This document shows positions 1 to 64,000 of a DNA stretch of 64,000 bases, piece after piece. The translations under genes and the position numbers were made by a program. Within the stretch, counting starts at the first letter, position 1, and each line of letters begins with the position of its first letter. A model generated the notes under the pieces. The model was not told the origin of the DNA. It worked only from the letters and a program-made list of their open reading frames with translations, and did no database searches. Source of the DNA: Prescottella equi (GTDB lineage Bacteria > Actinomycetota > Actinomycetes > Mycobacteriales > Mycobacteriaceae); contig NZ_JAIVAH010000014.1 in the NCBI RefSeq assembly GCF_020171745.1, positions 1-64,000 of the forward strand, read 5' to 3'.

Positions 1-36
1 TTGTCGCGTTTTCGGGGCCCGAAAACGCGCGACAAG
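1..36. terminator. Imperfect hairpin upstream of valS
   Basis: Two arms read TTGTCGCG-TTTTCGGG and its complement, with a two-base CG bulge and a very short loop. No T tract follows on either strand. It could be the terminator of a gene to the left of the window, or a structure in the valS leader. The left context is missing, so the role is open. Confidence 0.4.
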
Positions 37-134
37 TGCGCAAAACGCGAGGGGGAGGGGCGGGCGTAGAGGGGCGGGGGGAGGTCTTCCGAGCCGGGTC
101 CGGGCGATTCGCCGCCACTGATTACGATTGGGGG

Positions 135-2795
135 GTGACCAGTGCGCCAGAGACTCCCCAGACCCCCGCAGACGCCCTCCCCAAGAGCTGGGACCCCAGC
201 GCGGTAGAGGCCGACTTGTATCAGGGCTGGGTGGACGCCGGTTACTTCACCGCCGACCCGACGAGCGACAAGCCCGGCTACTCGATCGTGCTGCCGCCGC
301 CGAACGTCACCGGCTCGCTGCACATGGGCCACGCGCTCGACCACACCCTGATGGACGCGCTGTGCCGCCGCAAGCGGATGCAGGGCTTCGAGGTGCTGTG
401 GCTGCCCGGCATGGACCACGCCGGCATCGCGACGCAGACCATCGTCGAGAAGCAGCTCGCCGCCGACGGCAAGAAGAAGGAAGACTTCGGCCGCGAGGAC
501 TTCATCGAGAAGGTCTGGGACTGGAAGCGCGAGTCCGGCGGCATGATCCAGGGCCAGATGCGTCGCATCGGCGACGGCGTCGACTGGAGCCGCGACCGCT
601 TCACGATGGACGAGGGCCTCTCCCGCGCCGTCCAGACGATCTTCAAGCGGATGTACGACGACGGCCTGATCTACCGCGCCGAGCGCCTGGTCAACTGGTC
701 GCCGGTGCTGCAGACCGCGATCTCCGACATCGAGGTGAAGTTCGAGGAGGTCGAGGGCGAGCTCGTCTCGCTGCGCTACGGCTCCCTCGACGACGCCGAG
801 CCGCACGTGATCGTCGCCACCACCCGTGTCGAGACGATGCTCGGTGACACCGCCGTCGCGGTGCACCCCGAGGACGAGCGCTACAAGCACCTCGTCGGTA
901 CCACGCTCGAGCACCCGTTCACGGGCCGGCAGATCCCGATCATCGCCGACGACTACGTCGACCCCGCGTTCGGCACCGGCGCCGTGAAGATCACGCCCGC
1001 GCACGACCCCAACGACTTCGAGATGGGCGTGCGGCACAACCTGCCGATGCCCACCATCATGGACAAGACCGGCAAGATCGCCGACACCGGAACGCAGTTC
1101 GACGGCATGGACCGCTTCGAGGCCCGCGTCAAGGTGCGCGAAGCGCTCGCCGAGCAGGGCCGCGTCGTCGCCGAGAAGCGTCCGTACGTGCACAGCGTCG
1201 GGCACTCGGAGCGCTCCGGCGAGACCATCGAGCCGCGGCTGTCGATGCAGTGGTGGGTCAAGGTCGACGCGCTGGCCAAGGCCGCGGGTGACGCGGTCCG
1301 TAACGGCGACACCGTCATTCACCCGGCCAGCCAGGAGCCGCGCTGGTTCGCGTGGGTCGACAACATGCACGACTGGTGCATCTCGCGTCAGCTGTGGTGG
1401 GGTCACCGCATCCCGATCTGGTACGGCCCGAACGGCGAGGTGCAGTGCTTCGGCCCGGACGAGACCGCACCCGAGGGCTGGGTGCAGGACCCCGACGTCC
1501 TCGACACGTGGTTCTCGTCGGGCCTGTGGCCGTTCTCCACGATGGGCTGGCCCGAGAAGACCCCCGAGATCGAGAAGTTCTATCCCACCAGCGTTCTCGT
1601 CACCGGCTACGACATCCTGTTCTTCTGGGTGGCCCGGATGATGATGTTCGGCACGTACGTGGCCGGCGACGACGCCGTGAGCGGTGCCAAGGTGCCGTTC
1701 AAGGACCTGTTCCTGCACGGCCTGGTGCGCGACCAGTTCGGCAAGAAGATGTCGAAGTCGCGCGGCAACGGCATCGACCCGCTGGACTGGGTGGACCGCT
1801 TCGGCGCCGACGCGCTGCGCTTCACGCTGGCCCGCGGCGCCAACCCGGGCAGCGACCTGGCGGTCGGCGAGGACCACGCGCAGTCGTCGCGCAACTTCGC
1901 GAACAAGCTGTTCAATGCCACCAAGTTCGCGCTGATGAACGGTGCCGTCGTGGCCGATCTGCCGGCTCGTGACGTGCTCACCGACGCCGACCGCTGGATC
2001 CTCGACCGACTCGAGCAGGTCCGCGGCGAGGTCGACGAGGCGTTCGAGAAGTTCGAGTTCTCCAAGGCCTGCGAGGCGCTGTACCACTTCGCCTGGGACG
2101 AGGTGTGCGACTGGTACCTCGAGCTCGCCAAGCCGCAACTCGCCGAGGGCAGCGTCCACGCCGAAGGCACCAAGGCCGTGCTCGGCAACGTGCTCGACAC
2201 GCTGCTGCGGATGCTGCACCCGGTGATCCCGTTCGTCACCGAGACGCTGTGGAAGGTGCTCACCGGCGGCGAGTCCGTCGTCGTCGCCGAGTGGCCCGCC
2301 GCGACCGGTGTCGCGTCGGATGCCGTTGCGGCGCAGCGGGTCGAGGACATGCAGCGTCTGGTGACCGAGGTTCGCCGCTTCCGTAGCGACCAGGGTCTCA
2401 AGCCGTCGCAGAAGGTGGCCGCGCGCCTCACCGGTGCCGCCGACGCCGACATCGAGTCCCAGCTGGCGTCGGTGACGTCGCTCGCGAAGCTCACCGAGCC
2501 GACCGAGACGTTCGCGGCGACCGCCTCGGTGGAGGTGCGCCTGAGCAAGGCCACCGTCACCGTCGAGCTGGACACGTCGGGCGCCGTCGACCTGGGTGCC
2601 GAGAAGAAGCGCCTCGAGAAGGACCTCGCGGTCGCCGAGAAGGAACTCGCCGGCACCACCGCCAAGCTCGGCAACGAGGCGTTCCTCGCGAAGGCCCCCG
2701 ATGCGGTGGTCGACAAGATCCGTGCCCGCCAGCAGGTGGCGCAGGAGGAGATCGCGCGCATGTCGGCACGTCTGAAGGAGCTGGGCGGAGCGTGA
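135..2795 (+). CDS. valS: Valyl-tRNA synthetase
   Basis: Cytoplasmic class I aminoacyl-tRNA synthetase that charges tRNA-Val and edits mischarged threonine. The HIGH-type motif GSLHMGHAL lies near residue 62 and the KMSKS motif ([10 protein letters not shown]) near residue 538. A long connective editing domain separates them. The C-terminus (about 815-886) is a charged coiled coil, as in bacterial ValRS. The GTG at 135 gives 886 aa, close to the mycobacterial length. The open frame continues to 36, but that part is low complexity and unlike ValRS. The stop overlaps the folC GTG by 4 bp, so the two are probably translationally coupled. Confidence 0.97.
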
Positions 2796-4222
2796 GTACC
2801 GAACGTCCGGGCGCCCCCGACCCGGTCGATCTCGCCGAACTCGCGCTCGTCGAGGCGGAGCTGGACCAGCGCTGGCCCGAGACCAAGATCGAGCCGTCGC
2901 TGACCCGGATCTCCGCGCTGATGGACCTGCTCGGCTCGCCGCAGCACAGCTATCCGGCCATCCACGTCGCCGGCACCAACGGCAAGACGTCGGTGACGCG
3001 GATGGTCGACGCGTTGATGACGCACCTGCACCGTCGGACCGGTCGGACCACCAGCCCGCACCTGCAGCTGGCGACCGAGCGGATCAGTATCGACGGGGCA
3101 CCGATCTCGGTGCGCACCTACGTCGACACCTATCGGGAGATCGAGCCGTACATCCGGATGATCGACCAGCAGTCCGAGGCTGCCGGTGGTCCCGCGATGA
3201 GCAAGTTCGAGGTCACCACGGCGATGGCGTACGCCGCTTTCGCCGAGGCGCCCGTGGACGTTGCGGTCGTCGAGACCGGGCTGGGTGGCAAATGGGATGC
3301 GACCAACGTCATCGACGCGCAGGTCGCGGTGATCACCCCGATCGGCCTGGACCACGTCGACTACCTCGGCCCCGACCTCGCGTCGATCGCGGGGGAGAAG
3401 GCCGGAATCATCAAGAAGGGTCGCGACAGCGGCGTCGAGGGCGTCGCGCCGGTCGACACCGTCGCGATCATCGCAGAGCAGGACCCCGAGGTCATGGACG
3501 TGCTGCTGCGCCGCGCCGTCGAGGTCGAGGCGGCCGTGGCGCGCGAGGGATCCGAGTTCCGGGTGCTGCGCCGGCAGATCGCGATCGGTGGCCAGCAGCT
3601 CGAACTGCAGGGCCTCGGCGGCGTGTACGAGGACATCTTCCTGCCGCTGCACGGCGAGCACCAGGCGCGCAACGCGTCGCTCGCGCTCGCGGCGGTCGAG
3701 GCGTTCTTCGGCGCGGGCCCGGACCGTCAGCTCGACGCGGACGCGATCCGCGCGGGCTTCGCGTCCGTCGTCAATCCCGGACGGCTCGAGCGGGTCCGGA
3801 ATGCGCCGACGGTGTTCCTGGACGCCGCGCACAACCCGCACGGGGCACAGGCCCTCGCGGCCGCGCTGGCCGCGGAGTTCGACTTCCGCAAGCTGGTCGG
3901 CGTCGTGAGCGTCATGGGCGACAAGGACGTCGACGGCATCCTGGCGGCGCTCGAGCCGGTCTTCGACGAGATCGTCGTCACCCACAACGGGTCTCCCCGC
4001 GCGATGGACGTCGAGGATCTCGCGAATCGCGCGGTCGCGCGGTTCGGCGACGAACGTGTCGTGGTGGCGTCCACCCTGCCGGACGCCCTCGAGACCGCGA
4101 TCGGGTTGGCCGAAGAGGTCGCCGAACCCGGTGAGGCAGTATCGGGAGCGGGAGTCGTCGTCACCGGGTCCGTCGTGACCGCGGGCGTCGCCCGATCCCT
4201 GTTCGGAAAGGACCCCGCGTGA
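2792..4222 (+). CDS. folC: Folylpolyglutamate synthase / dihydrofolate synthase
   Basis: Mur-ligase family enzyme that adds glutamate to dihydropteroate and to reduced folates, keeping folate cofactors in the cell. The ATP-binding loop GTNGKTS is at about residue 61, followed by TSPHLQ and the family HNPHG motif near 346. The length (476 aa) is normal. The GTG start overlaps the valS stop as GTGA, and its own stop overlaps the next gene in the same way. This places it inside a tightly coupled valS-folC-DUF4233 operon, the order recalled for mycobacteria. Confidence 0.95.
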
Positions 4223-4620
4223 GCGACACCCCAGAACCCCAGTTCCACCCCCCGGTGAACGACCCGTGGAAGGGGTTCCGTGGCGTCATGGCCGGCACCC
4301 TGATCCTCGAGGCGATCGTCGTGCTGCTGGCTCTGCCGGTCGTGGCGGTCGTGAACTCGACCGGCCTGACGTGGGCCTCGGGCCTCTACATCTGCGTGTT
4401 GGCGCTGCTGATGATCCTGGGCGCCGGCGTGCAGGGGAAGCCGTGGGCGATGAAGTACAACCTGGCACTCCAGGTTGCGACGATCCTCGGATTCTTCATC
4501 GACATCTCCCTCGGCGTGATCGGCGTGCTGTTCGGCGCGGTCTGGCTGTACATCGTGTACCTGCGCAAGGACATCTCCGAGCGCATCGCGCGGGGTCTGC
4601 TGCCCGGACAACGAGACTGA
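4219..4620 (+). CDS. DUF4233 membrane protein
   Basis: Small integral membrane protein of 133 aa with a charged N-terminus and about four hydrophobic segments (roughly residues 20-45, 50-70, 78-96 and 98-113). It ends in a basic tail. The GTG start overlaps the folC stop by 4 bp. The position between folC and ndk matches a conserved actinobacterial gene annotated as DUF4233. No catalytic motif is visible and the function is unknown. The operon link to folC and valS is probably organisational. Confidence 0.85.
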   Translation: MSDTPEPQFHPPVNDPWKGFRGVMAGTLILEAIVVLLALPVVAVVNSTGLTWASGLYICVLALLMILGAGVQGKPWAMKYNLALQVATILGFFIDISLGVIGVLFGAVWLYIVYLRKDISERIARGLLPGQRD

Positions 4621-4625
4621 CCGTC

Positions 4626-4631
4626 TAGGCT
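4626..4631 (+). promoter_or_regulatory. Candidate -10 of a leaderless ndk transcript
   Basis: TAGGCT fits the actinobacterial -10 pattern TAnnnT and ends 7 nt before the ndk GTG, the spacing at which transcription would start on the start codon itself. No convincing -35 is visible. ndk also lacks a Shine-Dalgarno sequence, which agrees with leaderless translation. Confidence 0.45.
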
Positions 4632-4638
4632 GTTCGCC

Positions 4639-5058
4639 GTGACTGAGCGCACCCTGGTACTGATCAAGCCCGACGGCGTGGCCCGTGGCTACGTCGGCGA
4701 GATCCTCTCCCGCATCGAACGCAAGGGCCTGACCATCGCGGCGATGGAGATGCGGACCGCGCCGAACGACGTGGCCGCCACCCATTACGCCGAGCACGAG
4801 GGCAAGCCCTTCTACCCGGGGCTGCTCGAGTTCATCACGTCGGGTCCGCTCGTCGCGGCGGTCCTCGAGGGCCCGCGGGCCATCGCGGCGTTCCGTCAGA
4901 TCGCCGGCGGGACCGATCCCGTCGAGAAGGCGGTTCCCGGCACCATTCGCGCCGACCTGGCGCTCGACGGTGGACAGAATCTCGTCCACGGATCCGATTC
5001 CGTGGAGTCTGCCGAGCGCGAGATCGCGCTCTGGTTTCCCCAGCTCGCGCGGGCCTGA
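4639..5058 (+). CDS. ndk: Nucleoside diphosphate kinase
   Basis: Transfers the gamma phosphate between nucleoside triphosphates and diphosphates through a phosphohistidine. The active-site histidine is His117, in the motif NLVHGSDS. The N-terminal signature [13 protein letters not shown] is intact. At 139 aa the length is typical. The GTG at 4639 is the only sensible start; the gene begins 18 bp after the DUF4233 stop. No ribosome binding site is seen, but a -10-like hexamer sits directly upstream. Confidence 0.97.
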
Positions 5059-5072
5059 TACCCCCAACCTCC

Positions 5073-5107
5073 GGACGCTCCCGGGCCTTCGTGCCCGCGG
5101 AGCGTCC
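5073..5107 (+). terminator. ndk terminator hairpin
   Basis: GGACGCTCC-CGGGC pairs with GCCCG-(C)-GGAGCGTCC around a 6-nt loop with a single-base bulge. A CTTCGTTTCGT run follows. The hairpin starts 14 bp after the ndk stop. Confidence 0.7.
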
Positions 5108-5514
5108 CTTCGTTTCGTCACCTATCGGTGCGCCGCTGGGCGGACAAACCGTTGCCGTGTGGGATACTGGGGGAGGCCGGACCGCAATTTGGCTCCACGC
5201 GGATTCGGCCGGATGACACCCACGGAACGAAGCCCGTCATCGCTGCCACATCAGCACAGGTAATCCCTGTCACGTGCGGCATGCTGGATGAGCAGGCGCT
5301 CGCGCCGTGAACGGTCAGGCGCATGCGCCGTGGATCGCCGCCATCCAGCCAGGCACCGCGCGATTCTGCAGTGATAACGGACACTGCGGAGCACGTGGAG
5401 CGAGACCAGACAATCTCGTATCCAAGATGCGAGTACACAACCATCGCCCCCGCGCGGCCGCGTCACATTCGATCGACAGACGGATGGACGCGCCCGGGGG
5501 CTCGAGGAGAATAC
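5108..5514 (+). other. Long non-coding region upstream of rne
   Basis: About 400 bp without a convincing gene. GATACT at 5163-5168, preceded by TGTGG, could be an extended -10 and would give rne a 5' leader of about 340 nt. Long rne leaders are known in other bacteria as sites of RNase E autoregulation. Small inverted repeats (for example GGCGCATGCGCC near 5319-5330) lie inside. There is no direct proof of a promoter. The region also separates the valS-ndk operon from rne. Confidence 0.35.
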
Positions 5515-8500
5515 GTGGCCGACCAAGCGCCGCCCGAAAACGTCCAGGAACCGATCGCGGAAGCGTCGGTCGAAGCGAGTGCCCCCCCGGCACTGCCCGA
5601 GAAGATCCGCGCCCATGCGCTGGCCAAGCTCCTCGGTGTGACAAGCAAGCAGGTCCTCGCTGAGGCCGCCGCGCTGGGTACCGAACTGCGCAGCGCACAG
5701 TCGAGTCTCCCGCGTGAGATCGCCGAACGGATCCACGCGACCGTGACGGGCGCGACCGCCGCGCCCGAGCCGGTCGTCGCCGAGCCGGTCGTCGCCGAGC
5801 CGGTCGTCGCGGAGCCGGTCGCCGCTGAACCCGTGACCGAGACCGTCGCAGAGCAGGCACCGGCGGAGACCGCTCCGGCCGAGAAGCCGGCCCCGCGCAA
5901 GCGGGCCCGCAAGAAGGCTGCCCCCAAGGCTGCAAAGGTCGCCGAACCGGCCGAGGCCGCCGAGTCGGCGGAGACCACGGAGACCTCGGACGCGGGTGAC
6001 GCCCTCTTCGCCAGCGCGGACCTGGGTACCGAGAGCGACGAGGCGGCGGCTCCCGCGTCCGTGCAGGCGCCGTTGTTCCTGCAGCCCGAGGCTGTCGCGG
6101 CGGAGCCCGCTCCGCGGCGGCGGCGTAGCCGTCGGGCCGCAGCCGCACCCGAGGTGACCGAGGAGTCGCAGGAGGAGAAGGTCGAGGCCGCCGCGGAGAC
6201 GGCCGCCGACGAGACCGCCGCCGAGGCTACGACCGAGGCTGCCGAATCCGCAGACGCCGGGGAATCGAGCGATTCCGAGGGCGGCGACCAGCAGCGTCGT
6301 CGTCGTCGGGGGCGCCGTGGCCGTGGCCGCGGCCGAGGTGAGCAGCAGACCGAGGGTGAGACCGAGGACACCGAGAAGGCCGAGGACGTCTCCTCGGATT
6401 CTGCAGAGTCCGCAGGTAAGGACGCCGGTGAGACGGCGACCGAGGAGGGTGCGGAGAGCACCGAGGCTTCCGAGGGCGAGGGGGCGGAGTCCGAGGACGA
6501 GGGCGACGGCTCGAGCCGGCGCCGGCGTCGTCGTCGTCGCCGCCGCAGCGGTGCCGACGGCGAGGTCACCTCCGAGGACGATCCGCCGAACACCGTCGTC
6601 CACGAGCGCGAACCGCGCAACAAGCCGCGGACCAAGGACGAGGTGCAGGGGATCAGCGGATCCACCCGTCTCGAGGCGAAGCGTCAGCGTCGCCGCGACG
6701 GGCGTTACGCCGGGCGTCGTCGTCCGCCGATCCTGAGCGAGTCGGAGTTCCTGGCCCGCCGTGAGGCGGTCGACCGGGTCATGGTCGTCCGCGAGAAGGT
6801 CGGCGGAGCCAATCCGGCGGCGTCGACGCAGGTCGCGGTCCTCGAGGACGGCGTGCTCGTGGAGCACTTCGTCACCGGGTCGTCCTCGACGTCGATGGTC
6901 GGCAACGTCTACCTCGGGCGCGTGCAGAACGTGCTGCCCAGCATGGAAGCAGCCTTCATCGACATCGGTCGCGGACGTAACGGCGTCCTGTATGCGGGCG
7001 AGGTCAACTGGGAGGCCGCCGGTCTCGGTGGTCGCGAGCGCAAGATCGAGCAGGCCCTCAAGCCGGGCGATCAGGTGCTGGTGCAGGTCAGCAAGGATCC
7101 GGTGGGCCACAAGGGTGCCCGCCTGACCACGCAGATCAGCCTGGCCGGGCGATTCCTCGTGTATGTGCCCGGCGGAACCTCCACCGGCATCAGCCGCAAG
7201 CTGCCCGACACCGAGCGCAAGCGTCTCAAGGAGATCCTCCGTGAGATCGTGCCGGCCGACGCCGGTGTGATCATCCGGACGGCGTCGGAGGGCGTCAGCG
7301 AGGAGGAACTGGCGCGCGACGTCACCCGCCTGCAGACGCAGTGGGCGACGATCGAGGAGCAGGCCGCGAAGGCGAAGGACGGCAAGTCCGGCTCGCCGCA
7401 GGCGCTGTACGAGGAGCCCGATCTCCTCGTCAAGGTTGTCCGCGATCTGTTCAACGAGGACTTCTCGAAGCTCGTGATCGAGGGCGAGAAGGCGTGGAAC
7501 ACCGTCGAGACCTACATCAAGACGGTGGCGCCCGATCTGCTGCCGCGCGTCGAGCGGCACGATCCTGCGCCGGGCACCCCGGACGTGTTCGAGACGCACC
7601 GCATCGACGAGCAGCTCGCGAAGGCGCTCGATCGCAAGGTGTGGCTGCCGTCCGGCGGCACGCTGGTGATCGACCGCACCGAGGCGATGACCGTGGTCGA
7701 CGTCAACACCGGCAAGTTCACCGGTGCCGGCGGCAACCTCGAGGAGACCGTCACCCGGAACAACCTCGAGGCGGCCGAGGAGATCGTGCGGCAGATGCGT
7801 CTGCGCGACATCGGCGGCATGATCGTCATCGACTTCATCGACATGGTGCTCGAGTCCAACCGTGATCTGGTGCTGCGCAGGCTCACCGAGTCGCTGGGAC
7901 GGGACCGGACCCGCCATCAGGTGTCCGAGGTGACGTCGCTGGGCCTGGTCCAGGTCACGCGCAAGAAGCTCGGCACCGGGCTGGTCGAGGCGTTCTCGAC
8001 GACGTGTGAGCACTGCCACGGTCGAGGCATCATCGTTCACACCGAGCCGGTCGAGGCGAAGTCCTCCGACGACGGTGGACGCGGCCAGGGTCAGGGCAAG
8101 GAGTCGGGCGGCGGCCGCAAGAAGCGTGGCCGCGATCGGTCGGCCGCGGCTGCCCCTGCCACTGCCCCGGAACCGGAGCCGGAGTCGGACGGTCAGCACG
8201 GGCACCCGTCGCCCGAGGAGGCGGCCGCGGACGCGACCGTCAAGCGGGCGCACCCGGTGGCACTCGCGATGGCGTCGCATCACCCGGAGGACGAAGCCGG
8301 AGCGTCCGCCGAGACGCCGGTTGCCGCCGACGCGACCGCCGCATCCGAGGCGGCTGTGGAGGCATCTTCGCCGAAGTCGTCGGAACCCGCGGTCGCGGAA
8401 GCCGAACCGGTAGAGGCGGAGCCAACGCCGGAACCCGAGCCGGAGGCGGCGACGCCGCGCCGGCGACGGAGTCGGCGGGTCTCCCGCGCGGCGGCCGCAC

Positions 8501-8727
8501 CGGCAGGGGACACCCCCGAGTCGGGGACGGTATTCGTGATGTCGGCCACGGAGCCCGCTCCGTCGGCAGAACCCCCGGCCGCGCCCGAACCGGCGGCCGA
8601 GGTTGCGGAGACGACGTCGTCGCCCGACGGCGGTGCGCCTGCCGAGCCTGCAGCTACTCCGCGTAAGCCGCGTCGGCGCCGTGCGTCCGCGCGTCCTGCC
8701 GGTCCGCCGGTGGACGCCGACGCTTGA
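5515..8727 (+). CDS. rne: Ribonuclease E/G
   Basis: Single-strand endoribonuclease for rRNA/tRNA processing and mRNA decay. GTG 5515 follows GAGGAGA and gives 1070 aa; upstream codons lack family character. Order of parts: a short helical N-terminus (LPEKIRAHALAKLLGVTSKQVL) resembling the IF2-N fold; a long low-complexity Ala/Glu and Arg-rich region (about 60-370) with a VAEPV repeat; an S1 domain from about 460; the catalytic core with DVNTG near 729 and DFIDM near 773; the zinc-link CEHCHGRG near 831; and a second disordered acidic/basic tail. The core in the middle of two disordered arms is the actinobacterial arrangement and differs from the N-terminal core of E. coli RNase E. Confidence 0.95.
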   Translation: MADQAPPENVQEPIAEASVEASAPPALPEKIRAHALAKLLGVTSKQVLAEAAALGTELRSAQSSLPREIAERIHATVTGATAAPEPVVAEPVVAEPVVAEPVAAEPVTETVAEQAPAETAPAEKPAPRKRARKKAAPKAAKVAEPAEAAESAETTETSDAGDALFASADLGTESDEAAAPASVQAPLFLQPEAVAAEPAPRRRRSRRAAAAPEVTEESQEEKVEAAAETAADETAAEATTEAAESADAGESSDSEGGDQQRRRRRGRRGRGRGRGEQQTEGETEDTEKAEDVSSDSAESAGKDAGETATEEGAESTEASEGEGAESEDEGDGSSRRRRRRRRRRSGADGEVTSEDDPPNTVVHEREPRNKPRTKDEVQGISGSTRLEAKRQRRRDGRYAGRRRPPILSESEFLARREAVDRVMVVREKVGGANPAASTQVAVLEDGVLVEHFVTGSSSTSMVGNVYLGRVQNVLPSMEAAFIDIGRGRNGVLYAGEVNWEAAGLGGRERKIEQALKPGDQVLVQVSKDPVGHKGARLTTQISLAGRFLVYVPGGTSTGISRKLPDTERKRLKEILREIVPADAGVIIRTASEGVSEEELARDVTRLQTQWATIEEQAAKAKDGKSGSPQALYEEPDLLVKVVRDLFNEDFSKLVIEGEKAWNTVETYIKTVAPDLLPRVERHDPAPGTPDVFETHRIDEQLAKALDRKVWLPSGGTLVIDRTEAMTVVDVNTGKFTGAGGNLEETVTRNNLEAAEEIVRQMRLRDIGGMIVIDFIDMVLESNRDLVLRRLTESLGRDRTRHQVSEVTSLGLVQVTRKKLGTGLVEAFSTTCEHCHGRGIIVHTEPVEAKSSDDGGRGQGQGKESGGGRKKRGRDRSAAAAPATAPEPEPESDGQHGHPSPEEAAADATVKRAHPVALAMASHHPEDEAGASAETPVAADATAASEAAVEASSPKSSEPAVAEAEPVEAEPTPEPEPEAATPRRRRSRRVSRAAAAPAGDTPESGTVFVMSATEPAPSAEPPAAPEPAAEVAETTSSPDGGAPAEPAATPRKPRRRRASARPAGPPVDADA
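5767..5826 (+). repeat. 15-bp tandem repeat in rne (VAEPV)
   Basis: Four consecutive copies of a 15-bp unit beginning GAGCCGGTCGTCGCC. The first three are nearly identical and the fourth is diverged. Each copy encodes five residues of the disordered N-terminal arm (EPVVA), so gain or loss of a copy would keep the reading frame. Confidence 0.85.
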
Positions 8728-8735
8728 TCCATCCC

Positions 8736-8778
8736 GTGGTGCTTCGCCGCCCTCTCATACCGGGCGGCGAAGCACCAC
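8736..8778 (+). terminator. rne terminator hairpin
   Basis: A perfect 17-bp stem (8736-8752 with 8762-8778) around a 9-nt loop, starting 8 bp after the rne stop. No T tract follows, as is common for actinobacterial terminators. Confidence 0.8.
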
Positions 8779-8801
8779 AGCGGGAACGGTGTTGCGTCAG
8801 T

Positions 8802-8831
8802 TTGACCCTGACGGCTCCTGTCCCGTAATCT
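8802..8831 (+). promoter_or_regulatory. rplU-rpmA promoter
   Basis: TTGACC at 8802-8807 and TAATCT at 8826-8831 with an 18-bp spacer form the best housekeeping-type promoter seen in the window. The predicted start near 8838 leaves a leader of about 150 nt before rplU. Confidence 0.65.
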
Positions 8832-8837
8832 TGACCG

Positions 8838-8988
8838 GTCGCTACCCGGCGATACCGCTCTGCTGCGCCCGCTTTGGGCATACCACGGGCGCGCAAGGGG
8901 TAGCCGCCACACCAGACCAGTCGCGCAGCAACGAAAGCCTGACGGCAGCGGCGCGAGCACGTTCGAAGTAGCAAGGGGTAGCCGTCCG
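8838..8988 (+). promoter_or_regulatory. Structured 5' leader of rplU with repeated RBS segment
   Basis: The 14-mer GCAAGGGGTAGCCG occurs exactly twice, at 8893-8906 and at 8971-8984. The second copy contains the rplU ribosome binding site (AAGGGG). The segment GCTACCC at 8841-8847 is complementary to GGGTAGC in both copies. The leader RNA could therefore fold in two exclusive ways, one of which would cover the RBS. This arrangement would suit autogenous control by a ribosomal protein; that role is inferred. Confidence 0.45.
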
Positions 8989-9300
8989 ATGGCAACGTAC
9001 GCGATCGTCAAGACCGGCGGAAAGCAGTACAAGGTCGCTGTTGGTGACCTCGTCAAGGTCGAGAAGATCGAGGGTGAGCCCGGCACCGCTGTCTCGCTTG
9101 CCCCGGTCCTCGTGGTCGATGGGTCCGAGCTGACCACCGACGCCGACAAGCTGGCGAAGATCTCCGTGACCGGTGAGGTCGTCGAGCACACCAAGGGCCC
9201 GAAGATCCGGATCCACAAGTTCAAGAACAAGACCGGCTACCACAAGCGCCAGGGTCACCGTCAGAAGCTGACGGTCCTCAAGGTCACCGGCATCAAGTAA
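8989..9300 (+). CDS. rplU: 50S ribosomal protein L21
   Basis: Large-subunit ribosomal protein that binds 23S rRNA together with L20. It begins [16 protein letters not shown], the L21 signature, and ends with the basic [11 protein letters not shown] region. At 103 aa it is full length. The ATG has AAGGGG upstream. It is followed 51 bp later by rpmA, the usual L21-L27 pair, and then by obgE. That L21-L27-Obg order is conserved in many bacteria. Confidence 0.98.
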
Positions 9301-9351
9301 CTCGACCTTTTCACCGATTCAGCTTTCACCGATTCCTGGGAGGGATTCGAC

Positions 9352-9615
9352 ATGGCACATAAGAAGGGTGCATCCAGCTCCCGTAACGGTCGCGATTCAA
9401 ATGCACAGCGACTCGGCGTGAAGCGCTTCGGCGGCCAGTCCGTCAGCGCCGGCGAGATCCTCGTGCGTCAGCGCGGCACCCACTTCCACCCCGGCGTCAA
9501 CGTCGGTCGTGGCGGTGACGACACCCTGTTCGCTCTCGCTGCGGGCGCCGTCGAGTTCGGCACCAAGCGTGGGCGCAAGACCGTGAACATCGTTCCGGTC
9601 GCGGCAGAGGCCTGA
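9352..9615 (+). CDS. rpmA: 50S ribosomal protein L27
   Basis: Large-subunit protein whose N-terminus reaches the peptidyl transferase centre. It starts [16 protein letters not shown], so the mature N-terminus is already exposed after Met removal and needs no protease trimming as in Firmicutes. The RBS GGGAGG is upstream. The length of 87 aa is typical. It is co-transcribed with rplU and is followed by a strong terminator. Confidence 0.98.
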
Positions 9616-9691
9616 GCCTGCTGCCAACTGTGATCCGGGCTTCGTTCGCCTGACAGGCTGACGAGTCCGACATCGCATCCGATCTCCCAAT

Positions 9692-9738
9692 GGGGGCGGG
9701 CCAGGGTCTCACAACCCTGCCCGCCCCTATTGTTGTTT
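9692..9738 (+). terminator. Terminator after rplU-rpmA
   Basis: A GC-rich stem of about 14 bp (GGGGCGGGCCAGGGT paired with ACCCTG-CCCGCCCC, one bulge) is followed by TATTGTTGTTT. This is a classic intrinsic terminator with a T-rich tail. Confidence 0.8.
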
Positions 9739-9814
9739 CCAGAGCGGTGCGCGCGCTTCGCGTGCACCGTGCACTCTCCGCCCGAAGTATTGACTGAGGA
9801 AGGATCCGGCAGTC

Positions 9815-11275
9815 ATGTCCCGATTCATTGACCGCGTGGTGCTGCACGTCAGCGCCGGAAAAGGCGGCAATGGTTGCGCCTCCGTCCACCGCGAGAAGTT
9901 CAAGCCGCTCGGCGGCCCCGACGGTGGCAACGGTGGTCGCGGCGGAGATGTCGTGCTCGAGGTGGACCGCAACGTCCACACCCTCCTCGACTTCCACTTC
10001 CATCCGCGCGCCAAGGCGACCAGTGGCACGCAGGGGATGGGTGGCAACCGCGAGGGTGCCAACGGCTCGGACCTGATCCTCAAGGTGCCGGACGGCACCG
10101 TCGTGGTCGACAAGGACGGCGAGGTTCTCGCCGACCTGATCGGGATCGGGACCCAGTTCGTCGCGGCCAGGGGCGGCCGGGGTGGCCTCGGCAACGCGTC
10201 GCTGGCCTCCAAGGCCCGCAAGGCCCCCGGCTTCGCCCTGCTCGGCGAGGAGGGCGAGGCAGGCGACCTGATCCTCGAACTCAAGTCGGTCGCCGACGTC
10301 GGCCTCGTCGGCTTCCCCTCCGCCGGCAAGTCGTCGCTGGTGTCGGTGCTGTCGGCCGCGAAGCCGAAGATCGGCGACTACCCGTTCACGACCCTGCAGC
10401 CGAACCTGGGCGTCGTGTCGAGTGGTGACGAGACGTTCACCGTCGCGGACGTGCCGGGCCTGATCCCGGGCGCCAGCGAGGGCCGTGGCCTCGGCCTGGA
10501 CTTCCTGCGGCACCTCGAGCGCTGCGCGGTTCTCGCGCACGTCGTGGACTGCGCGACGCTCGAGCCGGGGCGCGATCCGATCTCCGACGTCGACGCCCTC
10601 GAGGCGGAACTGGCGGCCTACCAGCCGGCGCTCAAGGGCGACGCGAGCCTCGGTGACCTCGCCGACCGTCCCCGCATCGTGATCCTCAACAAGGCCGACG
10701 TCCCCGAGGCGGCCGAGCTCGCCGAGATGGTGACGCCGGACTTCGAGGCGCGCGGCTGGCCCGTGTTCACGATCTCGGCCGTCAGCCGGGACGGACTGCG
10801 GCCGCTGACCTTCGCGCTCGCCAAGATGGTGGCCGATTACCGTGAGGCGCATCCGCCGGCGGAGCCCAAGCGCCAGGTGATCCGCCCGATCGCAGCCAAG
10901 GAGACCGGGTTCGAGGTCCTCGCCGATCCGGATCATCCGGGTGGCTTCATCGTGCGCGGCGTTCAGCCCGAGCGCTGGGTGCGGCAGACCGCGTTCGACA
11001 ACGACGAGGCCGTCGGCTACCTCGCCGACCGTCTGGCTCGCCTCGGCGTCGAGGACGCGTTGGTCAAGCACGGCGCCGAACCCGGTGCCTTCGTCACCAT
11101 CGGCGACGTCGGATTCGAGTGGGAGCCGCAGACTGCGGCCGGTGTCGACATCGTCCGTACCGGTCGTGGCACCGATGCCCGACTCGACCAGGACGAGCGC
11201 ATCGGCGCGGCCGAGCGTAAGCACGCCCGCCGGGTGCGTCGCGGACTCGATAGCGAGGATCCCGAGAACCAGTGA
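9815..11275 (+). CDS. obgE: Obg family GTPase
   Basis: Essential GTPase linked to 50S subunit assembly and the stringent response. The glycine-rich Obg fold covers about residues 1-158. The G domain has P-loop GFPSAGKSS near 166, DVPGL near 212 and NKAD near 292. The C-terminal OCT domain (about 370-440) is followed by a charged tail. AAGGA stands upstream of the ATG. The stop overlaps the proB GTG, so the two genes are coupled, as recalled for mycobacteria. Confidence 0.97.
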
Positions 11276-12372
11276 GCGAGACCAGAGCGTCCATCGCGTC
11301 CGCGCGCAGCATCGTCGTCAAGATCGGTTCGTCGGCCTTGACGAGCCTGATCGGTGGCCTCGACGTCGGGCGGCTCAATCTGCTCGCGGATGCGCTCGAG
11401 GCGCGGATGCGGGCCGGTTCGGACGTCGTCGTGGTGTCGTCGGGTGCGGTCGGGGCGGGTCTCGCTCCGCTCGGATTGACGCACCGCCCAAGGGATCTCG
11501 CGACGAAGCAGGCTGCCGCCAGCGTCGGTCAGTTGGCGTTGGCGCACGCGTGGGGCACGTCGTTCGCGCGATACGGGCGCACCGTCGGCCAGGTGTTGCT
11601 CACCGCCGACGACATCGCCCGGCGCACGCAGCACCGCAACGCGCAGCGCACGCTCGACCGGCTGCGAGCCCTGCACGCGGTCGCGATCGTCAACGAGAAC
11701 GACACCGTTGCCACGACGGAACTCCGGTTCGGTGACAACGACCGGCTCGCGGCGCTCGTCGCGCATCTCGTCGGCGCGGACGCTCTGGTACTGCTCTCGG
11801 ACGTCGACGGTCTCTACGACGGCGATCCCCGAAAGGGTGGCGCCACACTCATTCCCGAGGTGAACAGCCCCGAGGATCTCGACGGCGTGGTGGCCGGGTC
11901 CGGGGGAGCGCTGGGCACGGGCGGCATGGCGTCCAAGCTGTCGGCGGCTCGGTTGGCGGCCGACTCGGGTGTGCCGGTGCTGCTGACCGCGGCGTCGGAT
12001 GCGGCGACGGCGCTCACGACGGCCGACGTCGGCACCGTGTTCGCGGCACGGCCGCACCGGATGTCGGCCCGTAAGTTCTGGGTCCGGCACGCGGCGGACA
12101 CGCAGGGCGCGCTGCACCTCGACGAGGGCGCCGTGCGGGCGGTCGTCGAACGTCGACGCTCGCTGCTGCCGGCGGGCGTCACCGCGGTCGGCGGCCGGTT
12201 CTACGGCGGCGACGTCGTGTCCCTCGTCGGCCCCGACGACCGTCCTGTCGCGCGCGGCGTGGTGGCGTACGACTCGACGGAGATCGAGGAGATGCTGGGT
12301 CGGTCCACCGCGGATCTGCCCGCCGACATGCACCGTCCCGTCGTGCACGCCGACGACCTGGTGGCGCTGTAG
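11272..12372 (+). CDS. proB: Glutamate 5-kinase
   Basis: First enzyme of proline synthesis; it phosphorylates glutamate and is normally inhibited by proline. The amino-acid kinase domain begins with VVKIGSSAL and includes VSSGAVGAG, the substrate loop NENDTV and the GTGGMASK motif. A PUA domain occupies about residues 280-355. At 366 aa it is full length. The GTG overlaps the obgE stop (GTGA). Its pathway partner proA lies 11 kb downstream on the same strand, beyond a block of accessory genes. Confidence 0.96.
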
Positions 12373-12381
12373 CCGTCCCGG

Positions 12382-13233
12382 TCAGTCGGGGAGCGCGGAC
12401 ACCAGCGACTGCAGGACGTCCGAGCAGCCGTCCTCGACCTTGAGCGTCGCGAACTCGTCGCCGCGCGTGCTGCCGCGGTTGACGATGACGATCGGCAGCC
12501 CGTCCCGCGCGGCGCGGCGGACGAAGCGTAGCCCCGACATCACGGTCAGCGACGATCCGGCGACCAGCAGGGCGTCGGCGCCGGCGACCATCTCGAATGC
12601 GGCCGTCACGCGCGGCTTCGGCACGCTCTCGCCGAAGTAGACGATGTCGGGCTTGAGCATGCCGCCGCACCGGTCGCAGTCCACCATCCGGAAGTGGTCG
12701 GTGGTTTCGATCACGGCGTCGGCGTCGGGCGCGATCTCGACGCCGGTCGCGGCGGCGACGCTGTCCGCGAAACCGGGGTTGGCGGCGTCGAGGCGGTCGG
12801 CGAGGGTCATCCGCGACATCCGTGCGCCGCAGTCCAGGCACCGCACCTGGGCGTAGCTGCCGTGCAGATCGATGACCCGACGGGTGCCGGCCTTGGTGTG
12901 CAGCAGATCGACGTTCTGGGTGATGACACCGTGGACGACGCCGGCCCGTTCGAGCGCGGCGACGGCGTGGTGCCCGACGTTGGGGCGGGCGGCGTCCATG
13001 AACCGCCAGCCGAGGTGGTTGCGCGCCCAGTAGTGGCGGCGGAACGAGGGATCGCCCACGAACTGCTGGTAGGTCATCGGGTTCCGCGGTGGCGAATCGG
13101 GGCCGCGGTAGTCGGGGATTCCGGAGTCGGTGGAGATTCCCGCCCCGGTCAGCACGCACACGCGGCGGCCGCGGAGCAGTTCGAGCATTCGGTCGATCAC
13201 CCGATCCAGGGTAGGCGTGTCCGATCCGTTCAA
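12382..13233 (-). CDS. Sir2-family NAD-dependent protein deacylase
   Basis: Sirtuin that would remove acyl groups from lysines using NAD. Visible features: GAGIS near residue 30, PDYRG, the catalytic QNVDLLH motif, and a zinc site formed by CLDC and CDRC pairs. Its length is 283 aa from TTG 13233; a GTG at 13200 is an equally possible start (272 aa). Neither start has a well-placed ribosome site. It lies convergent to proB with only 9 bp between the stops. The class and substrate cannot be told from sequence alone. Confidence 0.88.
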   Translation of the reverse strand: MNGSDTPTLDRVIDRMLELLRGRRVCVLTGAGISTDSGIPDYRGPDSPPRNPMTYQQFVGDPSFRRHYWARNHLGWRFMDAARPNVGHHAVAALERAGVVHGVITQNVDLLHTKAGTRRVIDLHGSYAQVRCLDCGARMSRMTLADRLDAANPGFADSVAAATGVEIAPDADAVIETTDHFRMVDCDRCGGMLKPDIVYFGESVPKPRVTAAFEMVAGADALLVAGSSLTVMSGLRFVRRAARDGLPIVIVNRGSTRGDEFATLKVEDGCSDVLQSLVSALPD

Positions 13234-13268
13234 TCCTCGTCGGTCGCCGGCGCCGGAGACTGGTCGCC

Positions 13269-13742
13269 ATGACCACAGTGAACCCGATTCCCGACGGATA
13301 CCGAACCCTGACGCCGTACCTGGCGGTCCCCGACGGCGACGTCGCGATCGACTTCTATGTCCGCGGTCTCGGCGCGGTGATCGTCGACCGGATGGACGCG
13401 CCGGACGGCACCGTGATGCACGCCGAGATCCGGATCGGCGACTCGATGCTCCAACTGTCGCAGGAGATGCCCGATTTCGGGCTCAAGGCGCCGGAGCAGG
13501 GTTGGGTGCACTCCTCGCTCGTGGTGTACGTCGAGGACACCGATGCGTTCGTCGACACCGCTGTGCGGGCCGGTGCGACCCTGGTCACGCCGGTGGCCGA
13601 CGCGTTCTCCGGCGACCGGCACGGTGTGTTCCTCGATCCGTTCGGGCACCGCTGGGCGGTCTGCACCCGGATCGAGAACGTCCCGCCGACGGAGGTGGCG
13701 CGCCGGGCACGCGAGCTGTTCTTCCCGGACCCGGTGTCCTGA
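13269..13742 (+). CDS. VOC / glyoxalase-fold protein (PhnB-like)
   Basis: A 157-aa protein of the vicinal-oxygen-chelate fold. It has paired beta-alpha-beta-beta-beta modules, the early LAVPDGDVAIDFY segment, and the C-terminal DPFGHRWAVCTRIENV, the pattern of PhnB/YP-type glyoxalase relatives. Many members are metal-dependent isomerases, dioxygenases or resistance proteins, and the substrate is not predictable here. It is divergent from the sirtuin with a 35-bp gap. There is no clear operon partner. Confidence 0.8.
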   Translation: MTTVNPIPDGYRTLTPYLAVPDGDVAIDFYVRGLGAVIVDRMDAPDGTVMHAEIRIGDSMLQLSQEMPDFGLKAPEQGWVHSSLVVYVEDTDAFVDTAVRAGATLVTPVADAFSGDRHGVFLDPFGHRWAVCTRIENVPPTEVARRARELFFPDPVS

Positions 13743-13813
13743 CCGCGACACGCTGCCGTCGAATTCGCGGGAAACGCCACCGTGAGCGGTTTCACTCTCT
13801 ATCGTGACCAAAT

Positions 13814-13827
13814 TGGACATATGTCCA
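13814..13827. promoter_or_regulatory. Perfect 14-bp palindrome upstream of the YhgE/Pip gene
   Basis: TGGACATATGTCCA is fully self-complementary and sits 58 bp before the start codon of the membrane protein. Its size and symmetry fit a dimeric TetR- or MarR-type operator, and YhgE/Pip genes are often next to such regulators. No regulator gene is adjacent here. Confidence 0.5.
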
Positions 13828-13885
13828 CGTCGGCGCCGTTCGCGGCCGCCGGCCGCCCTCGGTCCCCGCAACGAGAGAGCTCCTC

Positions 13886-15793
13886 ATGGTGCCCACATCT
13901 CCGTCCGGTGAGCCCGGCGCTTCCACGCGCCGGGCTCACGTCGTCCGCACGATCCTGGCGTTGCTCGTCATCGCGCCGCTCGCTATTGCCGGCTTCTACA
14001 TGTGGGCGCTGTGGAATCCGGGTGACACCGTCAGCCGGCTGCCGGTCGCGATCGTCAACGCGGACGTGGGCGCCGACGTCGACGGCACGCGGATCGTCGC
14101 GGGCGACGAGGTCGTCGCGGGGCTCGTCGACAGCGGCGACGTCGACTGGAAGGTCGTCTCGGCCCAGGAGGCCCAGGACGGCGTCGACGACGGCAGCTAC
14201 TACTTCTCCGTCGTGATTCCGGAGACGTTCAGCGCCGACGTCGCGAGTGCAGCCAGTGGCAGCGGCCGCAAGGCCCAGCTCGACGTGGTCTACAACGACT
14301 ACAACAGCCTTGTCGCCACCCCGGTCGGGGAGAGTGTCGTCGCGCAGGTGCGCTCGGCGGTGTCGGAGTCGATCGGTGAGCAGTCCGTCGATCAGGTCCT
14401 CATCGGTCTCGGCGACCTCGGGAAGGGTTTCGGTGAGGCGGCGGCCGGTGCGCAGCAGCTCTCGGCCGGAACGAAGGACGCGCTCGCGGGAACCAACGAG
14501 CTCTACGCGGGCAGCAAGGAGCTGTCGGCCGGACTCGGGGAGGCGAACCAGGGCAGCACCGAGCTCGCGGCCGGTGCCGGTGAACTCGCGACGGGCGCCG
14601 GCGAGGCCGCGGCCGGTTCGGGTGAGTTGAGCGCGGGCCTGAACCAGCTGGTGGGCGGCACCGACGAATTGGGCGCCGGCGCGAAGCAGATCAGCGAACT
14701 CGTGGACACGGTCACCGGCCCGCTGCTCAGCGTCCTCGGCGAACAGGGCGACATCCAGTCCCAGCTCGTGGAGCTGAGGGACGGTGCGCGCCAGCTCGCG
14801 CGTCAGCTCACCGACCCGACCGCCGAATACCGTGGCGGCCTGATGTCGGCGGCTGCGGGTGCCGGGGAGCTGAACACCGGGCTGGGGCAGTTGTCGTCGG
14901 GTGCGCAGCAACTGAGCACCGGCGCGAACGAGTTGTCGTCGGGGCTCGGTCAGCTGAACACCGGTGGCATCCAGCTGCGCGACGGACTGGGGCAGCTGTC
15001 CACCGGCATGGGCCAGCTCGACAGCGGCAGCAACGAACTCGCGACGGGGCTGACCGACGGCGCCGCGCAGGTTCCCCAGTTCACCGACGAGCAGCGGGCC
15101 ACCACCGCGGGGCTGCTGTCGGCGCCGGTCGCTGTCGAGCAGACGTACGCCTACCCGGCGGCCGGGTTCGGGCCCGGCGCGGTGCCGGCCGTGATGTCGG
15201 TGCTGCTGTTCCTGGTCGGCATCCTGATCTGGTTCGTCGTCCGCCCGCGTCGGGGTAGCTCGCAGCGGGTGCACGAGAACGTGATCCGGGAGGGCCTGCG
15301 CCGGTACCGGACCCCCGCCGCCGTCACGCTCGTCGCGGCCCTCGTGGCGACGGTGGTGTCGCTCGTCGTGGCCGACGCGGATCCGCCGAGCGCCCTCGCG
15401 CTGACCGCCGTCATGGTCCTCGTCGGTGCGGCCGCGGTCGCGCTGGGACGGCTCTTCACGGTGGTCTTCGGCGCGGTCAACGGCACCTTCGTGGCGTTGG
15501 GTGCGTTGATGATCCAGATCTTCGCGTTCGGTGCCGTCTACCCGATCGAGCAGATGCCGGCGCCGCTGCAGTGGCTGCACGCCCTGATGCCGCTGACGTG
15601 GGCGCGCAACGCGATGCGGATGGTCCTCGTCGGCTACTACGGCCCGCGGTTCTGGACGGCCGTTCTGGCGCTCGTGGCGCTGATCGTCGTCGCCGTCGCG
15701 TTCACCATCTGGTGGCGCCGTCGGCAGGAGCCGGCCGCGGACGACGTTCCCCCGATGGATGATCCGACCGTCGTGATGGAGCGCGTCGGCTGA
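13886..15793 (+). CDS. YhgE/Pip-type membrane protein (ABC-2-like)
   Basis: A 635-aa membrane protein of the YhgE/Pip family. One transmembrane helix lies at the N-terminus (about 25-50), then a large extracytoplasmic region (about 60-410) filled with degenerate short repeats of the type AxGLxELxxG predicted to form a long helical stalk. Five or so helices follow at the C-terminus (about 428-610), with the ABC-2 pattern. Relatives are phage-infection proteins and ESX/EsaA-like or export components. No ATPase gene is adjacent, so its role as a transporter is unproved. It is probably monocistronic, with an operator candidate upstream and a terminator downstream. Confidence 0.82.
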   Translation: MVPTSPSGEPGASTRRAHVVRTILALLVIAPLAIAGFYMWALWNPGDTVSRLPVAIVNADVGADVDGTRIVAGDEVVAGLVDSGDVDWKVVSAQEAQDGVDDGSYYFSVVIPETFSADVASAASGSGRKAQLDVVYNDYNSLVATPVGESVVAQVRSAVSESIGEQSVDQVLIGLGDLGKGFGEAAAGAQQLSAGTKDALAGTNELYAGSKELSAGLGEANQGSTELAAGAGELATGAGEAAAGSGELSAGLNQLVGGTDELGAGAKQISELVDTVTGPLLSVLGEQGDIQSQLVELRDGARQLARQLTDPTAEYRGGLMSAAAGAGELNTGLGQLSSGAQQLSTGANELSSGLGQLNTGGIQLRDGLGQLSTGMGQLDSGSNELATGLTDGAAQVPQFTDEQRATTAGLLSAPVAVEQTYAYPAAGFGPGAVPAVMSVLLFLVGILIWFVVRPRRGSSQRVHENVIREGLRRYRTPAAVTLVAALVATVVSLVVADADPPSALALTAVMVLVGAAAVALGRLFTVVFGAVNGTFVALGALMIQIFAFGAVYPIEQMPAPLQWLHALMPLTWARNAMRMVLVGYYGPRFWTAVLALVALIVVAVAFTIWWRRRQEPAADDVPPMDDPTVVMERVG

Positions 15794-15803
15794 TCGTAGG
15801 CAA

Positions 15804-15844
15804 CAGTCAGGGCCCGGTCGAGAGAATCGACCGGGCCCTGACTG
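15804..15844. terminator. Bidirectional terminator between the YhgE/Pip gene and ectC
   Basis: A perfect 18-bp stem (15804-15821 with 15827-15844) with a GAGAA loop lies between two convergent genes and can serve both. Confidence 0.85.
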
Positions 15845-15871
15845 GTGTTCGGAGCAGTTTGTCGTGCGGTG

Positions 15872-16288
15872 CTACGAGGCGGCGCGCTCGTCCTCGTCGA
15901 GGGTGACGAGCGGGTACACGCCGTTCTCGTCGTGCACCTCGCGCCCGGTGACCGGGGGATTGAACACGCACAGCATGCGCATCGTGGTGACCGGTTCCAC
16001 CCGGTGCCGCTCGTGCCCGTCGAGCAGGTACATCGTGCCCGGGCGCAGCTGGTACACCTCGCCGCTGTCGAGGTCGGTGAGGATACCGTCGCCCTCGACC
16101 AGCCACACAGCCTCGATGTGGTTCGCATAGTGGAACTCGTTGACCGAGCCGGCGCGGATCACGGTCTCGTGGAACGAGAACCCGACCCCGTCGCCCGCGA
16201 GGACGATGCGCTTGCTGCGCCAGTTGCCGTCCTCGCTGGTGATGTCGCGGTCGGTGTCGGTGATCTCGTCGGTGGTGCGAACGATCAT
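15872..16288 (-). CDS. ectC: L-ectoine synthase
   Basis: Cupin enzyme that closes the ring of N-gamma-acetyl-diaminobutyrate to give ectoine, a compatible solute. It begins MIVRTTDEI and carries the EctC motif [18 protein letters not shown] near residues 49-66, which contains metal-binding residues, plus [12 protein letters not shown]. Its length (138 aa) is normal. It is the last gene of ectABC, 42 bp after ectB. No ectD hydroxylase follows, so the pathway appears to stop at ectoine in this locus. Confidence 0.96.
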
Positions 16289-16330
16289 GAAAGCTCCTCT
16301 CGTCGCTACGTTTTCGGTTGGATCAGAGGG

Positions 16331-17590
16331 TCAGGCGAAGACCTTGGCGGTGGCCTCGGCGAGGATGCTCAGGCCGTGGTCGAGTTCGGCCTCGGTGATG
16401 GTCAGCGGCGGCAGCAGTTTGACCACCTCGTCGGACGGCCCCGAGGTCTCGGCGAGCAGGCCCTCGTCGAACGCGAGTCCGCACACCTTCACGGCCATCC
16501 CGGGGTCGTCGAACACCAGGCCCTGGACCATGCCGCGGCCGCGGGTGCTGACGCCGTCGAACGTATCTGCGAGGTTGGTGAAGATCTGGCTGATCCGATC
16601 GCCCTTGGCGAGCGTGGACCGCTGCAGTGCGTCGTCCGACCAGTAGTGGTCGAGCGCCGCGGTAGCGGTCACGAACGCCGGATTGTTGCCACGGAACGTG
16701 CCGTTGTGCTCGCCCGGTGCCCACAGGTCGAGTTCGGGCTTGAACAGCGTGAGCGCCATCGGCAGGCCGTAGCCGCCGATCGACTTCGACAGGGTCACGA
16801 TGTCGGGGGTGATTCCCGCGATCTCGAACGAGAAGAACGGGCCGGTGCGGCCGCAGCCCATCTGGACATCGTCGACGATGAGCAGGATGTCGCGGCGCTG
16901 ACACAGGTCGGCGAGCGCGCGCAGCCATTCGGGGCGGGCGACGTTGACGCCGCCCTCGCCCTGCACGGTTTCGACGATCACCGCAGCGGGGCGGTTGAGT
17001 CCGCTGCCGGAGTCGTCGAGCACCCGCTCGAACCACTGGAAGTCCTCGGTGACGCCGCCGAAGTAGTTGTCGAACGGCATCGGGGTGGCGTGCACCAGTG
17101 GCACGCCCGCGCCGGCCCGCTTCATCGAGTTGCCGGTCACCGACAGCGCGCCCAACGTCATACCGTGGAAGGCGTTGGTGAAGTTGATGATCGACTCGCG
17201 TCCGGTCGCCTTGCGGGCGAGCTTCAGCGCGGCCTCGACCGAGTTGGTGCCGGTCGGTCCGGGGAACTGGACCTTGTAGTCGAGTCCGCGGGGTTCGAGG
17301 ATGTTGCGCTGGAAGCTCTTCAGGAACTCCCGCTTGGCGACGGTGGACATGTCCAGGCCGTGCGTGATGCCGTCGCTCGCGATGTAGTCGATCAGTGCCT
17401 GTTTCATGACGGGGTTGTTGTGCCCGTAGTTGAGGGCGCCGGCGCCCGCGAAGAAGTCCAGGTATTCGCGCCCGGCCTCGTCGCGGATCCAGGCCCCGGA
17501 CGCCGATTCGAACACGGCGGGCCAGTTGCGGCTGTAGCTCCGCACCTCGGATTCGAGCGATTCGAAGATGCTGGTCTCGACTGTGGTCAT
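16331..17590 (-). CDS. ectB: Diaminobutyrate-2-oxoglutarate transaminase
   Basis: PLP enzyme that converts aspartate semialdehyde to L-2,4-diaminobutyrate using glutamate, the first step of ectoine synthesis. Class III aminotransferase features: [15 protein letters not shown] near residue 38, the aspartate of IVDDVQMG, and the PLP lysine in SKSIGGYG near 268. The ATG at 17590 has GGAAGGAG upstream and gives 419 aa, the family length; the frame is open further upstream but overlaps ectA. It lies 13 bp after ectA. Confidence 0.96.
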
Positions 17591-17603
17591 GGGTGCTCCT
17601 TCC

Positions 17604-18131
17604 TCAGGAGGCGTTCTGTGGCGAGATCGTGTAGAGATCCTCGGCCTCGTGCCCGTCGGGAAAATCATTGGGGGAGAACAGTTCACTCTTGGTGATCACA
17701 CATCCACGTCGATGAGCGACGGACGTGAACAGCGCAACCGATGCGGCATTGTCCGGGCTGATGGTGGTCTCGAGCTTCCAGACGCCCTGTAGTGCAACAT
17801 GATCGAGAAGATGGGACAGCATTCGGCCGGCCAGTCCGCGGCCTCGTTGGCTCTCGTCGACGGCGACCTGCCAGACGAAGAGCGTGGCCGGCACCTCGGG
17901 GCGCACGTAGCCGGTGACGAATCCGACGACCCTGTCGTCGACGGTCGCGACAATCGAGGTGTCCGGGAAATCCCTGCACCACAACAGGTATGAGTAGCTC
18001 GAATTGAGGTCGAGCACCTGCGAATCCTTGGCGATCTCCCAGAGCCGGACTCCGTCTGAGATCTGGGGCTTACGTAACTCCACCGCGTCCGGCGCGATGG
18101 TTGGGGTACTTCTCCGCTGTAATGGCGTCAT
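17604..18131 (-). CDS. ectA: Diaminobutyrate acetyltransferase
   Basis: GNAT enzyme that acetylates diaminobutyrate at the gamma amino group, the second step of ectoine synthesis. It shows the EctA signature [16 protein letters not shown] near residues 39-54 and the acetyl-CoA loop [10 protein letters not shown] near 95. Its length of 175 aa is normal. It is first in the ectABC operon. A candidate Crp/GlxR site lies about 110 bp before its start. No EctR-type regulator is present in the neighbourhood. Confidence 0.95.
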
Positions 18132-18240
18132 TATTGTTGGCGTCCTTGTTGTTCGAACGTAACAACCACGCGCCGCGATTTCATGGAAGCGTCGAAATCG
18201 GACAGAGAAGACCCCGAAGTCGTGCAGGTGGGACGATGTA

Positions 18241-18256
18241 TGTGACCCTGGTCACA
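18241..18256. promoter_or_regulatory. Crp/GlxR-type binding site upstream of ectA
   Basis: TGTGACCCTGGTCACA matches the cAMP-receptor consensus TGTGA-N6-TCACA perfectly, with 7-bp symmetric arms. It lies just after the recQ-like stop and about 110 bp upstream of the ectA start, a position suited to activation of ectABC. Binding has not been shown. Confidence 0.55.
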
Positions 18257-18262
18257 CGACCG

Positions 18263-20371
<2,109 letters not shown>

Positions 20372-20423
20372 GAGTCCATCGTGCCCGAGGGCGCCGACAG
20401 GTTCGGTAGCGCGGTGGTCGGGG

Positions 20424-20882
20424 TCAGTCGGTCGACCGCACCATGTGCAGGATCGGGAACGGCCGGCCGTCGCCGTCGGTGGCGGAACGGCTCGAGGTGA
20501 CGAACCCGTGGCGTTCGTAGAACCCGACGGCCTGCGGATTCTGTTCGTTGACGTCGAGGATCAGATCAGGGTGGTCCGAGAGTGCGCGCTCGAGCAGCGC
20601 GGAACCTATGCCGCGCCCGCGATACGCGTCGTCGACGAACAGCATTTCGAGGGAGTTGCCGGCGATCCCGGAGAAGCCCGCGGGTGTGCCGTCGAGGTCG
20701 GCGACCGTGAGATCGACGGCCGGCAGGTAGTCGCTCGTCATCCGCGACTCGAAGAAGGCGACGTCCTCGGGAGCGAGGAAATCGTGGGTCGCCTCGACCG
20801 CGCTGCGCCATATCCGGACGAGGACGGGCCACTCCGTCGAACCCCGGCAGGGGCGCAACACCGGATGACTCGATGTGCTCAT
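20424..20882 (-). CDS. GNAT-family N-acetyltransferase
   Basis: A 152-aa GCN5-related acetyltransferase. The acetyl-CoA loop YRGRGIGSALL is near residue 80, preceded by the beta-strand LEMLFVDDAYRG. It also has the late FYERHGF motif. The start ATG 20882 gives a normal GNAT length; the open frame upstream overlaps rbsK and is not family-like. Close relatives are annotated as YjaB-type acetyltransferases. The substrate is unknown. It lies between recQ and rbsK on the same strand. Confidence 0.85.
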   Translation of the reverse strand: MSTSSHPVLRPCRGSTEWPVLVRIWRSAVEATHDFLAPEDVAFFESRMTSDYLPAVDLTVADLDGTPAGFSGIAGNSLEMLFVDDAYRGRGIGSALLERALSDHPDLILDVNEQNPQAVGFYERHGFVTSSRSATDGDGRPFPILHMVRSTD

Positions 20883-20931
20883 TTCAGGGACCGTACGGGC
20901 GGACGTCCGCGGTGCCAACCGAGTTTCGATT

Positions 20932-21804
20932 TCAGGCGTTCTCGGACAGCAGCGCCTCGATCTCACCGCGCGTCGGCGACGCCGCGCTCGCGCCGGGACG
21001 CGTGGCGGTGAGGGCCCCGGCGGCGCACGCGAAGGCCAGTGCCTCGCGAGGGCCGCGGCTCCACGTCGAGGCCAGCGCGCCCGCGAACGCGTCGCCCGCG
21101 CCGGTGGTGTCGACCGCGTCGACGGTGGGGGAGTCGACCCGGATCCTCTCGCCGCCGGGTCCCCGGTACCGCGCGCCGTCGGCGCCGAGGGTCGTGACGA
21201 CGTGCTGCACGCGGGCGAGCGTGTCCTCGCCGAGTTGCCGCTCCTCGGTTTCGTTGACGACGAGGACGTCCACCGCATCGGCGAGGGCGTCCGGAAGCGT
21301 CTGTGCCGGTGACGGATTGAGCATGACGACGGTGTCGTGGGCGGCGGCGTGCCGTGCCGCCGCGATCACCGTTTCGAGGGGAATCTCCAACTGGCACAAC
21401 AGGATGTCGGCGTCGGCGACCGCCGTCAGCTCCTCGTCGGTGAGGTCGACCACGCGCGAGTTCGCGCCCGGCACCACGACGATCGAGTTCTGGCCGTCGC
21501 CGTCGACGGTGATCGCGGCGATTCCGCTGGGGCCCGGCACCTCCCGCAGTCGTACGGCGTCGACCTCGGCGTCCACCAGCGCCTGCCGCAGTTCCAGCGC
21601 GAACGTGTCGTCGCCCACTGCACCCACGAACACGATGTCCGCGCCGGCCTTCGCCGCCGCGATCGCCTGGTTGGAACCCTTGCCGCCCGGCGTCGTCGCG
21701 AACGACACCCCGAGGATCGTCTCGCCGGGGGCGGGCATTCGGTCGGTGTGGGCCACCAGGTCCATGTTGATGCTGCCGACGACGACCACCCTGTTCTCCG
21801 CCAT
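20932..21804 (-). CDS. rbsK: Ribokinase
   Basis: PfkB-family sugar kinase that phosphorylates ribose to ribose 5-phosphate. The N-terminal GSINMDLVAHTDRMPAPGET contains the substrate-binding signature, GGKGSNQA is near residue 40, and the C-terminal DTTGAGDAFAG motif near 236 carries the catalytic aspartate. At 290 aa it is typical. There is no ribose transporter nearby. The gene ends 49 bp before the GNAT start. The mycobacterial neighbourhood, as recalled, also has a ribokinase here. Confidence 0.93.
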   Translation of the reverse strand: MAENRVVVVGSINMDLVAHTDRMPAPGETILGVSFATTPGGKGSNQAIAAAKAGADIVFVGAVGDDTFALELRQALVDAEVDAVRLREVPGPSGIAAITVDGDGQNSIVVVPGANSRVVDLTDEELTAVADADILLCQLEIPLETVIAAARHAAAHDTVVMLNPSPAQTLPDALADAVDVLVVNETEERQLGEDTLARVQHVVTTLGADGARYRGPGGERIRVDSPTVDAVDTTGAGDAFAGALASTWSRGPREALAFACAAGALTATRPGASAASPTRGEIEALLSENA

Positions 21805-21824
21805 GCACCGAGGTTAGCTGCGAT

Positions 21825-21875
21825 GGCCGAATGTCACATCGGGTCGGTTGGGCGGAACGCGTGTGACATTCGGCC
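21825..21875. terminator. Inverted repeat between the APC permease and rbsK
   Basis: GGCCGAATGTCACA (21825-21838) and its exact complement (21862-21875) enclose a 23-nt loop. Both flanking genes are read leftward, so it probably ends permease transcription. A regulatory role for rbsK cannot be excluded. Confidence 0.55.
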
Positions 21876-21898
21876 GGATCCGTCGGGGCAATTGGAGG

Positions 21899-23284
21899 TC
21901 AGTAGCGCGACGACGCACGTCCGATCATGGCGTAGTAGCCCGCGCCCACCAGCACACCGAAGATGGCGCCGACCGCCAGCGCGATCCGGCCCGCGTCGGT
22001 GAAGAACAGCAGCACGACGACGAACGCCAGGAATGTCAGCGCGATCCAGTTGGTGTACGGCGCGCCGGGGAGTCGGTAGTCGGACGCGGGCAGTGCGCCG
22101 CGGTTCACGAAGCGGCGGTACCGCAGGTGGCACGCGAGGATCACGCCCCACACGAAGATGATCCCGATCGTCGACACCGAGGTGATGTAGACGAACGCAC
22201 GGTCGGGCGAGAGGATGTTGACGACGACGCCGATGATCATGGCGCCGGCCGACATCGTGATGCCCACGTACGGCACGTGCCGGCCGCTCAGCTTGCCCAG
22301 TGCCGCGGGCGCCTCGTGGCGCAGCGACAGGCTGCGCAGCATCCGGCCCGTCGAGTAGATGCCGGAGTTGCACGACGACAGCGCCGCGGTCAGCAGGACG
22401 AAGTTCATGATGCCCGCGGCGGCGGGGATGCCGATCTGCTCGAGCACCTCGACGAACGGGCTCTTGCCGGCGTGGAAGTCCTGCCAGCTCGCGACCGACA
22501 GGATCACGATCAGCGAGCCGACGTAGAACAGGCCGATGCGGAACGGCAGTGTGTTGATCGCCTTGCGGAGGGTCTGCTTGGGATCCTTCGCCTCACCGGC
22601 CGTGACGCCGACCAGTTCGACGCCGACGTACGCGAACATCACCACCTGCAGGCTCATCAGCGCACTGCCGAACCCGTTGGGGAAGACGCCACCGTCGGCC
22701 CACAAGTTCGTCACCGTCGGGTTGGTGGCGTGACCGAAGCCGAGCGTGAGGACGCCGATGCCGATCAGGATCATCCCCAGGATGGCGGTGATCTTGATGG
22801 CGGAGAACCAGAACTCGGCCTCGCCGAAGAGCTTCACCGAGATGAGGTTGGCGCTGAACAGGACCAGCAGGACGACGAGTGCGGTCAACCACGTCGGGAC
22901 GCTCGGCCACCAGTATTCGACGTACTTGCCGGCCACCGTGATCTCGGCCATGCACGTGGCCGCCCACACCGCCCAGTACGCCCACCCGGTCGCGAAGCCG
23001 AAGAAGCGTCCCAGGAACTCCTCGGCGTACTCGGCGAAGCTGCCGGAGACCGGCCGATACGTCAGGAGTTCGCCGAGGGCGCGCATGATCACGAAGATCG
23101 CCAGCCCGGCCGCCAGATAGGCGAGGATGAGCGACGGTCCGGCCTCCTCGATGGCCCCGCCGGCGCCGTAGAACAGGCCGGTCCCGATCGCGCCGCCGAG
23201 CGCGATCATCTGCACGGTGCGGGCGTTGAGTCCGCGGCTGTATCCCTCTGACGGTGCTTGGTGAATCGTCTCGTGTTGTGACAC
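21899..23284 (-). CDS. APC-superfamily amino acid permease
   Basis: Cytoplasmic-membrane amino-acid transporter of about 461 aa with 12 predicted helices. The N-terminal signature GLNARTVQMIALGGAIGTGLF is the helix-1 substrate and sodium-site region of the AAT family, and SFAEYAEEFLGR also fits. GTG 23284 follows AAGGAAGAG; the longer open frame upstream is not hydrophobic and crosses into the proA promoter. Substrates such as proline, GABA or aromatic residues are possible but not distinguishable. It diverges from proA. Confidence 0.88.
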   Translation of the reverse strand: MSQHETIHQAPSEGYSRGLNARTVQMIALGGAIGTGLFYGAGGAIEEAGPSLILAYLAAGLAIFVIMRALGELLTYRPVSGSFAEYAEEFLGRFFGFATGWAYWAVWAATCMAEITVAGKYVEYWWPSVPTWLTALVVLLVLFSANLISVKLFGEAEFWFSAIKITAILGMILIGIGVLTLGFGHATNPTVTNLWADGGVFPNGFGSALMSLQVVMFAYVGVELVGVTAGEAKDPKQTLRKAINTLPFRIGLFYVGSLIVILSVASWQDFHAGKSPFVEVLEQIGIPAAAGIMNFVLLTAALSSCNSGIYSTGRMLRSLSLRHEAPAALGKLSGRHVPYVGITMSAGAMIIGVVVNILSPDRAFVYITSVSTIGIIFVWGVILACHLRYRRFVNRGALPASDYRLPGAPYTNWIALTFLAFVVVLLFFTDAGRIALAVGAIFGVLVGAGYYAMIGRASSRY

Positions 23285-23343
23285 TGACTCTTCCTTACGC
23301 AGACGGCGCATGGGCAGAACGATTATGCGCTCGGAGTGCTCGC

Positions 23344-23349
23344 TAATCT
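23344..23349 (+). promoter_or_regulatory. -10 of a leaderless proA transcript
   Basis: TAATCT ends 6 nt before the proA ATG, which places the predicted transcription start on the start codon. There is no Shine-Dalgarno sequence before proA, in agreement with leaderless translation. Confidence 0.5.
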
Positions 23350-23355
23350 GTAGAT

Positions 23356-24639
23356 ATGACTGCCGCGACGCACACTTCACCGGCCGCCAGCGACTCCGGG
23401 GACACCCGCCAGGAGGTCCACGACGCGGCCCGGCGCGCGCGTGTCGCGTCCCGTGCACTGGCGCTGCTGACCACCGCTCAGAAGGACGCTGCCCTGCAGG
23501 CGGCGGCGGATGCGGTCGTCGCCGCGACCGACGAGATCCTCGCCGCGAACGCCGAGGACATCGAGACCGCCCGCGCGGCCGGCACCGAGGACTCGCTCCT
23601 CGACCGACTTCGCCTGACCGCCGCGCGTGTCGACGGCATCGCGTCCGGTCTGCGTCAGGTGGCCGGACTGTCCGATCCGGTCGGTGAGATCATCCGCGGT
23701 TCGACGCTGCCCAACGGTCTCGAGATCCGTCAGGTCCGCGTCCCGCTCGGCGTGGTCGGCATGGTGTACGAGGCACGCCCCAACGTCACGGTCGACGCGT
23801 TCGGTCTGGCCCTCAAGTCCGGCAACGCGGCGCTGCTGCGGGGGTCGTCGTCGGCGGCGAACTCCAACGCCGCGCTGGTGAAGGTGCTGCGGGAGTCGCT
23901 CACCGCGCAGGGTCTGCCCGCGGACGCCGTCCAGTTGCTGCCCAGCGCCGACCGCTCGAGCGTCACGCACCTCATCCAGGCCCGCGGCCTCGTCGACGTC
24001 GTGATCCCGCGCGGCGGTGCCGGCCTGATCAACGCGGTCGTGCGGGACGCGACCGTGCCGACCATCGAGACCGGCGTCGGCAACTGCCACGTCTACGTGC
24101 ACGCCGCCGCGGACCTCGAGATGGCCGAGAAGATCGTCCTCAACGCCAAGACCCGCCGCCCCAGCGTGTGCAACACCGCCGAGACGCTGCTGATCGACGC
24201 CGCGATCGCCGACACCGCGGTGCCCAAGCTGCTGCAGGCGCTGCAGATGCACAGCGTCACCGTGCACGGCGACCTGCCGGGCCTCGTCCCCGCCACCGAG
24301 GAGGACTGGTCCGAGGAGTACCTGACCCTCGACATCGCGCTCAAGGTCGTCGACGGCCTCGACGAGGCCGTCGCGCACATCGACCGCTACGGCACCGGCC
24401 ACACCGAGGCCATCGTGACGTCCGATCTGTCCGCTGCGCGCGAGTTCACCACGCGTGTCGACGCCGCCGCGGTTATGGTCAACGCCTCGACTGCCTTCAC
24501 CGACGGTGAGCAGTTCGGGTTCGGCGCGGAGATCGGGATCTCCACGCAGAAGCTGCACGCCCGCGGTCCGATGGGTCTGGGCGAGCTCACCTCGACGAAG
24601 TGGACTGTCTGGGGAGACGGTCATACCCGACCGGCCTGA
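23356..24639 (+). CDS. proA: Gamma-glutamyl phosphate reductase
   Basis: Second enzyme of proline synthesis; it reduces gamma-glutamyl phosphate with NADPH. Aldehyde-dehydrogenase fold with the catalytic cysteine in [13 protein letters not shown] near residue 271, the earlier [19 protein letters not shown] region near 136, and the C-terminal [13 protein letters not shown] signature. The length of 427 aa is normal. It uses the first ATG, which follows a -10-like hexamer directly. It heads a MoxR-VWA gene pair on the same strand. Confidence 0.97.
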
Positions 24640-24658
24640 CGGCCCGAAAGGACTGAGC

Positions 24659-25540
24659 GTGGACCGCGCCCTGCCGACTGCACCGCCGCTGTTCGCGAGT
24701 GTCGACGACGTCGTCGAACGACTCGCCGAGACCGGCTACCTCGCCGACAAGGGCACCGCGACCGCGGTGTTCCTCGCAGACCGGTTGGGCAAGCCGCTGC
24801 TGATCGAGGGTCCCGCCGGTGTCGGCAAGACCGAGCTGGCGCGGGCCGTCGCGCAGACGTCGGCGGCCGAGCTGGTACGGCTGCAGTGCTACGAGGGCGT
24901 CGACGAGTCCCGCGCGCTCTACGAGTGGAATCACGCCAAGCAGATCCTGCGCATTCAAGCCGGTAGTGATCACAGCTGGGACGCGACCAAGCAGGACGTC
25001 TTCTCGGAGGAGTTCCTGCTGTCGCGGCCGCTGCTGACCGCGATCCGCCGCGAGGATCCGACGGTGCTGCTGATCGACGAGGTCGACAAGGCCGACGTCG
25101 AGATCGAGGGTCTGCTGCTCGAGGTCCTCAGCGACTTCGCAGTGACGATCCCCGAGCTCGGCACCATCACCGCGACCCGCAAGCCGTTCGCGGTCCTCAC
25201 CTCGAACGCGACCCGCGAGCTGTCCGAGGCGCTCAAGCGGCGCTGCCTGTTCCTGCACCTGGACTTCCCCGACGCCGACCTCGAGCGCCGGATTCTCGCG
25301 AGCCGGGTGCCCGAACTGCCCGAGGCGGTGGCCGACCAGCTGGTCCGCACGGTGAACGTGCTGCGCGGCATGCAGCTCAAGAAGGTGCCGTCGGTGTCGG
25401 AGACCATCGACTGGGGCCGGACCCTGCTCGCGCTGGGACTCGACACCCTCGACGACGACGCCGTCCGCGCCACGATGGGTGTGGTGCTCAAGCATCGCGC
25501 CGATCAGCAGCGCGCCGCCGCCGAACTGCGCCTCAACTGA
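24659..25540 (+). CDS. MoxR-family AAA+ ATPase
   Basis: A 293-aa AAA+ ATPase of the MoxR/CbbQ/NorQ type, usually a chaperone that remodels or inserts metal cofactors with a VWA partner. Walker A is GPAGVGKTE near residue 47, Walker B VLLIDEVDKAD near 136, and sensor region LTSNATRELSEALKRRC near 180. GTG 24659 follows AAGGA with good spacing. It starts 19 bp after proA and is followed by the VWA gene, its likely functional partner. The target enzyme is not apparent here. Confidence 0.9.
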   Translation: MDRALPTAPPLFASVDDVVERLAETGYLADKGTATAVFLADRLGKPLLIEGPAGVGKTELARAVAQTSAAELVRLQCYEGVDESRALYEWNHAKQILRIQAGSDHSWDATKQDVFSEEFLLSRPLLTAIRREDPTVLLIDEVDKADVEIEGLLLEVLSDFAVTIPELGTITATRKPFAVLTSNATRELSEALKRRCLFLHLDFPDADLERRILASRVPELPEAVADQLVRTVNVLRGMQLKKVPSVSETIDWGRTLLALGLDTLDDDAVRATMGVVLKHRADQQRAAAELRLN

Positions 25541-25553
25541 GAGGACCTCGCCG

Positions 25554-27002
25554 ATGATCACCTCGCCCGCGAACCGTCGTGGTGGTCCGCCCGCGCCGTA
25601 CGGAATCCCCGGTCATCTCGTCGACTTCGTCGAGGCGCTGCGCCGGCGCGGCATCTCGGTCGGCCCGTCCGAGACGGTCGACGCCGGCCGGGTGATGTCC
25701 GTCCTCGATCTGCTCGATCGGGAGGCGCTGCGCGAGGGACTCGCGTGTTCGCTGCTGCGCCGACCGACGCACCGGGCCACGTTCGACGCGCTGTTCGATC
25801 TGTGGTTCCCGGCCGGTGTCGGCCTGCGCGGCCAGGGCGCGGATGATGCCCCGACGCTGCCGCGGACCCCGGACGGCGAGATCGACTTCGGCGCGCTGCA
25901 GGAACTGCTCGCGGAACTACTGGCCGACGACTCACCGGAGGCGCTCGAGCGGCTCGAGGCGCTGGTCGCGCAGATGGTCGAGGACATCGGCAAGTACGAG
26001 TCGTCGAACGGCCCGTCGTTCTCGGCGTACCAGGCATTGCGGAACGTCGCGCCGGACACGCTGCTCGACAAGATCCTGTCCGGACTGCTGGGCAACCAGC
26101 CGCGGGAGGACAAGGCGGGGGGCAACTACGCGTCCGAGGTCGCCAAGCGGGCCGCGGTGCAGCGGATCATGGACTTCCGCAAGATGGTCGAGTCCGAGAC
26201 TCGACGGCGGTCGGCCGAGCAGGTCGGCAAGGAACGTGTCGCGAACTACGGGGTGCCCAAGCTCGCCGAGGAGGTCGACTTCCTGCGGGCGTCCGACTCC
26301 GAACTGGTGGCCTTGCGGCGCAGCGTCACCCCGCTCGCCCGTCTTCTCGCGAGCCGCCTGGCGGTGCGGCGCAGCCGGGCCCGCTCGGGCGCGATCGATC
26401 TGCGGCGCACGCTGCGCAAGTCGATGTCCACGGGCGGGGTTCCCATCGATCTGGTGCAGCGCAAGCCGCGCCCGGCGCGTCCCGAACTGGTGTTGCTGTG
26501 CGACGTCTCGGGTTCGGTGGCCGGCTTCGCGCATTTCACGCTGCTGCTGGTGCACGCGCTGCGCGAGCAGTTCTCCCGGGTGCGCGTGTTCGCGTTCATC
26601 GACACCACGGACGAGGTGACCCGCTTCTTCGACACCGGTGCCGATCTAGGGGTGTCGATGTCGCGGATGCTCCGCGAGGCCGAACTGATCACGTACGACG
26701 GCCACTCCGACTACGGGCACTCGCTCGGGGTGTTCGCCGAGCGGTACGCGCACACCCTCAGCGGACGGAGTTCGCTGCTCGTCCTGGGTGACGGCCGCAA
26801 CAACTACCGCGATCCGGGCCTGCCCGCGCTCGAGAGCCTGGTGTCGGTCGCCAAGCACGCGCACTGGCTCAACCCCGAACCCCGAGGTCAGTGGGGGACC
26901 GGAGATTCGGCGGCCCTCGATTACAACGAGGTGATCGACATGCACGAGTGTCGCTCCGCGCAGCAACTCGCGGCGGTGGTCGCCGGTTTGCTGCCTGTGT
27001 GA
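25554..27002 (+). CDS. VWA-domain protein (CoxE-like), MoxR partner
   Basis: A 482-aa protein with a C-terminal von Willebrand A domain whose metal site DVSGS is near residue 315. The N-terminal half begins with a helical region (HLVDFVEALRRRGISVG) typical of the CoxE/YehP-like group. ATG 25554 has GAGAGGA upstream and lies 13 bp after the MoxR stop. Such MoxR-VWA pairs act together on a client enzyme, often a molybdo- or copper protein. No signal peptide is visible, so it should be cytoplasmic. Confidence 0.88.
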   Translation: MITSPANRRGGPPAPYGIPGHLVDFVEALRRRGISVGPSETVDAGRVMSVLDLLDREALREGLACSLLRRPTHRATFDALFDLWFPAGVGLRGQGADDAPTLPRTPDGEIDFGALQELLAELLADDSPEALERLEALVAQMVEDIGKYESSNGPSFSAYQALRNVAPDTLLDKILSGLLGNQPREDKAGGNYASEVAKRAAVQRIMDFRKMVESETRRRSAEQVGKERVANYGVPKLAEEVDFLRASDSELVALRRSVTPLARLLASRLAVRRSRARSGAIDLRRTLRKSMSTGGVPIDLVQRKPRPARPELVLLCDVSGSVAGFAHFTLLLVHALREQFSRVRVFAFIDTTDEVTRFFDTGADLGVSMSRMLREAELITYDGHSDYGHSLGVFAERYAHTLSGRSSLLVLGDGRNNYRDPGLPALESLVSVAKHAHWLNPEPRGQWGTGDSAALDYNEVIDMHECRSAQQLAAVVAGLLPV

Positions 27003-27024
27003 CCGGGTGTTCCGCGGGAGCCCG

Positions 27025-27030
27025 TAAGCT
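27025..27030 (+). promoter_or_regulatory. Candidate -10 of a leaderless nadD transcript
   Basis: TAAGCT ends 8 nt before the nadD GTG, with no ribosome binding site between. It would head the long nadD-to-holA gene series. Confidence 0.4.
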
Positions 27031-27038
27031 GGATCCTC

Positions 27039-27779
27039 GTGCAGCAGCCGACAGCGATCACCCCCCGGCGCCGCCTGGGCGTGATGGGTGGCACCTTCGA
27101 TCCGATCCACCACGGTCACCTGGTGGCCGCCAGTGAGGTCGCGGATCGATTCGCTCTCGACGAGGTGATCTTCGTGCCCACGGGACAGCCGTGGCAGAAG
27201 GACGATCGCGACGTCAGCCCGGCCGAGGACCGCTACCTGATGACGGTCATCGCGACCGCGTCGAACCCGAGGTTCTCGGTGAGCCGCGTCGACGTCGACC
27301 GCGGCAAGGTCACCTACACGGTGGACACGCTGCGGGACCTGCACGCCCAGCACCCCGATGCCGAACTGTTCTTCATCACGGGTGCGGACGCGCTCGAGAG
27401 CATCCTGTCGTGGCAGGACTGGGAGGAACTGTTCGCGCTGGCCAAGTTCGTGGGTGTCTCGCGACCGGGCTACGAACTGCACACCGAGCACCTCTCGTCC
27501 CACCTCGAGCGGCTGCCGCGTGATGCGGTGACGTTGATCGAGATCCCCGCACTGGCGATCTCGTCCACCGAATGTCGGCTGCGGGCGAGCGAGCACCGGC
27601 CGGTCTGGTACCTCGTGCCGGACGGCGTGGTGCAGTACATCAGCAAGCGGAACCTGTACCGGCCGCAAGGGGCGGAGCGGCTGGACGGTGCGGTCACGAT
27701 GTCGGAGCCGGTCCCGGCGCGACAGTCGTCCACCGAACCTTCACAATCTTCAGTACAAGCAGAACCAGGAGAACACTGA
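27039..27779 (+). CDS. nadD: Nicotinate-nucleotide adenylyltransferase
   Basis: Makes deamido-NAD from nicotinate mononucleotide and ATP, an essential step of NAD synthesis. The signature [12 protein letters not shown] at about residues 17-28 contains the nucleotide-binding histidines, and ISSTECR near 171 is the ISSTxxR motif. It has 246 aa, about 35 longer than average because of a disordered, Ser/Glu-rich C-terminal tail (from about 210). GTG 27039 is the start. The stop is directly adjacent to rsfS. Confidence 0.95.
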
Positions 27780-28199
27780 GTGAGCGCATCGAACGACGCC
27801 ATCGAGATGGCACGAATCGCGGCACTGGCGGCCGACGAGAAGCTGGCCTCGGATGTGGTGGTGCTCGACGTGTCGGAGCACCTCGTGATCACGGACTGCT
27901 TCGTCATCGCGTCGGCGGCCAATGAGCGTCAGGTCAACGCGATCGTCGACAACGTCGAGGACAAGCTGCGTGAGGCCGGGCACAAGCCTGTGCGTCGCGA
28001 GGGTGCCCGCGAGGGCCGCTGGGCCCTGATCGACTTCGTCGACATCGTGGTGCACATCCAGCACACCGACGAGCGCAATTTCTACGCGCTGGACCGGCTG
28101 TGGAAGGACTGCCCGGAGATTCCGGTCGAGGGCGTCGAGCCCCGTAGCCTGCCGCTCGACGACGAGCCGGCCGACGAGGCCGGGGAGTCGGAGCAGTGA
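27780..28199 (+). CDS. rsfS: Ribosome silencing factor
   Basis: Binds L14 on the 50S subunit and blocks joining with 30S under starvation. The RsfS/Iojap core runs from about residue 8 to 112, with SDVVVLDVSEHLVITDCFVIASA and the HIQHTDERNFYALDRLW motif. An acidic C-terminal tail follows. At 139 aa the length is usual. The GTG starts immediately after the nadD stop; AGGAGA inside nadD is the ribosome site. The stop overlaps the next GTG (GTGA). Confidence 0.96.
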   Translation: MSASNDAIEMARIAALAADEKLASDVVVLDVSEHLVITDCFVIASAANERQVNAIVDNVEDKLREAGHKPVRREGAREGRWALIDFVDIVVHIQHTDERNFYALDRLWKDCPEIPVEGVEPRSLPLDDEPADEAGESEQ

Positions 28200-28861
28200 C
28201 GGCCGCCGCAGCCGGACCAGTTGTCAGGCGGCTGATCCTGCTGCGGCACGGCCAGACCGAGTACAACGCGACCAGCCGGATGCAGGGGCAGCTCGACACC
28301 GACCTGTCCGACCTGGGACGGTCGCAGGCGAAGTCTGCGGCGCAGGCACTCGCCGACACCCGACCGTTCGCGATCGTGTCGTCGGATCTGCGGCGCGCGC
28401 ACGACACCGCGCTCGCGCTGGGGGACCACATCGGGCTGCCCGTCGAGACCGACAGCCGGCTGCGGGAGACACATCTCGGGGAGTGGCAGGGGCTCACCCA
28501 CACCGACGTCGACGACATCTCGCCCGGCGCGCGGTCGCGGTGGCGAACCGACGCCGAGTGGGCGCCGCCCGCCGGCGAGAGCCGCATCGACGTGGCCGCC
28601 CGCAGCCTGCCGGTTGTGCAGGAACTGCTCGAACGTCACGGGAACTGGGGCGAAGCCCCCCTCGTGCTCGTCGCGCACGGCGGTCTGATCGCCGCGCTGA
28701 CGGCGCGTCTGCTCGACCTTCCGGCGGATCGTTGGCCGGTGCTCGGAGGACTCGGGAACACCAGCTGGGTGCAGCTCAGCGGACATGGGGAGGGTACGGA
28801 ACCGGTATGGCGATTGGATGTGTGGAACGCGTCGGCGAACGTCGCCGGCGACGTGCTCTGA
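28196..28861 (+). CDS. gpgP: Histidine phosphatase, glucosyl-3-phosphoglycerate phosphatase-like
   Basis: Histidine phosphatase superfamily member of 221 aa. The catalytic RHGQTEYN lies near residues 17-24 and the second histidine in VLVAHGG near 160. The position between rsfS and an octT homologue matches the mycobacterial gpgP locus (recalled synteny), where the enzyme removes phosphate from glucosyl-3-phosphoglycerate for methylglucose lipopolysaccharide. Generic annotation would be phosphoglycerate mutase. The choice of GpgP rests on synteny more than on specific residues. GTG overlaps the rsfS stop. Confidence 0.85.
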
Positions 28862-28901
28862 CGGCGGTGCCGTCGGTTCGGCATCTGACGGCGGTCTCGT
28901 C

Positions 28902-29657
28902 GTGACGGCACCCGGGCCGGAGCAGCCGGTCCTGCTGGTGGTCGCGGATTCGCTTGCGTACTACGGGCCCAAGGGCGGGCTGCCCGCGGATCATCCGCGG
29001 ATCTGGCCCAGCTTGGTCGCGAAGGAACTGGGCTGGCGGGTCGAGTTGGTGGCGCGAATCGGCTGGACCAGCCGCGACGCGTGGTGGGCGATCACTCAGG
29101 ATCCACGGGTGTGGGCGGCGGTGCCGCAGGCGGGCGCGGTGGTGTTCGCGGTCGGCGGCATGGATTCGCTGCCGTCGCCGCTGCCGACCGCGCTGCGCGA
29201 GCAGTTGCGCTACATCCGTCCGCCGGCGCTGCGGCGGGTCGTCCGCTCCGGCTACCAGTGGCTGCAGCCGCGGCTGTCCAAGCTGGGACGTCCGGTGGCG
29301 CTGCCACCGAGACTGTCGGTCGAATACCTGGAAAGCTGCCGCGACGCGCTCGCGGCGATCCGGCCGGACCTCCCGGTGATCGGTACGTACCCGTCGGTGC
29401 ATCGCTGTGACGCGTACGGTCGGGTGCACGCCGGACGGGAACCCGCGGTGCGGGCGCTCGAGGCGTGGTCGTCGCAGAAGGGGGTGCCGATGGTCGATCT
29501 GGCTGCCGCCGTGCGCGACAACGTCTTCTCCGACAACGCCAACCCGGACGGAATCCACTGGGGCTGGGACGCTCACGAGGAGGTCGCCGCGGCGATGATC
29601 GACGCGATCAAGAACGTTCGACGCCCCGTGTCGTCCACCGAATCCGGAGCGGAGTAG
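28902..29657 (+). CDS. octT: Diglucosylglycerate octanoyltransferase-like (OctT)
   Basis: Belongs to the SGNH-like group: [10 protein letters not shown] near residue 15 carries the nucleophile region and [12 protein letters not shown] near 214 the catalytic Asp/His pair. The mycobacterial homologue adds octanoate to diglucosylglycerate, the primer of methylglucose lipopolysaccharides. GTG 28902 gives 251 aa, near the expected size; the frame is open to 28785 but that part overlaps gpgP. Directly downstream of gpgP, so both steps of primer synthesis are adjacent. Confidence 0.85.
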
Positions 29658-29661
29658 CGCC

Positions 29662-30540
29662 GTGCCCGTCGTCGTCGTGACCGATTCGTCGGCCTGCCTG
29701 CCGCCCGAACTGGTCGATCGCTTCGGCATCCGAGTGGTGCCGCTGCATCTGCTCAGCGACGGTCGGGACCTGCGCGACGGCATCGACCCGGTCCCGGACG
29801 ACCTGTCCGGGGTGACGACGTCGGGTGCCTCTCCCGGTGAGCTCACCGACGCGTATGCCGAGGCGCTCGAACAGAGCGGTGGCGACGGGGTCGTCGCCGT
29901 GCATATCTCCCGTGGTCTGTCGGGGACGTGGGAGGCGGGCCGTCAGGCCGCGCAGAAGCTCGGTGAGAAGGTCCGCATCGTCGACTCGGAGTCGACGGGG
30001 ATGGGTCTCGGGTTCCCGGCGTTGGCGGCGGCCCGCGTGGCGCGCGCCGGCGGCGGCCTCAAGGTCGTCTACCAGCGGGCCGTGGAGGTGGCGGCTCGCG
30101 GACGGACGTTCATCGTCGTCGACCGTCTCGACCACCTGCGGCGCGGCGGCCGGATCGGCACGGCGGCCGCCCTGCTCGGTACCGCGCTCGCCATGAAGCC
30201 TGTCCTGCACATCGTCGAGGGCAAACTGGTGCTGCGCGAGAAGACCCGGACGTCGACCAAGGCGCTCACCAAACTCGTCGACGCCGCGGTGGAACAGGCC
30301 GGGACGGGCCCGGCCGCGGTCGCGGTGCATCATTCGCATGCCGCCGAGCGAGCCGAGGACGTCGTGGCCCAGCTGAAGGACCGGATTCCGGATCTGAGCG
30401 AGGTCGTCGTCACCGAGATCGGCGCGGTCCTCGGCGCGCACGTCGGCCCAGGTGCGGTCGGTGTGGTGGTGTGCCCGGGCGGGGCGGGTCTACCTGCACC
30501 GGAGGACGATTCGACGCCGTCATCCACAGCTGATCGTTGA
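29662..30540 (+). CDS. DegV family fatty-acid-binding protein
   Basis: Soluble fatty-acid carrier of the DegV/FakB type, 292 aa. It begins VVVVTDSSACLPPELVDRFG, the family signature, and has TSGASPGEL and HISRGLSGTW near residues 52 and 82 that line the lipid head-group site. In Firmicutes such proteins present fatty acids to FakA; in mycobacteria the role is unclear. The GTG follows octT after 4 bp, so it could serve acyl supply in the same operon, which is inference. The C-terminal 25 residues are disordered. Confidence 0.9.
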   Translation: MPVVVVTDSSACLPPELVDRFGIRVVPLHLLSDGRDLRDGIDPVPDDLSGVTTSGASPGELTDAYAEALEQSGGDGVVAVHISRGLSGTWEAGRQAAQKLGEKVRIVDSESTGMGLGFPALAAARVARAGGGLKVVYQRAVEVAARGRTFIVVDRLDHLRRGGRIGTAAALLGTALAMKPVLHIVEGKLVLREKTRTSTKALTKLVDAAVEQAGTGPAAVAVHHSHAAERAEDVVAQLKDRIPDLSEVVVTEIGAVLGAHVGPGAVGVVVCPGGAGLPAPEDDSTPSSTADR

Positions 30541-30609
30541 TCCACAGATTTCTTTCCTCCGGCTGATTCGGCCGGTTCGCCGTCCGGTGGGGGTTCTAGC
30601 GTCGGCGGC

Positions 30610-31491
30610 ATGGGTATCGATCAGGATCGTGCGACGGTGCGCCGCCGACTGGTGGCGTCCACATCCTCCGGAGGCCCGGCGGAGCAGACCGCGGCCGGGC
30701 CCGACAGCGACGTCTCCACGTTCGAGGACCCCGCCGAGCGGGCCCCAGGCTGGCTGTTCGACCGCGGCGCCGAGTCGGAACGGGACGAGCCGGAGGCCCC
30801 TTCGCCCCGGGCGCGCCTCGCGCTCGGTCGCCGCGGCGCGGCGGTCCTCGTGCTCGTGGGGCTGCTCGCCGCAGGGATCGCGGGGGTGGCCGTGTGGCGG
30901 GATCGGCCGACCGCGCAGGCGGTGCCACCGCTACCGGTGGTCGAGGTGCGCGAGTCGGATCCCGTCGGTGACCGGGACGCCGGCGCCGCGCCGTCGACAC
31001 CCGCACCGGAACCGGTCGGCGACGCCCAGCTGATCGTGAGCGTCGTCGGTCTGGTCAATCAGGCCGGGCTGGTTCGTCTTCCACCCGGATCCCGCATCGC
31101 CGACGCGCTGGCCGCGGCCGGCGGACCGCGCCCCGGCGCCGACGTCCTGGGGCTGAACATGGCCGAACGCGTCGACGACGGCGACCAGATCCTGGTCGGG
31201 GCGATCCCCCCGGACGGTGGCCCCACCACCGTGGGGAGTGCGCGCGTCGGCCCCGGCGCGGCGGCGGGGAGCGGGGCCGGTGGTGGCGCGAAGGCGGCCG
31301 GGAAGATCAGCCTGAACTCCGCCGGCGCCGAGGAACTCGACGCGCTGCCCGGCGTCGGGCCGGTCACTGCGGCGGCGATCGTGTCGTGGCGGCAGAGCAA
31401 CGGGAAGTTCACCGACGTCGAGCAATTGGGCGAGGTCGACGGTATCGGGCCCGCACGACTGGCGAAGCTGCGCGACCTGGTGACGTTGTGA
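30610..31491 (+). CDS. comEA: ComEA-type DNA-binding membrane protein
   Basis: Anchored DNA receptor candidate, 293 aa. A cytoplasmic N-terminal region (about 1-70) is followed by one transmembrane helix (VLVLVGLLAAGIAGVAVW, about 78-96), an SLBB domain (about 140-195), a Gly/Ala linker and a C-terminal helix-hairpin-helix pair (from about 232) with LDALPGVGPVTAAAIVSWR. It stands directly before comEC, with overlapping stop and start. Natural competence is not generally shown in this group, so DNA uptake is inferred from the family. Confidence 0.92.
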   Translation: MGIDQDRATVRRRLVASTSSGGPAEQTAAGPDSDVSTFEDPAERAPGWLFDRGAESERDEPEAPSPRARLALGRRGAAVLVLVGLLAAGIAGVAVWRDRPTAQAVPPLPVVEVRESDPVGDRDAGAAPSTPAPEPVGDAQLIVSVVGLVNQAGLVRLPPGSRIADALAAAGGPRPGADVLGLNMAERVDDGDQILVGAIPPDGGPTTVGSARVGPGAAAGSGAGGGAKAAGKISLNSAGAEELDALPGVGPVTAAAIVSWRQSNGKFTDVEQLGEVDGIGPARLAKLRDLVTL

Positions 31492-33866
31492 CCGAGCGGG
31501 ACCAGCCGCTCGATCTGCGTCTGGTCCCGTCTGCGGCGGCCTGCTGGGCCGCGACCCTCGTCGGGTTGCTGGCGGGGTGGCGTCCGGTGGCGGTGTTGGC
31601 CGTCGTGCTGGCCGGGGTGGGAACGGTGCTCGCGGCTCTTCTGTGGCGACGACGCCGCGACGGGACGACGGTGGTGGCGGGTGTCGGCGTGGGGCTCGTC
31701 GCGGCGGCGCTGCTCGGCGCGGGCTTCTCCGCGGCGATCGCGGCCCGGGCCCACGCCGCCGAGACGCACCCGGTCGCCGCGATGGCGGCGACGGGTACCT
31801 CCGGCACGCTCGGCGTCGTGCTCGACGACGACCCGAAGCCGCTGCGCAGCAGAGGATTCGGTGGCGAGCGGCAGCTGATGCTGCGCGCGTCGCTGCGTGA
31901 GATCCGGGCCGGCGATGCCGCAGTGCGGGCGGGTGGGTCGGTGCTGATCTTCGCCGAGGGCGCGGAATGGGAAGGTCTGCTGCCCGGGCAGCGGGTGACG
32001 CTGCGCGGGCGCCTCGCCGAGCCGGAGCGCCGCGATCTCACGGTGGCCGTCGTGCGGGCGACGGGCCCGCCGGTGCGAGTCGAGGAGCCGTCGACGATCC
32101 AGCGCTGGGCGGGAGCGGTCCGGGACCGGCTGGCGGCGGCCGCGGCCGATGCGCTGCCGGACGATCAGGCGGGCCTGCTGCCGGGACTCGTCGTCGGCGA
32201 CACCACCGCACTTGCCCAGGAGACCAAGGACGAGTTCACGGCCGCCGGACTCACCCACCTCACGGCGGTGTCGGGAGCGAACGTCTCCATCGTTCTCGGT
32301 GCGGTGCTGCTCGTGGTCCGCGGTGTCGGGCTGGGCCCGCGCACCGGCGCGGTGCTGGCCGGGCTCGCGCTGGTGGCCTTCGTCGTCATCGCCCGGCCGT
32401 CGCCGAGCGTGCTACGTGCCGCCGCGATGGGGTGCGTCGCGCTGCTGGCGCTGGTGACCGGACGCCGCAAGCAGGCGACCCCGGCGCTCGCTGCCTCCGT
32501 CGTCGTCCTGCTGGCGCTGTTTCCCTCGCTCGCAGTCGATTTCGGGTTCGCGCTGTCGGTGGTCGCGACCGCCGGGCTGGTCGTCGTGTCCCCGGTGCTG
32601 GTGGAGCGGCTGCGGGAGCGAGGCTGGCCGCGCTGGCTCGCCGAGATGTGTGCGGTCGCGATTGCCGCGTTCGTGGTCACCGCGCCGCTGGTGGCGGCGA
32701 TGTCCGGCACGGTCAGTGTCGTCTCGATCGTCGCCAACGTTCTCGTGGCGCCGGTGGTCGCCCCGATCACCGTGGTCGGCGCGGTGGCCGCGGTGCTGGC
32801 GGTGATCTGGCTGCCCGCGGCGACACTGGTCGTGCGGATCGCCGGGCCGCCCCTGTGGTGGCTGCTCGAGGTCGCCGACCGGGCGGCGGCCGTGCCGGGC
32901 GGAAGTATCGCAGTGCGCGACGGAATCGGCGGTGCGGTGGTCGTGACGATCGGCGTGGTGGTCGTGGGCCTGGCGGTGCGCCACCGGTGGTCGCGCCGGA
33001 TGCTCCTGGCGGTCACCGTCGGTGTGGCGGCGGTGTGGGTTCCGACGCGATTCCATCAGCCGGGGTGGCCCGCACCGGGGTGGGCACTGGTCGCCTGCGA
33101 TGTCGGCCAGGGTGACGGGCTGGTGCTGTCGGCCGGTGGGCGCCGGGCCGTCGTGGTGGACGCGGGCCCGGAGCCCGGTCCGATGGACCGATGCCTGCGA
33201 CGTCTAGGGGTCGACGAGATCGCGCTGGTGATCGTCACCCACCTGCATGCGGACCATTACGGCGGCCTCGACGCGGTGCTGCGCGGCCGATCGGTGGGGG
33301 CGGTGGCGATCGGCCCGGCGAGCTTGCCGGACGGCGGGTTCCGCTTCGTCTCGTCTGCGGCTTCGCGTGCGGGTGTCCCGGTGGTACGACTGGCGGCGGG
33401 ACGGGAGCTGACGGTGGGACCGGTCCGGCTGACCGTGCTCGGGCCGCTGCTGCCGGAACCGCGCACACCGGAGGCCGCGGAGGACGGCGCCAACGATGCG
33501 TCCCTCGTGCTGATGGCGCACACGGCCGCGGGCACCGTCCTGCTCACGGGAGACGTGGAGGAGGCCGGTCAGCGGGCGCTGCTGCGATCGGGGGTCCCGC
33601 TGCGCGCGGACGTGCTCAAGGTTCCGCACCACGGGTCCCGGACGACGAGTCCCGACTTCCTCGACGCGATCCGGCCTCGGGTGGCGCTCGTGAGCGTGGG
33701 GGCCGACAACACCTTCGGTCACCCGAATCCCGGCATCCTCCAACGGTTGGCGGCGCTGGGCACGGTGACCGCGCGAACCGATCGGAACGGGGACGTCGCG
33801 GTGGCGCGCTCGGGGTCCGGGGCGCTTGCCGTCGTGGGGCATTCTCGTGGGAACATCGTGCGGTGA
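31488..33866 (+). CDS. comEC: ComEC/Rec2 family DNA-uptake channel protein
   Basis: Polytopic membrane protein of 792 aa that would form the channel for single-stranded DNA. An N-terminal DUF4131 segment with 2-3 helices is followed by the competence domain (about 225-500, with [14 protein letters not shown] near 258) and a C-terminal metallo-beta-lactamase-like domain with HLHADHYGG near 585 and the late [11 protein letters not shown]. The GTG overlaps comEA. holA follows by GTGA overlap. Full-length without frameshift, so the pair is likely functional. Confidence 0.93.
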
Positions 33867-34840
33867 GCACCTCAACGCGGCCCGATTCGCTCCAACTCGT
33901 TCTCGGTGACGAGGAGTTCCTGGTCGAGCGCGCGGTAGCTTCCGTGATCGCGGACGTGCGTGCCGCCGCCGGCGCGGCCGGCCAGGACATCCCGATCTCG
34001 CGGTTGCGTGCCGGTGACGCCAGCGCCCCCGAACTCGCGGAACTGCTGAGCCCGTCACTGTTCGCGGAGGACCGGGTGGTGGTGCTCGAGGCGGCCGCGG
34101 AGGCCGGCAAGGATGCCGTTGCTCTGGTGCAGGACGCGGCCGCGGATCTGCCCGAGGGCGTGGTCCTCGTCGTCCTGCACTCCGGCGGTGGCCGGGCGAA
34201 GGCGATGGCGGGCGTACTGCAGAAGTCCGGCGCCACCGTGCACCAGTGCGCCAAGCTCAAGGCGAACGAGCGGGTGGACTTCGTGCGCGGCGAGTTCCGC
34301 ACCGCAGGGGTGCGGGTGTCGCCCGAGGTGATCGAACTCGTCGTCGAGGCCGTGGGGTCCGACCTGCGCGAACTCGCGGCGGCCTGCTCGCAGCTGGTGG
34401 CCGACACCGGCGGCAAGATCGACGCGTCCGCCGTGCAGCGCTACTACTCGGGCAAGGCCGAGGTGTCCGGTTTCGACGTCGCAGACAAGGCCGTGGCGGG
34501 GGACCGGCGCGGTGCGATGGAAGCGTTGCGGTGGGCGATGCACCGGGGTGTCCCGCACGTCCTGCTCGCCGACGCCCTCGCCGACGCGGTGCACACGATC
34601 GCGCGGGTGGGCTCGGCCGGCCGCGGCGACCCGTTCCGCATGGCGTCCGAGCTCGGGATGCCGCCGTGGAAGATCAAGAAGGCGCAGGGCCAGGCCCGCG
34701 GCTGGGATCCGGCGTCGATCGGTGAGGCGCTGCAGGTGGTCGCAAGGCTCAATGCGGAGGTCAAGGGGCAGGCGGCGGACGCCGACTATGCGGTCGAGGC
34801 CGCCGTCCAGCGGATCGTCGCCCTCCACGGCGGCCGCTGA
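33863..34840 (+). CDS. holA: DNA polymerase III subunit delta
   Basis: Clamp-loader delta subunit, which opens the beta sliding clamp. The N-terminus ([16 protein letters not shown]) and the three-domain layout with C-terminal helical collar (from about 215: [20 protein letters not shown]) are typical. Its length is 325 aa from GTG 33863, which overlaps the comEC stop; the frame is open far upstream inside comEC but there it is only the comEC antiframe. Last gene of the nadD-to-holA series. Confidence 0.93.
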
Positions 34841-34913
34841 CCCCACGGGCGCCGGCCCCTATCGCGTCCGGCGCCCTCGCCCGAGACCAGGGAATTCGGA
34901 AACAAGCACAACA

Positions 34914-34950
34914 AGAAATAGCCCCCGATCAATGATCGGGGGCTATTTCT
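34914..34950. terminator. Bidirectional terminator between holA and rpsT
   Basis: A nearly perfect 37-bp palindrome, AGAAATAGCCCCCGATC and its complement, with a loop of 3 nt or so. A and T tracts on the two sides give a U-run in both directions, unusual for this GC content. It separates convergent holA and rpsT. Confidence 0.9.
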
Positions 34951-34985
34951 ACAGAGCTTGCGACGGCGGAACCGTCAGAAACTTG

Positions 34986-35246
34986 TCAGATGGAGTTGGC
35001 GACCTTCGCAAGCGCCGACTTCTTGTTAGCGGCCTGGTTGGCGTGGATGACGCCACTGCCGGCTGCCTTGTCGAGCTTGCGGCTGGTGGCGACGAGGAGC
35101 TCGTTGGCCTTGTCCTTGTCACCGGCTGCCGCGGCCTCGCGGAAGGAACGGATCGCCGTGCGCAGCGAGGACTTGACCGACTGGTTGCGGAGTCGGTTGC
35201 GCTCGTTGGTGCGGATCCGCTTCACCTGGGACTTGATGTTGGCCAC
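34986..35246 (-). CDS. rpsT: 30S ribosomal protein S20
   Basis: Small-subunit primary rRNA-binding protein. GTG 35246 gives [21 protein letters not shown], the S20 start, and 86 aa as expected; the extra upstream codons in the frame are not part of S20. It contains the basic helical region and the [18 protein letters not shown] ending. It is on the opposite strand from holA, as recalled for mycobacteria. A good promoter lies 68 bp upstream. Confidence 0.97.
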
Positions 35247-35313
35247 GCGTAAAATCCTGTCGTCTTTTGGTTTCTGTCGAAAAGCTCTGAGCACACGGGT
35301 GTGCCGACCGACG

Positions 35314-35343
35314 ACACTACCAGTACCCGTGTGGTGTTCTCAA
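35314..35343 (-). promoter_or_regulatory. rpsT promoter
   Basis: On the reverse strand, TTGAGA (35343-35338) and TAGTGT (35319-35314) are separated by 18 bp. The predicted start near 35307 leaves a leader of about 60 nt. Confidence 0.6.
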
Positions 35344-35598
35344 ACCGGTGGCCGTCCAGGGCTCGGTGGAAGCCTACCTGCTCGTGCGACCGGAGCCGTG
35401 CGTCAGGGTGGGGGTTCCGTGTCCACCCGGCTCCGCGCCGGTTTGCCCTGCCTTCTGTGTCGGGCCTTCCGGAACGTGGTCTCGCGCATACCGATTCGGA
35501 CTCGGAGTGTGCCGAATGCGCCGAAAAGAGACCGTGTTGTACGTAAAGTCCCGATCGAAATCACAGTTGCTCTTCGGTTCGGGAATGAAGGGGTGTGC
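35344..35598. other. Non-coding region between the rpsT promoter and aquaporin
   Basis: The rpsT-aquaporin gap totals about 350 bp. The part to the right of the rpsT promoter has no convincing gene. It should hold the aquaporin promoter, but I find no clear -35/-10 pair; GAAGGGG just before 35599 can serve as a ribosome binding site. The composition is less GC-rich near the gene. Confidence 0.4.
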
Positions 35599-36369
35599 AT
35601 GTCGACAGCGCAGGAAATCGCGGAGAAGGAAGAAATCTCCGACGTCAAGAAGTACCTCGCCGAGGGGGCCGGCACCTTCGTGCTGGTGTTCGCGGCGATC
35701 GGTACCGCGGTGTTCGCCGGGACAGCCGTCGGACAACTGGGGATCGCGCTCGCGTTCGGTCTGACGCTGATGTTCCTGGTCTACGCGATCGGTCCCATCT
35801 CGGGTTGCCACGTCAACCCCGCGGTCACGCTGGGCCACTTCATCCTCGGCCGCTTGTCCGCGGCAAAGGCCGGCTACTACGTGCTCTCGCAGGTCGTGGG
35901 CGGTCTCGTGGCGGGCCTGGCGGTGTACGCGATCGCGCAGAGCCTGCCCAGCTACAACCGCCGGGAGGACGGCCTGGCCGCCAACGGCTGGGGTGCCCAC
36001 AGTCCGTCGGCCCAGTCGGGCCCGTTGGGCAAGGTCTTCGAGACCGGCTACGGCATCGGCGCCGCGATGACGGTCGAGATCATCCTCACTGCGCTGCTGG
36101 TCTTCGTGGTGCTCGCCTCGACCGACCAGTTGTCCGACGTCCCGCTTGCGGGCGTCTCGATCGGCTTCACCCTGGCGGTCATTCATCTCATCTCGATCCC
36201 GATCGACAACACCTCCGTCAACCCGGCGCGCAGCCTTGCGGTCGCTGCCTACCAGCCCGGTGCGCTCGGGCAGGTGTGGCTGTTCATCGTCTTCCCGCTG
36301 ATCGGCGGAGCGCTGGGCGCGGTCATCTACCGCGCGCTGTTCGGCCGGTACAACCGACTGAACGACTGA
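35599..36369 (+). CDS. Aquaporin (MIP family)
   Basis: Water channel of the AqpZ type in the cytoplasmic membrane, 256 aa with six helices and two half-helices. Both NPA motifs are intact: NPAVT near residue 73 and NPARS near 207. A long insertion of about 25 residues (SYNRREDGLAANGWGAHSPSAQSG, split here by position 117-140) lies in the loop after helix 3, which is common in AqpZ relatives of actinobacteria. ATG 35599 has AAGGGG upstream. It could aid osmotic balance together with ectoine and proline, which is inference. Confidence 0.93.
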   Translation: MSTAQEIAEKEEISDVKKYLAEGAGTFVLVFAAIGTAVFAGTAVGQLGIALAFGLTLMFLVYAIGPISGCHVNPAVTLGHFILGRLSAAKAGYYVLSQVVGGLVAGLAVYAIAQSLPSYNRREDGLAANGWGAHSPSAQSGPLGKVFETGYGIGAAMTVEIILTALLVFVVLASTDQLSDVPLAGVSIGFTLAVIHLISIPIDNTSVNPARSLAVAAYQPGALGQVWLFIVFPLIGGALGAVIYRALFGRYNRLND

Positions 36370-36375
36370 TCCGGA

Positions 36376-36419
36376 TCGACAGGGGCCCGGCACGCGTGAT
36401 GCGTGCCGGGCCCTGTCGC
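36376..36419 (+). terminator. Aquaporin terminator
   Basis: CGACAGGGGCCCGGCACGC pairs with GCGTGCCGGGCCCTGTCG with one bulged G and a 5-nt loop, 7 bp after the aquaporin stop. It also faces the end of the convergent PemK-like gene. Confidence 0.8.
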
Positions 36420-36454
36420 ATGTGCAAGAGGTCGTGGGAGAGGCCGGTGCCGGG

Positions 36455-37006
36455 TCAGTGCCAGCTGTAATCCGAGCGCAGGCGGGCCGCCACCGTGTCG
36501 AAACGTGCGCGGTCGAGGACGGCGCCCTCCCGGCGGATACCGGCCTCGGGGACGTCGAGGACCCGGTCGAGCCGCACCCAGCTCGGCCGGTTGTCCGCGT
36601 CCCACGCTCCGGCACCGAGTGCCAGCCAGTTGGGCTGGTCGCCGCGGTCGCTGTTGGACGAGAGCATCAGGCCGAGCAGAGTGTTGCCGTCCCGGCCCAC
36701 GACCAGCACCGGCCGGTCCTTGCCCTGGCCGGGGTCCTCCTCGTACGTGACCCAGGTCCAGACGATCTCGCCCGGATCGGCGCGCCCGTCGAGGTCGGGG
36801 GAGTACTCGATGCTGCGGGCGCGGTGTGCCGTCGGTGAAGTCCGTCGCGACACCGGGCGTCCCGGCACTCCGGTCTGTGGGCCCGCGAGCGCTGCTGTCG
36901 CCCGTTTGACCGCGGGCGTGTTCTGTACTTGGCGCAGGAGCTTCGGACCCTGCGCGACGGCGAAGTCGCCTAGCTTCTTGCCGATGCTGCCCCAAGTGCT
37001 CGCCAT
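36455..37006 (-). CDS. PemK/MazF-like protein of the Rv2405 type
   Basis: A 183-aa protein with a basic N-terminal extension (about 1-70) and a C-terminal domain that resembles the PemK/MazF fold: PGEIVWTWVTYEEDPGQGKDRP near 76-98, then VLVVGRDG and a long insert. ATG 37006 starts MASTWGSIGKK. It sits near lepA as a similar gene does in M. tuberculosis (recalled). No antitoxin gene is adjacent, so a classic toxin-antitoxin pair is unlikely. The RNA-cleaving residues cannot be confirmed. Confidence 0.75.
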   Translation of the reverse strand: MASTWGSIGKKLGDFAVAQGPKLLRQVQNTPAVKRATAALAGPQTGVPGRPVSRRTSPTAHRARSIEYSPDLDGRADPGEIVWTWVTYEEDPGQGKDRPVLVVGRDGNTLLGLMLSSNSDRGDQPNWLALGAGAWDADNRPSWVRLDRVLDVPEAGIRREGAVLDRARFDTVAARLRSDYSWH

Positions 37007-37154
37007 GACAGCCGAGCTTAATGGTGGAGGCATCCGGGGATCCCGGACAATCGGCCGGAACTTCCTGCGTCGTTTCCGCCGCCACGTCGTCTGCTGCGGG
37101 CTAGTCTCCTCCGGACGCGCAGCCGGTGCGCGACTTCTTGGGGAAGGTGCCAGC

Positions 37155-37601
37155 ATGCCCGATCGATCAGTCCTGCCCGGGCGTAGGCAGACGAAATGGG
37201 CTGCGGGAGCGGTCGCCGCGATTGCCGCTGTCGGGATGGCCGCGGGCGGGGCGGGGGTGGCAGCCGCCGACACCGGTTCCTCCGGATCACTGGACACGAC
37301 CCAGACCAGGATCCTGACGGACGGGCTGTACCGCGTCGGCGTCGACGTTCAGCCGGGGACGTACACGACAGCCGGCGCCCTCCCCGGCAGCCTGCTTCCC
37401 TGCACCTGGACCCGCGTCGTGGAGCTGACTTCCGCCGGCATCCTCACGATCGAACCCGGGACCTCGTTCACGCCGGTCACTGTCACGATCGAGCCGGGCG
37501 ACGACGCGTTCATGACTACCGGCTGCCGAGTGTGGAGCCTGGCCGGCGGACCCGGTTCGGTCGACTTCGGATCACTGGGTACGGGCTCGCTCGGCTCGTG
37601 A
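37155..37601 (+). CDS. Small secreted protein with GSLGS tail
   Basis: A 148-aa exported protein of unknown function. The signal peptide has a basic start (MPDRSVLPGRRQTK), a hydrophobic Ala/Gly/Val stretch and a probable cleavage after AAADT near residue 38. The mature part has two cysteines near 78 and 118, likely a disulfide, in a mostly beta domain with VQPGTYTT and IEPGTSFTPVTVTIEPGDD. It ends in FGSLGTGSLGS, a tail shared with the beta-lactamase-like protein at 50228-51505. GGAAGG precedes the ATG. It diverges from the PemK-like gene. Confidence 0.8.
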   Translation: MPDRSVLPGRRQTKWAAGAVAAIAAVGMAAGGAGVAAADTGSSGSLDTTQTRILTDGLYRVGVDVQPGTYTTAGALPGSLLPCTWTRVVELTSAGILTIEPGTSFTPVTVTIEPGDDAFMTTGCRVWSLAGGPGSVDFGSLGTGSLGS

Positions 37602-37804
37602 TGATTCGTGTCTTTCCGCGCTCTTCGGGAATGGGCGGAGCGTCCACGGTGAAATTGACGACCGATCGGCTTTGCGTCAATTCGATGATTTCACCCATAA
37701 CCTCACCACATATCGGCGCGACACGGCGCGGTACCGGCGGCTAGCTTCTGTTCGGCCGTCGGTAGGTATCGTCGTGCAGCCACTTTCGCTTGAAGGAGTT
37801 AGCC
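37602..37804 (+). other. Leader region of the 37-aa peptide gene
   Basis: About 200 bp without a gene. It contains an inverted repeat AATTGACG...CGTCAATT (14-nt loop, around 37649-37679) of low GC, possibly the end of the secreted-protein transcript. TAGCTT near 37742-37747 might be a -10 for the next small gene. Nothing stronger is visible. Confidence 0.35.
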
Positions 37805-37918
37805 ATGGGTTCGTTTTCCGAGTTCACGCCGGCCGAAAACATTGCAGGAATTGTCAGCTGGGCTTTCGGAAGCCTCGTCCTCCTCGGCGTCGCCAGTGCT
37901 CTGAGCAGCGCCAGCTGA
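37805..37918 (+). CDS. 37-aa single-span membrane peptide
   Basis: A short gene of MGSFSEFTPAENIAGIVSW type with one hydrophobic segment (about residues 12-32: IAGIVSWAFGSLVLLGVASA). GAAGGAG stands 8 nt before the ATG, better than most genes in the window, and a hairpin follows 20 bp after the stop. Length and shape fit a membrane microprotein. No homologue is recognised and the role is unknown. The good RBS, single ATG and terminator support real translation. Confidence 0.6.
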   Translation: MGSFSEFTPAENIAGIVSWAFGSLVLLGVASALSSAS

Positions 37919-37938
37919 ACGACATCCCTGAACGCGGC

Positions 37939-37972
37939 AAGCCCCGACCATCGCACGAGATGGCCGGGGCTT
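37939..37972 (+). terminator. Hairpin after the 37-aa gene
   Basis: AAGCCCCGACCATC pairs with GATGGCCGGGGCTT with one mismatch and a short loop, then TCGTCGT. Confidence 0.6.
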
Positions 37973-37990
37973 CGTCGTACGGTCCCGTCA

Positions 37991-38012
37991 TCGTTCGTCG
38001 AGACCGCGGCCT
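37991..38012. repeat. Direct-repeat copy 1 flanking the decayed region
   Basis: A 22-bp segment beginning TCGTTCGTCGAGAC is repeated at 38787-38808 with two mismatches; the first 14 bases are identical. The copies are 796 bp apart and enclose the 116-aa ORF. Confidence 0.4.
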
Positions 38013-38145
38013 ACCGGAAGGCGCGAGCTTCGGGGCGGCTCTTGGGTGCGCGTTCGTAGCTCGGCACACCATGTTCGCACACACGTTCGAATCCGGTGCT
38101 ACGCTCCAGTTGGTTGCCGAACGAGGGAAGCGGACGGCGGCCGTA

Positions 38146-38186
38146 CCGGGCGCCTCGCTCGTCCCCCCTTTGAGTGAGGCGCCCGG
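38146..38186 (+). terminator. Strong hairpin upstream of the 116-aa ORF
   Basis: CCGGGCGCCTCGCTC pairs with GAGTGAGGCGCCCGG (15 bp, one G-U pair) around an 11-nt loop of mostly C and T. It lies 22 bp before the 116-aa ORF. It could be a terminator of lost upstream genes or an element of the decayed region. Confidence 0.5.
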
Positions 38187-38207
38187 CTATAGATTCGGGA
38201 GGCTGTC

Positions 38208-38558
38208 ATGGATGCGTTCGGGGCTCACCGGTTCGTGAGGAACTACCCGTTCAGCGAGTTGCTGCCGTTGGGGTGGCAGGTCGAGCGTGTGGAGTTGCCG
38301 AAGGATCGCGGCAACGGCGAAGGCGTGATTCGGGTCGCCTACTTCGTCGACGGGTTCGGCCGGCGTCTCGTGTTCGACGTGACCGAGGATGGCCGGATGA
38401 GCAGGCACGCGACATATCAGCCGAATGGCTCGTTCACGGTGGTCGCGAACTATGCGGATGCCGCGTTGCGGTTGGCGGCAGTGTCGCCGTTCGCCCCGGT
38501 CGAGGAGTTGTGCGCACTGCCGGGCGTGGAGTTCGGGCACCGGTTCGTCGAGGTGTAG
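38208..38558 (+). CDS. Hypothetical protein, 116 aa, in decayed region
   Basis: Begins MDAFGAHRFVRNYPFSELLP with GGGAGG 8 nt upstream. No family is recognised; the composition is mixed alpha/beta and soluble, with no signal or membrane segment. After its TAG stop the same frame stays open for another 67 codons (to 38762) with normal amino-acid use, so it may be the front part of a longer broken gene. It stands just before an integrase remnant, so it may come from a mobile element. Confidence 0.55.
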   Translation: MDAFGAHRFVRNYPFSELLPLGWQVERVELPKDRGNGEGVIRVAYFVDGFGRRLVFDVTEDGRMSRHATYQPNGSFTVVANYADAALRLAAVSPFAPVEELCALPGVEFGHRFVEV

Positions 38559-38762
38559 GTCACGGCTCCATGCCGTGGCCGGGAGCGCATCGCCGATACA
38601 TCCGAGTGGTCTGCCGATACCGTCGCGGCGTACGCCGAGGTCGCGGAGCTCGCCGGCCCACACCGATACGGATCATCGAACGCTCTGGTGTTCGTCCAGA
38701 TCAACGAGGGGCTCTCGGCCGCCGAGGGGCAGAAGGTCGAGCAATTGGTCTCCGGCCTGTAG
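38559..38762 (+). pseudogene. Same-frame continuation after a TAG, no start codon
   Basis: Reads VTAPCRGRERIADTSEW and continues to a TAG at 38760, with segments such as AAYAEVAELAGPHRYG that look like normal protein. The only in-frame GTG is late. It has no ribosome site. It could be the second half of a gene cut by the stop at 38556, or a separate remnant. Function not recognised. Confidence 0.4.
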
Positions 38763-39052
38763 GCGGCCGGTCGAACCGCTTCGTCCTCGTTCGTCGAGAC
38801 TGTGGCCTGCCCGGCTGGAAGAGCCTCCACGACCTCAGTCACTTCTTCGCATCGACGTTGATCTTCGCGGGCGCGTCGGTCCCGATGGTGGCTCAGTGCC
38901 TTGGTCGCAAGTCGCCTGCCGTGACCCTCGATGTGTACGCCCACCTATGGCCAGGGGATGATGAGAGGGCACGGGACGCAGTCGATGCGATCCTGGTGCG
39001 GGACCAGTGCGGGACGGGCGACCGGACCGGGTCGATGTCAGTGCGCGAGTGA
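38763..39052 (+). pseudogene. Remnant of a tyrosine recombinase / phage integrase
   Basis: The last 80 or so codons match the integrase C-terminus: SLHDLSHFFASTLIFAG, then [21 protein letters not shown] and [13 protein letters not shown]. The catalytic arginine of HDLRHFY is replaced by Ser, and the histidine of LGHKS by Arg, while the nucleophile tyrosine (VYAHLW) remains. No N-terminal domain is present in any frame. It ends 16 bp before the lepA TTG. It is therefore a dead fragment of an old insertion. Confidence 0.75.
38787..38808. repeat. Direct-repeat copy 2 flanking the decayed region
   Basis: Second copy of the 22-bp repeat seen at 37991-38012 (14 identical bases, then two mismatches). 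It lies inside the integrase remnant. Confidence 0.4.
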
Positions 39053-39068
39053 GACGAGGGAATTGGGC

Positions 39069-40931
<1,863 letters not shown>

Positions 40932-40942
40932 GAGGGGACACG

Positions 40943-41875
40943 ATGATCGGCACCTGGTTGACCCGTGAGTTCGGGCTGGAGGTGCCGATTTTCGGCGCCC
41001 CGATGGGTGGCCGCGCTGGCGGCCGACTCGCGGGGGAGGTCACCCGGGCCGGCGGGCTCGGTCTACTGGGTGCCGCGCGCTACGCGACGCCGGAGTGGAT
41101 CGCCGCCGAGTCCGCGATCGCTCGCGAGATCGGCGGCGGCCTGCTCGGTATCGGGCTGATGACGTGGTCCCTCGACGCCGACGACTCCCTCCTCGACGCG
41201 GCGCTCGCCGAGAAGCCGCGCGTGGTGTCGCTGTCGTTCGGTGACCCGGCCCCGTACGTCGAGCGGGTCCACGCGGCGGGAGCGCTCGCCGTCTCCCAGG
41301 TGAACACGCTCGAGGACCTGCGGGTCGTCGAGCGCGCCGGGGTCGACTTCGTGATCGCTCAGGGCGGCGAGGCGGGCGGGCACACCGGACGGATCGGCAC
41401 CCTCCCGCTGCTGCAGGAGGTGCTCGACGCGACGAATCTGCCGGTGCTCGCGGCCGGCGGCATCGGCACGGGCAGGGGACTGGCGGCGGTGATCGCCGCC
41501 GGCGCGGACGGCGCCATGATCGGTACCGCGCTGCTCGCGAGCCCCGAGACGATCGGCCCGGACTACGCCCGGCGGAAGCTGATCGAGGCCGGCAGCGCCG
41601 ACACCGTCTACACGTCGATCTTCGATCAGGCCCGCGACCAGCCGTGGCCGGCCCGGTGGGGCGGCCGGGCGCTCGCAAACGACTACACGGCCAAGTGGCA
41701 CGGCCAGGGTGCCGACAACGAAACCCTCTCCGCCGCCTACGATTCCGGCGACGCCGACCAGGGTGTGGTCTACGCGGGCGAGGTGGCGGGTCTCGTCACG
41801 TCGGAGCGACCGGCTGGTGAGGTGGTCCGCACAATCGCGGCCGACGCCGAACGCCTGCTGCGCCGGACCTTCTGA
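40943..41875 (+). CDS. Nitronate monooxygenase-like FMN enzyme
   Basis: FMN-dependent TIM-barrel enzyme of 310 aa that oxidises nitronates (2-nitropropane dioxygenase family). Visible features: GAPMGGRAGG near residues 18-27, QGGEAGGHTG near 143-152 with the catalytic histidine, and AAGGIGTGRGL near 175. It starts at ATG with AGGAGGGG upstream, 11 bp after lepA. Some family members are enoyl reductases or have other substrates, so nitronate is the family name rather than a proved activity. Confidence 0.88.
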   Translation: MIGTWLTREFGLEVPIFGAPMGGRAGGRLAGEVTRAGGLGLLGAARYATPEWIAAESAIAREIGGGLLGIGLMTWSLDADDSLLDAALAEKPRVVSLSFGDPAPYVERVHAAGALAVSQVNTLEDLRVVERAGVDFVIAQGGEAGGHTGRIGTLPLLQEVLDATNLPVLAAGGIGTGRGLAAVIAAGADGAMIGTALLASPETIGPDYARRKLIEAGSADTVYTSIFDQARDQPWPARWGGRALANDYTAKWHGQGADNETLSAAYDSGDADQGVVYAGEVAGLVTSERPAGEVVRTIAADAERLLRRTF

Positions 41876-41884
41876 CGCCGCCGC

Positions 41885-42262
41885 TCACTCGGGGCGGTGA
41901 CAGACCGCCTCGACGTTGTTGCCGTCGGGGTCCCGCACGAACGCGCCGTAGTAGCCGGGGTGGTACTCCGGCCATTCACGGGGTGCGTGCAGCACCTCGG
42001 CGCCGGTAGCGACCGCGGCCGCGAAGAAGGCGTCGACCGCGGCGCGGGTGTCGGCCACGAACGCGACGTGGTTCTCGCGGAAGCCCGCGTCGGCGGGCTC
42101 CAGCGGGCTGATCCAGAAGTCGGGATGCGGCGGCACGCCGTATCCGATGACTCCGGGGACGGGTTCGACGACCCGCTTTCCGTCGAGCGGGGCGAGTGCC
42201 GCGTCGTAGAAGGCGGCCGCGGCCGCGATGTCGGCGCATTGAATTCCCACGTGATCCAGCAT
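41885..42262 (-). CDS. VOC / glyoxalase-family protein
   Basis: A 125-aa protein of the vicinal-oxygen-chelate fold: starts MLDHVGIQCADIAAAAAFYD, has FRENHVAFVADTRAAVDAFF in the middle and ends FVRDPDGNNVEAVCH, the usual last strand with its metal-site glutamate. An in-frame GTG at 42280 is an alternative start. It is tail-to-tail with the NMO gene (9-bp gap). Substrate unknown. Confidence 0.82.
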   Translation of the reverse strand: MLDHVGIQCADIAAAAAFYDAALAPLDGKRVVEPVPGVIGYGVPPHPDFWISPLEPADAGFRENHVAFVADTRAAVDAFFAAAVATGAEVLHAPREWPEYHPGYYGAFVRDPDGNNVEAVCHRPE

Positions 42263-42309
42263 GCGCAGATCGTGACACACGTCACCGACAGATGCGGAGC
42301 TTCCGGACG

Positions 42310-44274
42310 TCAGGACGGGCCGTGCGCGGGCTGGAACGTGCCGGTATGGCCCGACTCCTCGGCGCGGATGACGTGCACGACGGCGTTGATGAGCGCCAGG
42401 TGGGTGAAGGCCTGCGGGAAGTTCCCCAGGTGTCGGCCGGTCTTGGGGTCGATCTCCTCGCCGTAGAGCTTGAGGGGGCTCGCGAACCCGAGCAGGCGCT
42501 CGCACAGGTCCCGGGCCCGATTCACCTCCCCGATCTCGACGAGCGCCGACACCAGCCAGAACGAGCAGATCGTGAACGTCCCCTCCTTGCCGGAGAGGCC
42601 GTCGTCGGTGGACTCGACCCGGTATCGAAGCACCAGGCCGTCTTCGGTGAGCTCGTCCGCGATCGCCAGCACGGTGGCCTTGATGCGGTGGTCGTCGGCG
42701 GGCAGGAACCGTAGCAGCGGAGCCAGCAGCAGCGACGCGTCCAGGGACAGGTGCCCGTAGCGCTGCGTGAACACCCCGCGCTCGTCGACGCCGTGCTCGA
42801 GGATGTCGGCCTTGACCTCGTCCGCGATCTCGGCCCACTGTGCCGCGTACTCCTTCTCGCCGTGCAGCGCGGCCAGTTTGACCCCGCGGTCCAGCGCCAC
42901 CCAGCACATGATCTTCGACGACGTGAAGTGCTGCGGTTCGCCGCGCACCTCCCAGATCCCGCGGTCGGGCTCGCGCCAATGCTCGACGACCTCCTCGATC
43001 TGCCGTTTGAGCAGCGGCCACAACGTCTCGGGGACCTGGTCGCGAGAGCGCACGTGCAGATACACCGAGTCGAGCAGGGTGCCCCAGATGTCGTGCTGGT
43101 TCTGGTTGTAGGCGCCGTTGCCGATCCGTACGGGCAGGGCCCCGTCGTACCCCTTGAGGTGGCCGAGCTCCTCCTCGACGAGGGTGTGCTCACCGCCGAC
43201 GCCGTACATCACCTGCAGCGGTGCCGGATCGCCGTTGTCCGACTGTGCCGAATCGAAGATGAACGAGAAGAAGTCGTTGGCCTCACGGTCGAGACCGAGC
43301 GTGTAGAGGCCCCACAGTGCGAAGGTCGAATCCCGCACCCACGCGTAGCGGTAGTCCCAGTTACGTTCTCCGCCAGGGGTTTCCGGAAGCGATGTGGTGG
43401 GCGCTGCGAGCAGGGCGCCGGTGGGTGCGTAGGTGAGGCCCTTGAGGGTGAGGGCACTGCTCTGCAGGTGGCTGCGCCACGGATGGTCGGGGAATCGTCC
43501 GATCGTCACCCACTGGCGCCAGCACTCGGTGGTCTGCCACATCTTGTCGGCGGCCTCGGCGAACGTCTGTGGGGCCGCGAGCTCCGACCACGACAGTGCG
43601 ACGAATGCGTTGTCGCCCTCGACCATGCGGGTGCGTGCCCGTGCCTCGCGGCCCTCGACGCCCAGGCGCAGATTCGAGGTCAGGCGCAGCGCCGGATGCT
43701 CGCCGCCGGTGCGGCTGGTAGCGGTGGCCTCCTCGTACACGTTGCCGGTGTACTCCCAATGGGCCGGGGCGCGGTTGTAGTCGAACGCAGGCTCGCAGCT
43801 CATCTCGACCTCGACGGTGCCGCTGACGCACTTGACGGTGCGCAGCAGGATATGTTCGGCGTCCCAATCCGAGGGTGTCCGGCGTCGGGTGGGGGACCGC
43901 TGCGCGTTGGCGTGCCACGGGCCCATCACGAGCGTGTCGCGGACGATGAGCCAACCTGTCTGCGTCTGCCAGGTCGTCTCGAGAATGAGCCCGCCGGGAA
44001 GGTAGCGCCGCGCGGCCGGCACGTTCTGGCCGTACGGACCGATCCGGAAATGGCCGGCGCTCCGGTCGAGGATCGCGCCGAACACGCTGGGGGAGTCGGG
44101 ACGCGGGACGCACATCCACTCGACGGCGCCGTTGCGTGCGACCAGGCAGTTCGTCTCGCAATCCGAGAGGAAGGCGTAGTCGTCGATCGGCGGGAACATG
44201 GTGCGACGTTTCGGTGCCACCTCGTCGGAATCGGCGATGGGTGCGGTGACGGGCTGCTCGTCCGCGGACGTCAT
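42310..44274 (-). CDS. Glycoside hydrolase family 15 (trehalase/glucoamylase-like)
   Basis: A cytoplasmic GH15 enzyme of 654 aa: N-terminal beta-sandwich domain (about 25-270, PIDDYAFLSDCETNCLVARNGAVEW) and (alpha/alpha)6 barrel from about 290 with GGERNWDYRYAWVRDS near 305 and EEVVEHWREPDRGIWEVRGEPQ. In mycobacteria the homologue near lepA and subI acts as a trehalase (recalled). Glucoamylase or glucodextranase is the other possibility. ATG 44274 follows GAGGGG. It diverges from the first subI module. Confidence 0.9.
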   Translation of the reverse strand: MTSADEQPVTAPIADSDEVAPKRRTMFPPIDDYAFLSDCETNCLVARNGAVEWMCVPRPDSPSVFGAILDRSAGHFRIGPYGQNVPAARRYLPGGLILETTWQTQTGWLIVRDTLVMGPWHANAQRSPTRRRTPSDWDAEHILLRTVKCVSGTVEVEMSCEPAFDYNRAPAHWEYTGNVYEEATATSRTGGEHPALRLTSNLRLGVEGREARARTRMVEGDNAFVALSWSELAAPQTFAEAADKMWQTTECWRQWVTIGRFPDHPWRSHLQSSALTLKGLTYAPTGALLAAPTTSLPETPGGERNWDYRYAWVRDSTFALWGLYTLGLDREANDFFSFIFDSAQSDNGDPAPLQVMYGVGGEHTLVEEELGHLKGYDGALPVRIGNGAYNQNQHDIWGTLLDSVYLHVRSRDQVPETLWPLLKRQIEEVVEHWREPDRGIWEVRGEPQHFTSSKIMCWVALDRGVKLAALHGEKEYAAQWAEIADEVKADILEHGVDERGVFTQRYGHLSLDASLLLAPLLRFLPADDHRIKATVLAIADELTEDGLVLRYRVESTDDGLSGKEGTFTICSFWLVSALVEIGEVNRARDLCERLLGFASPLKLYGEEIDPKTGRHLGNFPQAFTHLALINAVVHVIRAEESGHTGTFQPAHGPS

Positions 44275-44367
44275 CCCCTCATCATCGACCCGGGCGCACG
44301 CCGACGTCCACGTTTCGGTGCCACCACGGAAGGGTCGGTGAGGTTCGCCGGAAAACGGGGTGTCTGT

Positions 44368-44373
44368 TACTCT
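44368..44373 (+). promoter_or_regulatory. -10 of the first subI uORF transcript
   Basis: TACTCT ends 7 nt before the uORF GTG at 44381, giving a leaderless start. The second module has TAAAGT at the same spacing. Confidence 0.55.
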
Positions 44374-44380
44374 CTGCGGC

Positions 44381-44470
44381 GTGTCTGTTGCCACCGCCCA
44401 CCGCGTCCGCCATGAACTGGCGTTGATTGCTGTCGGCGATCTGGCAGTTGCCGACATTCATTGTCGCTGA
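44381..44470 (+). CDS. Leader peptide of subI copy 1 (Cys-responsive uORF)
   Basis: A 29-aa uORF, MSVATAHRVRHELALIAV then GDLAVADIHCR, ending one codon after Cys. It starts with GTG right behind a -10 hexamer and has no ribosome site, so it should be read leaderless. It is nearly the same peptide as the uORF before the second subI (46216-46305). In mycobacteria, leaderless uORFs ending in cysteine codons act as cysteine-responsive attenuators of sulfur genes. Ribosome stalling at the Cys codon would report low cysteine. The assignment is by this resemblance. Confidence 0.75.
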   Translation: MSVATAHRVRHELALIAVGDLAVADIHCR

Positions 44471-44635
44471 CGCCTTTTCTCGGCGTTCACCTCCGCTCGA
44501 ATCCGGGCGAATTCGGTCCGTGGTCGGACCTTTCGTCATACCTTGTCGAGTGGTGCACCGACGGCCTGCCCTGTGCCCGGTTCGTCCTGAACGCCCCTCC
44601 GCTGCAGGACATCCCGTCCGATCTCTGTGAGTGCG

Positions 44636-44653
44636 GTCCGGCACGTGCCGGAC
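44636..44653 (+). promoter_or_regulatory. Attenuator-type hairpin before subI copy 1
   Basis: GTCCGGCACGTGCCGGAC is an 18-bp palindrome between the uORF and subI. It could serve as the terminator or RBS-blocking stem of the attenuator. No T tract follows. Confidence 0.4.
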
Positions 44654-44707
44654 TGGTTCCGTACGTCATCACCTTCATCTGTGAGCCTGGTAGGAAGGCA
44701 ATCCCCC

Positions 44708-45736
44708 ATGAGGCATCGTTCCCGTTCGTTCCTGACCGCCCTCGCCGCGATCGGCGCTGTCGCACTGACCGCCTGCGGCGGCGGTTCCAGCGACGTCGTC
44801 GGCGGCACCGAGACCGCCGACGGCAGCGGCGGCACGATCAACCTGTTCGCGTACGCGGTACCGAAGCCCGGGTTCGACAAGGTCACCGTCGGGTTCGCCG
44901 AGACCGAGGAGGGCAAGGGCGTGCGGTTCAACCCGTCGTACGGCGCCTCGGGTGACCAGTCGCGCAAGGTCAAGGACGGCGCGCAGGCCGACTTCGTGAA
45001 CTTCTCCGTCGAACCCGACATCACCCGCCTGGTGGATGCCGGTCTGGTCGACGAGAACTGGAACAAGGACGCGTACAACGGAATTCCGTTCGGTTCGGTC
45101 GTCACGATCGTCGTCCGCGAGGGCAACCCGAAGAACATCCAGGACTGGGACGACCTGCTGCGGCCGGGCATCGAGGTCGTCACGCCCAACCCCTTCAGTT
45201 CGGGCTCGGCCAAGTGGAACCTGTTGGCGCCGTATGCCGCCAAGAGTGAGGGTGGGAAGAATCCGCAGGCGGGTCTGGACTACCTCGACAAGCTCGTGGG
45301 CGAGCACGTGAAGGTGCAGCCCAAGTCGGGACGCGAGGCCACCGAGACGTTCCTGCAGGGCACCGGCGACGTGCTGCTCAGCTACGAGAACGAGGCGCTG
45401 TTCACCGAACGCAACGGCGATCCCGTCGAGCACGTCACCCCGCCGGTGACGTTCAAGATCGAGAACCCGGCCGCGGTGATCTCGAACAGCCCGAACGCCG
45501 CCCAGGCGACGGCCTTCCGCGACTACCTCTACACCACCGACGCGCAGCGACTGTGGGCCGAAGCCGGCTTCCGGCCCGTCGATCCGGCCGTCGCGGCGGA
45601 GTTCGCCGCCGACTTCCCGCAGCCGGAGAAGCTGTGGACCATCGCCGACCTCGGCGGCTGGAAGGCCGTGGACGCCGAGTTGTTCAAGCAGGGGACCGGC
45701 AGCATCGCCGTGATCTACGAGAAGGCGACCAACTAG
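44708..45736 (+). CDS. subI: Sulfate-binding lipoprotein, copy 1
   Basis: Periplasmic-side sulfate/thiosulfate receptor of the CysTWA transporter, 342 aa. The signal ends in the lipobox LTAC (Cys near residue 22), so it is membrane-anchored. The binding-protein signature NPSYGASGDQSRKVKDG and NPFSSGSAKWNLLAPYAAKSEGG are intact. ATG 44708 has TAGGAAGG upstream. It is followed by two small membrane genes and not directly by the permease; the second copy adjoins cysT. Confidence 0.93.
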   Translation: MRHRSRSFLTALAAIGAVALTACGGGSSDVVGGTETADGSGGTINLFAYAVPKPGFDKVTVGFAETEEGKGVRFNPSYGASGDQSRKVKDGAQADFVNFSVEPDITRLVDAGLVDENWNKDAYNGIPFGSVVTIVVREGNPKNIQDWDDLLRPGIEVVTPNPFSSGSAKWNLLAPYAAKSEGGKNPQAGLDYLDKLVGEHVKVQPKSGREATETFLQGTGDVLLSYENEALFTERNGDPVEHVTPPVTFKIENPAAVISNSPNAAQATAFRDYLYTTDAQRLWAEAGFRPVDPAVAAEFAADFPQPEKLWTIADLGGWKAVDAELFKQGTGSIAVIYEKATN

Positions 45737-45816
45737 CCGTCGTGCGTGCGGTGTGAGCGGCGGTGACCGGACGGGGCGACGATTGCGCCGCGTTCGGTCA
45801 CCGCCCCGGCAGCCGC

Positions 45817-45822
45817 TAGGGT
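45817..45822 (+). promoter_or_regulatory. Candidate -10 before the 74-aa membrane gene
   Basis: TAGGGT ends 6 nt before the GTG at 45829, again a leaderless layout. TTCGGT lies 18 bp further upstream as a weak -35. Confidence 0.4.
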
Positions 45823-45828
45823 GGTCGG

Positions 45829-46053
45829 GTGGATCAACTCGCGAACTGGTGGGACGGCGCCGAACTGTGGATCGCCGGCCTTCCGTTCATTCCCCAGGTT
45901 CTCCTGGTGCTCGCGGTGATGATCCCGGCCTGCTTCGGTATCGCCTGGCTGCTCGACCGCGTGTTGTCCGCGGTGTTCGCGGCGATCGGTCGTGCCGAAC
46001 CGGCCGCGTCGGATGTCTGCGCGGAGGCGCGCTCGAAGGTGGAGGGTTCCTGA
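45829..46053 (+). CDS. Small membrane protein (74 aa)
   Basis: A short protein with one strong hydrophobic helix (VLLVLAVMIPACFGIAWLL, about residues 24-43) and a charged C-terminus. It lies between the two subI copies. A small membrane gene at a similar place is recalled for M. tuberculosis (Rv2401A region). The stop overlaps the next ATG (TGATG). Function unknown. Confidence 0.7.
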   Translation: MDQLANWWDGAELWIAGLPFIPQVLLVLAVMIPACFGIAWLLDRVLSAVFAAIGRAEPAASDVCAEARSKVEGS

Positions 46054-46130
46054 TGCCGCGCTCACGCGTGACCCTGGCTCTGATCGCACTGATCGTCCTG
46101 GTCGTCATCGCCTGGTACTTCACCCGCTGA
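46053..46130 (+). CDS. 25-aa transmembrane microprotein
   Basis: MPRSRVTLALIALIVLVVIA then WYFTR: a positively charged start, one membrane span and a basic end. It overlaps the stop of the 74-aa gene by one base (TGATG), suggesting translational coupling. GGAGGG lies 6 nt before the ATG. Such a peptide would escape most gene finders. Function unknown; a partner of the 74-aa protein is the simplest idea. Confidence 0.55.
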   Translation: MPRSRVTLALIALIVLVVIAWYFTR

Positions 46131-46202
46131 CGCCTACCCGGCTCCCGGTCCGCCCGTCCCGTTCACCAGAAATGCGATTCGGACGGCGGTTCGGTGCTCT
46201 GC

Positions 46203-46208
46203 TAAAGT
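46203..46208 (+). promoter_or_regulatory. -10 of the second subI uORF transcript
   Basis: TAAAGT ends 7 nt before the uORF GTG at 46216, the same spacing as in the first module. Confidence 0.55.
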
Positions 46209-46215
46209 CTGCCGC

Positions 46216-46305
46216 GTGTCTGTAGTCGTCGCCCACCAGGTCCGCCATGAATTGGCGTTGATCGCTGTCGGCCGACTCGCAGTTGCCGACGTCGACTGTT
46301 GTTGA
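46216..46305 (+). CDS. Leader peptide of subI copy 2 (Cys-responsive uORF)
   Basis: A 29-aa uORF, MSVVVAHQVRHELALIAV then GRLAVADVDCC, ending with two Cys codons directly before the stop. Same length and central VRHELALIAV core as the uORF before subI copy 1. It starts leaderless behind TAAAGT. A 7-bp hairpin (46339-46357) follows 33 nt after the stop. It should control subI-cysTWA by cysteine availability; this is inferred from the family. Confidence 0.78.
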   Translation: MSVVVAHQVRHELALIAVGRLAVADVDCC

Positions 46306-46338
46306 TTCCCCCGTCGGTGTTCGCCCAGTCGTGACACG

Positions 46339-46357
46339 CGCGTTCCGTCCGAACGCG
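46339..46357 (+). promoter_or_regulatory. Attenuator-type hairpin 1 before subI copy 2
   Basis: CGCGTTC pairs with GAACGCG around a CGTCC loop, 33 nt after the uORF stop. A ribosome stalled on the Cys codons would lie just upstream. Confidence 0.4.
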
Positions 46358-46428
46358 TAGCTTCCCGCCCGTCACCTCGCCGCCCACGTGTGCCGCGAAC
46401 GCCTCCGTGCCCCGATAGCTCCCGCCGC

Positions 46429-46444
46429 CCGACCGTCCGGTCGG
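46429..46444 (+). promoter_or_regulatory. Attenuator-type hairpin 2 before subI copy 2
   Basis: CCGACC-GTCC-GGTCGG, about 56 bp upstream of the subI start codon. Confidence 0.35.
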
Positions 46445-46500
46445 TTCGATCCTGTGCGAGCTCTTCTGCATCTGTCGGCATTGTAGGAAGGTAAATCCGT

Positions 46501-47532
46501 ATGAACCATCGGTCCCGCTCCCTCTTGGCTGCGCTCGTCGCCGCCGGGACGATGGCACTTGCCGGGTGTAGCGGCGGTTCGAGCGACGTCATGGGCGGGG
46601 GAGACGTCGGTGCCGACGGCAGTGGCGGCACGATCAACCTGTTCGCATACGGCGTCCCCAAGCCCGGCTACGACAAGGTCACCGCGGCGTTCGCGGAGAC
46701 CGTGGACGGTCAGGGTGTGCGGTTCAATCCGTCGTACGGTGCCTCGGGTGACCAGTCGCGCAAGGTCAAGGACGGCGCGCAGGCGGACCTGGTGAGCTTC
46801 TCCGTCGAACCGGAGATCAGCCGGCTCGTGGAGGCGGGCCTGGTCGACGACTCCTGGAACCAGAATGCCTACGGCGGTGTCCCGTTCGGGTCCGTCGTGA
46901 CGCTCGTCGTGCGTGAGGGCAATCCGAAGAACATCCGCGACTGGGACGACCTGCTGCGGCCGGGCATCGAGGTGGTCACCCCGAATCCGTTCAGCTCCGG
47001 GTCGGCGAAGTGGAATCTGTTGGCGCCGTATGCCGCCAAGAGCGAGGGTGGGAAGAATCCGCAGGCGGGTCTGGACTACCTCGACAAGCTCGTGGGCGAG
47101 CACGTGAAGGTGCAGCCGAAGTCGGGACGTGAGGCGACCGAGATGTTCCTGCAGGGCACCGGCGACGTGCTGCTGAGCTACGAGAACGAGGCGCTGTTCA
47201 CCGAGCGCAAGGGCGATCCCGTCGAGCACGCCACCCCGGCCGTGACGTTCAAGGTGGAGAACCCGGTCGCCGTCGTCTCGACGGGCCGGAACGCGTCCAC
47301 CGCCGTCACGTTCCGCGAATTCCTGTACACCCCTGCGGCGCAACGCCAGTGGGCGCAGGCCGGGTTCCGCCCCGTCGATCCGGCCGTCCTGGCCGAGTTC
47401 GCGGCCGACTTCCCGGAGCCGCAGAAGCTGTGGACCATCGCCGACCTCGGTGGGTGGGACGCCGTCGACCAGGATCTGTTCGAGCAGGACTCGGGACGGA
47501 TCGCCGCCATCTACGAGAACGCGACGAAGTGA
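46501..47532 (+). CDS. subI: Sulfate-binding lipoprotein, copy 2
   Basis: Paralogue of the protein at 44708-45736, 343 aa, with lipobox LAGC. It directly precedes cysT (1-nt overlap), so it is the copy in the transporter operon. The two copies share a stretch of about 120 bp (47017-47139 against 45221-45343) with three mismatches, while the 30 bp upstream differ at 6 synonymous sites. The copies could differ in affinity or regulation. GTAGGAAGG precedes the ATG. Confidence 0.93.
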   Translation: MNHRSRSLLAALVAAGTMALAGCSGGSSDVMGGGDVGADGSGGTINLFAYGVPKPGYDKVTAAFAETVDGQGVRFNPSYGASGDQSRKVKDGAQADLVSFSVEPEISRLVEAGLVDDSWNQNAYGGVPFGSVVTLVVREGNPKNIRDWDDLLRPGIEVVTPNPFSSGSAKWNLLAPYAAKSEGGKNPQAGLDYLDKLVGEHVKVQPKSGREATEMFLQGTGDVLLSYENEALFTERKGDPVEHATPAVTFKVENPVAVVSTGRNASTAVTFREFLYTPAAQRQWAQAGFRPVDPAVLAEFAADFPEPQKLWTIADLGGWDAVDQDLFEQDSGRIAAIYENATK

Positions 47533-48413
47533 TGACGACAGTGACGACTCAGCCGACTCGACAGTCGGCGCAGACACCACCACCGAAACCGAAGGCACGT
47601 TTCCGGCGCAGGTTCGCCGTCACCGGCGCGGTCGGCCCGTTGGGCATCGGCATCGCGGGCCTGTGGCTCAGCGTCATCGTGCTGCTCCCGCTGGCGGCGC
47701 TCGCGGTCACCTCGTTCGAGAACGGCTGGGCCGGCTTCTGGGACGCGGTCACCGCGCCCGGCGCGCTCGCGGCGCTGCGGGTGACCGTCGTGGTCTCGGC
47801 GATCGTCGCCGTGGTCAACGTCGTGATGGGCACCGCAATCGCCTGGGTGCTGGTGCGCGACGAGTTCCCCGGCAAGCGAATCGTCAACGCGCTCATCGAT
47901 CTCCCGTTCGCGCTGCCGACGATCGTCGCGAGCATCGTGCTGCTCTCGCTGTACGGGCCGCAGAGCCCGGTGGGCATCCACCTCAACGCGACGCAGCCGG
48001 GCCTGATCATCGCGCTGGCCTTCGTGACGCTGCCGTTCGTCGTGCGGTCGGTGCAGCCGGTGCTGATCGAGGCCGATCGCGAGGTCGAGGAGGCCGCCGC
48101 GTCGCTGGGCGCGAACAACTGGACCATCTTCCGCTCGGTGGTTCTGCCCACGCTCGCGCCGGCGGTCATCAGCGGTGCAGGACTCGCGTTCGCCCGCGCG
48201 ATCGGCGAGTACGGGTCGGTGGTCCTCATCGGCGGCAACATCCCGCGCGAGACGCAGGTCGCGTCGCAGTACATCCAGCAGCAGATCGAGATCGACCGCC
48301 CGGTCAGTGCCGCCGCCGTCTCGGTGGCACTGCTGGCGATCGCGTTCGTGACGCTGTTCGTCCTGCGCGTGTTCGCGGCCCGCAACCAGCGCCGAGAGGA
48401 GAACGCACAGTGA
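47532..48413 (+). CDS. cysT: Sulfate ABC transporter permease CysT
   Basis: Inner-membrane permease of 293 aa with six helices. The EAA loop, EADREVEEAAASLGANNWTI near residues 177-196, contacts CysA, and the N-terminal 25 residues are cytoplasmic. The ATG overlaps the subI stop by one base (TGATG); GTG 47529 is an alternative. The stop overlaps the cysW GTG, so the cluster is coupled. Confidence 0.94.
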   Translation: MTTVTTQPTRQSAQTPPPKPKARFRRRFAVTGAVGPLGIGIAGLWLSVIVLLPLAALAVTSFENGWAGFWDAVTAPGALAALRVTVVVSAIVAVVNVVMGTAIAWVLVRDEFPGKRIVNALIDLPFALPTIVASIVLLSLYGPQSPVGIHLNATQPGLIIALAFVTLPFVVRSVQPVLIEADREVEEAAASLGANNWTIFRSVVLPTLAPAVISGAGLAFARAIGEYGSVVLIGGNIPRETQVASQYIQQQIEIDRPVSAAAVSVALLAIAFVTLFVLRVFAARNQRREENAQ

Positions 48414-49216
48414 AGCTGTCCCCGACGGCGCGGATCGGTCTGCGGACCATCGTCCTCGCCTACCTGTTCGTCCTGCTGATCATGCCGATCGCGGTGATCC
48501 TGTACCGCACGTTCGAGAACGGCTTCGTCGCGTTCTACCACGCGATCAGCACCCCGGCCGCGATCTCGGCGCTCAACATGTCGCTGATCATCGTGGCGAT
48601 CGTGGTTCCGCTCAATGTCGTGTTCGGCATCGTGACGGCGCTCGCGCTGGTGCGCGGACGCTTCCCCGGGCGTGGACTGCTGCAGTCGGTGGTCGACCTG
48701 CCGTTCGCGGTGTCGCCCATCGTCGTCGGCGTCTCGCTGATCCTGCTGTGGGGCGCGAACGGCTGGTTCGGCGGGCTCGAATCGACCGGCTTCAAAGTGA
48801 TCTTCGGATTGCCGGGCATGGTGATCGCCACCATCTTCGTGACGCTGCCGTTCGTGGTGCGCGAGGTGGAGCCCGTGCTGCACGAGATCGGTGAGGAGCA
48901 GGAACAGGCCGCGGCGACGCTGGGAGCGTCGAAGTGGCAGACGTTCACGCGAATCACCCTGCCCGCCATCCGGTGGGGCCTGACCTACGGCGTCGTCCTC
49001 ACCGTCGCCCGCGCGCTCGGCGAGTTCGGCGCGGTCATCATGGTCTCGTCCGGCATCCCCGGGCAGTCGCAGACCCTGACCCTGCTCGTCCACTCCCGCT
49101 ACATCGACGACCACAACACCTTCGGGGCCTACTCGGCGGCGACGCTGCTGATGGGTATCGCCCTGATCACCCTGCTGCTGATGACTCTGCTCGACCGCAA
49201 GAGGAGCACGACATGA
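48410..49216 (+). CDS. cysW: Sulfate ABC transporter permease CysW
   Basis: Second permease of the sulfate/thiosulfate importer, 268 aa with six helices. The EAA loop is [19 protein letters not shown] near residues 159-178. GTG 48410 overlaps the cysT stop; AGGAGA inside cysT is the ribosome site. The stop overlaps the cysA ATG. Pairs with CysT to form the channel. Confidence 0.94.
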
Positions 49217-50160
49217 TCACCGTGACCGGTGCGCGCAAGAACTACGGCGATTTCGCCGCGCTCGACGATGTCACCCTCGACATCCCGTCCGGATCGCTGA
49301 CCGCGCTGCTGGGCCCCAGTGGTTCGGGCAAGTCGACGCTGCTGCGCTCGATCGCCGGCCTCGAGCATCCCGACTCGGGCACCATCACCATCGCCGGTAA
49401 GGACGTCACCGGGGTGCCGCCGCAGAAGCGCGACATCGGCTTCGTGTTCCAGCACTACGCCGCGTTCAAGCACATGACGGTGCGCGACAACGTCGCATTC
49501 GGCCTCAAGATCCGCAAGCGCCCGAAGGCCGAGATCACCAAGAAGGTCGACGACCTGCTGGGGATCGTCGGGCTCGACGGCTTCCAGCACCGCTACCCGG
49601 CGCAGCTGTCGGGCGGCCAGCGTCAGCGCATGGCCCTCGCCCGCGCGCTCGCCGTCGATCCGCAGGTGCTCCTGTTGGACGAGCCGTTCGGCGCGCTGGA
49701 CGCGAAGGTGCGCGACGATCTGCGGACGTGGCTGCGCCGCCTGCACGACGAGGTGCACGTGACCACGGTGCTGGTCACCCACGACCAGGAGGAGGCGCTC
49801 GACGTCGCCGACCGGATCGCGGTGCTCAACAAGGGCCGCATCGAGCAGGTCGGCACCCCGCAGGAGCTGTACGACACTCCGGCCAACGATTTCGTGATGT
49901 CGTTCCTCGGGCCGGTAGCGCGTCTGAACGGCCAGCTGGTGCGCCCGCACGATCTGCGCCTGGATCGCAACCAGCTGCCGCAGTCGTTCGCGGCCACCGT
50001 CTCCCGCGTCGTGCATCTCGGTTTCGAGGTCCGCGTCGAGTTGCAGCCCAAGACGGGTGCGCAGGAGCTGTCCGCTCAGATCACCCGCAGCGATGCCGAG
50101 GCCCTCGGTCTGCGTGAGGGCGAGACGGTGTACGTGCGGCCGAGCGATATCGCCGGCTAG
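49213..50160 (+). CDS. cysA: Sulfate ABC transporter ATPase CysA
   Basis: ATPase that powers sulfate import, 315 aa. Walker [10 protein letters not shown] is near residue 34, the signature LSGGQRQR near 132 and Walker B LLLDEP near 152. A TOBE-like regulatory segment follows from about 245 ([11 protein letters not shown]). The C-terminus is a little short compared with E. coli CysA. The ATG overlaps the cysW stop; AGGAGCACGAC precedes it. Confidence 0.95.
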
Positions 50161-50174
50161 ACCTCCGCGCAACA

Positions 50175-50211
50175 CGAAAGCCCGGTTCCCTCAGCTGGAA
50201 CCGGGCTTTCG
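50175..50211. terminator. Terminator after cysA
   Basis: A perfect 15-bp stem, CGAAAGCCCGGTTCC (50175-50189) with 50197-50211, and a 7-nt loop, 14 bp after the cysA stop and 16 bp before the end of the convergent beta-lactamase-like gene. It can serve both. Confidence 0.88.
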
Positions 50212-50227
50212 TCGTCGGATCAGCGGT

Positions 50228-51505
50228 TCAGGATCCGAGCGAACCGAACGACAGCGAGCCGCTGCCGTCTTCCGGTGCCGCCGGGTAGTCGGGGGCGAGC
50301 TCACGCATCAGGTCCAAGGCGACGCCGTCGGTGTACTCCGAGTCGCCGTTCGCCATCACCGTCACACCCCATCCCTCGGACGGCATGAGGTAGGTGGCGC
50401 TGGTCGTTCCCGAGGCGCCGCCGTTCTTGAACGCGTAGGGACGGTTGATTCCGTTCTGCGCGGGGTAGAGCTGCCAGGCCATGCCCATCTGCATGTTCGG
50501 CATCGTGGTCGGCGCCACGCCCGGGATCGGATCGAGCGTCGACTGCAGGACCGGGACGAGCGGGTTGTCGCCGTAGCCGAGGGTGGCGGCCACCCACTTC
50601 GCCATGTCCGACGCGGTGCTGATCAGTCCGCCGCCGCCGGCGAGGGCGCCGGTGTTGTTCCAGAGGTCGGTCGGGCTGCCGTTCGAGTAGGGCACGGCCA
50701 GATCCGGTGTGGGGCTCTCGATGATGGTCCCGGTCATGCCGAGCGGCCCGGTGAGTTCGCGTTGGACCACGTCGGCGAAGCGGGGCTCGGCGTGGCCCGG
50801 TTCGTACGCGTCCGCCATCAGGGTGCCCAGGGTGCCGAAGCCGAAATCCGAGTAGATCCATTCCGAGCCCGGTGCGCTTGCCAACGCGCCGGGCGCCTCC
50901 AGCCCCTCCCACAGGAGGGTGCGGTTGTAGAGCGCCTTCGCGTCCGAGCACCCGTGGGTGCCGCCGCCCGGGCAGCCCGCGTTCAGGTTGCCCGGATCGT
51001 CGGCGAGTCCCGACCGGTGGGTGACGAGGTCGCCGAGGGTGATGGCGGTGCCGTCCATTGTCGGGAACGTGACGTCCTGCTCGTAGTCCTGCGCGAGGTC
51101 GTCGAGGTCGGAGTGACCCTCGGCGATCCGCTTGGCGAGGAGCGCGGCGGTGAACGTCTTGGTCTCCGAGGCGATTTCGAACTGCGTCTGTGGGCCGACG
51201 GGGCGCGCTCGCTCCTTGTCGGCCATCCCGAAGTAGTAGGTGGTGGTGATGGCCTCGTCGGGCTTGTTCGGGTTGCGCTTGACGATCGCGATCGACATGC
51301 CGGGCGCACTGTGGCCGACGACCTTCGAGGCGGCTCGGGCCACGGCGCGCGTTTCCCACCCGTTGCCGGTCGAGGATCCCGTGTTCGGGACGGGAATCGC
51401 TGCGGATGCGGTGGGCGCGAGAGTCGCGGCGAGGACCAGACAGGTCGCGCTCGCCAGAGCCGCGACGCCGGCCCGTCGGTACGGCCGGCGGAGAATTGGT
51501 TGCAT
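50228..51505 (-). CDS. Secreted serine beta-lactamase / DD-peptidase-like protein with GSLGS tail
   Basis: Exported protein of 425 aa in the beta-lactamase/transpeptidase superfamily. A signal peptide (basic PILRRPYRR, hydrophobic AALASATCLVLAATLA) is cut near ASA-AI. The catalytic serine is S113 in SETK (K116), and YSD near 208 acts as the second motif. It contains five internal segments typical of class C/esterase relatives. The last residues are DGSGSLSFGSLGS, matching the small secreted protein at 37155-37601. Hydrolysis of beta-lactams is possible, but esterase or DD-carboxypeptidase cannot be excluded. GTG 51511 is an alternative start. Confidence 0.87.
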   Translation of the reverse strand: MQPILRRPYRRAGVAALASATCLVLAATLAPTASAAIPVPNTGSSTGNGWETRAVARAASKVVGHSAPGMSIAIVKRNPNKPDEAITTTYYFGMADKERARPVGPQTQFEIASETKTFTAALLAKRIAEGHSDLDDLAQDYEQDVTFPTMDGTAITLGDLVTHRSGLADDPGNLNAGCPGGGTHGCSDAKALYNRTLLWEGLEAPGALASAPGSEWIYSDFGFGTLGTLMADAYEPGHAEPRFADVVQRELTGPLGMTGTIIESPTPDLAVPYSNGSPTDLWNNTGALAGGGGLISTASDMAKWVAATLGYGDNPLVPVLQSTLDPIPGVAPTTMPNMQMGMAWQLYPAQNGINRPYAFKNGGASGTTSATYLMPSEGWGVTVMANGDSEYTDGVALDLMRELAPDYPAAPEDGSGSLSFGSLGS

Positions 51506-51593
51506 GACCACGAGAGTAAATCGGAGGTAATGCTTTTCGTCAGATTTCTTGCGTCGTGGTCACGGCGGACCCGGATTGCGAACGAACGTTAGA

Positions 51594-52109
51594 TCACGGG
51601 AGGGCGGTCCAGGCGCTCACGCAGTGATACGTGCGGTCCTGGTACACCAGCGGTGCGGCGAGAGAGTCGGCGGCGCGAACCTCCTCGACCGCGGCCGTGA
51701 CGACCAGTGCCGGCCCGACCTCCGTGCGCGTCAGTGGCGTGCACCGCAGCACGGTGCCGGTGCCGTGCAGGAACGGCTCGCCGGATTCGAGTGCGGACCA
51801 CGCGGTGTCGACGCCGAACCGGGCGCTGCCGGCCGTCGCGAACCGGCGGGCCAGCGCGACGTTGTCGGCGGTGAGCAGGTGCACCAGAATGCTCGACGCC
51901 GCCGCGATCTCGGCGGCCGAACCCCGCAGGGCCTGCAGCGAGAAGCCGAGCACGGCGGGGTCGGCGGAGATCGATGCGACCGACGACGAGGTGATCCCGA
52001 CCGGACCGGTGGCGCCCTGCGCGGTGATGATCGCGACGCCCGCGGGATGGCCGCGGAAGGCGCGCCGGAAGCCGTCGCTGATAGGGATGTGAGGGGCGGC
52101 GGTCGTCAA
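51594..52109 (-). CDS. Flavin reductase family protein
   Basis: FMN-binding split-barrel oxidoreductase of 171 aa, of the type that supplies reduced flavin to two-component monooxygenases. Features: RRAFRGHPAGVAIITAQG near residue 14, GITSSSVASISADPAVLGFSL and the late YHCVSAW strand. TTG 52109 follows GAAGGA with a spacing of 10. No monooxygenase gene is adjacent. A MerR-type promoter lies directly upstream, so a redox or drug signal may control it. Confidence 0.85.
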   Translation of the reverse strand: MTTAAPHIPISDGFRRAFRGHPAGVAIITAQGATGPVGITSSSVASISADPAVLGFSLQALRGSAAEIAAASSILVHLLTADNVALARRFATAGSARFGVDTAWSALESGEPFLHGTGTVLRCTPLTRTEVGPALVVTAAVEEVRAADSLAAPLVYQDRTYHCVSAWTALP

Positions 52110-52145
52110 CGCGAGGTCCTTCGTCGAAGCGGTGTGTCACTGCCG

Positions 52146-52176
52146 ACGCTAGAACCTCGAGCTAACTCGAGGTAAA
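52146..52176 (-). promoter_or_regulatory. MerR/SoxR-type promoter of the flavin reductase gene
   Basis: On the reverse strand: TTTACC (52176-52171), a 19-bp spacer, and TAGCGT (52151-52146). The spacer holds the dyad ACCTCGAG-CTAA-CTCGAGGT (52154-52173), close to the SoxR box CCTCAAGTTAACTTGAGG. Promoters with a 19-bp spacer and a dyad inside are the mark of MerR-family control. No merR-like gene is in the window. Confidence 0.65.
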
Positions 52177-52222
52177 GGGGATGTGCTCGACGTCATGCCC
52201 CGCGGCCCATACGATCGCCGAC

Positions 52223-52423
52223 ATGACGACGCTCCCGACCGCCATCGGCAAGCCCGCGACCAGGGCACTGCAAGAGGCGGGAATCGCCACGCTCGAGGCC
52301 GTCGCGCAGCACTCCGCGAAGGAGTTGCTCGCTCTGCACGGCGTGGGCCCCAAGGCGATCCGGGTGCTCACCGAATCGCTCGGCGAACAGGGACTGGCGT
52401 TCCGCCGCGTCGATCAGCGGTAG
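52223..52423 (+). CDS. Helix-hairpin-helix mini-protein
   Basis: A 66-aa protein beginning MTTLPTAIGKPATRALQEAG, with an HhH motif in SAKELLALHGVGPKAIRVL (about residues 31-49). Alone it is probably a DNA-binding helper or a nucleoid protein, similar to the helix-hairpin-helix ends of RNA polymerase alpha or UvrC. Its last 10 bp overlap the end of the convergent WYL gene. Relatives are often annotated as DNA-binding or DUF proteins. Function unknown. Confidence 0.7.
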   Translation: MTTLPTAIGKPATRALQEAGIATLEAVAQHSAKELLALHGVGPKAIRVLTESLGEQGLAFRRVDQR

Positions 52424-53361
52424 CGTTCGGCGAGGGCGGCGCCGATCGCAGCGAGGTGGTCCCGCACGCCCTGGGGACTGGTGACGTCGAGCCATTCGAC
52501 GAGTCCGGCGAGGTGGCCGGCGAGCCCGTATTCGCTCGGCCCGCGGATCACGACGGTGATGCGGCCGTCGTCGGTGGTGCCGCCGATGTCCAGGTCGGCG
52601 CCGACCGCGATTCGGAGCAGGTCGATTCCGTCGGCCGCGCAGGTCGCGTGGATCTCGATGGGCGATCGCCGGCGATCGACTTCGTCTGCGATTTCACGCC
52701 AGGTCTCGGCGAGGTCGAAGTCCTCGGGTCGGTGGACGGGGTCGCCCGTCGTGTCGGCGGATGAGACGCGGTCGATCCGGAAGGTCCGCCGGCCGGTCTC
52801 GGTCTCGGCGACGAGATACCAGGACGGGCCTTTGGCGACGACGCCCAGCGGGTGGATGATCCTCTCGGTTCGGGTGCCTTTGCTGTCGAGGTACCCGAGT
52901 CGCACCTGGATGCCACGGATCACGGCGTCCTGCAGGTCGTCGAGGAAGCGCGGGGGTTTCGGTTCGATTCGAGCCGAGCCCCACTGACTCGGGTCCAGGA
53001 CCAGTGAGGACGCCGCGGCCTCGGCTTGTTCTCGGAAGGGTTCCGGTAGGGCGCGGACGAGTTTGCGCAGCGCGGTCTTCACTGCCGGGGTCGCCACCGA
53101 GGCCGGTCCGGCGACCAGGAACAGGGCGCGGGCCTCGCTCTCGGTCAGACCGGAGAGGTCGGTGCGGCCGCCGCCGAGAAGCCGCCAGCCGCCGCGTCGG
53201 CCCTGGATCGAGTACACCGGAATGCCGCTCATGGCGAGGGCGTCGAGATCGCGGCGTGCGGTGCGTTCGGAGACCTCTAGTTCCTTCGCGACCTCCCCGG
53301 CCGTGACCTGTTCGCGCCGCTGCAGCATGAGGAGGATCGCCACCAGCCGGTCAGTTCGCAT
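52414..53361 (-). CDS. HTH-WYL transcriptional regulator
   Basis: DNA-binding regulator of 315 aa: N-terminal DeoR-like winged helix (about 1-60, GEVAKELEVSERTARRDLDALA), then the WYL domain (about 135-210, with GPSWYLVAETETGRRTFRIDRV) and a C-terminal WCX domain. ATG 53361 is the choice; upstream codons in the frame are unsupported. It is divergent from the epoxide hydrolase gene, so it probably regulates that gene through the palindrome between them. WYL domains sense nucleic-acid or small ligands in other proteins. Confidence 0.9.
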   Translation of the reverse strand: MRTDRLVAILLMLQRREQVTAGEVAKELEVSERTARRDLDALAMSGIPVYSIQGRRGGWRLLGGGRTDLSGLTESEARALFLVAGPASVATPAVKTALRKLVRALPEPFREQAEAAASSLVLDPSQWGSARIEPKPPRFLDDLQDAVIRGIQVRLGYLDSKGTRTERIIHPLGVVAKGPSWYLVAETETGRRTFRIDRVSSADTTGDPVHRPEDFDLAETWREIADEVDRRRSPIEIHATCAADGIDLLRIAVGADLDIGGTTDDGRITVVIRGPSEYGLAGHLAGLVEWLDVTSPQGVRDHLAAIGAALAERYR

Positions 53362-53382
53362 GCTGACAACATTCGCAGAAAA

Positions 53383-53403
53383 ACCGGTCATGAGGTGACC
53401 GGT
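53383..53403. promoter_or_regulatory. Palindromic operator between the WYL regulator and epoxide hydrolase
   Basis: ACCGGTCA-TGAGG-TGACCGGT is an exact 8-bp inverted repeat with a 5-bp spacer. It overlaps the first base of TATAGG (53403-53408), a candidate -10 for the hydrolase. It is 21 bp from both the regulator start and the hydrolase start, so one dimer could control both. Confidence 0.6.
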
Positions 53404-53424
53404 ATAGGTTCCTAAGTTGGTCAC

Positions 53425-54411
53425 ATGAATCCAGCAATGAACCGCACCGACTTCCCCGAGCCCACTCTGATCGCCGTCGACGGCGTGGAGTTGGAGGTCT
53501 TCGAGGCAGGCCGACAGAACTCCGGAAAGCCCGTCGTGCTCTGCCACGGCTGGCCTGATCTCGCCTTCACCTGGCGTCATCAGGTGCCCGCCCTCGTCGC
53601 TGCCGGCTATCACGTCATCGCCCCCAACCAGCGCGGCTACGGCAACTCCTCCCGCCCGACCGAGGTCACTGCCTACGACGTCGCGCACCTGGCCGGCGAT
53701 CTCGTCGCTCTCCTCGACCACTACGGCTACGAGGACGCGACCTTCATCGGCCACGACTGGGGCGCGATGGTGGTGTGGAGCCTCACCCTGTTGCATCCGC
53801 AGCGCGTGAACAAGGTGGTCTGCCTGAGCCTGCCGTATCCAGTGCGCGGCGAGGTGCCCTGGATCGAATGGATGGAGGCGGTGCTCGGCAGCGACTACTA
53901 CTTCGTCCACTTCAATCGGAATCCAGGTGTCGCCGACGCCGTGTTCGAGGAGAACCCGGCCCGGTTCCTCCGCAACCTGTACCGCAAGAACGAGCTACCC
54001 GAGAACCCTGCGCCCGGAATGGCGCTGATCGATCTCGCCCGAGCCGAGGCTCCCCTCGGCGAGCCCCTGATGAGCGAGAGTGATCTGGACGTCTACGTCT
54101 GCGCCTTCGAGAAGTCCGGGTTCACCGGCGGCATCAACTGGTACCGGAACATGGACCGCGACTGGCACCTGCTCGCCGACGTCGACCCGATCATCCGCCA
54201 GCCCGCTCTCATGATCTACGGCGACCGCGACGCCGTGGCCCAGGCCGACAACCTCGCGGCGTTCGTTCCCGACGTCGACGAGATCCACCTCGACAGTGGC
54301 CACTGGATCCAGCAGGAGAAGCCAGAAGAGACGAACCGGGCGATCCTGGAGTGGCTGGAACGACAGGAATCGCGCGCTTCGGCGAAGGCGCCACGCGCCC
54401 AGAAGAACTGA
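53425..54411 (+). CDS. Alpha/beta hydrolase (epoxide hydrolase-like)
   Basis: A 328-aa alpha/beta hydrolase. HGWPD near residue 40 forms the oxyanion hole, the nucleophile Asp is near 111 in GHDWG, and the catalytic His is near 293 in SGHWIQQE. An Asp nucleophile with WPD indicates the epoxide hydrolase group rather than esterases. The cap domain lies around 140-230. A fluoroacetate dehalogenase-like activity is less likely. It ends in a charged tail (about 311-328). Divergent from the WYL regulator. Confidence 0.87.
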   Translation: MNPAMNRTDFPEPTLIAVDGVELEVFEAGRQNSGKPVVLCHGWPDLAFTWRHQVPALVAAGYHVIAPNQRGYGNSSRPTEVTAYDVAHLAGDLVALLDHYGYEDATFIGHDWGAMVVWSLTLLHPQRVNKVVCLSLPYPVRGEVPWIEWMEAVLGSDYYFVHFNRNPGVADAVFEENPARFLRNLYRKNELPENPAPGMALIDLARAEAPLGEPLMSESDLDVYVCAFEKSGFTGGINWYRNMDRDWHLLADVDPIIRQPALMIYGDRDAVAQADNLAAFVPDVDEIHLDSGHWIQQEKPEETNRAILEWLERQESRASAKAPRAQKN

Positions 54412-54414
54412 CAG

Positions 54415-55209
54415 CTACGCCGACAGTCGGATCCGCGCCGCCGCAACCACGGCGGTGTCGTACCGGTCGAGTGCGACCTCGGCGACGTGCCGGTGCGCGC
54501 CGATCGTCTCGGCGAACACGACGTCGGGGGCGGCGTCCAGGGCGGCCGTACCGAGGCGGTCGGTGAGCCGCCCCGGCGCGAGGAACCACGGTGCGATCAC
54601 GATGCGCTCGACCCCTCGCGAGCGCAGCAGTGAGATCGCCTGTCTGACGGTCGGTTCGGCGGAGGTTGCGAAGCACACGGTCGTCGACCACGGGCTGCCC
54701 TCGGTGAGGACGCCGGCGAGTGCGCGGGTGCGATCGTTCGCCCGAGCGTCGGACGAGCCGACCGCGGCGAGCACGACACCGGTGCGGGCGTCGTCCGTGG
54801 CGACACCGGTCTCCGTGATCCGGTCCCGCACCGCACCGACGAGGCGGCGGTCGTGGCCCAGGACGTCCGACTGGACGAGCGTCAGGTGCGGGTGCCGCGC
54901 GCGGGCGGCGGCCAGGATCCCGGGGAGATCCACTCGGGCGTGGAACGCGCTGCCGAGCAGCAGCGGCACCACGATCGCGGTGGAGTGGCCTTCCGCGGCG
55001 ACGGCGTCGACCACCTGATCCACCGACGGTGCGTTCAGATCGAGGAAGGACAGCCGGACGTCGACGTCCGGGCGCTGCGCGCGGATCGCCGCCACGGCAG
55101 CCGCGACCACCCGAGCAGATCGGGGGTCACGGCTGCCGTGCGCGACGGCGATGAGCGGCACCGCCGCCGTGGCGATCAGCGGCGGTGTCACGGTCTCAGA
55201 CCCGCTCAC
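54415..55209 (-). CDS. Sirohydrochlorin chelatase (CbiX/SirB-like)
   Basis: Class II chelatase of 264 aa with two similar halves, like CbiX-long. The first half begins LIAVAHGSRDPRSARVV and has SFLDLNAPSVDQVVDAV; the second half contains RIVIAPWFLAPGRLTDRL. It would insert Fe2+ into sirohydrochlorin to give siroheme, the cofactor of SirA. GTG 55209 overlaps cysN by 14 nt. Co-transcription with sirA-cysHDN supports the siroheme role over cobalt insertion. Similar to the mycobacterial gene beside cysH (recalled). Confidence 0.85.
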   Translation of the reverse strand: MSGSETVTPPLIATAAVPLIAVAHGSRDPRSARVVAAAVAAIRAQRPDVDVRLSFLDLNAPSVDQVVDAVAAEGHSTAIVVPLLLGSAFHARVDLPGILAAARARHPHLTLVQSDVLGHDRRLVGAVRDRITETGVATDDARTGVVLAAVGSSDARANDRTRALAGVLTEGSPWSTTVCFATSAEPTVRQAISLLRSRGVERIVIAPWFLAPGRLTDRLGTAALDAAPDVVFAETIGAHRHVAEVALDRYDTAVVAAARIRLSA

Positions 55210-56491
55210 CGAGTTCGACGGCCGCGATGGCGTCGCCGACCAGACCGGCCGCGAGCGTGTTGCCGCCGGCCGGATCGATCAACAGGAAGCTGCCGGTGTG
55301 CCGGTTGACGGTGTAGTCGTCGGCCACGATCGGCTCCGCGACGCGCACCGAGATCTTGCCGATCTCGTTGAGCTCGAGGGTCGCCGGTGACAGCTCCGAC
55401 GTCAGCTCCTGCTCGTCCAGGCGCTCGACGAGCGAACCGACGATGGCCTGCGTGGTGCGGGTGCCGTGCTTGAGCAGCAGGCGGGCGCCCGGTCGCAGGG
55501 ACTTCTCGGCCAGCCAGCACACGGTGGCGTCGAACTGCTCGATCGGCTCGGGGGCACCCGACGGCGCCGCGATGGTGTCACCGCGCGAGACGTCGACGTC
55601 GTCCGCGAGCACCAGTGTGACGCTGCGGCCCGCGTGCGCGACGTCGAGTTCGCCGTCTGCAGTGTCGATTCGGGTGACCGTGGTCCGGGTGCCGGACGGC
55701 AGGATCACCACCTCGTCACCGGGGACGACCGAACCGGCCGCCACCTGACCGGCGTAGCCGCGGTAGTCCGGGAACTCCGCGGTGCGCGGGCGGATCACGT
55801 ACTGCACCGGGAACCGCAGGCCCACAGCGTGCTTGCCCTCATTGTCGCTGTCCACCGGCACCGCCTCCAGGTGCTCGATCAGCGTCGGACCGTCGTAGTA
55901 CGGCGTGTTCTCCGACGCCACCGCGACGTTGTCGCCGTGCAGCGCGGACACCGGGATGGCCTGGACGTCGGCGTCGTCCCAGCCGAGCGATCCGGTCAGC
56001 GACCGGAAATCGGCCGTGATGTCGGCGAACACCTGTGCCGGATCCTCGACGAGGTCGATCTTGTTGACGGCCAGCACCAGTCGCGGCACGCCGAGCAGTG
56101 CGAGGACCGCGGCGTGCTTGCGGGTCTGCGAGATGACGCCCTTGCGCGCGTCGACCAGCAGGATCACCAGCTGCGCGGTGGATGCACCCGAGACGGTGTT
56201 GCGGGTGTACTGCACGTGCCCCGGGGTGTCGGCGAGCACGAACGAGCGGCGCGGGGTCGCGAAGTAGCGGTACGCGACGTCGATCGTGATGCCCTGCTCG
56301 CGTTCGGCGCGCAGGCCGTCGACGAGCAGCGACAGGTCGGGGGTGGACAGCCCCTTGTCGACCGACGCGCGGGTCACGGCGTCGATCTGGTCGGCCAGAA
56401 CGGATTTGGTGTCGTACAGCAGCCGGCCCACGAGGGTGGACTTGCCGTCGTCGACACTGCCCGCGGTGGCGAGCCTCAGGAGGTCGCTCAT
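55196..56491 (-). CDS. cysN: Sulfate adenylyltransferase subunit 1 (GTPase)
   Basis: GTPase subunit of ATP sulfurylase; GTP hydrolysis drives APS formation with CysD. G1 AGSVDDGKST is near residue 10, DTPGH near 88 and NKID near 143. The protein ends at 431 aa without the APS-kinase (CysC) domain fused in M. tuberculosis. ATG 56491 is 2 bp after the cysD stop. The absence of CysC fits an APS-reducing rather than a PAPS-reducing pathway. Confidence 0.94.
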   Translation of the reverse strand: MSDLLRLATAGSVDDGKSTLVGRLLYDTKSVLADQIDAVTRASVDKGLSTPDLSLLVDGLRAEREQGITIDVAYRYFATPRRSFVLADTPGHVQYTRNTVSGASTAQLVILLVDARKGVISQTRKHAAVLALLGVPRLVLAVNKIDLVEDPAQVFADITADFRSLTGSLGWDDADVQAIPVSALHGDNVAVASENTPYYDGPTLIEHLEAVPVDSDNEGKHAVGLRFPVQYVIRPRTAEFPDYRGYAGQVAAGSVVPGDEVVILPSGTRTTVTRIDTADGELDVAHAGRSVTLVLADDVDVSRGDTIAAPSGAPEPIEQFDATVCWLAEKSLRPGARLLLKHGTRTTQAIVGSLVERLDEQELTSELSPATLELNEIGKISVRVAEPIVADDYTVNRHTGSFLLIDPAGGNTLAAGLVGDAIAAVELGERV

Positions 56492-56493
56492 GA

Positions 56494-57435
56494 TCAGAAG
56501 TAGCCCTCTCGCTTGCGGTCTTCCATGGCCGCTTCGGAAACTCGGTCGTCGCCGCGGGTGGCGCCGCGCTCGGTCAGTCGCGACGCCGCGACCTCGGCGA
56601 GGATCGCCTCGTTGTCGGCGGCATCGGACAGGACCGCGCCGGTGGTGGAGCCGTCGCCGACGGTGCGGTAGCGCACCGACAGCGTCTGCAGTTCTTCGCC
56701 CTCTGCCGGTCCGCCCCACACGCCGGGCGTCATCCACATGCCGTCGCGCTGGTACACCGGGCGCTGATGGGCGTAGTAGATGCTCGCCAGTTCGACGTTG
56801 TCACGGGCGATGTAGCGCCAGATGTCGAGCTCGGTGAAGTTGCTGAGCGGGAACACCCGGACCTGCTCACCCGGGGAGTGCCGGCCGTTGTACAGGTTCC
56901 ACAGCTCGGGGCGCTGCTTTTTGGGGTCCCACTGCCCGAAGGCATTGCGCAGCGAGAAGATCCGCTCCTTGGCGCGGGCCCGTTCCTCGTCGCGCCGGGC
57001 GCCACCGAAGACGGCGTCGAAGCGGTTCTCGGCGATCGCGTCGAGCAGCGGCACGGTCTGCAACGGGTTGCGGATGCCGTCGGGGCGCTCGGTGAGGCGG
57101 CCGTCGGCCAGGTAGTCCTCCACCTTGGCCACGTGCAGGCGCAGGTTGTACTTCGCGACGACGTGGTCGCGGAAGTCCAGCACCTCCTGCAGGTTGTGAC
57201 CGGTGTCGACGTGCAGCAGCGCGAACGGCAGCGGGGCCGGCCAGAACGCCTTGATCGCGAGGTGCAGCAGCACCGTCGAGTCCTTGCCGCCCGAGAACAG
57301 GATCACGGGCCGCTCGAACTCGCCGGCCACCTCACGGAAGATGTGGATGGCCTCGGACTCGAGAGCGTCGAGGGTGTCGAACTTGTTGCCGTCCAGCGCA
57401 AGCCGCGGCTCGGGGAGTGAGATGTCGATTGTCAT
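56494..57435 (-). CDS. cysD: Sulfate adenylyltransferase subunit 2
   Basis: Catalytic subunit of ATP sulfurylase; makes APS from ATP and sulfate. The PP-loop SGGKDST is near residue 47, followed by LHVDTGHNLQEVLDFRD and the C-terminal MEDRKREGYF tail. It has 313 aa, the family length. ATG 57435 overlaps the cysH stop (ATGA). Second to last step of activation before CysH. Confidence 0.95.
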   Translation of the reverse strand: MTIDISLPEPRLALDGNKFDTLDALESEAIHIFREVAGEFERPVILFSGGKDSTVLLHLAIKAFWPAPLPFALLHVDTGHNLQEVLDFRDHVVAKYNLRLHVAKVEDYLADGRLTERPDGIRNPLQTVPLLDAIAENRFDAVFGGARRDEERARAKERIFSLRNAFGQWDPKKQRPELWNLYNGRHSPGEQVRVFPLSNFTELDIWRYIARDNVELASIYYAHQRPVYQRDGMWMTPGVWGGPAEGEELQTLSVRYRTVGDGSTTGAVLSDAADNEAILAEVAASRLTERGATRGDDRVSEAAMEDRKREGYF

Positions 57436-58145
57436 GAGGCGTGCAACCCGCATTCTGTCTTGGCGGAACCGGCCCACCGACCGCTACGCGGATCGGCGCC
57501 GGGGAGTGGTTTGACGGTGCAGGGTGCGCACCCGATGGACGGATACCCCTCGTCGACGAGCGGATTCACCAGGATCGAGTGCTCGTCGATGTACGCCTGC
57601 ATGTCGTCGTCCGACCATGCGGCGATGGGGTTGATCTTCACCAGACCGAACGCGTCGTCGTACGAGATCAACGGTGCGTTCGCCCGGGTGGGGGCCTCGA
57701 CCCGGCGGATGCCGGTGACCCACGCCCGGTAGTTCTTCAGCGTCGCGGTCAGCGGCGCGACCTTGCGCAGCGCGCAGCACCGGTTGGGCTCGCGGGCGAA
57801 CAGGTCCTTGCCCAGGGTCGCGTCCTGCTCGGCGACCGAGACGTCGGTCTGTGCGTTGATGACGTTGACGCCGTAGACCTGCTCCACCGCGTCGCGGGTG
57901 CCGATGGTCTCGGGGAAGTGGTAGCCGGTTTCGAGGAACAGGACGTCCACGCCGGGATGCACCTGCGCCGCAAGGTGAACCAGGACGCCGTCCTGCATGT
58001 TCGACGCCACGATGTAGTCGTTGCCGAACGTGTCTTCCGTCCACTGCAGCAGTTCCTGCGCGGACGCTCCGTCCAGTTCGGCGGCTCCCCGCGCAGCGAT
58101 CGCGCGGAGTTCGTCCGAAGTTGCCGTCGTCAGATCAACCGTCAT
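57432..58145 (-). CDS. cysH: APS reductase (assimilatory, Fe-S type)
   Basis: Reduces adenosine 5'-phosphosulfate to sulfite with thioredoxin. The 237-aa protein has the four [4Fe-4S] cysteines in RCCALRK and IGCAPCT and the redox cysteine in TECGLH at the C-terminus. The Fe-S cysteines mark APS specificity. ATG 58145 overlaps the sirA stop (ATGA). Directly upstream of cysD in the same operon. Confidence 0.94.
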   Translation of the reverse strand: MTVDLTTATSDELRAIAARGAAELDGASAQELLQWTEDTFGNDYIVASNMQDGVLVHLAAQVHPGVDVLFLETGYHFPETIGTRDAVEQVYGVNVINAQTDVSVAEQDATLGKDLFAREPNRCCALRKVAPLTATLKNYRAWVTGIRRVEAPTRANAPLISYDDAFGLVKINPIAAWSDDDMQAYIDEHSILVNPLVDEGYPSIGCAPCTVKPLPGADPRSGRWAGSAKTECGLHAS

Positions 58146-59851
58146 CGCAAATCCCCCTCGTCTGCTCGAACTGCCCACTGTGCGAAGCGTTCACCCTCGG
58201 TGCGGTGCTTCACGAAGTTGCGCACCACCCGGTCGATGTAGTCGCCGAGTTCCGCGCTGGTCACCTTGTGCTGGCGCAGCTTCCGGCCGAAGGCGCTGTC
58301 CAGGCCGAGGCTGCCGCCCAGATGCACCTGGAAGCCCTCGATCTGGTTGCCCTCGCCGTCGTCCACCAACTGGCCCTTGAAGCCGATGTCCGCGATCTGG
58401 GACCGGCCGCACGAGTTGGGGCAGCCGTTGATGTTGATCGTGATCGGGACGTCGAGCTGGGCGTTGATGTCCGCGAGCCGCTCCTCGAGCTCCGGCGCGA
58501 GCACCTGCGAGCGCTTGCGAGTCTCCACGAACGACAGCTTGCAGAACTCGATACCGCTGCACGCCAGCAGGTTCCGGCGCCAGTGCGACGGCCGCGCGTG
58601 CAGACCGAGCGGCTGCAGTTCGGCGATCAGCTCCTCGACCTTGTCGTCGGCGACGTCGAGCACGATCAGCTTCTGGTACGGCGTGAAGCGGATGCGGTCG
58701 GAGCCGATCCGTTCCGCCGCGTCGGCCACCTTGGTCAGGATGGTGCCCGACACACGACCGGCGATGGGGGAGAACCCGATCGCGTTGAGGCCGTTGCGCA
58801 GCTTCTGGACACCGATGTGGTCGATCGGGCGCTCCGGCTTCTCCGGCGCGGGGCCGTCGATGAGCTTGCGCTTCAGGTACTCGGTCTCGAGCACCTCGCG
58901 GAACTTTTCGATACCCCAGTCCTTGATCAGGAACTTCAGCCGCGCCTTGGCCCGCAGTCGGCGGTAGCCGTAGTCGCGGAAGATGGCGAGCACGCCTTCC
59001 CACACGTCCGGGACCTCGTCCAGCGGCACCCACACGCCGACGCGCTGCGCCAGCATCGGATTCGTCGACAGGCCGCCGCCCACCCACAGGTCCAGGCCCG
59101 GGCCGTGCTCGGGGTGGTTCACGCCCACGAACGCGACGTCGTTGATCTCGTGCACCACGTCCTGCTGCCCGGAGATCGCGGTCTTGAACTTGCGCGGCAG
59201 GTTCGAGTACTCGGGATCGCCGATGTAGCGGCGGACGATCTCGTCGATCGCCGGCGTCGGGTCGAGGATCTCGTCGAACGACTCGCCGGCCAGGGGCGAA
59301 CCGAGCACGACGCGCGGGCAGTCGCCGCACGCCTCGGTGGTCTTGAGTCCGACGGCCTCGAGGCGCTTCCAGATCTCCGGGACGTTCTCGATCTCGATCC
59401 AGTGGTACTGGACGTTCTCGCGGTCCGAGAGGTCGGCGGTGTCACGACCGAACTCGGTGGACAGTTCGCCGACCGTGCGCAGCTGCTCGGCGGTGAGCGC
59501 GCCCGCGTCGCACCGCACCCGCATCATGAAGTACTTGGCCTCGAGCAGGTCGATGTTCTCGTCGCCGGTGAAGGTGCCGTCGTAGCCCTCTTCGCGCTGC
59601 GTGTACAGGCCCCACCAGCGCATACGGCCGCGCAGGTCGGCCTTGTCGATGCTGTCGAAACCCTGCTTCGAGTAGATGTCCTCGATCCGGGCACGGACGT
59701 TGAGCGGGTTGTCGTCCTTCTTGATCTGCTCGTTCGCGTTGAGCGGCTCGCGGTAGCCGAGGGCCCACTGGCCTTCGGAGACGCGCTTCTTCGGGCGAGC
59801 GGTGCGCGCCGGCGGGCTCACAGCAGATTCGGCGTCGGTGGTCGACGTCAT
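58142..59851 (-). CDS. sirA: Ferredoxin-dependent sulfite reductase
   Basis: Siroheme/[4Fe-4S] reductase of sulfite to sulfide, 569 aa. The cluster cysteines lie in CSGIEFCK near residue 435 and NGCPNSCGR near 480. Two NIR_SIR ferredoxin-like and two catalytic domains are present. A tyrosine near 83 and the ACGDCPR cysteine near 175 match the Tyr-Cys cross-link region of mycobacterial NirA/SirA. AGGAG precedes ATG 59851. It heads the sirA-cysH-cysD-cysN-chelatase operon and is preceded by a polycysteine uORF. Nitrite reductase is the related alternative, but the cys context favours sulfite. Confidence 0.94.
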   Translation of the reverse strand: MTSTTDAESAVSPPARTARPKKRVSEGQWALGYREPLNANEQIKKDDNPLNVRARIEDIYSKQGFDSIDKADLRGRMRWWGLYTQREEGYDGTFTGDENIDLLEAKYFMMRVRCDAGALTAEQLRTVGELSTEFGRDTADLSDRENVQYHWIEIENVPEIWKRLEAVGLKTTEACGDCPRVVLGSPLAGESFDEILDPTPAIDEIVRRYIGDPEYSNLPRKFKTAISGQQDVVHEINDVAFVGVNHPEHGPGLDLWVGGGLSTNPMLAQRVGVWVPLDEVPDVWEGVLAIFRDYGYRRLRAKARLKFLIKDWGIEKFREVLETEYLKRKLIDGPAPEKPERPIDHIGVQKLRNGLNAIGFSPIAGRVSGTILTKVADAAERIGSDRIRFTPYQKLIVLDVADDKVEELIAELQPLGLHARPSHWRRNLLACSGIEFCKLSFVETRKRSQVLAPELEERLADINAQLDVPITININGCPNSCGRSQIADIGFKGQLVDDGEGNQIEGFQVHLGGSLGLDSAFGRKLRQHKVTSAELGDYIDRVVRNFVKHRTEGERFAQWAVRADEGDLR

Positions 59852-60015
59852 GGGTGCTCCTGAATTTCGTGAACTTCACGGTGCACCGGTCGAAGACAAG
59901 GAGAGGAGGGCTGTTTCCTCGCGGGGTCGTCCTCGGCCGGCCGGGTTACGGGCCTAACGGGGGGGAGACGAACGCAGGCGAGCGCCGCTGCTTCAGGGCA
60001 GGGAAACGCTGGCCG
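59852..60015 (-). promoter_or_regulatory. Region between the Cys uORF and sirA
   Basis: About 160 bp with GGCCGGCC (near 59936-59943) and GGGTTACGGGCC, able to form hairpins that could act as attenuator stems. I cannot fix a single terminator by eye. Confidence 0.3.
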
Positions 60016-60105
60016 CTACGCGCCGCAGGGCAGACAACAACAGCTACAGACACGCTTGAGGTCGACGTGGCGACGCGCCACCAATCGCACCCCGGTATCT
60101 GTCAT
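60016..60105 (-). CDS. Polycysteine leader peptide of sirA operon
   Basis: A 29-aa uORF, MTDTGVRLVARRHVDLKR then VCSCCCLPCGA, with five cysteines among the last eleven residues. The RRHVDLKR core is seen in a group of actinobacterial putative leader peptides. ATG 60105 is preceded by CAGAAT, 7 nt upstream, giving a leaderless layout; an in-frame ATG at 60114 is possible. Translation stalled at the Cys run would expose sirA-cysHDN when cysteine is scarce. The stop is 164 bp upstream of sirA. Confidence 0.8.
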   Translation of the reverse strand: MTDTGVRLVARRHVDLKRVCSCCCLPCGA

Positions 60106-60233
60106 GCGGGCCATTCTGCCACGGGATTTCGCGTATGCCGACCACCGGGAGCATATTTCCCCGAAATTCTCGGGAAATGTCCTGATGGGCGGGCGTTCGT
60201 GGCGGCAAATCGGGTGGCTGGGACACTGGAGAC

Positions 60234-61430
60234 GTGAGTGGATCAGTTGTCGAAGCAGAGTCGACACGCCTGGAACTTCCCGCATCGGCGCTCGAAGGGG
60301 TGGGGGCGCGGCCGTTCGGCATCTACATCCACGTCCCGTTCTGCGCCACGCGGTGCGGCTACTGCGACTTCAACACCTACACGGCGGGTGAGCTGGGCAC
60401 GTCCGCGTCGCCCCAGTCGTGGCTCGAGGCGCTGAAGCGGGAACTCGCGACGGCCGCCGAGATCACCGGCGCCCCGAAGGTGGACACGGTGTTCGTCGGC
60501 GGTGGCACGCCGTCGCTGCTCGGCGGGGACGGTCTCGCCGAGGTCCTCGGGGCGGTGACGACGAGCTTCGGCCTCGCCGCCGGTGCGGAGGTGACCACGG
60601 AGTCGAACCCCGAGTCCACGTCGCCGGAGTTCTTCGGGACGCTGCGCGATGCCGGGTTCACCCGGATCTCGCTCGGCATGCAGTCCGCCGCGGAACACGT
60701 CCTGAAGGTGCTCGACCGCACGCACACCCCGGGCCGCGCGGTCGCGGCGGCTCGCGAGGCGCGTGCCGCGGGATTCGACCACGTCAATCTCGACCTCATC
60801 TACGGCACGCCCGGTGAGACCGACGCCGATCTGGACAAGTCCCTCGACGCGGTGCTCAGCGCCGGCGTCGACCACGTCTCGGCGTACGCGCTGATCGTCG
60901 AGGACGGCACCGCGCTGGCCCGCAAGGTGCGGCGCGGTGAACTGCCCGCTCCGGACGACGACGTCCTCGCCTCCCGCTACGAGCGGATCGACGCGTGCCT
61001 CGCGGACGCGGGCCTGGGTTGGTACGAGGTGTCGAACTGGTCGAAGCCCGGAGCCGAGTGCAGGCACAACATCGGGTACTGGGACGGCGGCGACTGGTGG
61101 GGTGCCGGGCCGGGCGCGCACAGCCACGTCGGCGGGGTGCGGTGGTGGAACGTCAAGCATCCGGCGCGCTACGCCGACCGGCTGGCGGCGGGCGAGCTAC
61201 CGGTCGGTGGCAGTGAGACGCTCACTGCCGAGGACGCCCACGTCGAACGCGTCATGCTGACCGTCCGGCTGCGCACCGGGCTGCCGCTGTCGGACCTGCG
61301 TGACGGTGAACGCGCCGCCGCGGAGCGGGTCGTGGAGGACGGGCTCGCGGTGATCGACGACGACCACCTCGTGCTCACCGATCGCGGGCGGTTGCTCGCC
61401 GACGCCGTGGTTCGGGACATCCTCGCCTGA
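60234..61430 (+). CDS. hemW: Radical SAM heme chaperone HemW
   Basis: Radical SAM protein of 398 aa, related to HemN but now known in many bacteria as the HemW heme chaperone. The cluster motif CATRCGYC is near residues 36-43 (CxxxCxxC), followed by FVGGGTPSLL and TIESNPES-like ESNPEST. The short HemN C-terminal helix region differs from oxygen-independent coproporphyrinogen oxidase, so HemW is favoured. GTG 60234 has no clear ribosome site. Its neighbour on the left is the sirA leader. Confidence 0.9.
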   Translation: MSGSVVEAESTRLELPASALEGVGARPFGIYIHVPFCATRCGYCDFNTYTAGELGTSASPQSWLEALKRELATAAEITGAPKVDTVFVGGGTPSLLGGDGLAEVLGAVTTSFGLAAGAEVTTESNPESTSPEFFGTLRDAGFTRISLGMQSAAEHVLKVLDRTHTPGRAVAAAREARAAGFDHVNLDLIYGTPGETDADLDKSLDAVLSAGVDHVSAYALIVEDGTALARKVRRGELPAPDDDVLASRYERIDACLADAGLGWYEVSNWSKPGAECRHNIGYWDGGDWWGAGPGAHSHVGGVRWWNVKHPARYADRLAAGELPVGGSETLTAEDAHVERVMLTVRLRTGLPLSDLRDGERAAAERVVEDGLAVIDDDHLVLTDRGRLLADAVVRDILA

Positions 61431-61442
61431 CGTCGGGCCGAG

Positions 61443-61751
61443 CTACTCGGTCCCTGCCGCGTCGTAGTCGTACACCCGCGCGTGCAGCACGACCCGGTTC
61501 CGCAGGGCTGATCGCACCGCGTGATGGACGCCGTCCTCGAGGTAGATCGTGCCCTCCCACAGCACCGCGTGCGGGAACAGGTCGCCGTAGAAGGTGGAGT
61601 CCTCGTCCAGGAGTCGGTCCAGCTGGAGGACCCTGGTGGTGGTGACGATCTCGTCCAAGCGCACCTGCCGCGGCGGTATCTGGGACCAGTCGCGCAGGGT
61701 CAATCCGTGATCCGGATATGGCTTGCCGTCCCTGACGCCTTTGAAGATCAT
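61443..61751 (-). CDS. Small conserved actinobacterial protein (Rv2375-like)
   Basis: A 102-aa soluble protein: MIFKGVRDGKPYPDHGL, then RDWSQIPPRQVRLDEIVTTT, and a middle segment DEDSTFYGDLFPHAVLWEG with a late HHAVRSALRNR stretch. It is next to hrcA, as a similar gene is in M. tuberculosis. Function unknown. It is convergent with hemW and divergent from hrcA. Confidence 0.75.
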   Translation of the reverse strand: MIFKGVRDGKPYPDHGLTLRDWSQIPPRQVRLDEIVTTTRVLQLDRLLDEDSTFYGDLFPHAVLWEGTIYLEDGVHHAVRSALRNRVVLHARVYDYDAAGTE

Positions 61752-61978
61752 GTGTACCGCCCGCGTTGTTCGACCGTCGACCGGGTCCCGCGGCCCGACC
61801 GGTGACCACAGTACGGCCTACGGGCCGAATGTTCCGTGTGCCTCGAATGTCCGGCGCGGCCTGCGGAGTTCGCGGCGGACGAGGCCATTAGACTGGGTAC
61901 CGAGGTGGGCGCCGCGCACGGGCGGTGTCCATGGTTCCGGGAACGCCCGGGCCGTGTCGCGAAACGGAGGTGGTGGCG
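61752..61978. other. Intergenic region upstream of hrcA
   Basis: About 230 bp. TAGACT at 61889-61894 could be a -10 for hrcA. I do not see a CIRCE element (TTAGCACTC-N9-GAGTGCTAA) here, so hrcA does not appear to be autoregulated by that box in this stretch. Confidence 0.35.
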
Positions 61979-63022
61979 ATGCCGAGTACGGAGGAACGAC
62001 GATTCGAAGTACTCCGGGCGATCGTCGCCGACTACGTCTCCACGCAGGAGCCGATCGGATCGAAGGCCCTGGTCGAGCGGCACAATCTCGGCGTCTCCAG
62101 CGCCACGATCCGCAACGACATGGCGGTTCTCGAGGCCGAGGGCTACATCGCGCAGCCCCACACCAGTTCGGGACGGGTGCCGACGGACAAGGGCTACCGT
62201 CAGTTCGTCGACCGGATCGCCGACGTCAAACCGCTGTCGGCGGCCGAGCGTCGCGCGATCCTCGAGTTCCTCGAGTCAGGCGTGGACCTGGACGACGTGC
62301 TGCGCCGCGGGGTGCGCCTGCTCGCGCAGCTCACCCGGCAGGTCGCCGTCGTGCAGTACCCCACGTTGTCGGCGTCGTCGGTGCGTCACCTCGAGGTGGT
62401 CGCCCTCACTCCTGCCCGGCTCCTGCTGGTGCTGATCACCGATTCGGGGCGGGTCGACCAGCGGATCGTCGAACTCGGTGACGTGATCGACGACGAGGAC
62501 CTGTCGCGCTTGCGGTCCCTTCTGGGCGGCGCCCTCGAGGGGAAGCGGCTCGCCGCGGCGTCCATCGCGGTGTCCGAGCTTGCCGAGGACGCTCCCGAAA
62601 ACCTGCGCGACGCCGTCGTCCGTTCGGCGACGGTGCTGATCGAGACGCTCGTCGAACATCCCGAGGATCGTCTGGTCCTGGGTGGGACCGCGAACCTGAC
62701 CCGGAATGCGGCGGACTTCACGATGCAGGCCGGACTGCCCGGTTCGCTGCGTTCGGTTCTCGAGGCGCTCGAGGAGCAGGTGGTGGTCCTCAAGCTGCTG
62801 GCGGCGACTCAGGACGCGGGCCGGGTGACCGTGCGGATCGGCGAGGAGACACAGGTCGAGGAGATGCGCGGCACCTCGGTGATCTCCACGGGCTACGGCA
62901 CTGCCGGTACCGTATTCGGCGGTGTGGGGGTCCTCGGACCCACCCGGATGGACTACCCGGGAACAATTGCCTCGGTGGCTGCCGTTGCCAGGTACATCGG
63001 CGAGGTACTCGCCGAGCGATAG
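61979..63022 (+). CDS. hrcA: Heat-inducible transcriptional repressor HrcA
   Basis: Repressor of class I heat-shock genes, which binds CIRCE elements with GroE help. N-terminal winged helix (about 1-75, [35 protein letters not shown]), central GAF-like/insert part and a C-terminal region ending [22 protein letters not shown] 61979 has ACGGAGG upstream and gives 347 aa. It is followed by dnaJ after 96 bp, as in mycobacteria. Confidence 0.95.
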
Positions 63023-63118
63023 TGCGCGGACGGGCGCCGCGGCCGAACCGGACGGTTCCGGTGCCGGTGGCCCTGACCGTGTGATGCGAACGATGTAGAG
63101 AAGGACGAGATACCCAAA

Positions 63119-64000
63119 GTGGCACGGGATTACTACGGCACGCTCGGCGTCGGGCAGAACGCGACCGATCAGGAGATCAAGCGGGCCTACCGCAAGCTCG
63201 CCCGTGAACTGCATCCGGACGTCAATCCCGACGAGTCGGCGCAGGCGCGGTTCCGCGAGGTCTCCACGGCCTACGAGGTGCTCTCGGACCCCGAGAAGCG
63301 GCGCATCGTCGACCTCGGCGGCGATCCGATGGAGTCCGGCGCGGGTGCCGGAGCCGGCGGCTTCGGCGGTGCCGGTTTCGGTGGCCTCGGTGACGTCTTC
63401 GAGGCATTCTTCGGTGGTGGCGGCGGTGGCTCGCGCGGCCCGCGAGGGCGCGTCCAGCCCGGCGCGGACTCGCTGCTGCGGACCAAGCTGACCCTCGCCG
63501 AGTGCGCCACCGGCGTGACCAAGACGATCACCGTCGACACCGCGATCCTGTGTGACGGCTGCACCGGTTCGGGCACGCACGGCGATTCCCAGCCGATCCG
63601 CTGCGAGACGTGTGGCGGCGCCGGCGAGGTCCAGTCCGTGCAGCGGTCGTTCCTGGGCCAGGTCATGACCTCGCGTCCCTGCCCGACGTGCCGTGGCGTC
63701 GGCGAGACCATCCCGGATCCGTGCCACAAGTGCGGCGGTGACGGCCGGGTCCGTGCCCGCCGGGACATCACCGTGAAGGTGCCGGCCGGTGTCTCGGGTG
63801 GCATGCGCATCCGCCTGGCCGCGCAGGGCGAGGTCGGCGCCGGCGGCGGCCCGGCCGGCGATCTGTACGTCGAGGTCATCGAGCAGCCGCACGAGGTCTT
63901 CGTCCGCGACGGTGACGACCTGCACTGCACCATCCGCGTCCCGATGGTCGACGCGGCGCTCGGCACCACGGTCACGCTCGACACCATCATCGACGGACCC
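63119..64000 (+). CDS. dnaJ: Chaperone DnaJ (DnaJ2), runs off the window
   Basis: Hsp70 co-chaperone, incomplete at the right edge (294 codons seen, frame open to 64000). GTG 63119 begins [20 protein letters not shown]. The J domain has the HPD motif near residue 33, then a Gly/Phe-rich linker (about 72-112), and the four zinc-finger repeats [24 protein letters not shown] and CHKCGGDG (about 143-215). Being beside hrcA it is the second DnaJ type of actinobacteria. Confidence 0.95.

Follow-up and report, generated by a model that had tools for sequence, protein, structure and literature searches.

Tandem uORF-subI units with Ms4533A-type cysteine leaders beside a single sulfate transporter gene set in Prescottella equi

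Leader-controlled operons are familiar from Escherichia coli, in which the related operons ilvGMEDA and ilvBN carry leaders (ilvL and ivbL, respectively) of unlike sensor-codon make-up. In cysteine-responsive leaderless attenuators, a stalled ribosome unmasks the ribosome-binding site. Canestrari 2020 is said to be the key paper on the polycysteine leaderless sORF attenuators of mycobacteria. According to passages of a review (PMC9031893) and of a 2026 Nat Microbiol paper (PMC13236596), the cysteine-run leaderless uORFs of Mycobacterium smegmatis act through attenuation on the genes that follow them. Passages of Shell 2015 (PMC4633059) describe short uORFs of leaderless type, with Cys codons near the end, that lie before sulfur genes. 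A 2022 eLife paper (PMC9094748) was consulted as well, and in PMC7790235 the relevant terms occur in the references only.

The window analysed here is a stretch of 64,000 nucleotides from Prescottella equi that contains two uORF-subI units in tandem (Table 1). The order on the + strand is uORF1, subI1, a 74-aa ORF, a 25-aa ORF, uORF2, subI2, cysT, cysW, and cysA. A first-pass annotation had reported two 29-aa uORFs ending in HCR-stop and DCC-stop, each with its GTG exactly 7 nt after a TANNNT hexamer, and both statements can be read directly from the sequence. The sulfate-binding protein gene that it placed behind each uORF is a subI gene (uORF-to-subI spacing, 237 nt in copy 1 and 195 nt in copy 2), and its single transporter corresponds to one cysTWA set at this locus. 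The two SubI proteins are 80% identical and are related to the solved SubI structure 6ddn and to the sulfate-binding protein 1sbp; SubI2 scores 4.4 bits below the TIGR00971 cut-off. The promoter spacing is not due to chance, because in the whole window, on both strands, just three ORFs of 10-60 aa have an ATG or GTG 7 nt after a TANNNT hexamer, and uORF1 and uORF2 are two of the three. Each subI gene is probably governed by a separate Ms4533A-type leaderless cysteine attenuator, in a unit that was duplicated beside one cysTWA set.

The two small ORFs between the units match no NCBIfam or Pfam family above cut-off. They lie beside the sulfate transporter in 13 genus relatives and in the 7 outside loci examined, and the product of the 25-aa ORF looks like one membrane helix. 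An Rfam search of positions 44200-46700 returned three matches, all far under the gathering scores.

Table 1. Features of the two uORF-subI units and the adjoining transporter genes (window coordinates).
Feature	Position	Strand	Remarks
-10-like hexamer TACTCT	44368-44373	+	exactly 7 nt 5' of uORF1 GTG
uORF1	44381-44470	+	29 aa, MSVATAHRVRHELALIAVGDLAVADIHCR then stop; end His-Cys-Arg-stop (UGU CGC UGA)
Stem CGCCA-N5-TGGCG in uORF1	44408-44422	+	exact consensus site; 5 bp
Candidate leader helix, copy 1, 5' arm GGCGTTCA	44482-44489	+	
Candidate leader helix, copy 1, 3' arm TGAACGCC	44588-44595	+	
9-bp G+C hairpin	44634-44655	+	no clear U tract; 52 nt before subI1 ATG; 7/300 shuffles as long
subI1, sulfate-binding lipoprotein	44708-45736	+	TIGR00971 165.3 bits (cut-off 155.5); PDB 6ddn SubI, E 3e-137
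74-aa small ORF	45829-46053	+	precedes leader in one-copy genomes; position conserved
25-aa small hydrophobic ORF MPRSRVTLALIALIVLVVIAWYFTR	46053-46130	+	adjoins 74-aa ORF
-10-like hexamer TAAAGT	46203-46208	+	exactly 7 nt 5' of uORF2 GTG
uORF2	46216-46305	+	29 aa, MSVVVAHQVRHELALIAVGRLAVADVDCC then stop; end Asp-Cys-Cys-stop (UGU UGU UGA)
Stem CGCCA-N5-TGGCG in uORF2	46243-46257	+	exact consensus site; 5 bp
Candidate leader helix, copy 2, 5' arm GGTGTTCGC	46316-46324	+	
Candidate leader helix, copy 2, 3' arm GCGAACGCC	46395-46403	+	
6-bp G+C hairpin	46429-46444	+	56 nt before subI2 ATG; 28/300 shuffles as long
subI2, sulfate-binding lipoprotein	46501-47532	+	TIGR00971 151.1 bits (cut-off 155.5); PDB 6ddn SubI, E 2.6e-131
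cysT, sulfate permease	47532-48413	+	TIGR02139 270.9 bits (cut-off 246.1)
cysW, sulfate permease	48410-49216	+	TIGR02140 346.4 bits (cut-off 329.1)
cysA, sulfate ABC ATPase	49213-50160	+	TIGR00968 414.3 bits (cut-off 342.75)

Both peptides score above the cut-off of 31 for NCBIfam NF042937, the "Ms4533A family Cys-rich leader peptide" (54 bits for uORF1, 42.8 bits for uORF2), so the leader type is one already known from the cysteine attenuators of mycobacteria, and the earlier assignment to a known leaderless cysteine family stands. By sequence, both fit a Cys-ended leaderless ORF, being short, with UGU at the end and with the GTG 7 nt behind a -10-like hexamer; uORF1 has one Cys and so is not a "poly" Cys ORF. 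The search covered 301 genomes of the taxonomic family; 151 have a match to NF042937 above cut-off, and homologue loci were taken from part of these 151. A peptide pattern applied to the fetched loci (L001 and L002, copies of the window, were omitted) gave 141 candidates, of which 136 were kept and five, with no hexamer 5-9 nt upstream, were dropped; judged by sequence, four of the five are not leaders and L025 may be one. The first-pass annotation had called for a search for the core peptide before subI in relatives, and SubI indeed follows 135 of the 136 homologue leaders, the remaining one being cut by the locus end. A place before subI, like that of the window uORFs, is also the context of MSMEG_4533. 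Setting aside two of the 135 in which the SubI start could not be set gave 133 leader rows, a small number of them repeats, and 128 distinct cores were counted after removal of one locus and of repeats. Of 125 distinct homologues, 112 have a TANNNT hexamer at 7 nt from the start, as against 2 of 125 shuffled upstream stretches; the homologue set is conditioned on spacing because the hexamer-less candidates (5/141) had already been dropped.

The codon at the sensor position (core column 19) is UGU in all 128 cores and in all 21 leaders from loci L178-L239; two of the 21 were already among the 128, which gives 147 of 147 distinct leaders. A single tRNA-Cys reads UGU through wobble pairing. In column 20, UGU occurs 75 times and UGC 11 times in the 128 set, and the other leaders have UGU in 19 of 19. 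Where column 18 is Cys, the codon is UGU in 14 and UGC in one of the other leaders and UGC in one of the 128 set, and column 21 is UGC in 8 of 8 of the other leaders (UGU 3, UGC 1 in the 128 set). Earlier Cys codons, in columns 11-12, are UGC 12 times and UGU once over both sets, and the Cys codons of SubI for the 128-leader set are UGC in 124 of 135 cases and UGU in 11. UGU at the terminal columns, as against UGC earlier in the peptide and in SubI, is thus a mark of the terminal run.

In the proposed mechanism, transcription would start at the uORF GTG, a ribosome would load on the 5' end of the transcript, and how fast it passes the terminal UGU (one or more) would report the supply of Cys-tRNA. 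With cysteine short, the ribosome would wait at UGU, the leader would stay permissive, and SubI would be made; with cysteine plentiful, the ribosome would finish and leave, and SubI would fall. Duplication of the unit of uORF and receptor in this genus has yielded two receptors with separate leaders and one cysTWA set. For both leaders, the leaderless start, the translation, the cysteine response, and the downstream step are predictions from sequence. Several observations count against an attenuator: the single Cys of uORF1 makes a weak "polycysteine" sensor, the strong conservation of the peptide exceeds what the counting of codons needs, and neither leader folding nor the terminator search, both described below, lent it support.

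The leader is present in all 14 Prescottella genomes examined, and 11 of the 14 have two uORF-subI units. In eight genomes, including that of the window, one copy precedes the small ORFs and the other lies between them and cysTWA (order A), and in three genomes both copies lie between the small ORFs and cysTWA (order B). Three genus genomes have one copy behind the small ORFs, as do the 7 loci examined outside the genus, G244 among them with an interval of about 1.2 kb. In the subI DNA tree, both copies of the three genomes group together (84/68), as do both copies of the eight (86/76); neither grouping is strong, and the AU test does not reject a single duplication behind the 11 genomes (p-AU 0.051 and 0.073). 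The SubI protein tree does not resolve the order of the copies. In the DNA tree, the upstream copies of these eight do not form one clade, and those of G005 and G006 fall among the downstream copies (96/97), which leaves room for gene conversion or for a more complicated history. Two duplications in the genus are favoured, though not proven, mainly because the DNA tree and the gene order agree. Outside the genus, among the matches listed, only G062 has two leaders; these (L158 and L159) are unlinked, on different contigs, and each lies before a subI gene, with the ends DCR and ACCR.

The first-pass annotation held that uORF, leader, and binding protein gene were copied as a unit. The two uORFs (identical at 72 of 90 nt) and the two genes (at 854 of 1032 aligned columns) bear this out well; divergence is far greater between uORF and SD (91 of 218 columns) and in the 50 nt that lead up to the uORF (21 of 50). 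The middle parts of subI1 and subI2 are near-identical (172 of 180 nt in columns 541-720, with an identical run of 74 nt) and the flanks are less alike, which suggests gene conversion between the two genes. In window coordinates, the near-identical middle lies at 45216-45430 and 47014-47230.

The duplication might merely raise the amount of receptor, with the uORF as a passenger and the Cys difference as drift. This is a serious possibility, if not the probable one: the near-identical tract, together with a central run of 63 residues that is identical in SubI1 and SubI2, is consistent with it, yet both uORF cores are intact in all 11 two-copy genomes. The Cys difference itself points both ways. 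A single substitution (UGU to CGU) can turn Cys into Arg, and many leaders of the family end in one Cys, as drift would have it, but the loss of Cys is restricted to upstream copies. The number of Cys is unequal in 6 of the 11 two-copy pairs and equal (CC/CC) in 5, and the one-Cys leader is the upstream copy in every unequal pair (G000, G001, G005, G006, G010, and G011), that is, in 6 of the 8 genomes with the gene order of the window. The upstream copies of G007 and G013 have two Cys, as do all other leaders among the 25 of the genus. At least three changes of Cys number occurred, all in upstream copies and none in downstream ones, and three losses explain them as well as a single loss followed by two regains.

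For the attenuator reading, the step that follows the ribosome's pause is open to control of either translation or transcription of subI, with no firm choice between them. Within the genus, a candidate helix GGYGUUCG/CGAACGCC spans the leader, with 88.4% of cells paired in 22 leaders, and three of its pairs are changed on both sides, a number reached by 9 of 500 shuffles for a structure derived from the same 22 sequences. The short leaders of G001, G005, and G006 were omitted; these upstream copies (L060, L064, and L065) have 70-84 nt between uORF and subI, as against 184-249 nt elsewhere, and a strong G+C hairpin shortly after the uORF. No post-stop helix is shared across the family (19 of 120 leaders at p <=0.05), and a helix between GCCGA in the uORF and UCGGC after the stop, with 91.8% of cells paired and no covariation, was left as an idea only. 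Perfect stems of at least 6 bp precede the ATG in 18 of the 25 genus leaders, but for no more than 7 of the 18 is the stem matched by 15 or fewer of 300 shuffles. No intrinsic terminator common to the family was seen upstream of the gene: there are hairpins, but U tracts do not accompany them consistently. Folding of 125 leaders, which is unreliable for long G+C-rich RNA, did not support masking or unmasking of the SD by a Cys-held ribosome: with the ribosome on Cys, SD openness rose by more than 0.1 in 7 leaders and the SD closed in 15, and mean openness was 0.33 without a ribosome, 0.32 with one on Cys, and 0.34 with one at the stop.

Rho-dependent termination, from which a Cys-held ribosome would shield the C-rich leader, is a tentative candidate for this step. 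Of 121 leaders, 116 contain more C than G, which is true of 64 of 121 stretches immediately upstream and of 40 of 121 coding stretches; richness in C, however, is no Rho site. The inconsistent SD masking and the missing U-tract terminator would agree with Rho, whereas three upstream-copy leaders of just 70-84 nt do not, and the nearest published case works on translation according to passages of PMC9031893.

Different numbers of Cys codons might also set different cysteine ranges for the two receptors, as the first-pass annotation had suggested. Two such thresholds are possible but rather unlikely. The confinement of one-Cys leaders to upstream copies in the genus (6 of 8 genomes; at least three changes against none) fits this proposal, as do the unlinked DCR and ACCR leaders of G062 and the length of the Cys run across the family, which ranges from 1 to 4. 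Counted from the sensor column, the run is one Cys in 44, two in 85, and three in 4 of the 133 leader rows; 6 of the 44 one-Cys rows are upstream copies of the genus, and 38 of the 133 rows are one-Cys leaders from outside it. One-Cys leaders are thus common elsewhere, so a single codon may suffice; five of the 11 pairs are CC/CC, and the leaders differ widely at other positions too. A set of 80 named SubI loci gave a leader under the pattern in 40, including several from Mycolicibacterium that end in CCCR or CCCC; at the other 40 the leader may be missing or too divergent for the pattern. The difference in Cys number is recurrent and one-sided, yet neither fixed nor a new state.

The conservation of the uORF extends beyond its end. 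Across 128 uORFs, 13 of the 20 residues of the core show conservation of 95% or more, and SubI, a protein of about 343 residues, has 118 such columns. The codons at A8, V14, A15, and D16 vary about as those in SubI do, so selection at these positions acts on the peptide. A role for the peptide itself, either as a nascent chain that aids arrest or as a small product that acts in trans, is nevertheless doubtful, since part of the conservation lies at the nucleotide level, as the UGU rule and a stem inside the uORF show.

This stem, CGCCA-N5-TGGCG, is encoded by the codons for R-H-E-L-A. Over 147 loci its outer pair is C-G in 122, G-C in 18, U-G in 2, G-U in 1, A-U in 1, and unpaired in 3; the 144 paired cases compare with a shuffle mean of 110 and were equalled in 0 of 2000 shuffles, which ignore relatedness. 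The inner four pairs are paired in 147 of 147 and hardly vary, so the covariation rests on one pair. The third bases of codons are almost invariant in the stem but variable in the loop: the Arg codon is CGC in 122 of 122 (54% in SubI), and the Ala codon is GCG in 96% (42% in SubI). Another stem inside the uORF, GUCGGC/GCCGAC, was rejected: of 128 leaders, 19 disrupt one of its pairs and 22 disrupt another. The palindrome might instead be a regulator's operator in the DNA, which would accommodate the compensating changes equally well; this is improbable, as the palindrome falls within what is presumed to be transcribed, its loop varies at third codon positions, and the exact consensus occurs in its own genome solely at uORF1 and uORF2 (degenerate sites lie outside that search).

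Taken to its fullest extent, the Ms4533A leader would be a composite sensor, with an RNA stem inside the uORF that times polymerase and ribosome, a conserved peptide core, shortly ahead of the sensor codon by a few residues, that aids arrest, and a strict use of UGU that would make the arrest hypersensitive to cysteine; it would have been duplicated with its receptor, probably twice in Prescottella, and its upstream copy tuned by a dropped sensor codon. So inclusive a model is unlikely to hold as a whole. The position-specific UGU rule and the uORF stem are concrete, testable parts of the attenuator mechanism. The locus offers a natural pair of the same sensor, one end codon apart, before two near-identical receptors, which suits testing of the number of sensor codons that an attenuator requires, and relatives with one to four Cys extend the comparison. 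Judged by titles and the starts of abstracts, no literature report of the tandem copy, the UGU rule, or the uORF stem was found, and other papers may contain them. Tandem copies with unequal Cys codons and a folded RNA within the uORF may be new; the kind of sensor is itself known.

Compared with the terminator-based ilvL and ivbL attenuators, which lie apart, the window leaders form a tandem pair for one receptor gene and have no clear terminator. The examples in the passages of Shell 2015 (PMC4633059) are cysA2, Rv0485, and nirA; a subI leader is not among the three, and those passages on polycysteine sORFs do not include the UGU rule or a uORF stem. Mycobacterial polycysteine sORFs differ from the window leaders, which have one or two Cys. 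A third Cys-rich leader in the window, at 60105-60016 on the - strand (MTDTGVRLVARRHVDLKRVCSCCCLPCGA, then stop), scores 49.3 bits for NF042936 (Ms4527A; cut-off 45) and has TGT in four of five Cys codons; by analogy with Msmeg_4527, the gene that starts at about 59851 (-) behind it is probably nirA. It shares the window and the richness in Cys with uORF1 and uORF2, but has a different peptide (RRHVDLKRVCSCCC), one copy above cut-off, and another gene downstream; NF042935 and NF042938 proved to be unrelated families. The closest relatives of the window leaders are those of the Ms4533A family (NF042937), with the same core peptide, Cys end, and SubI downstream (135/136 loci). In contrast to that family, Prescottella has two tandem units (11/14 genomes) with an unequal number of Cys in 6 of 11, and the Mycolicibacterium leaders found end in three or four Cys where those of the window have one or two.
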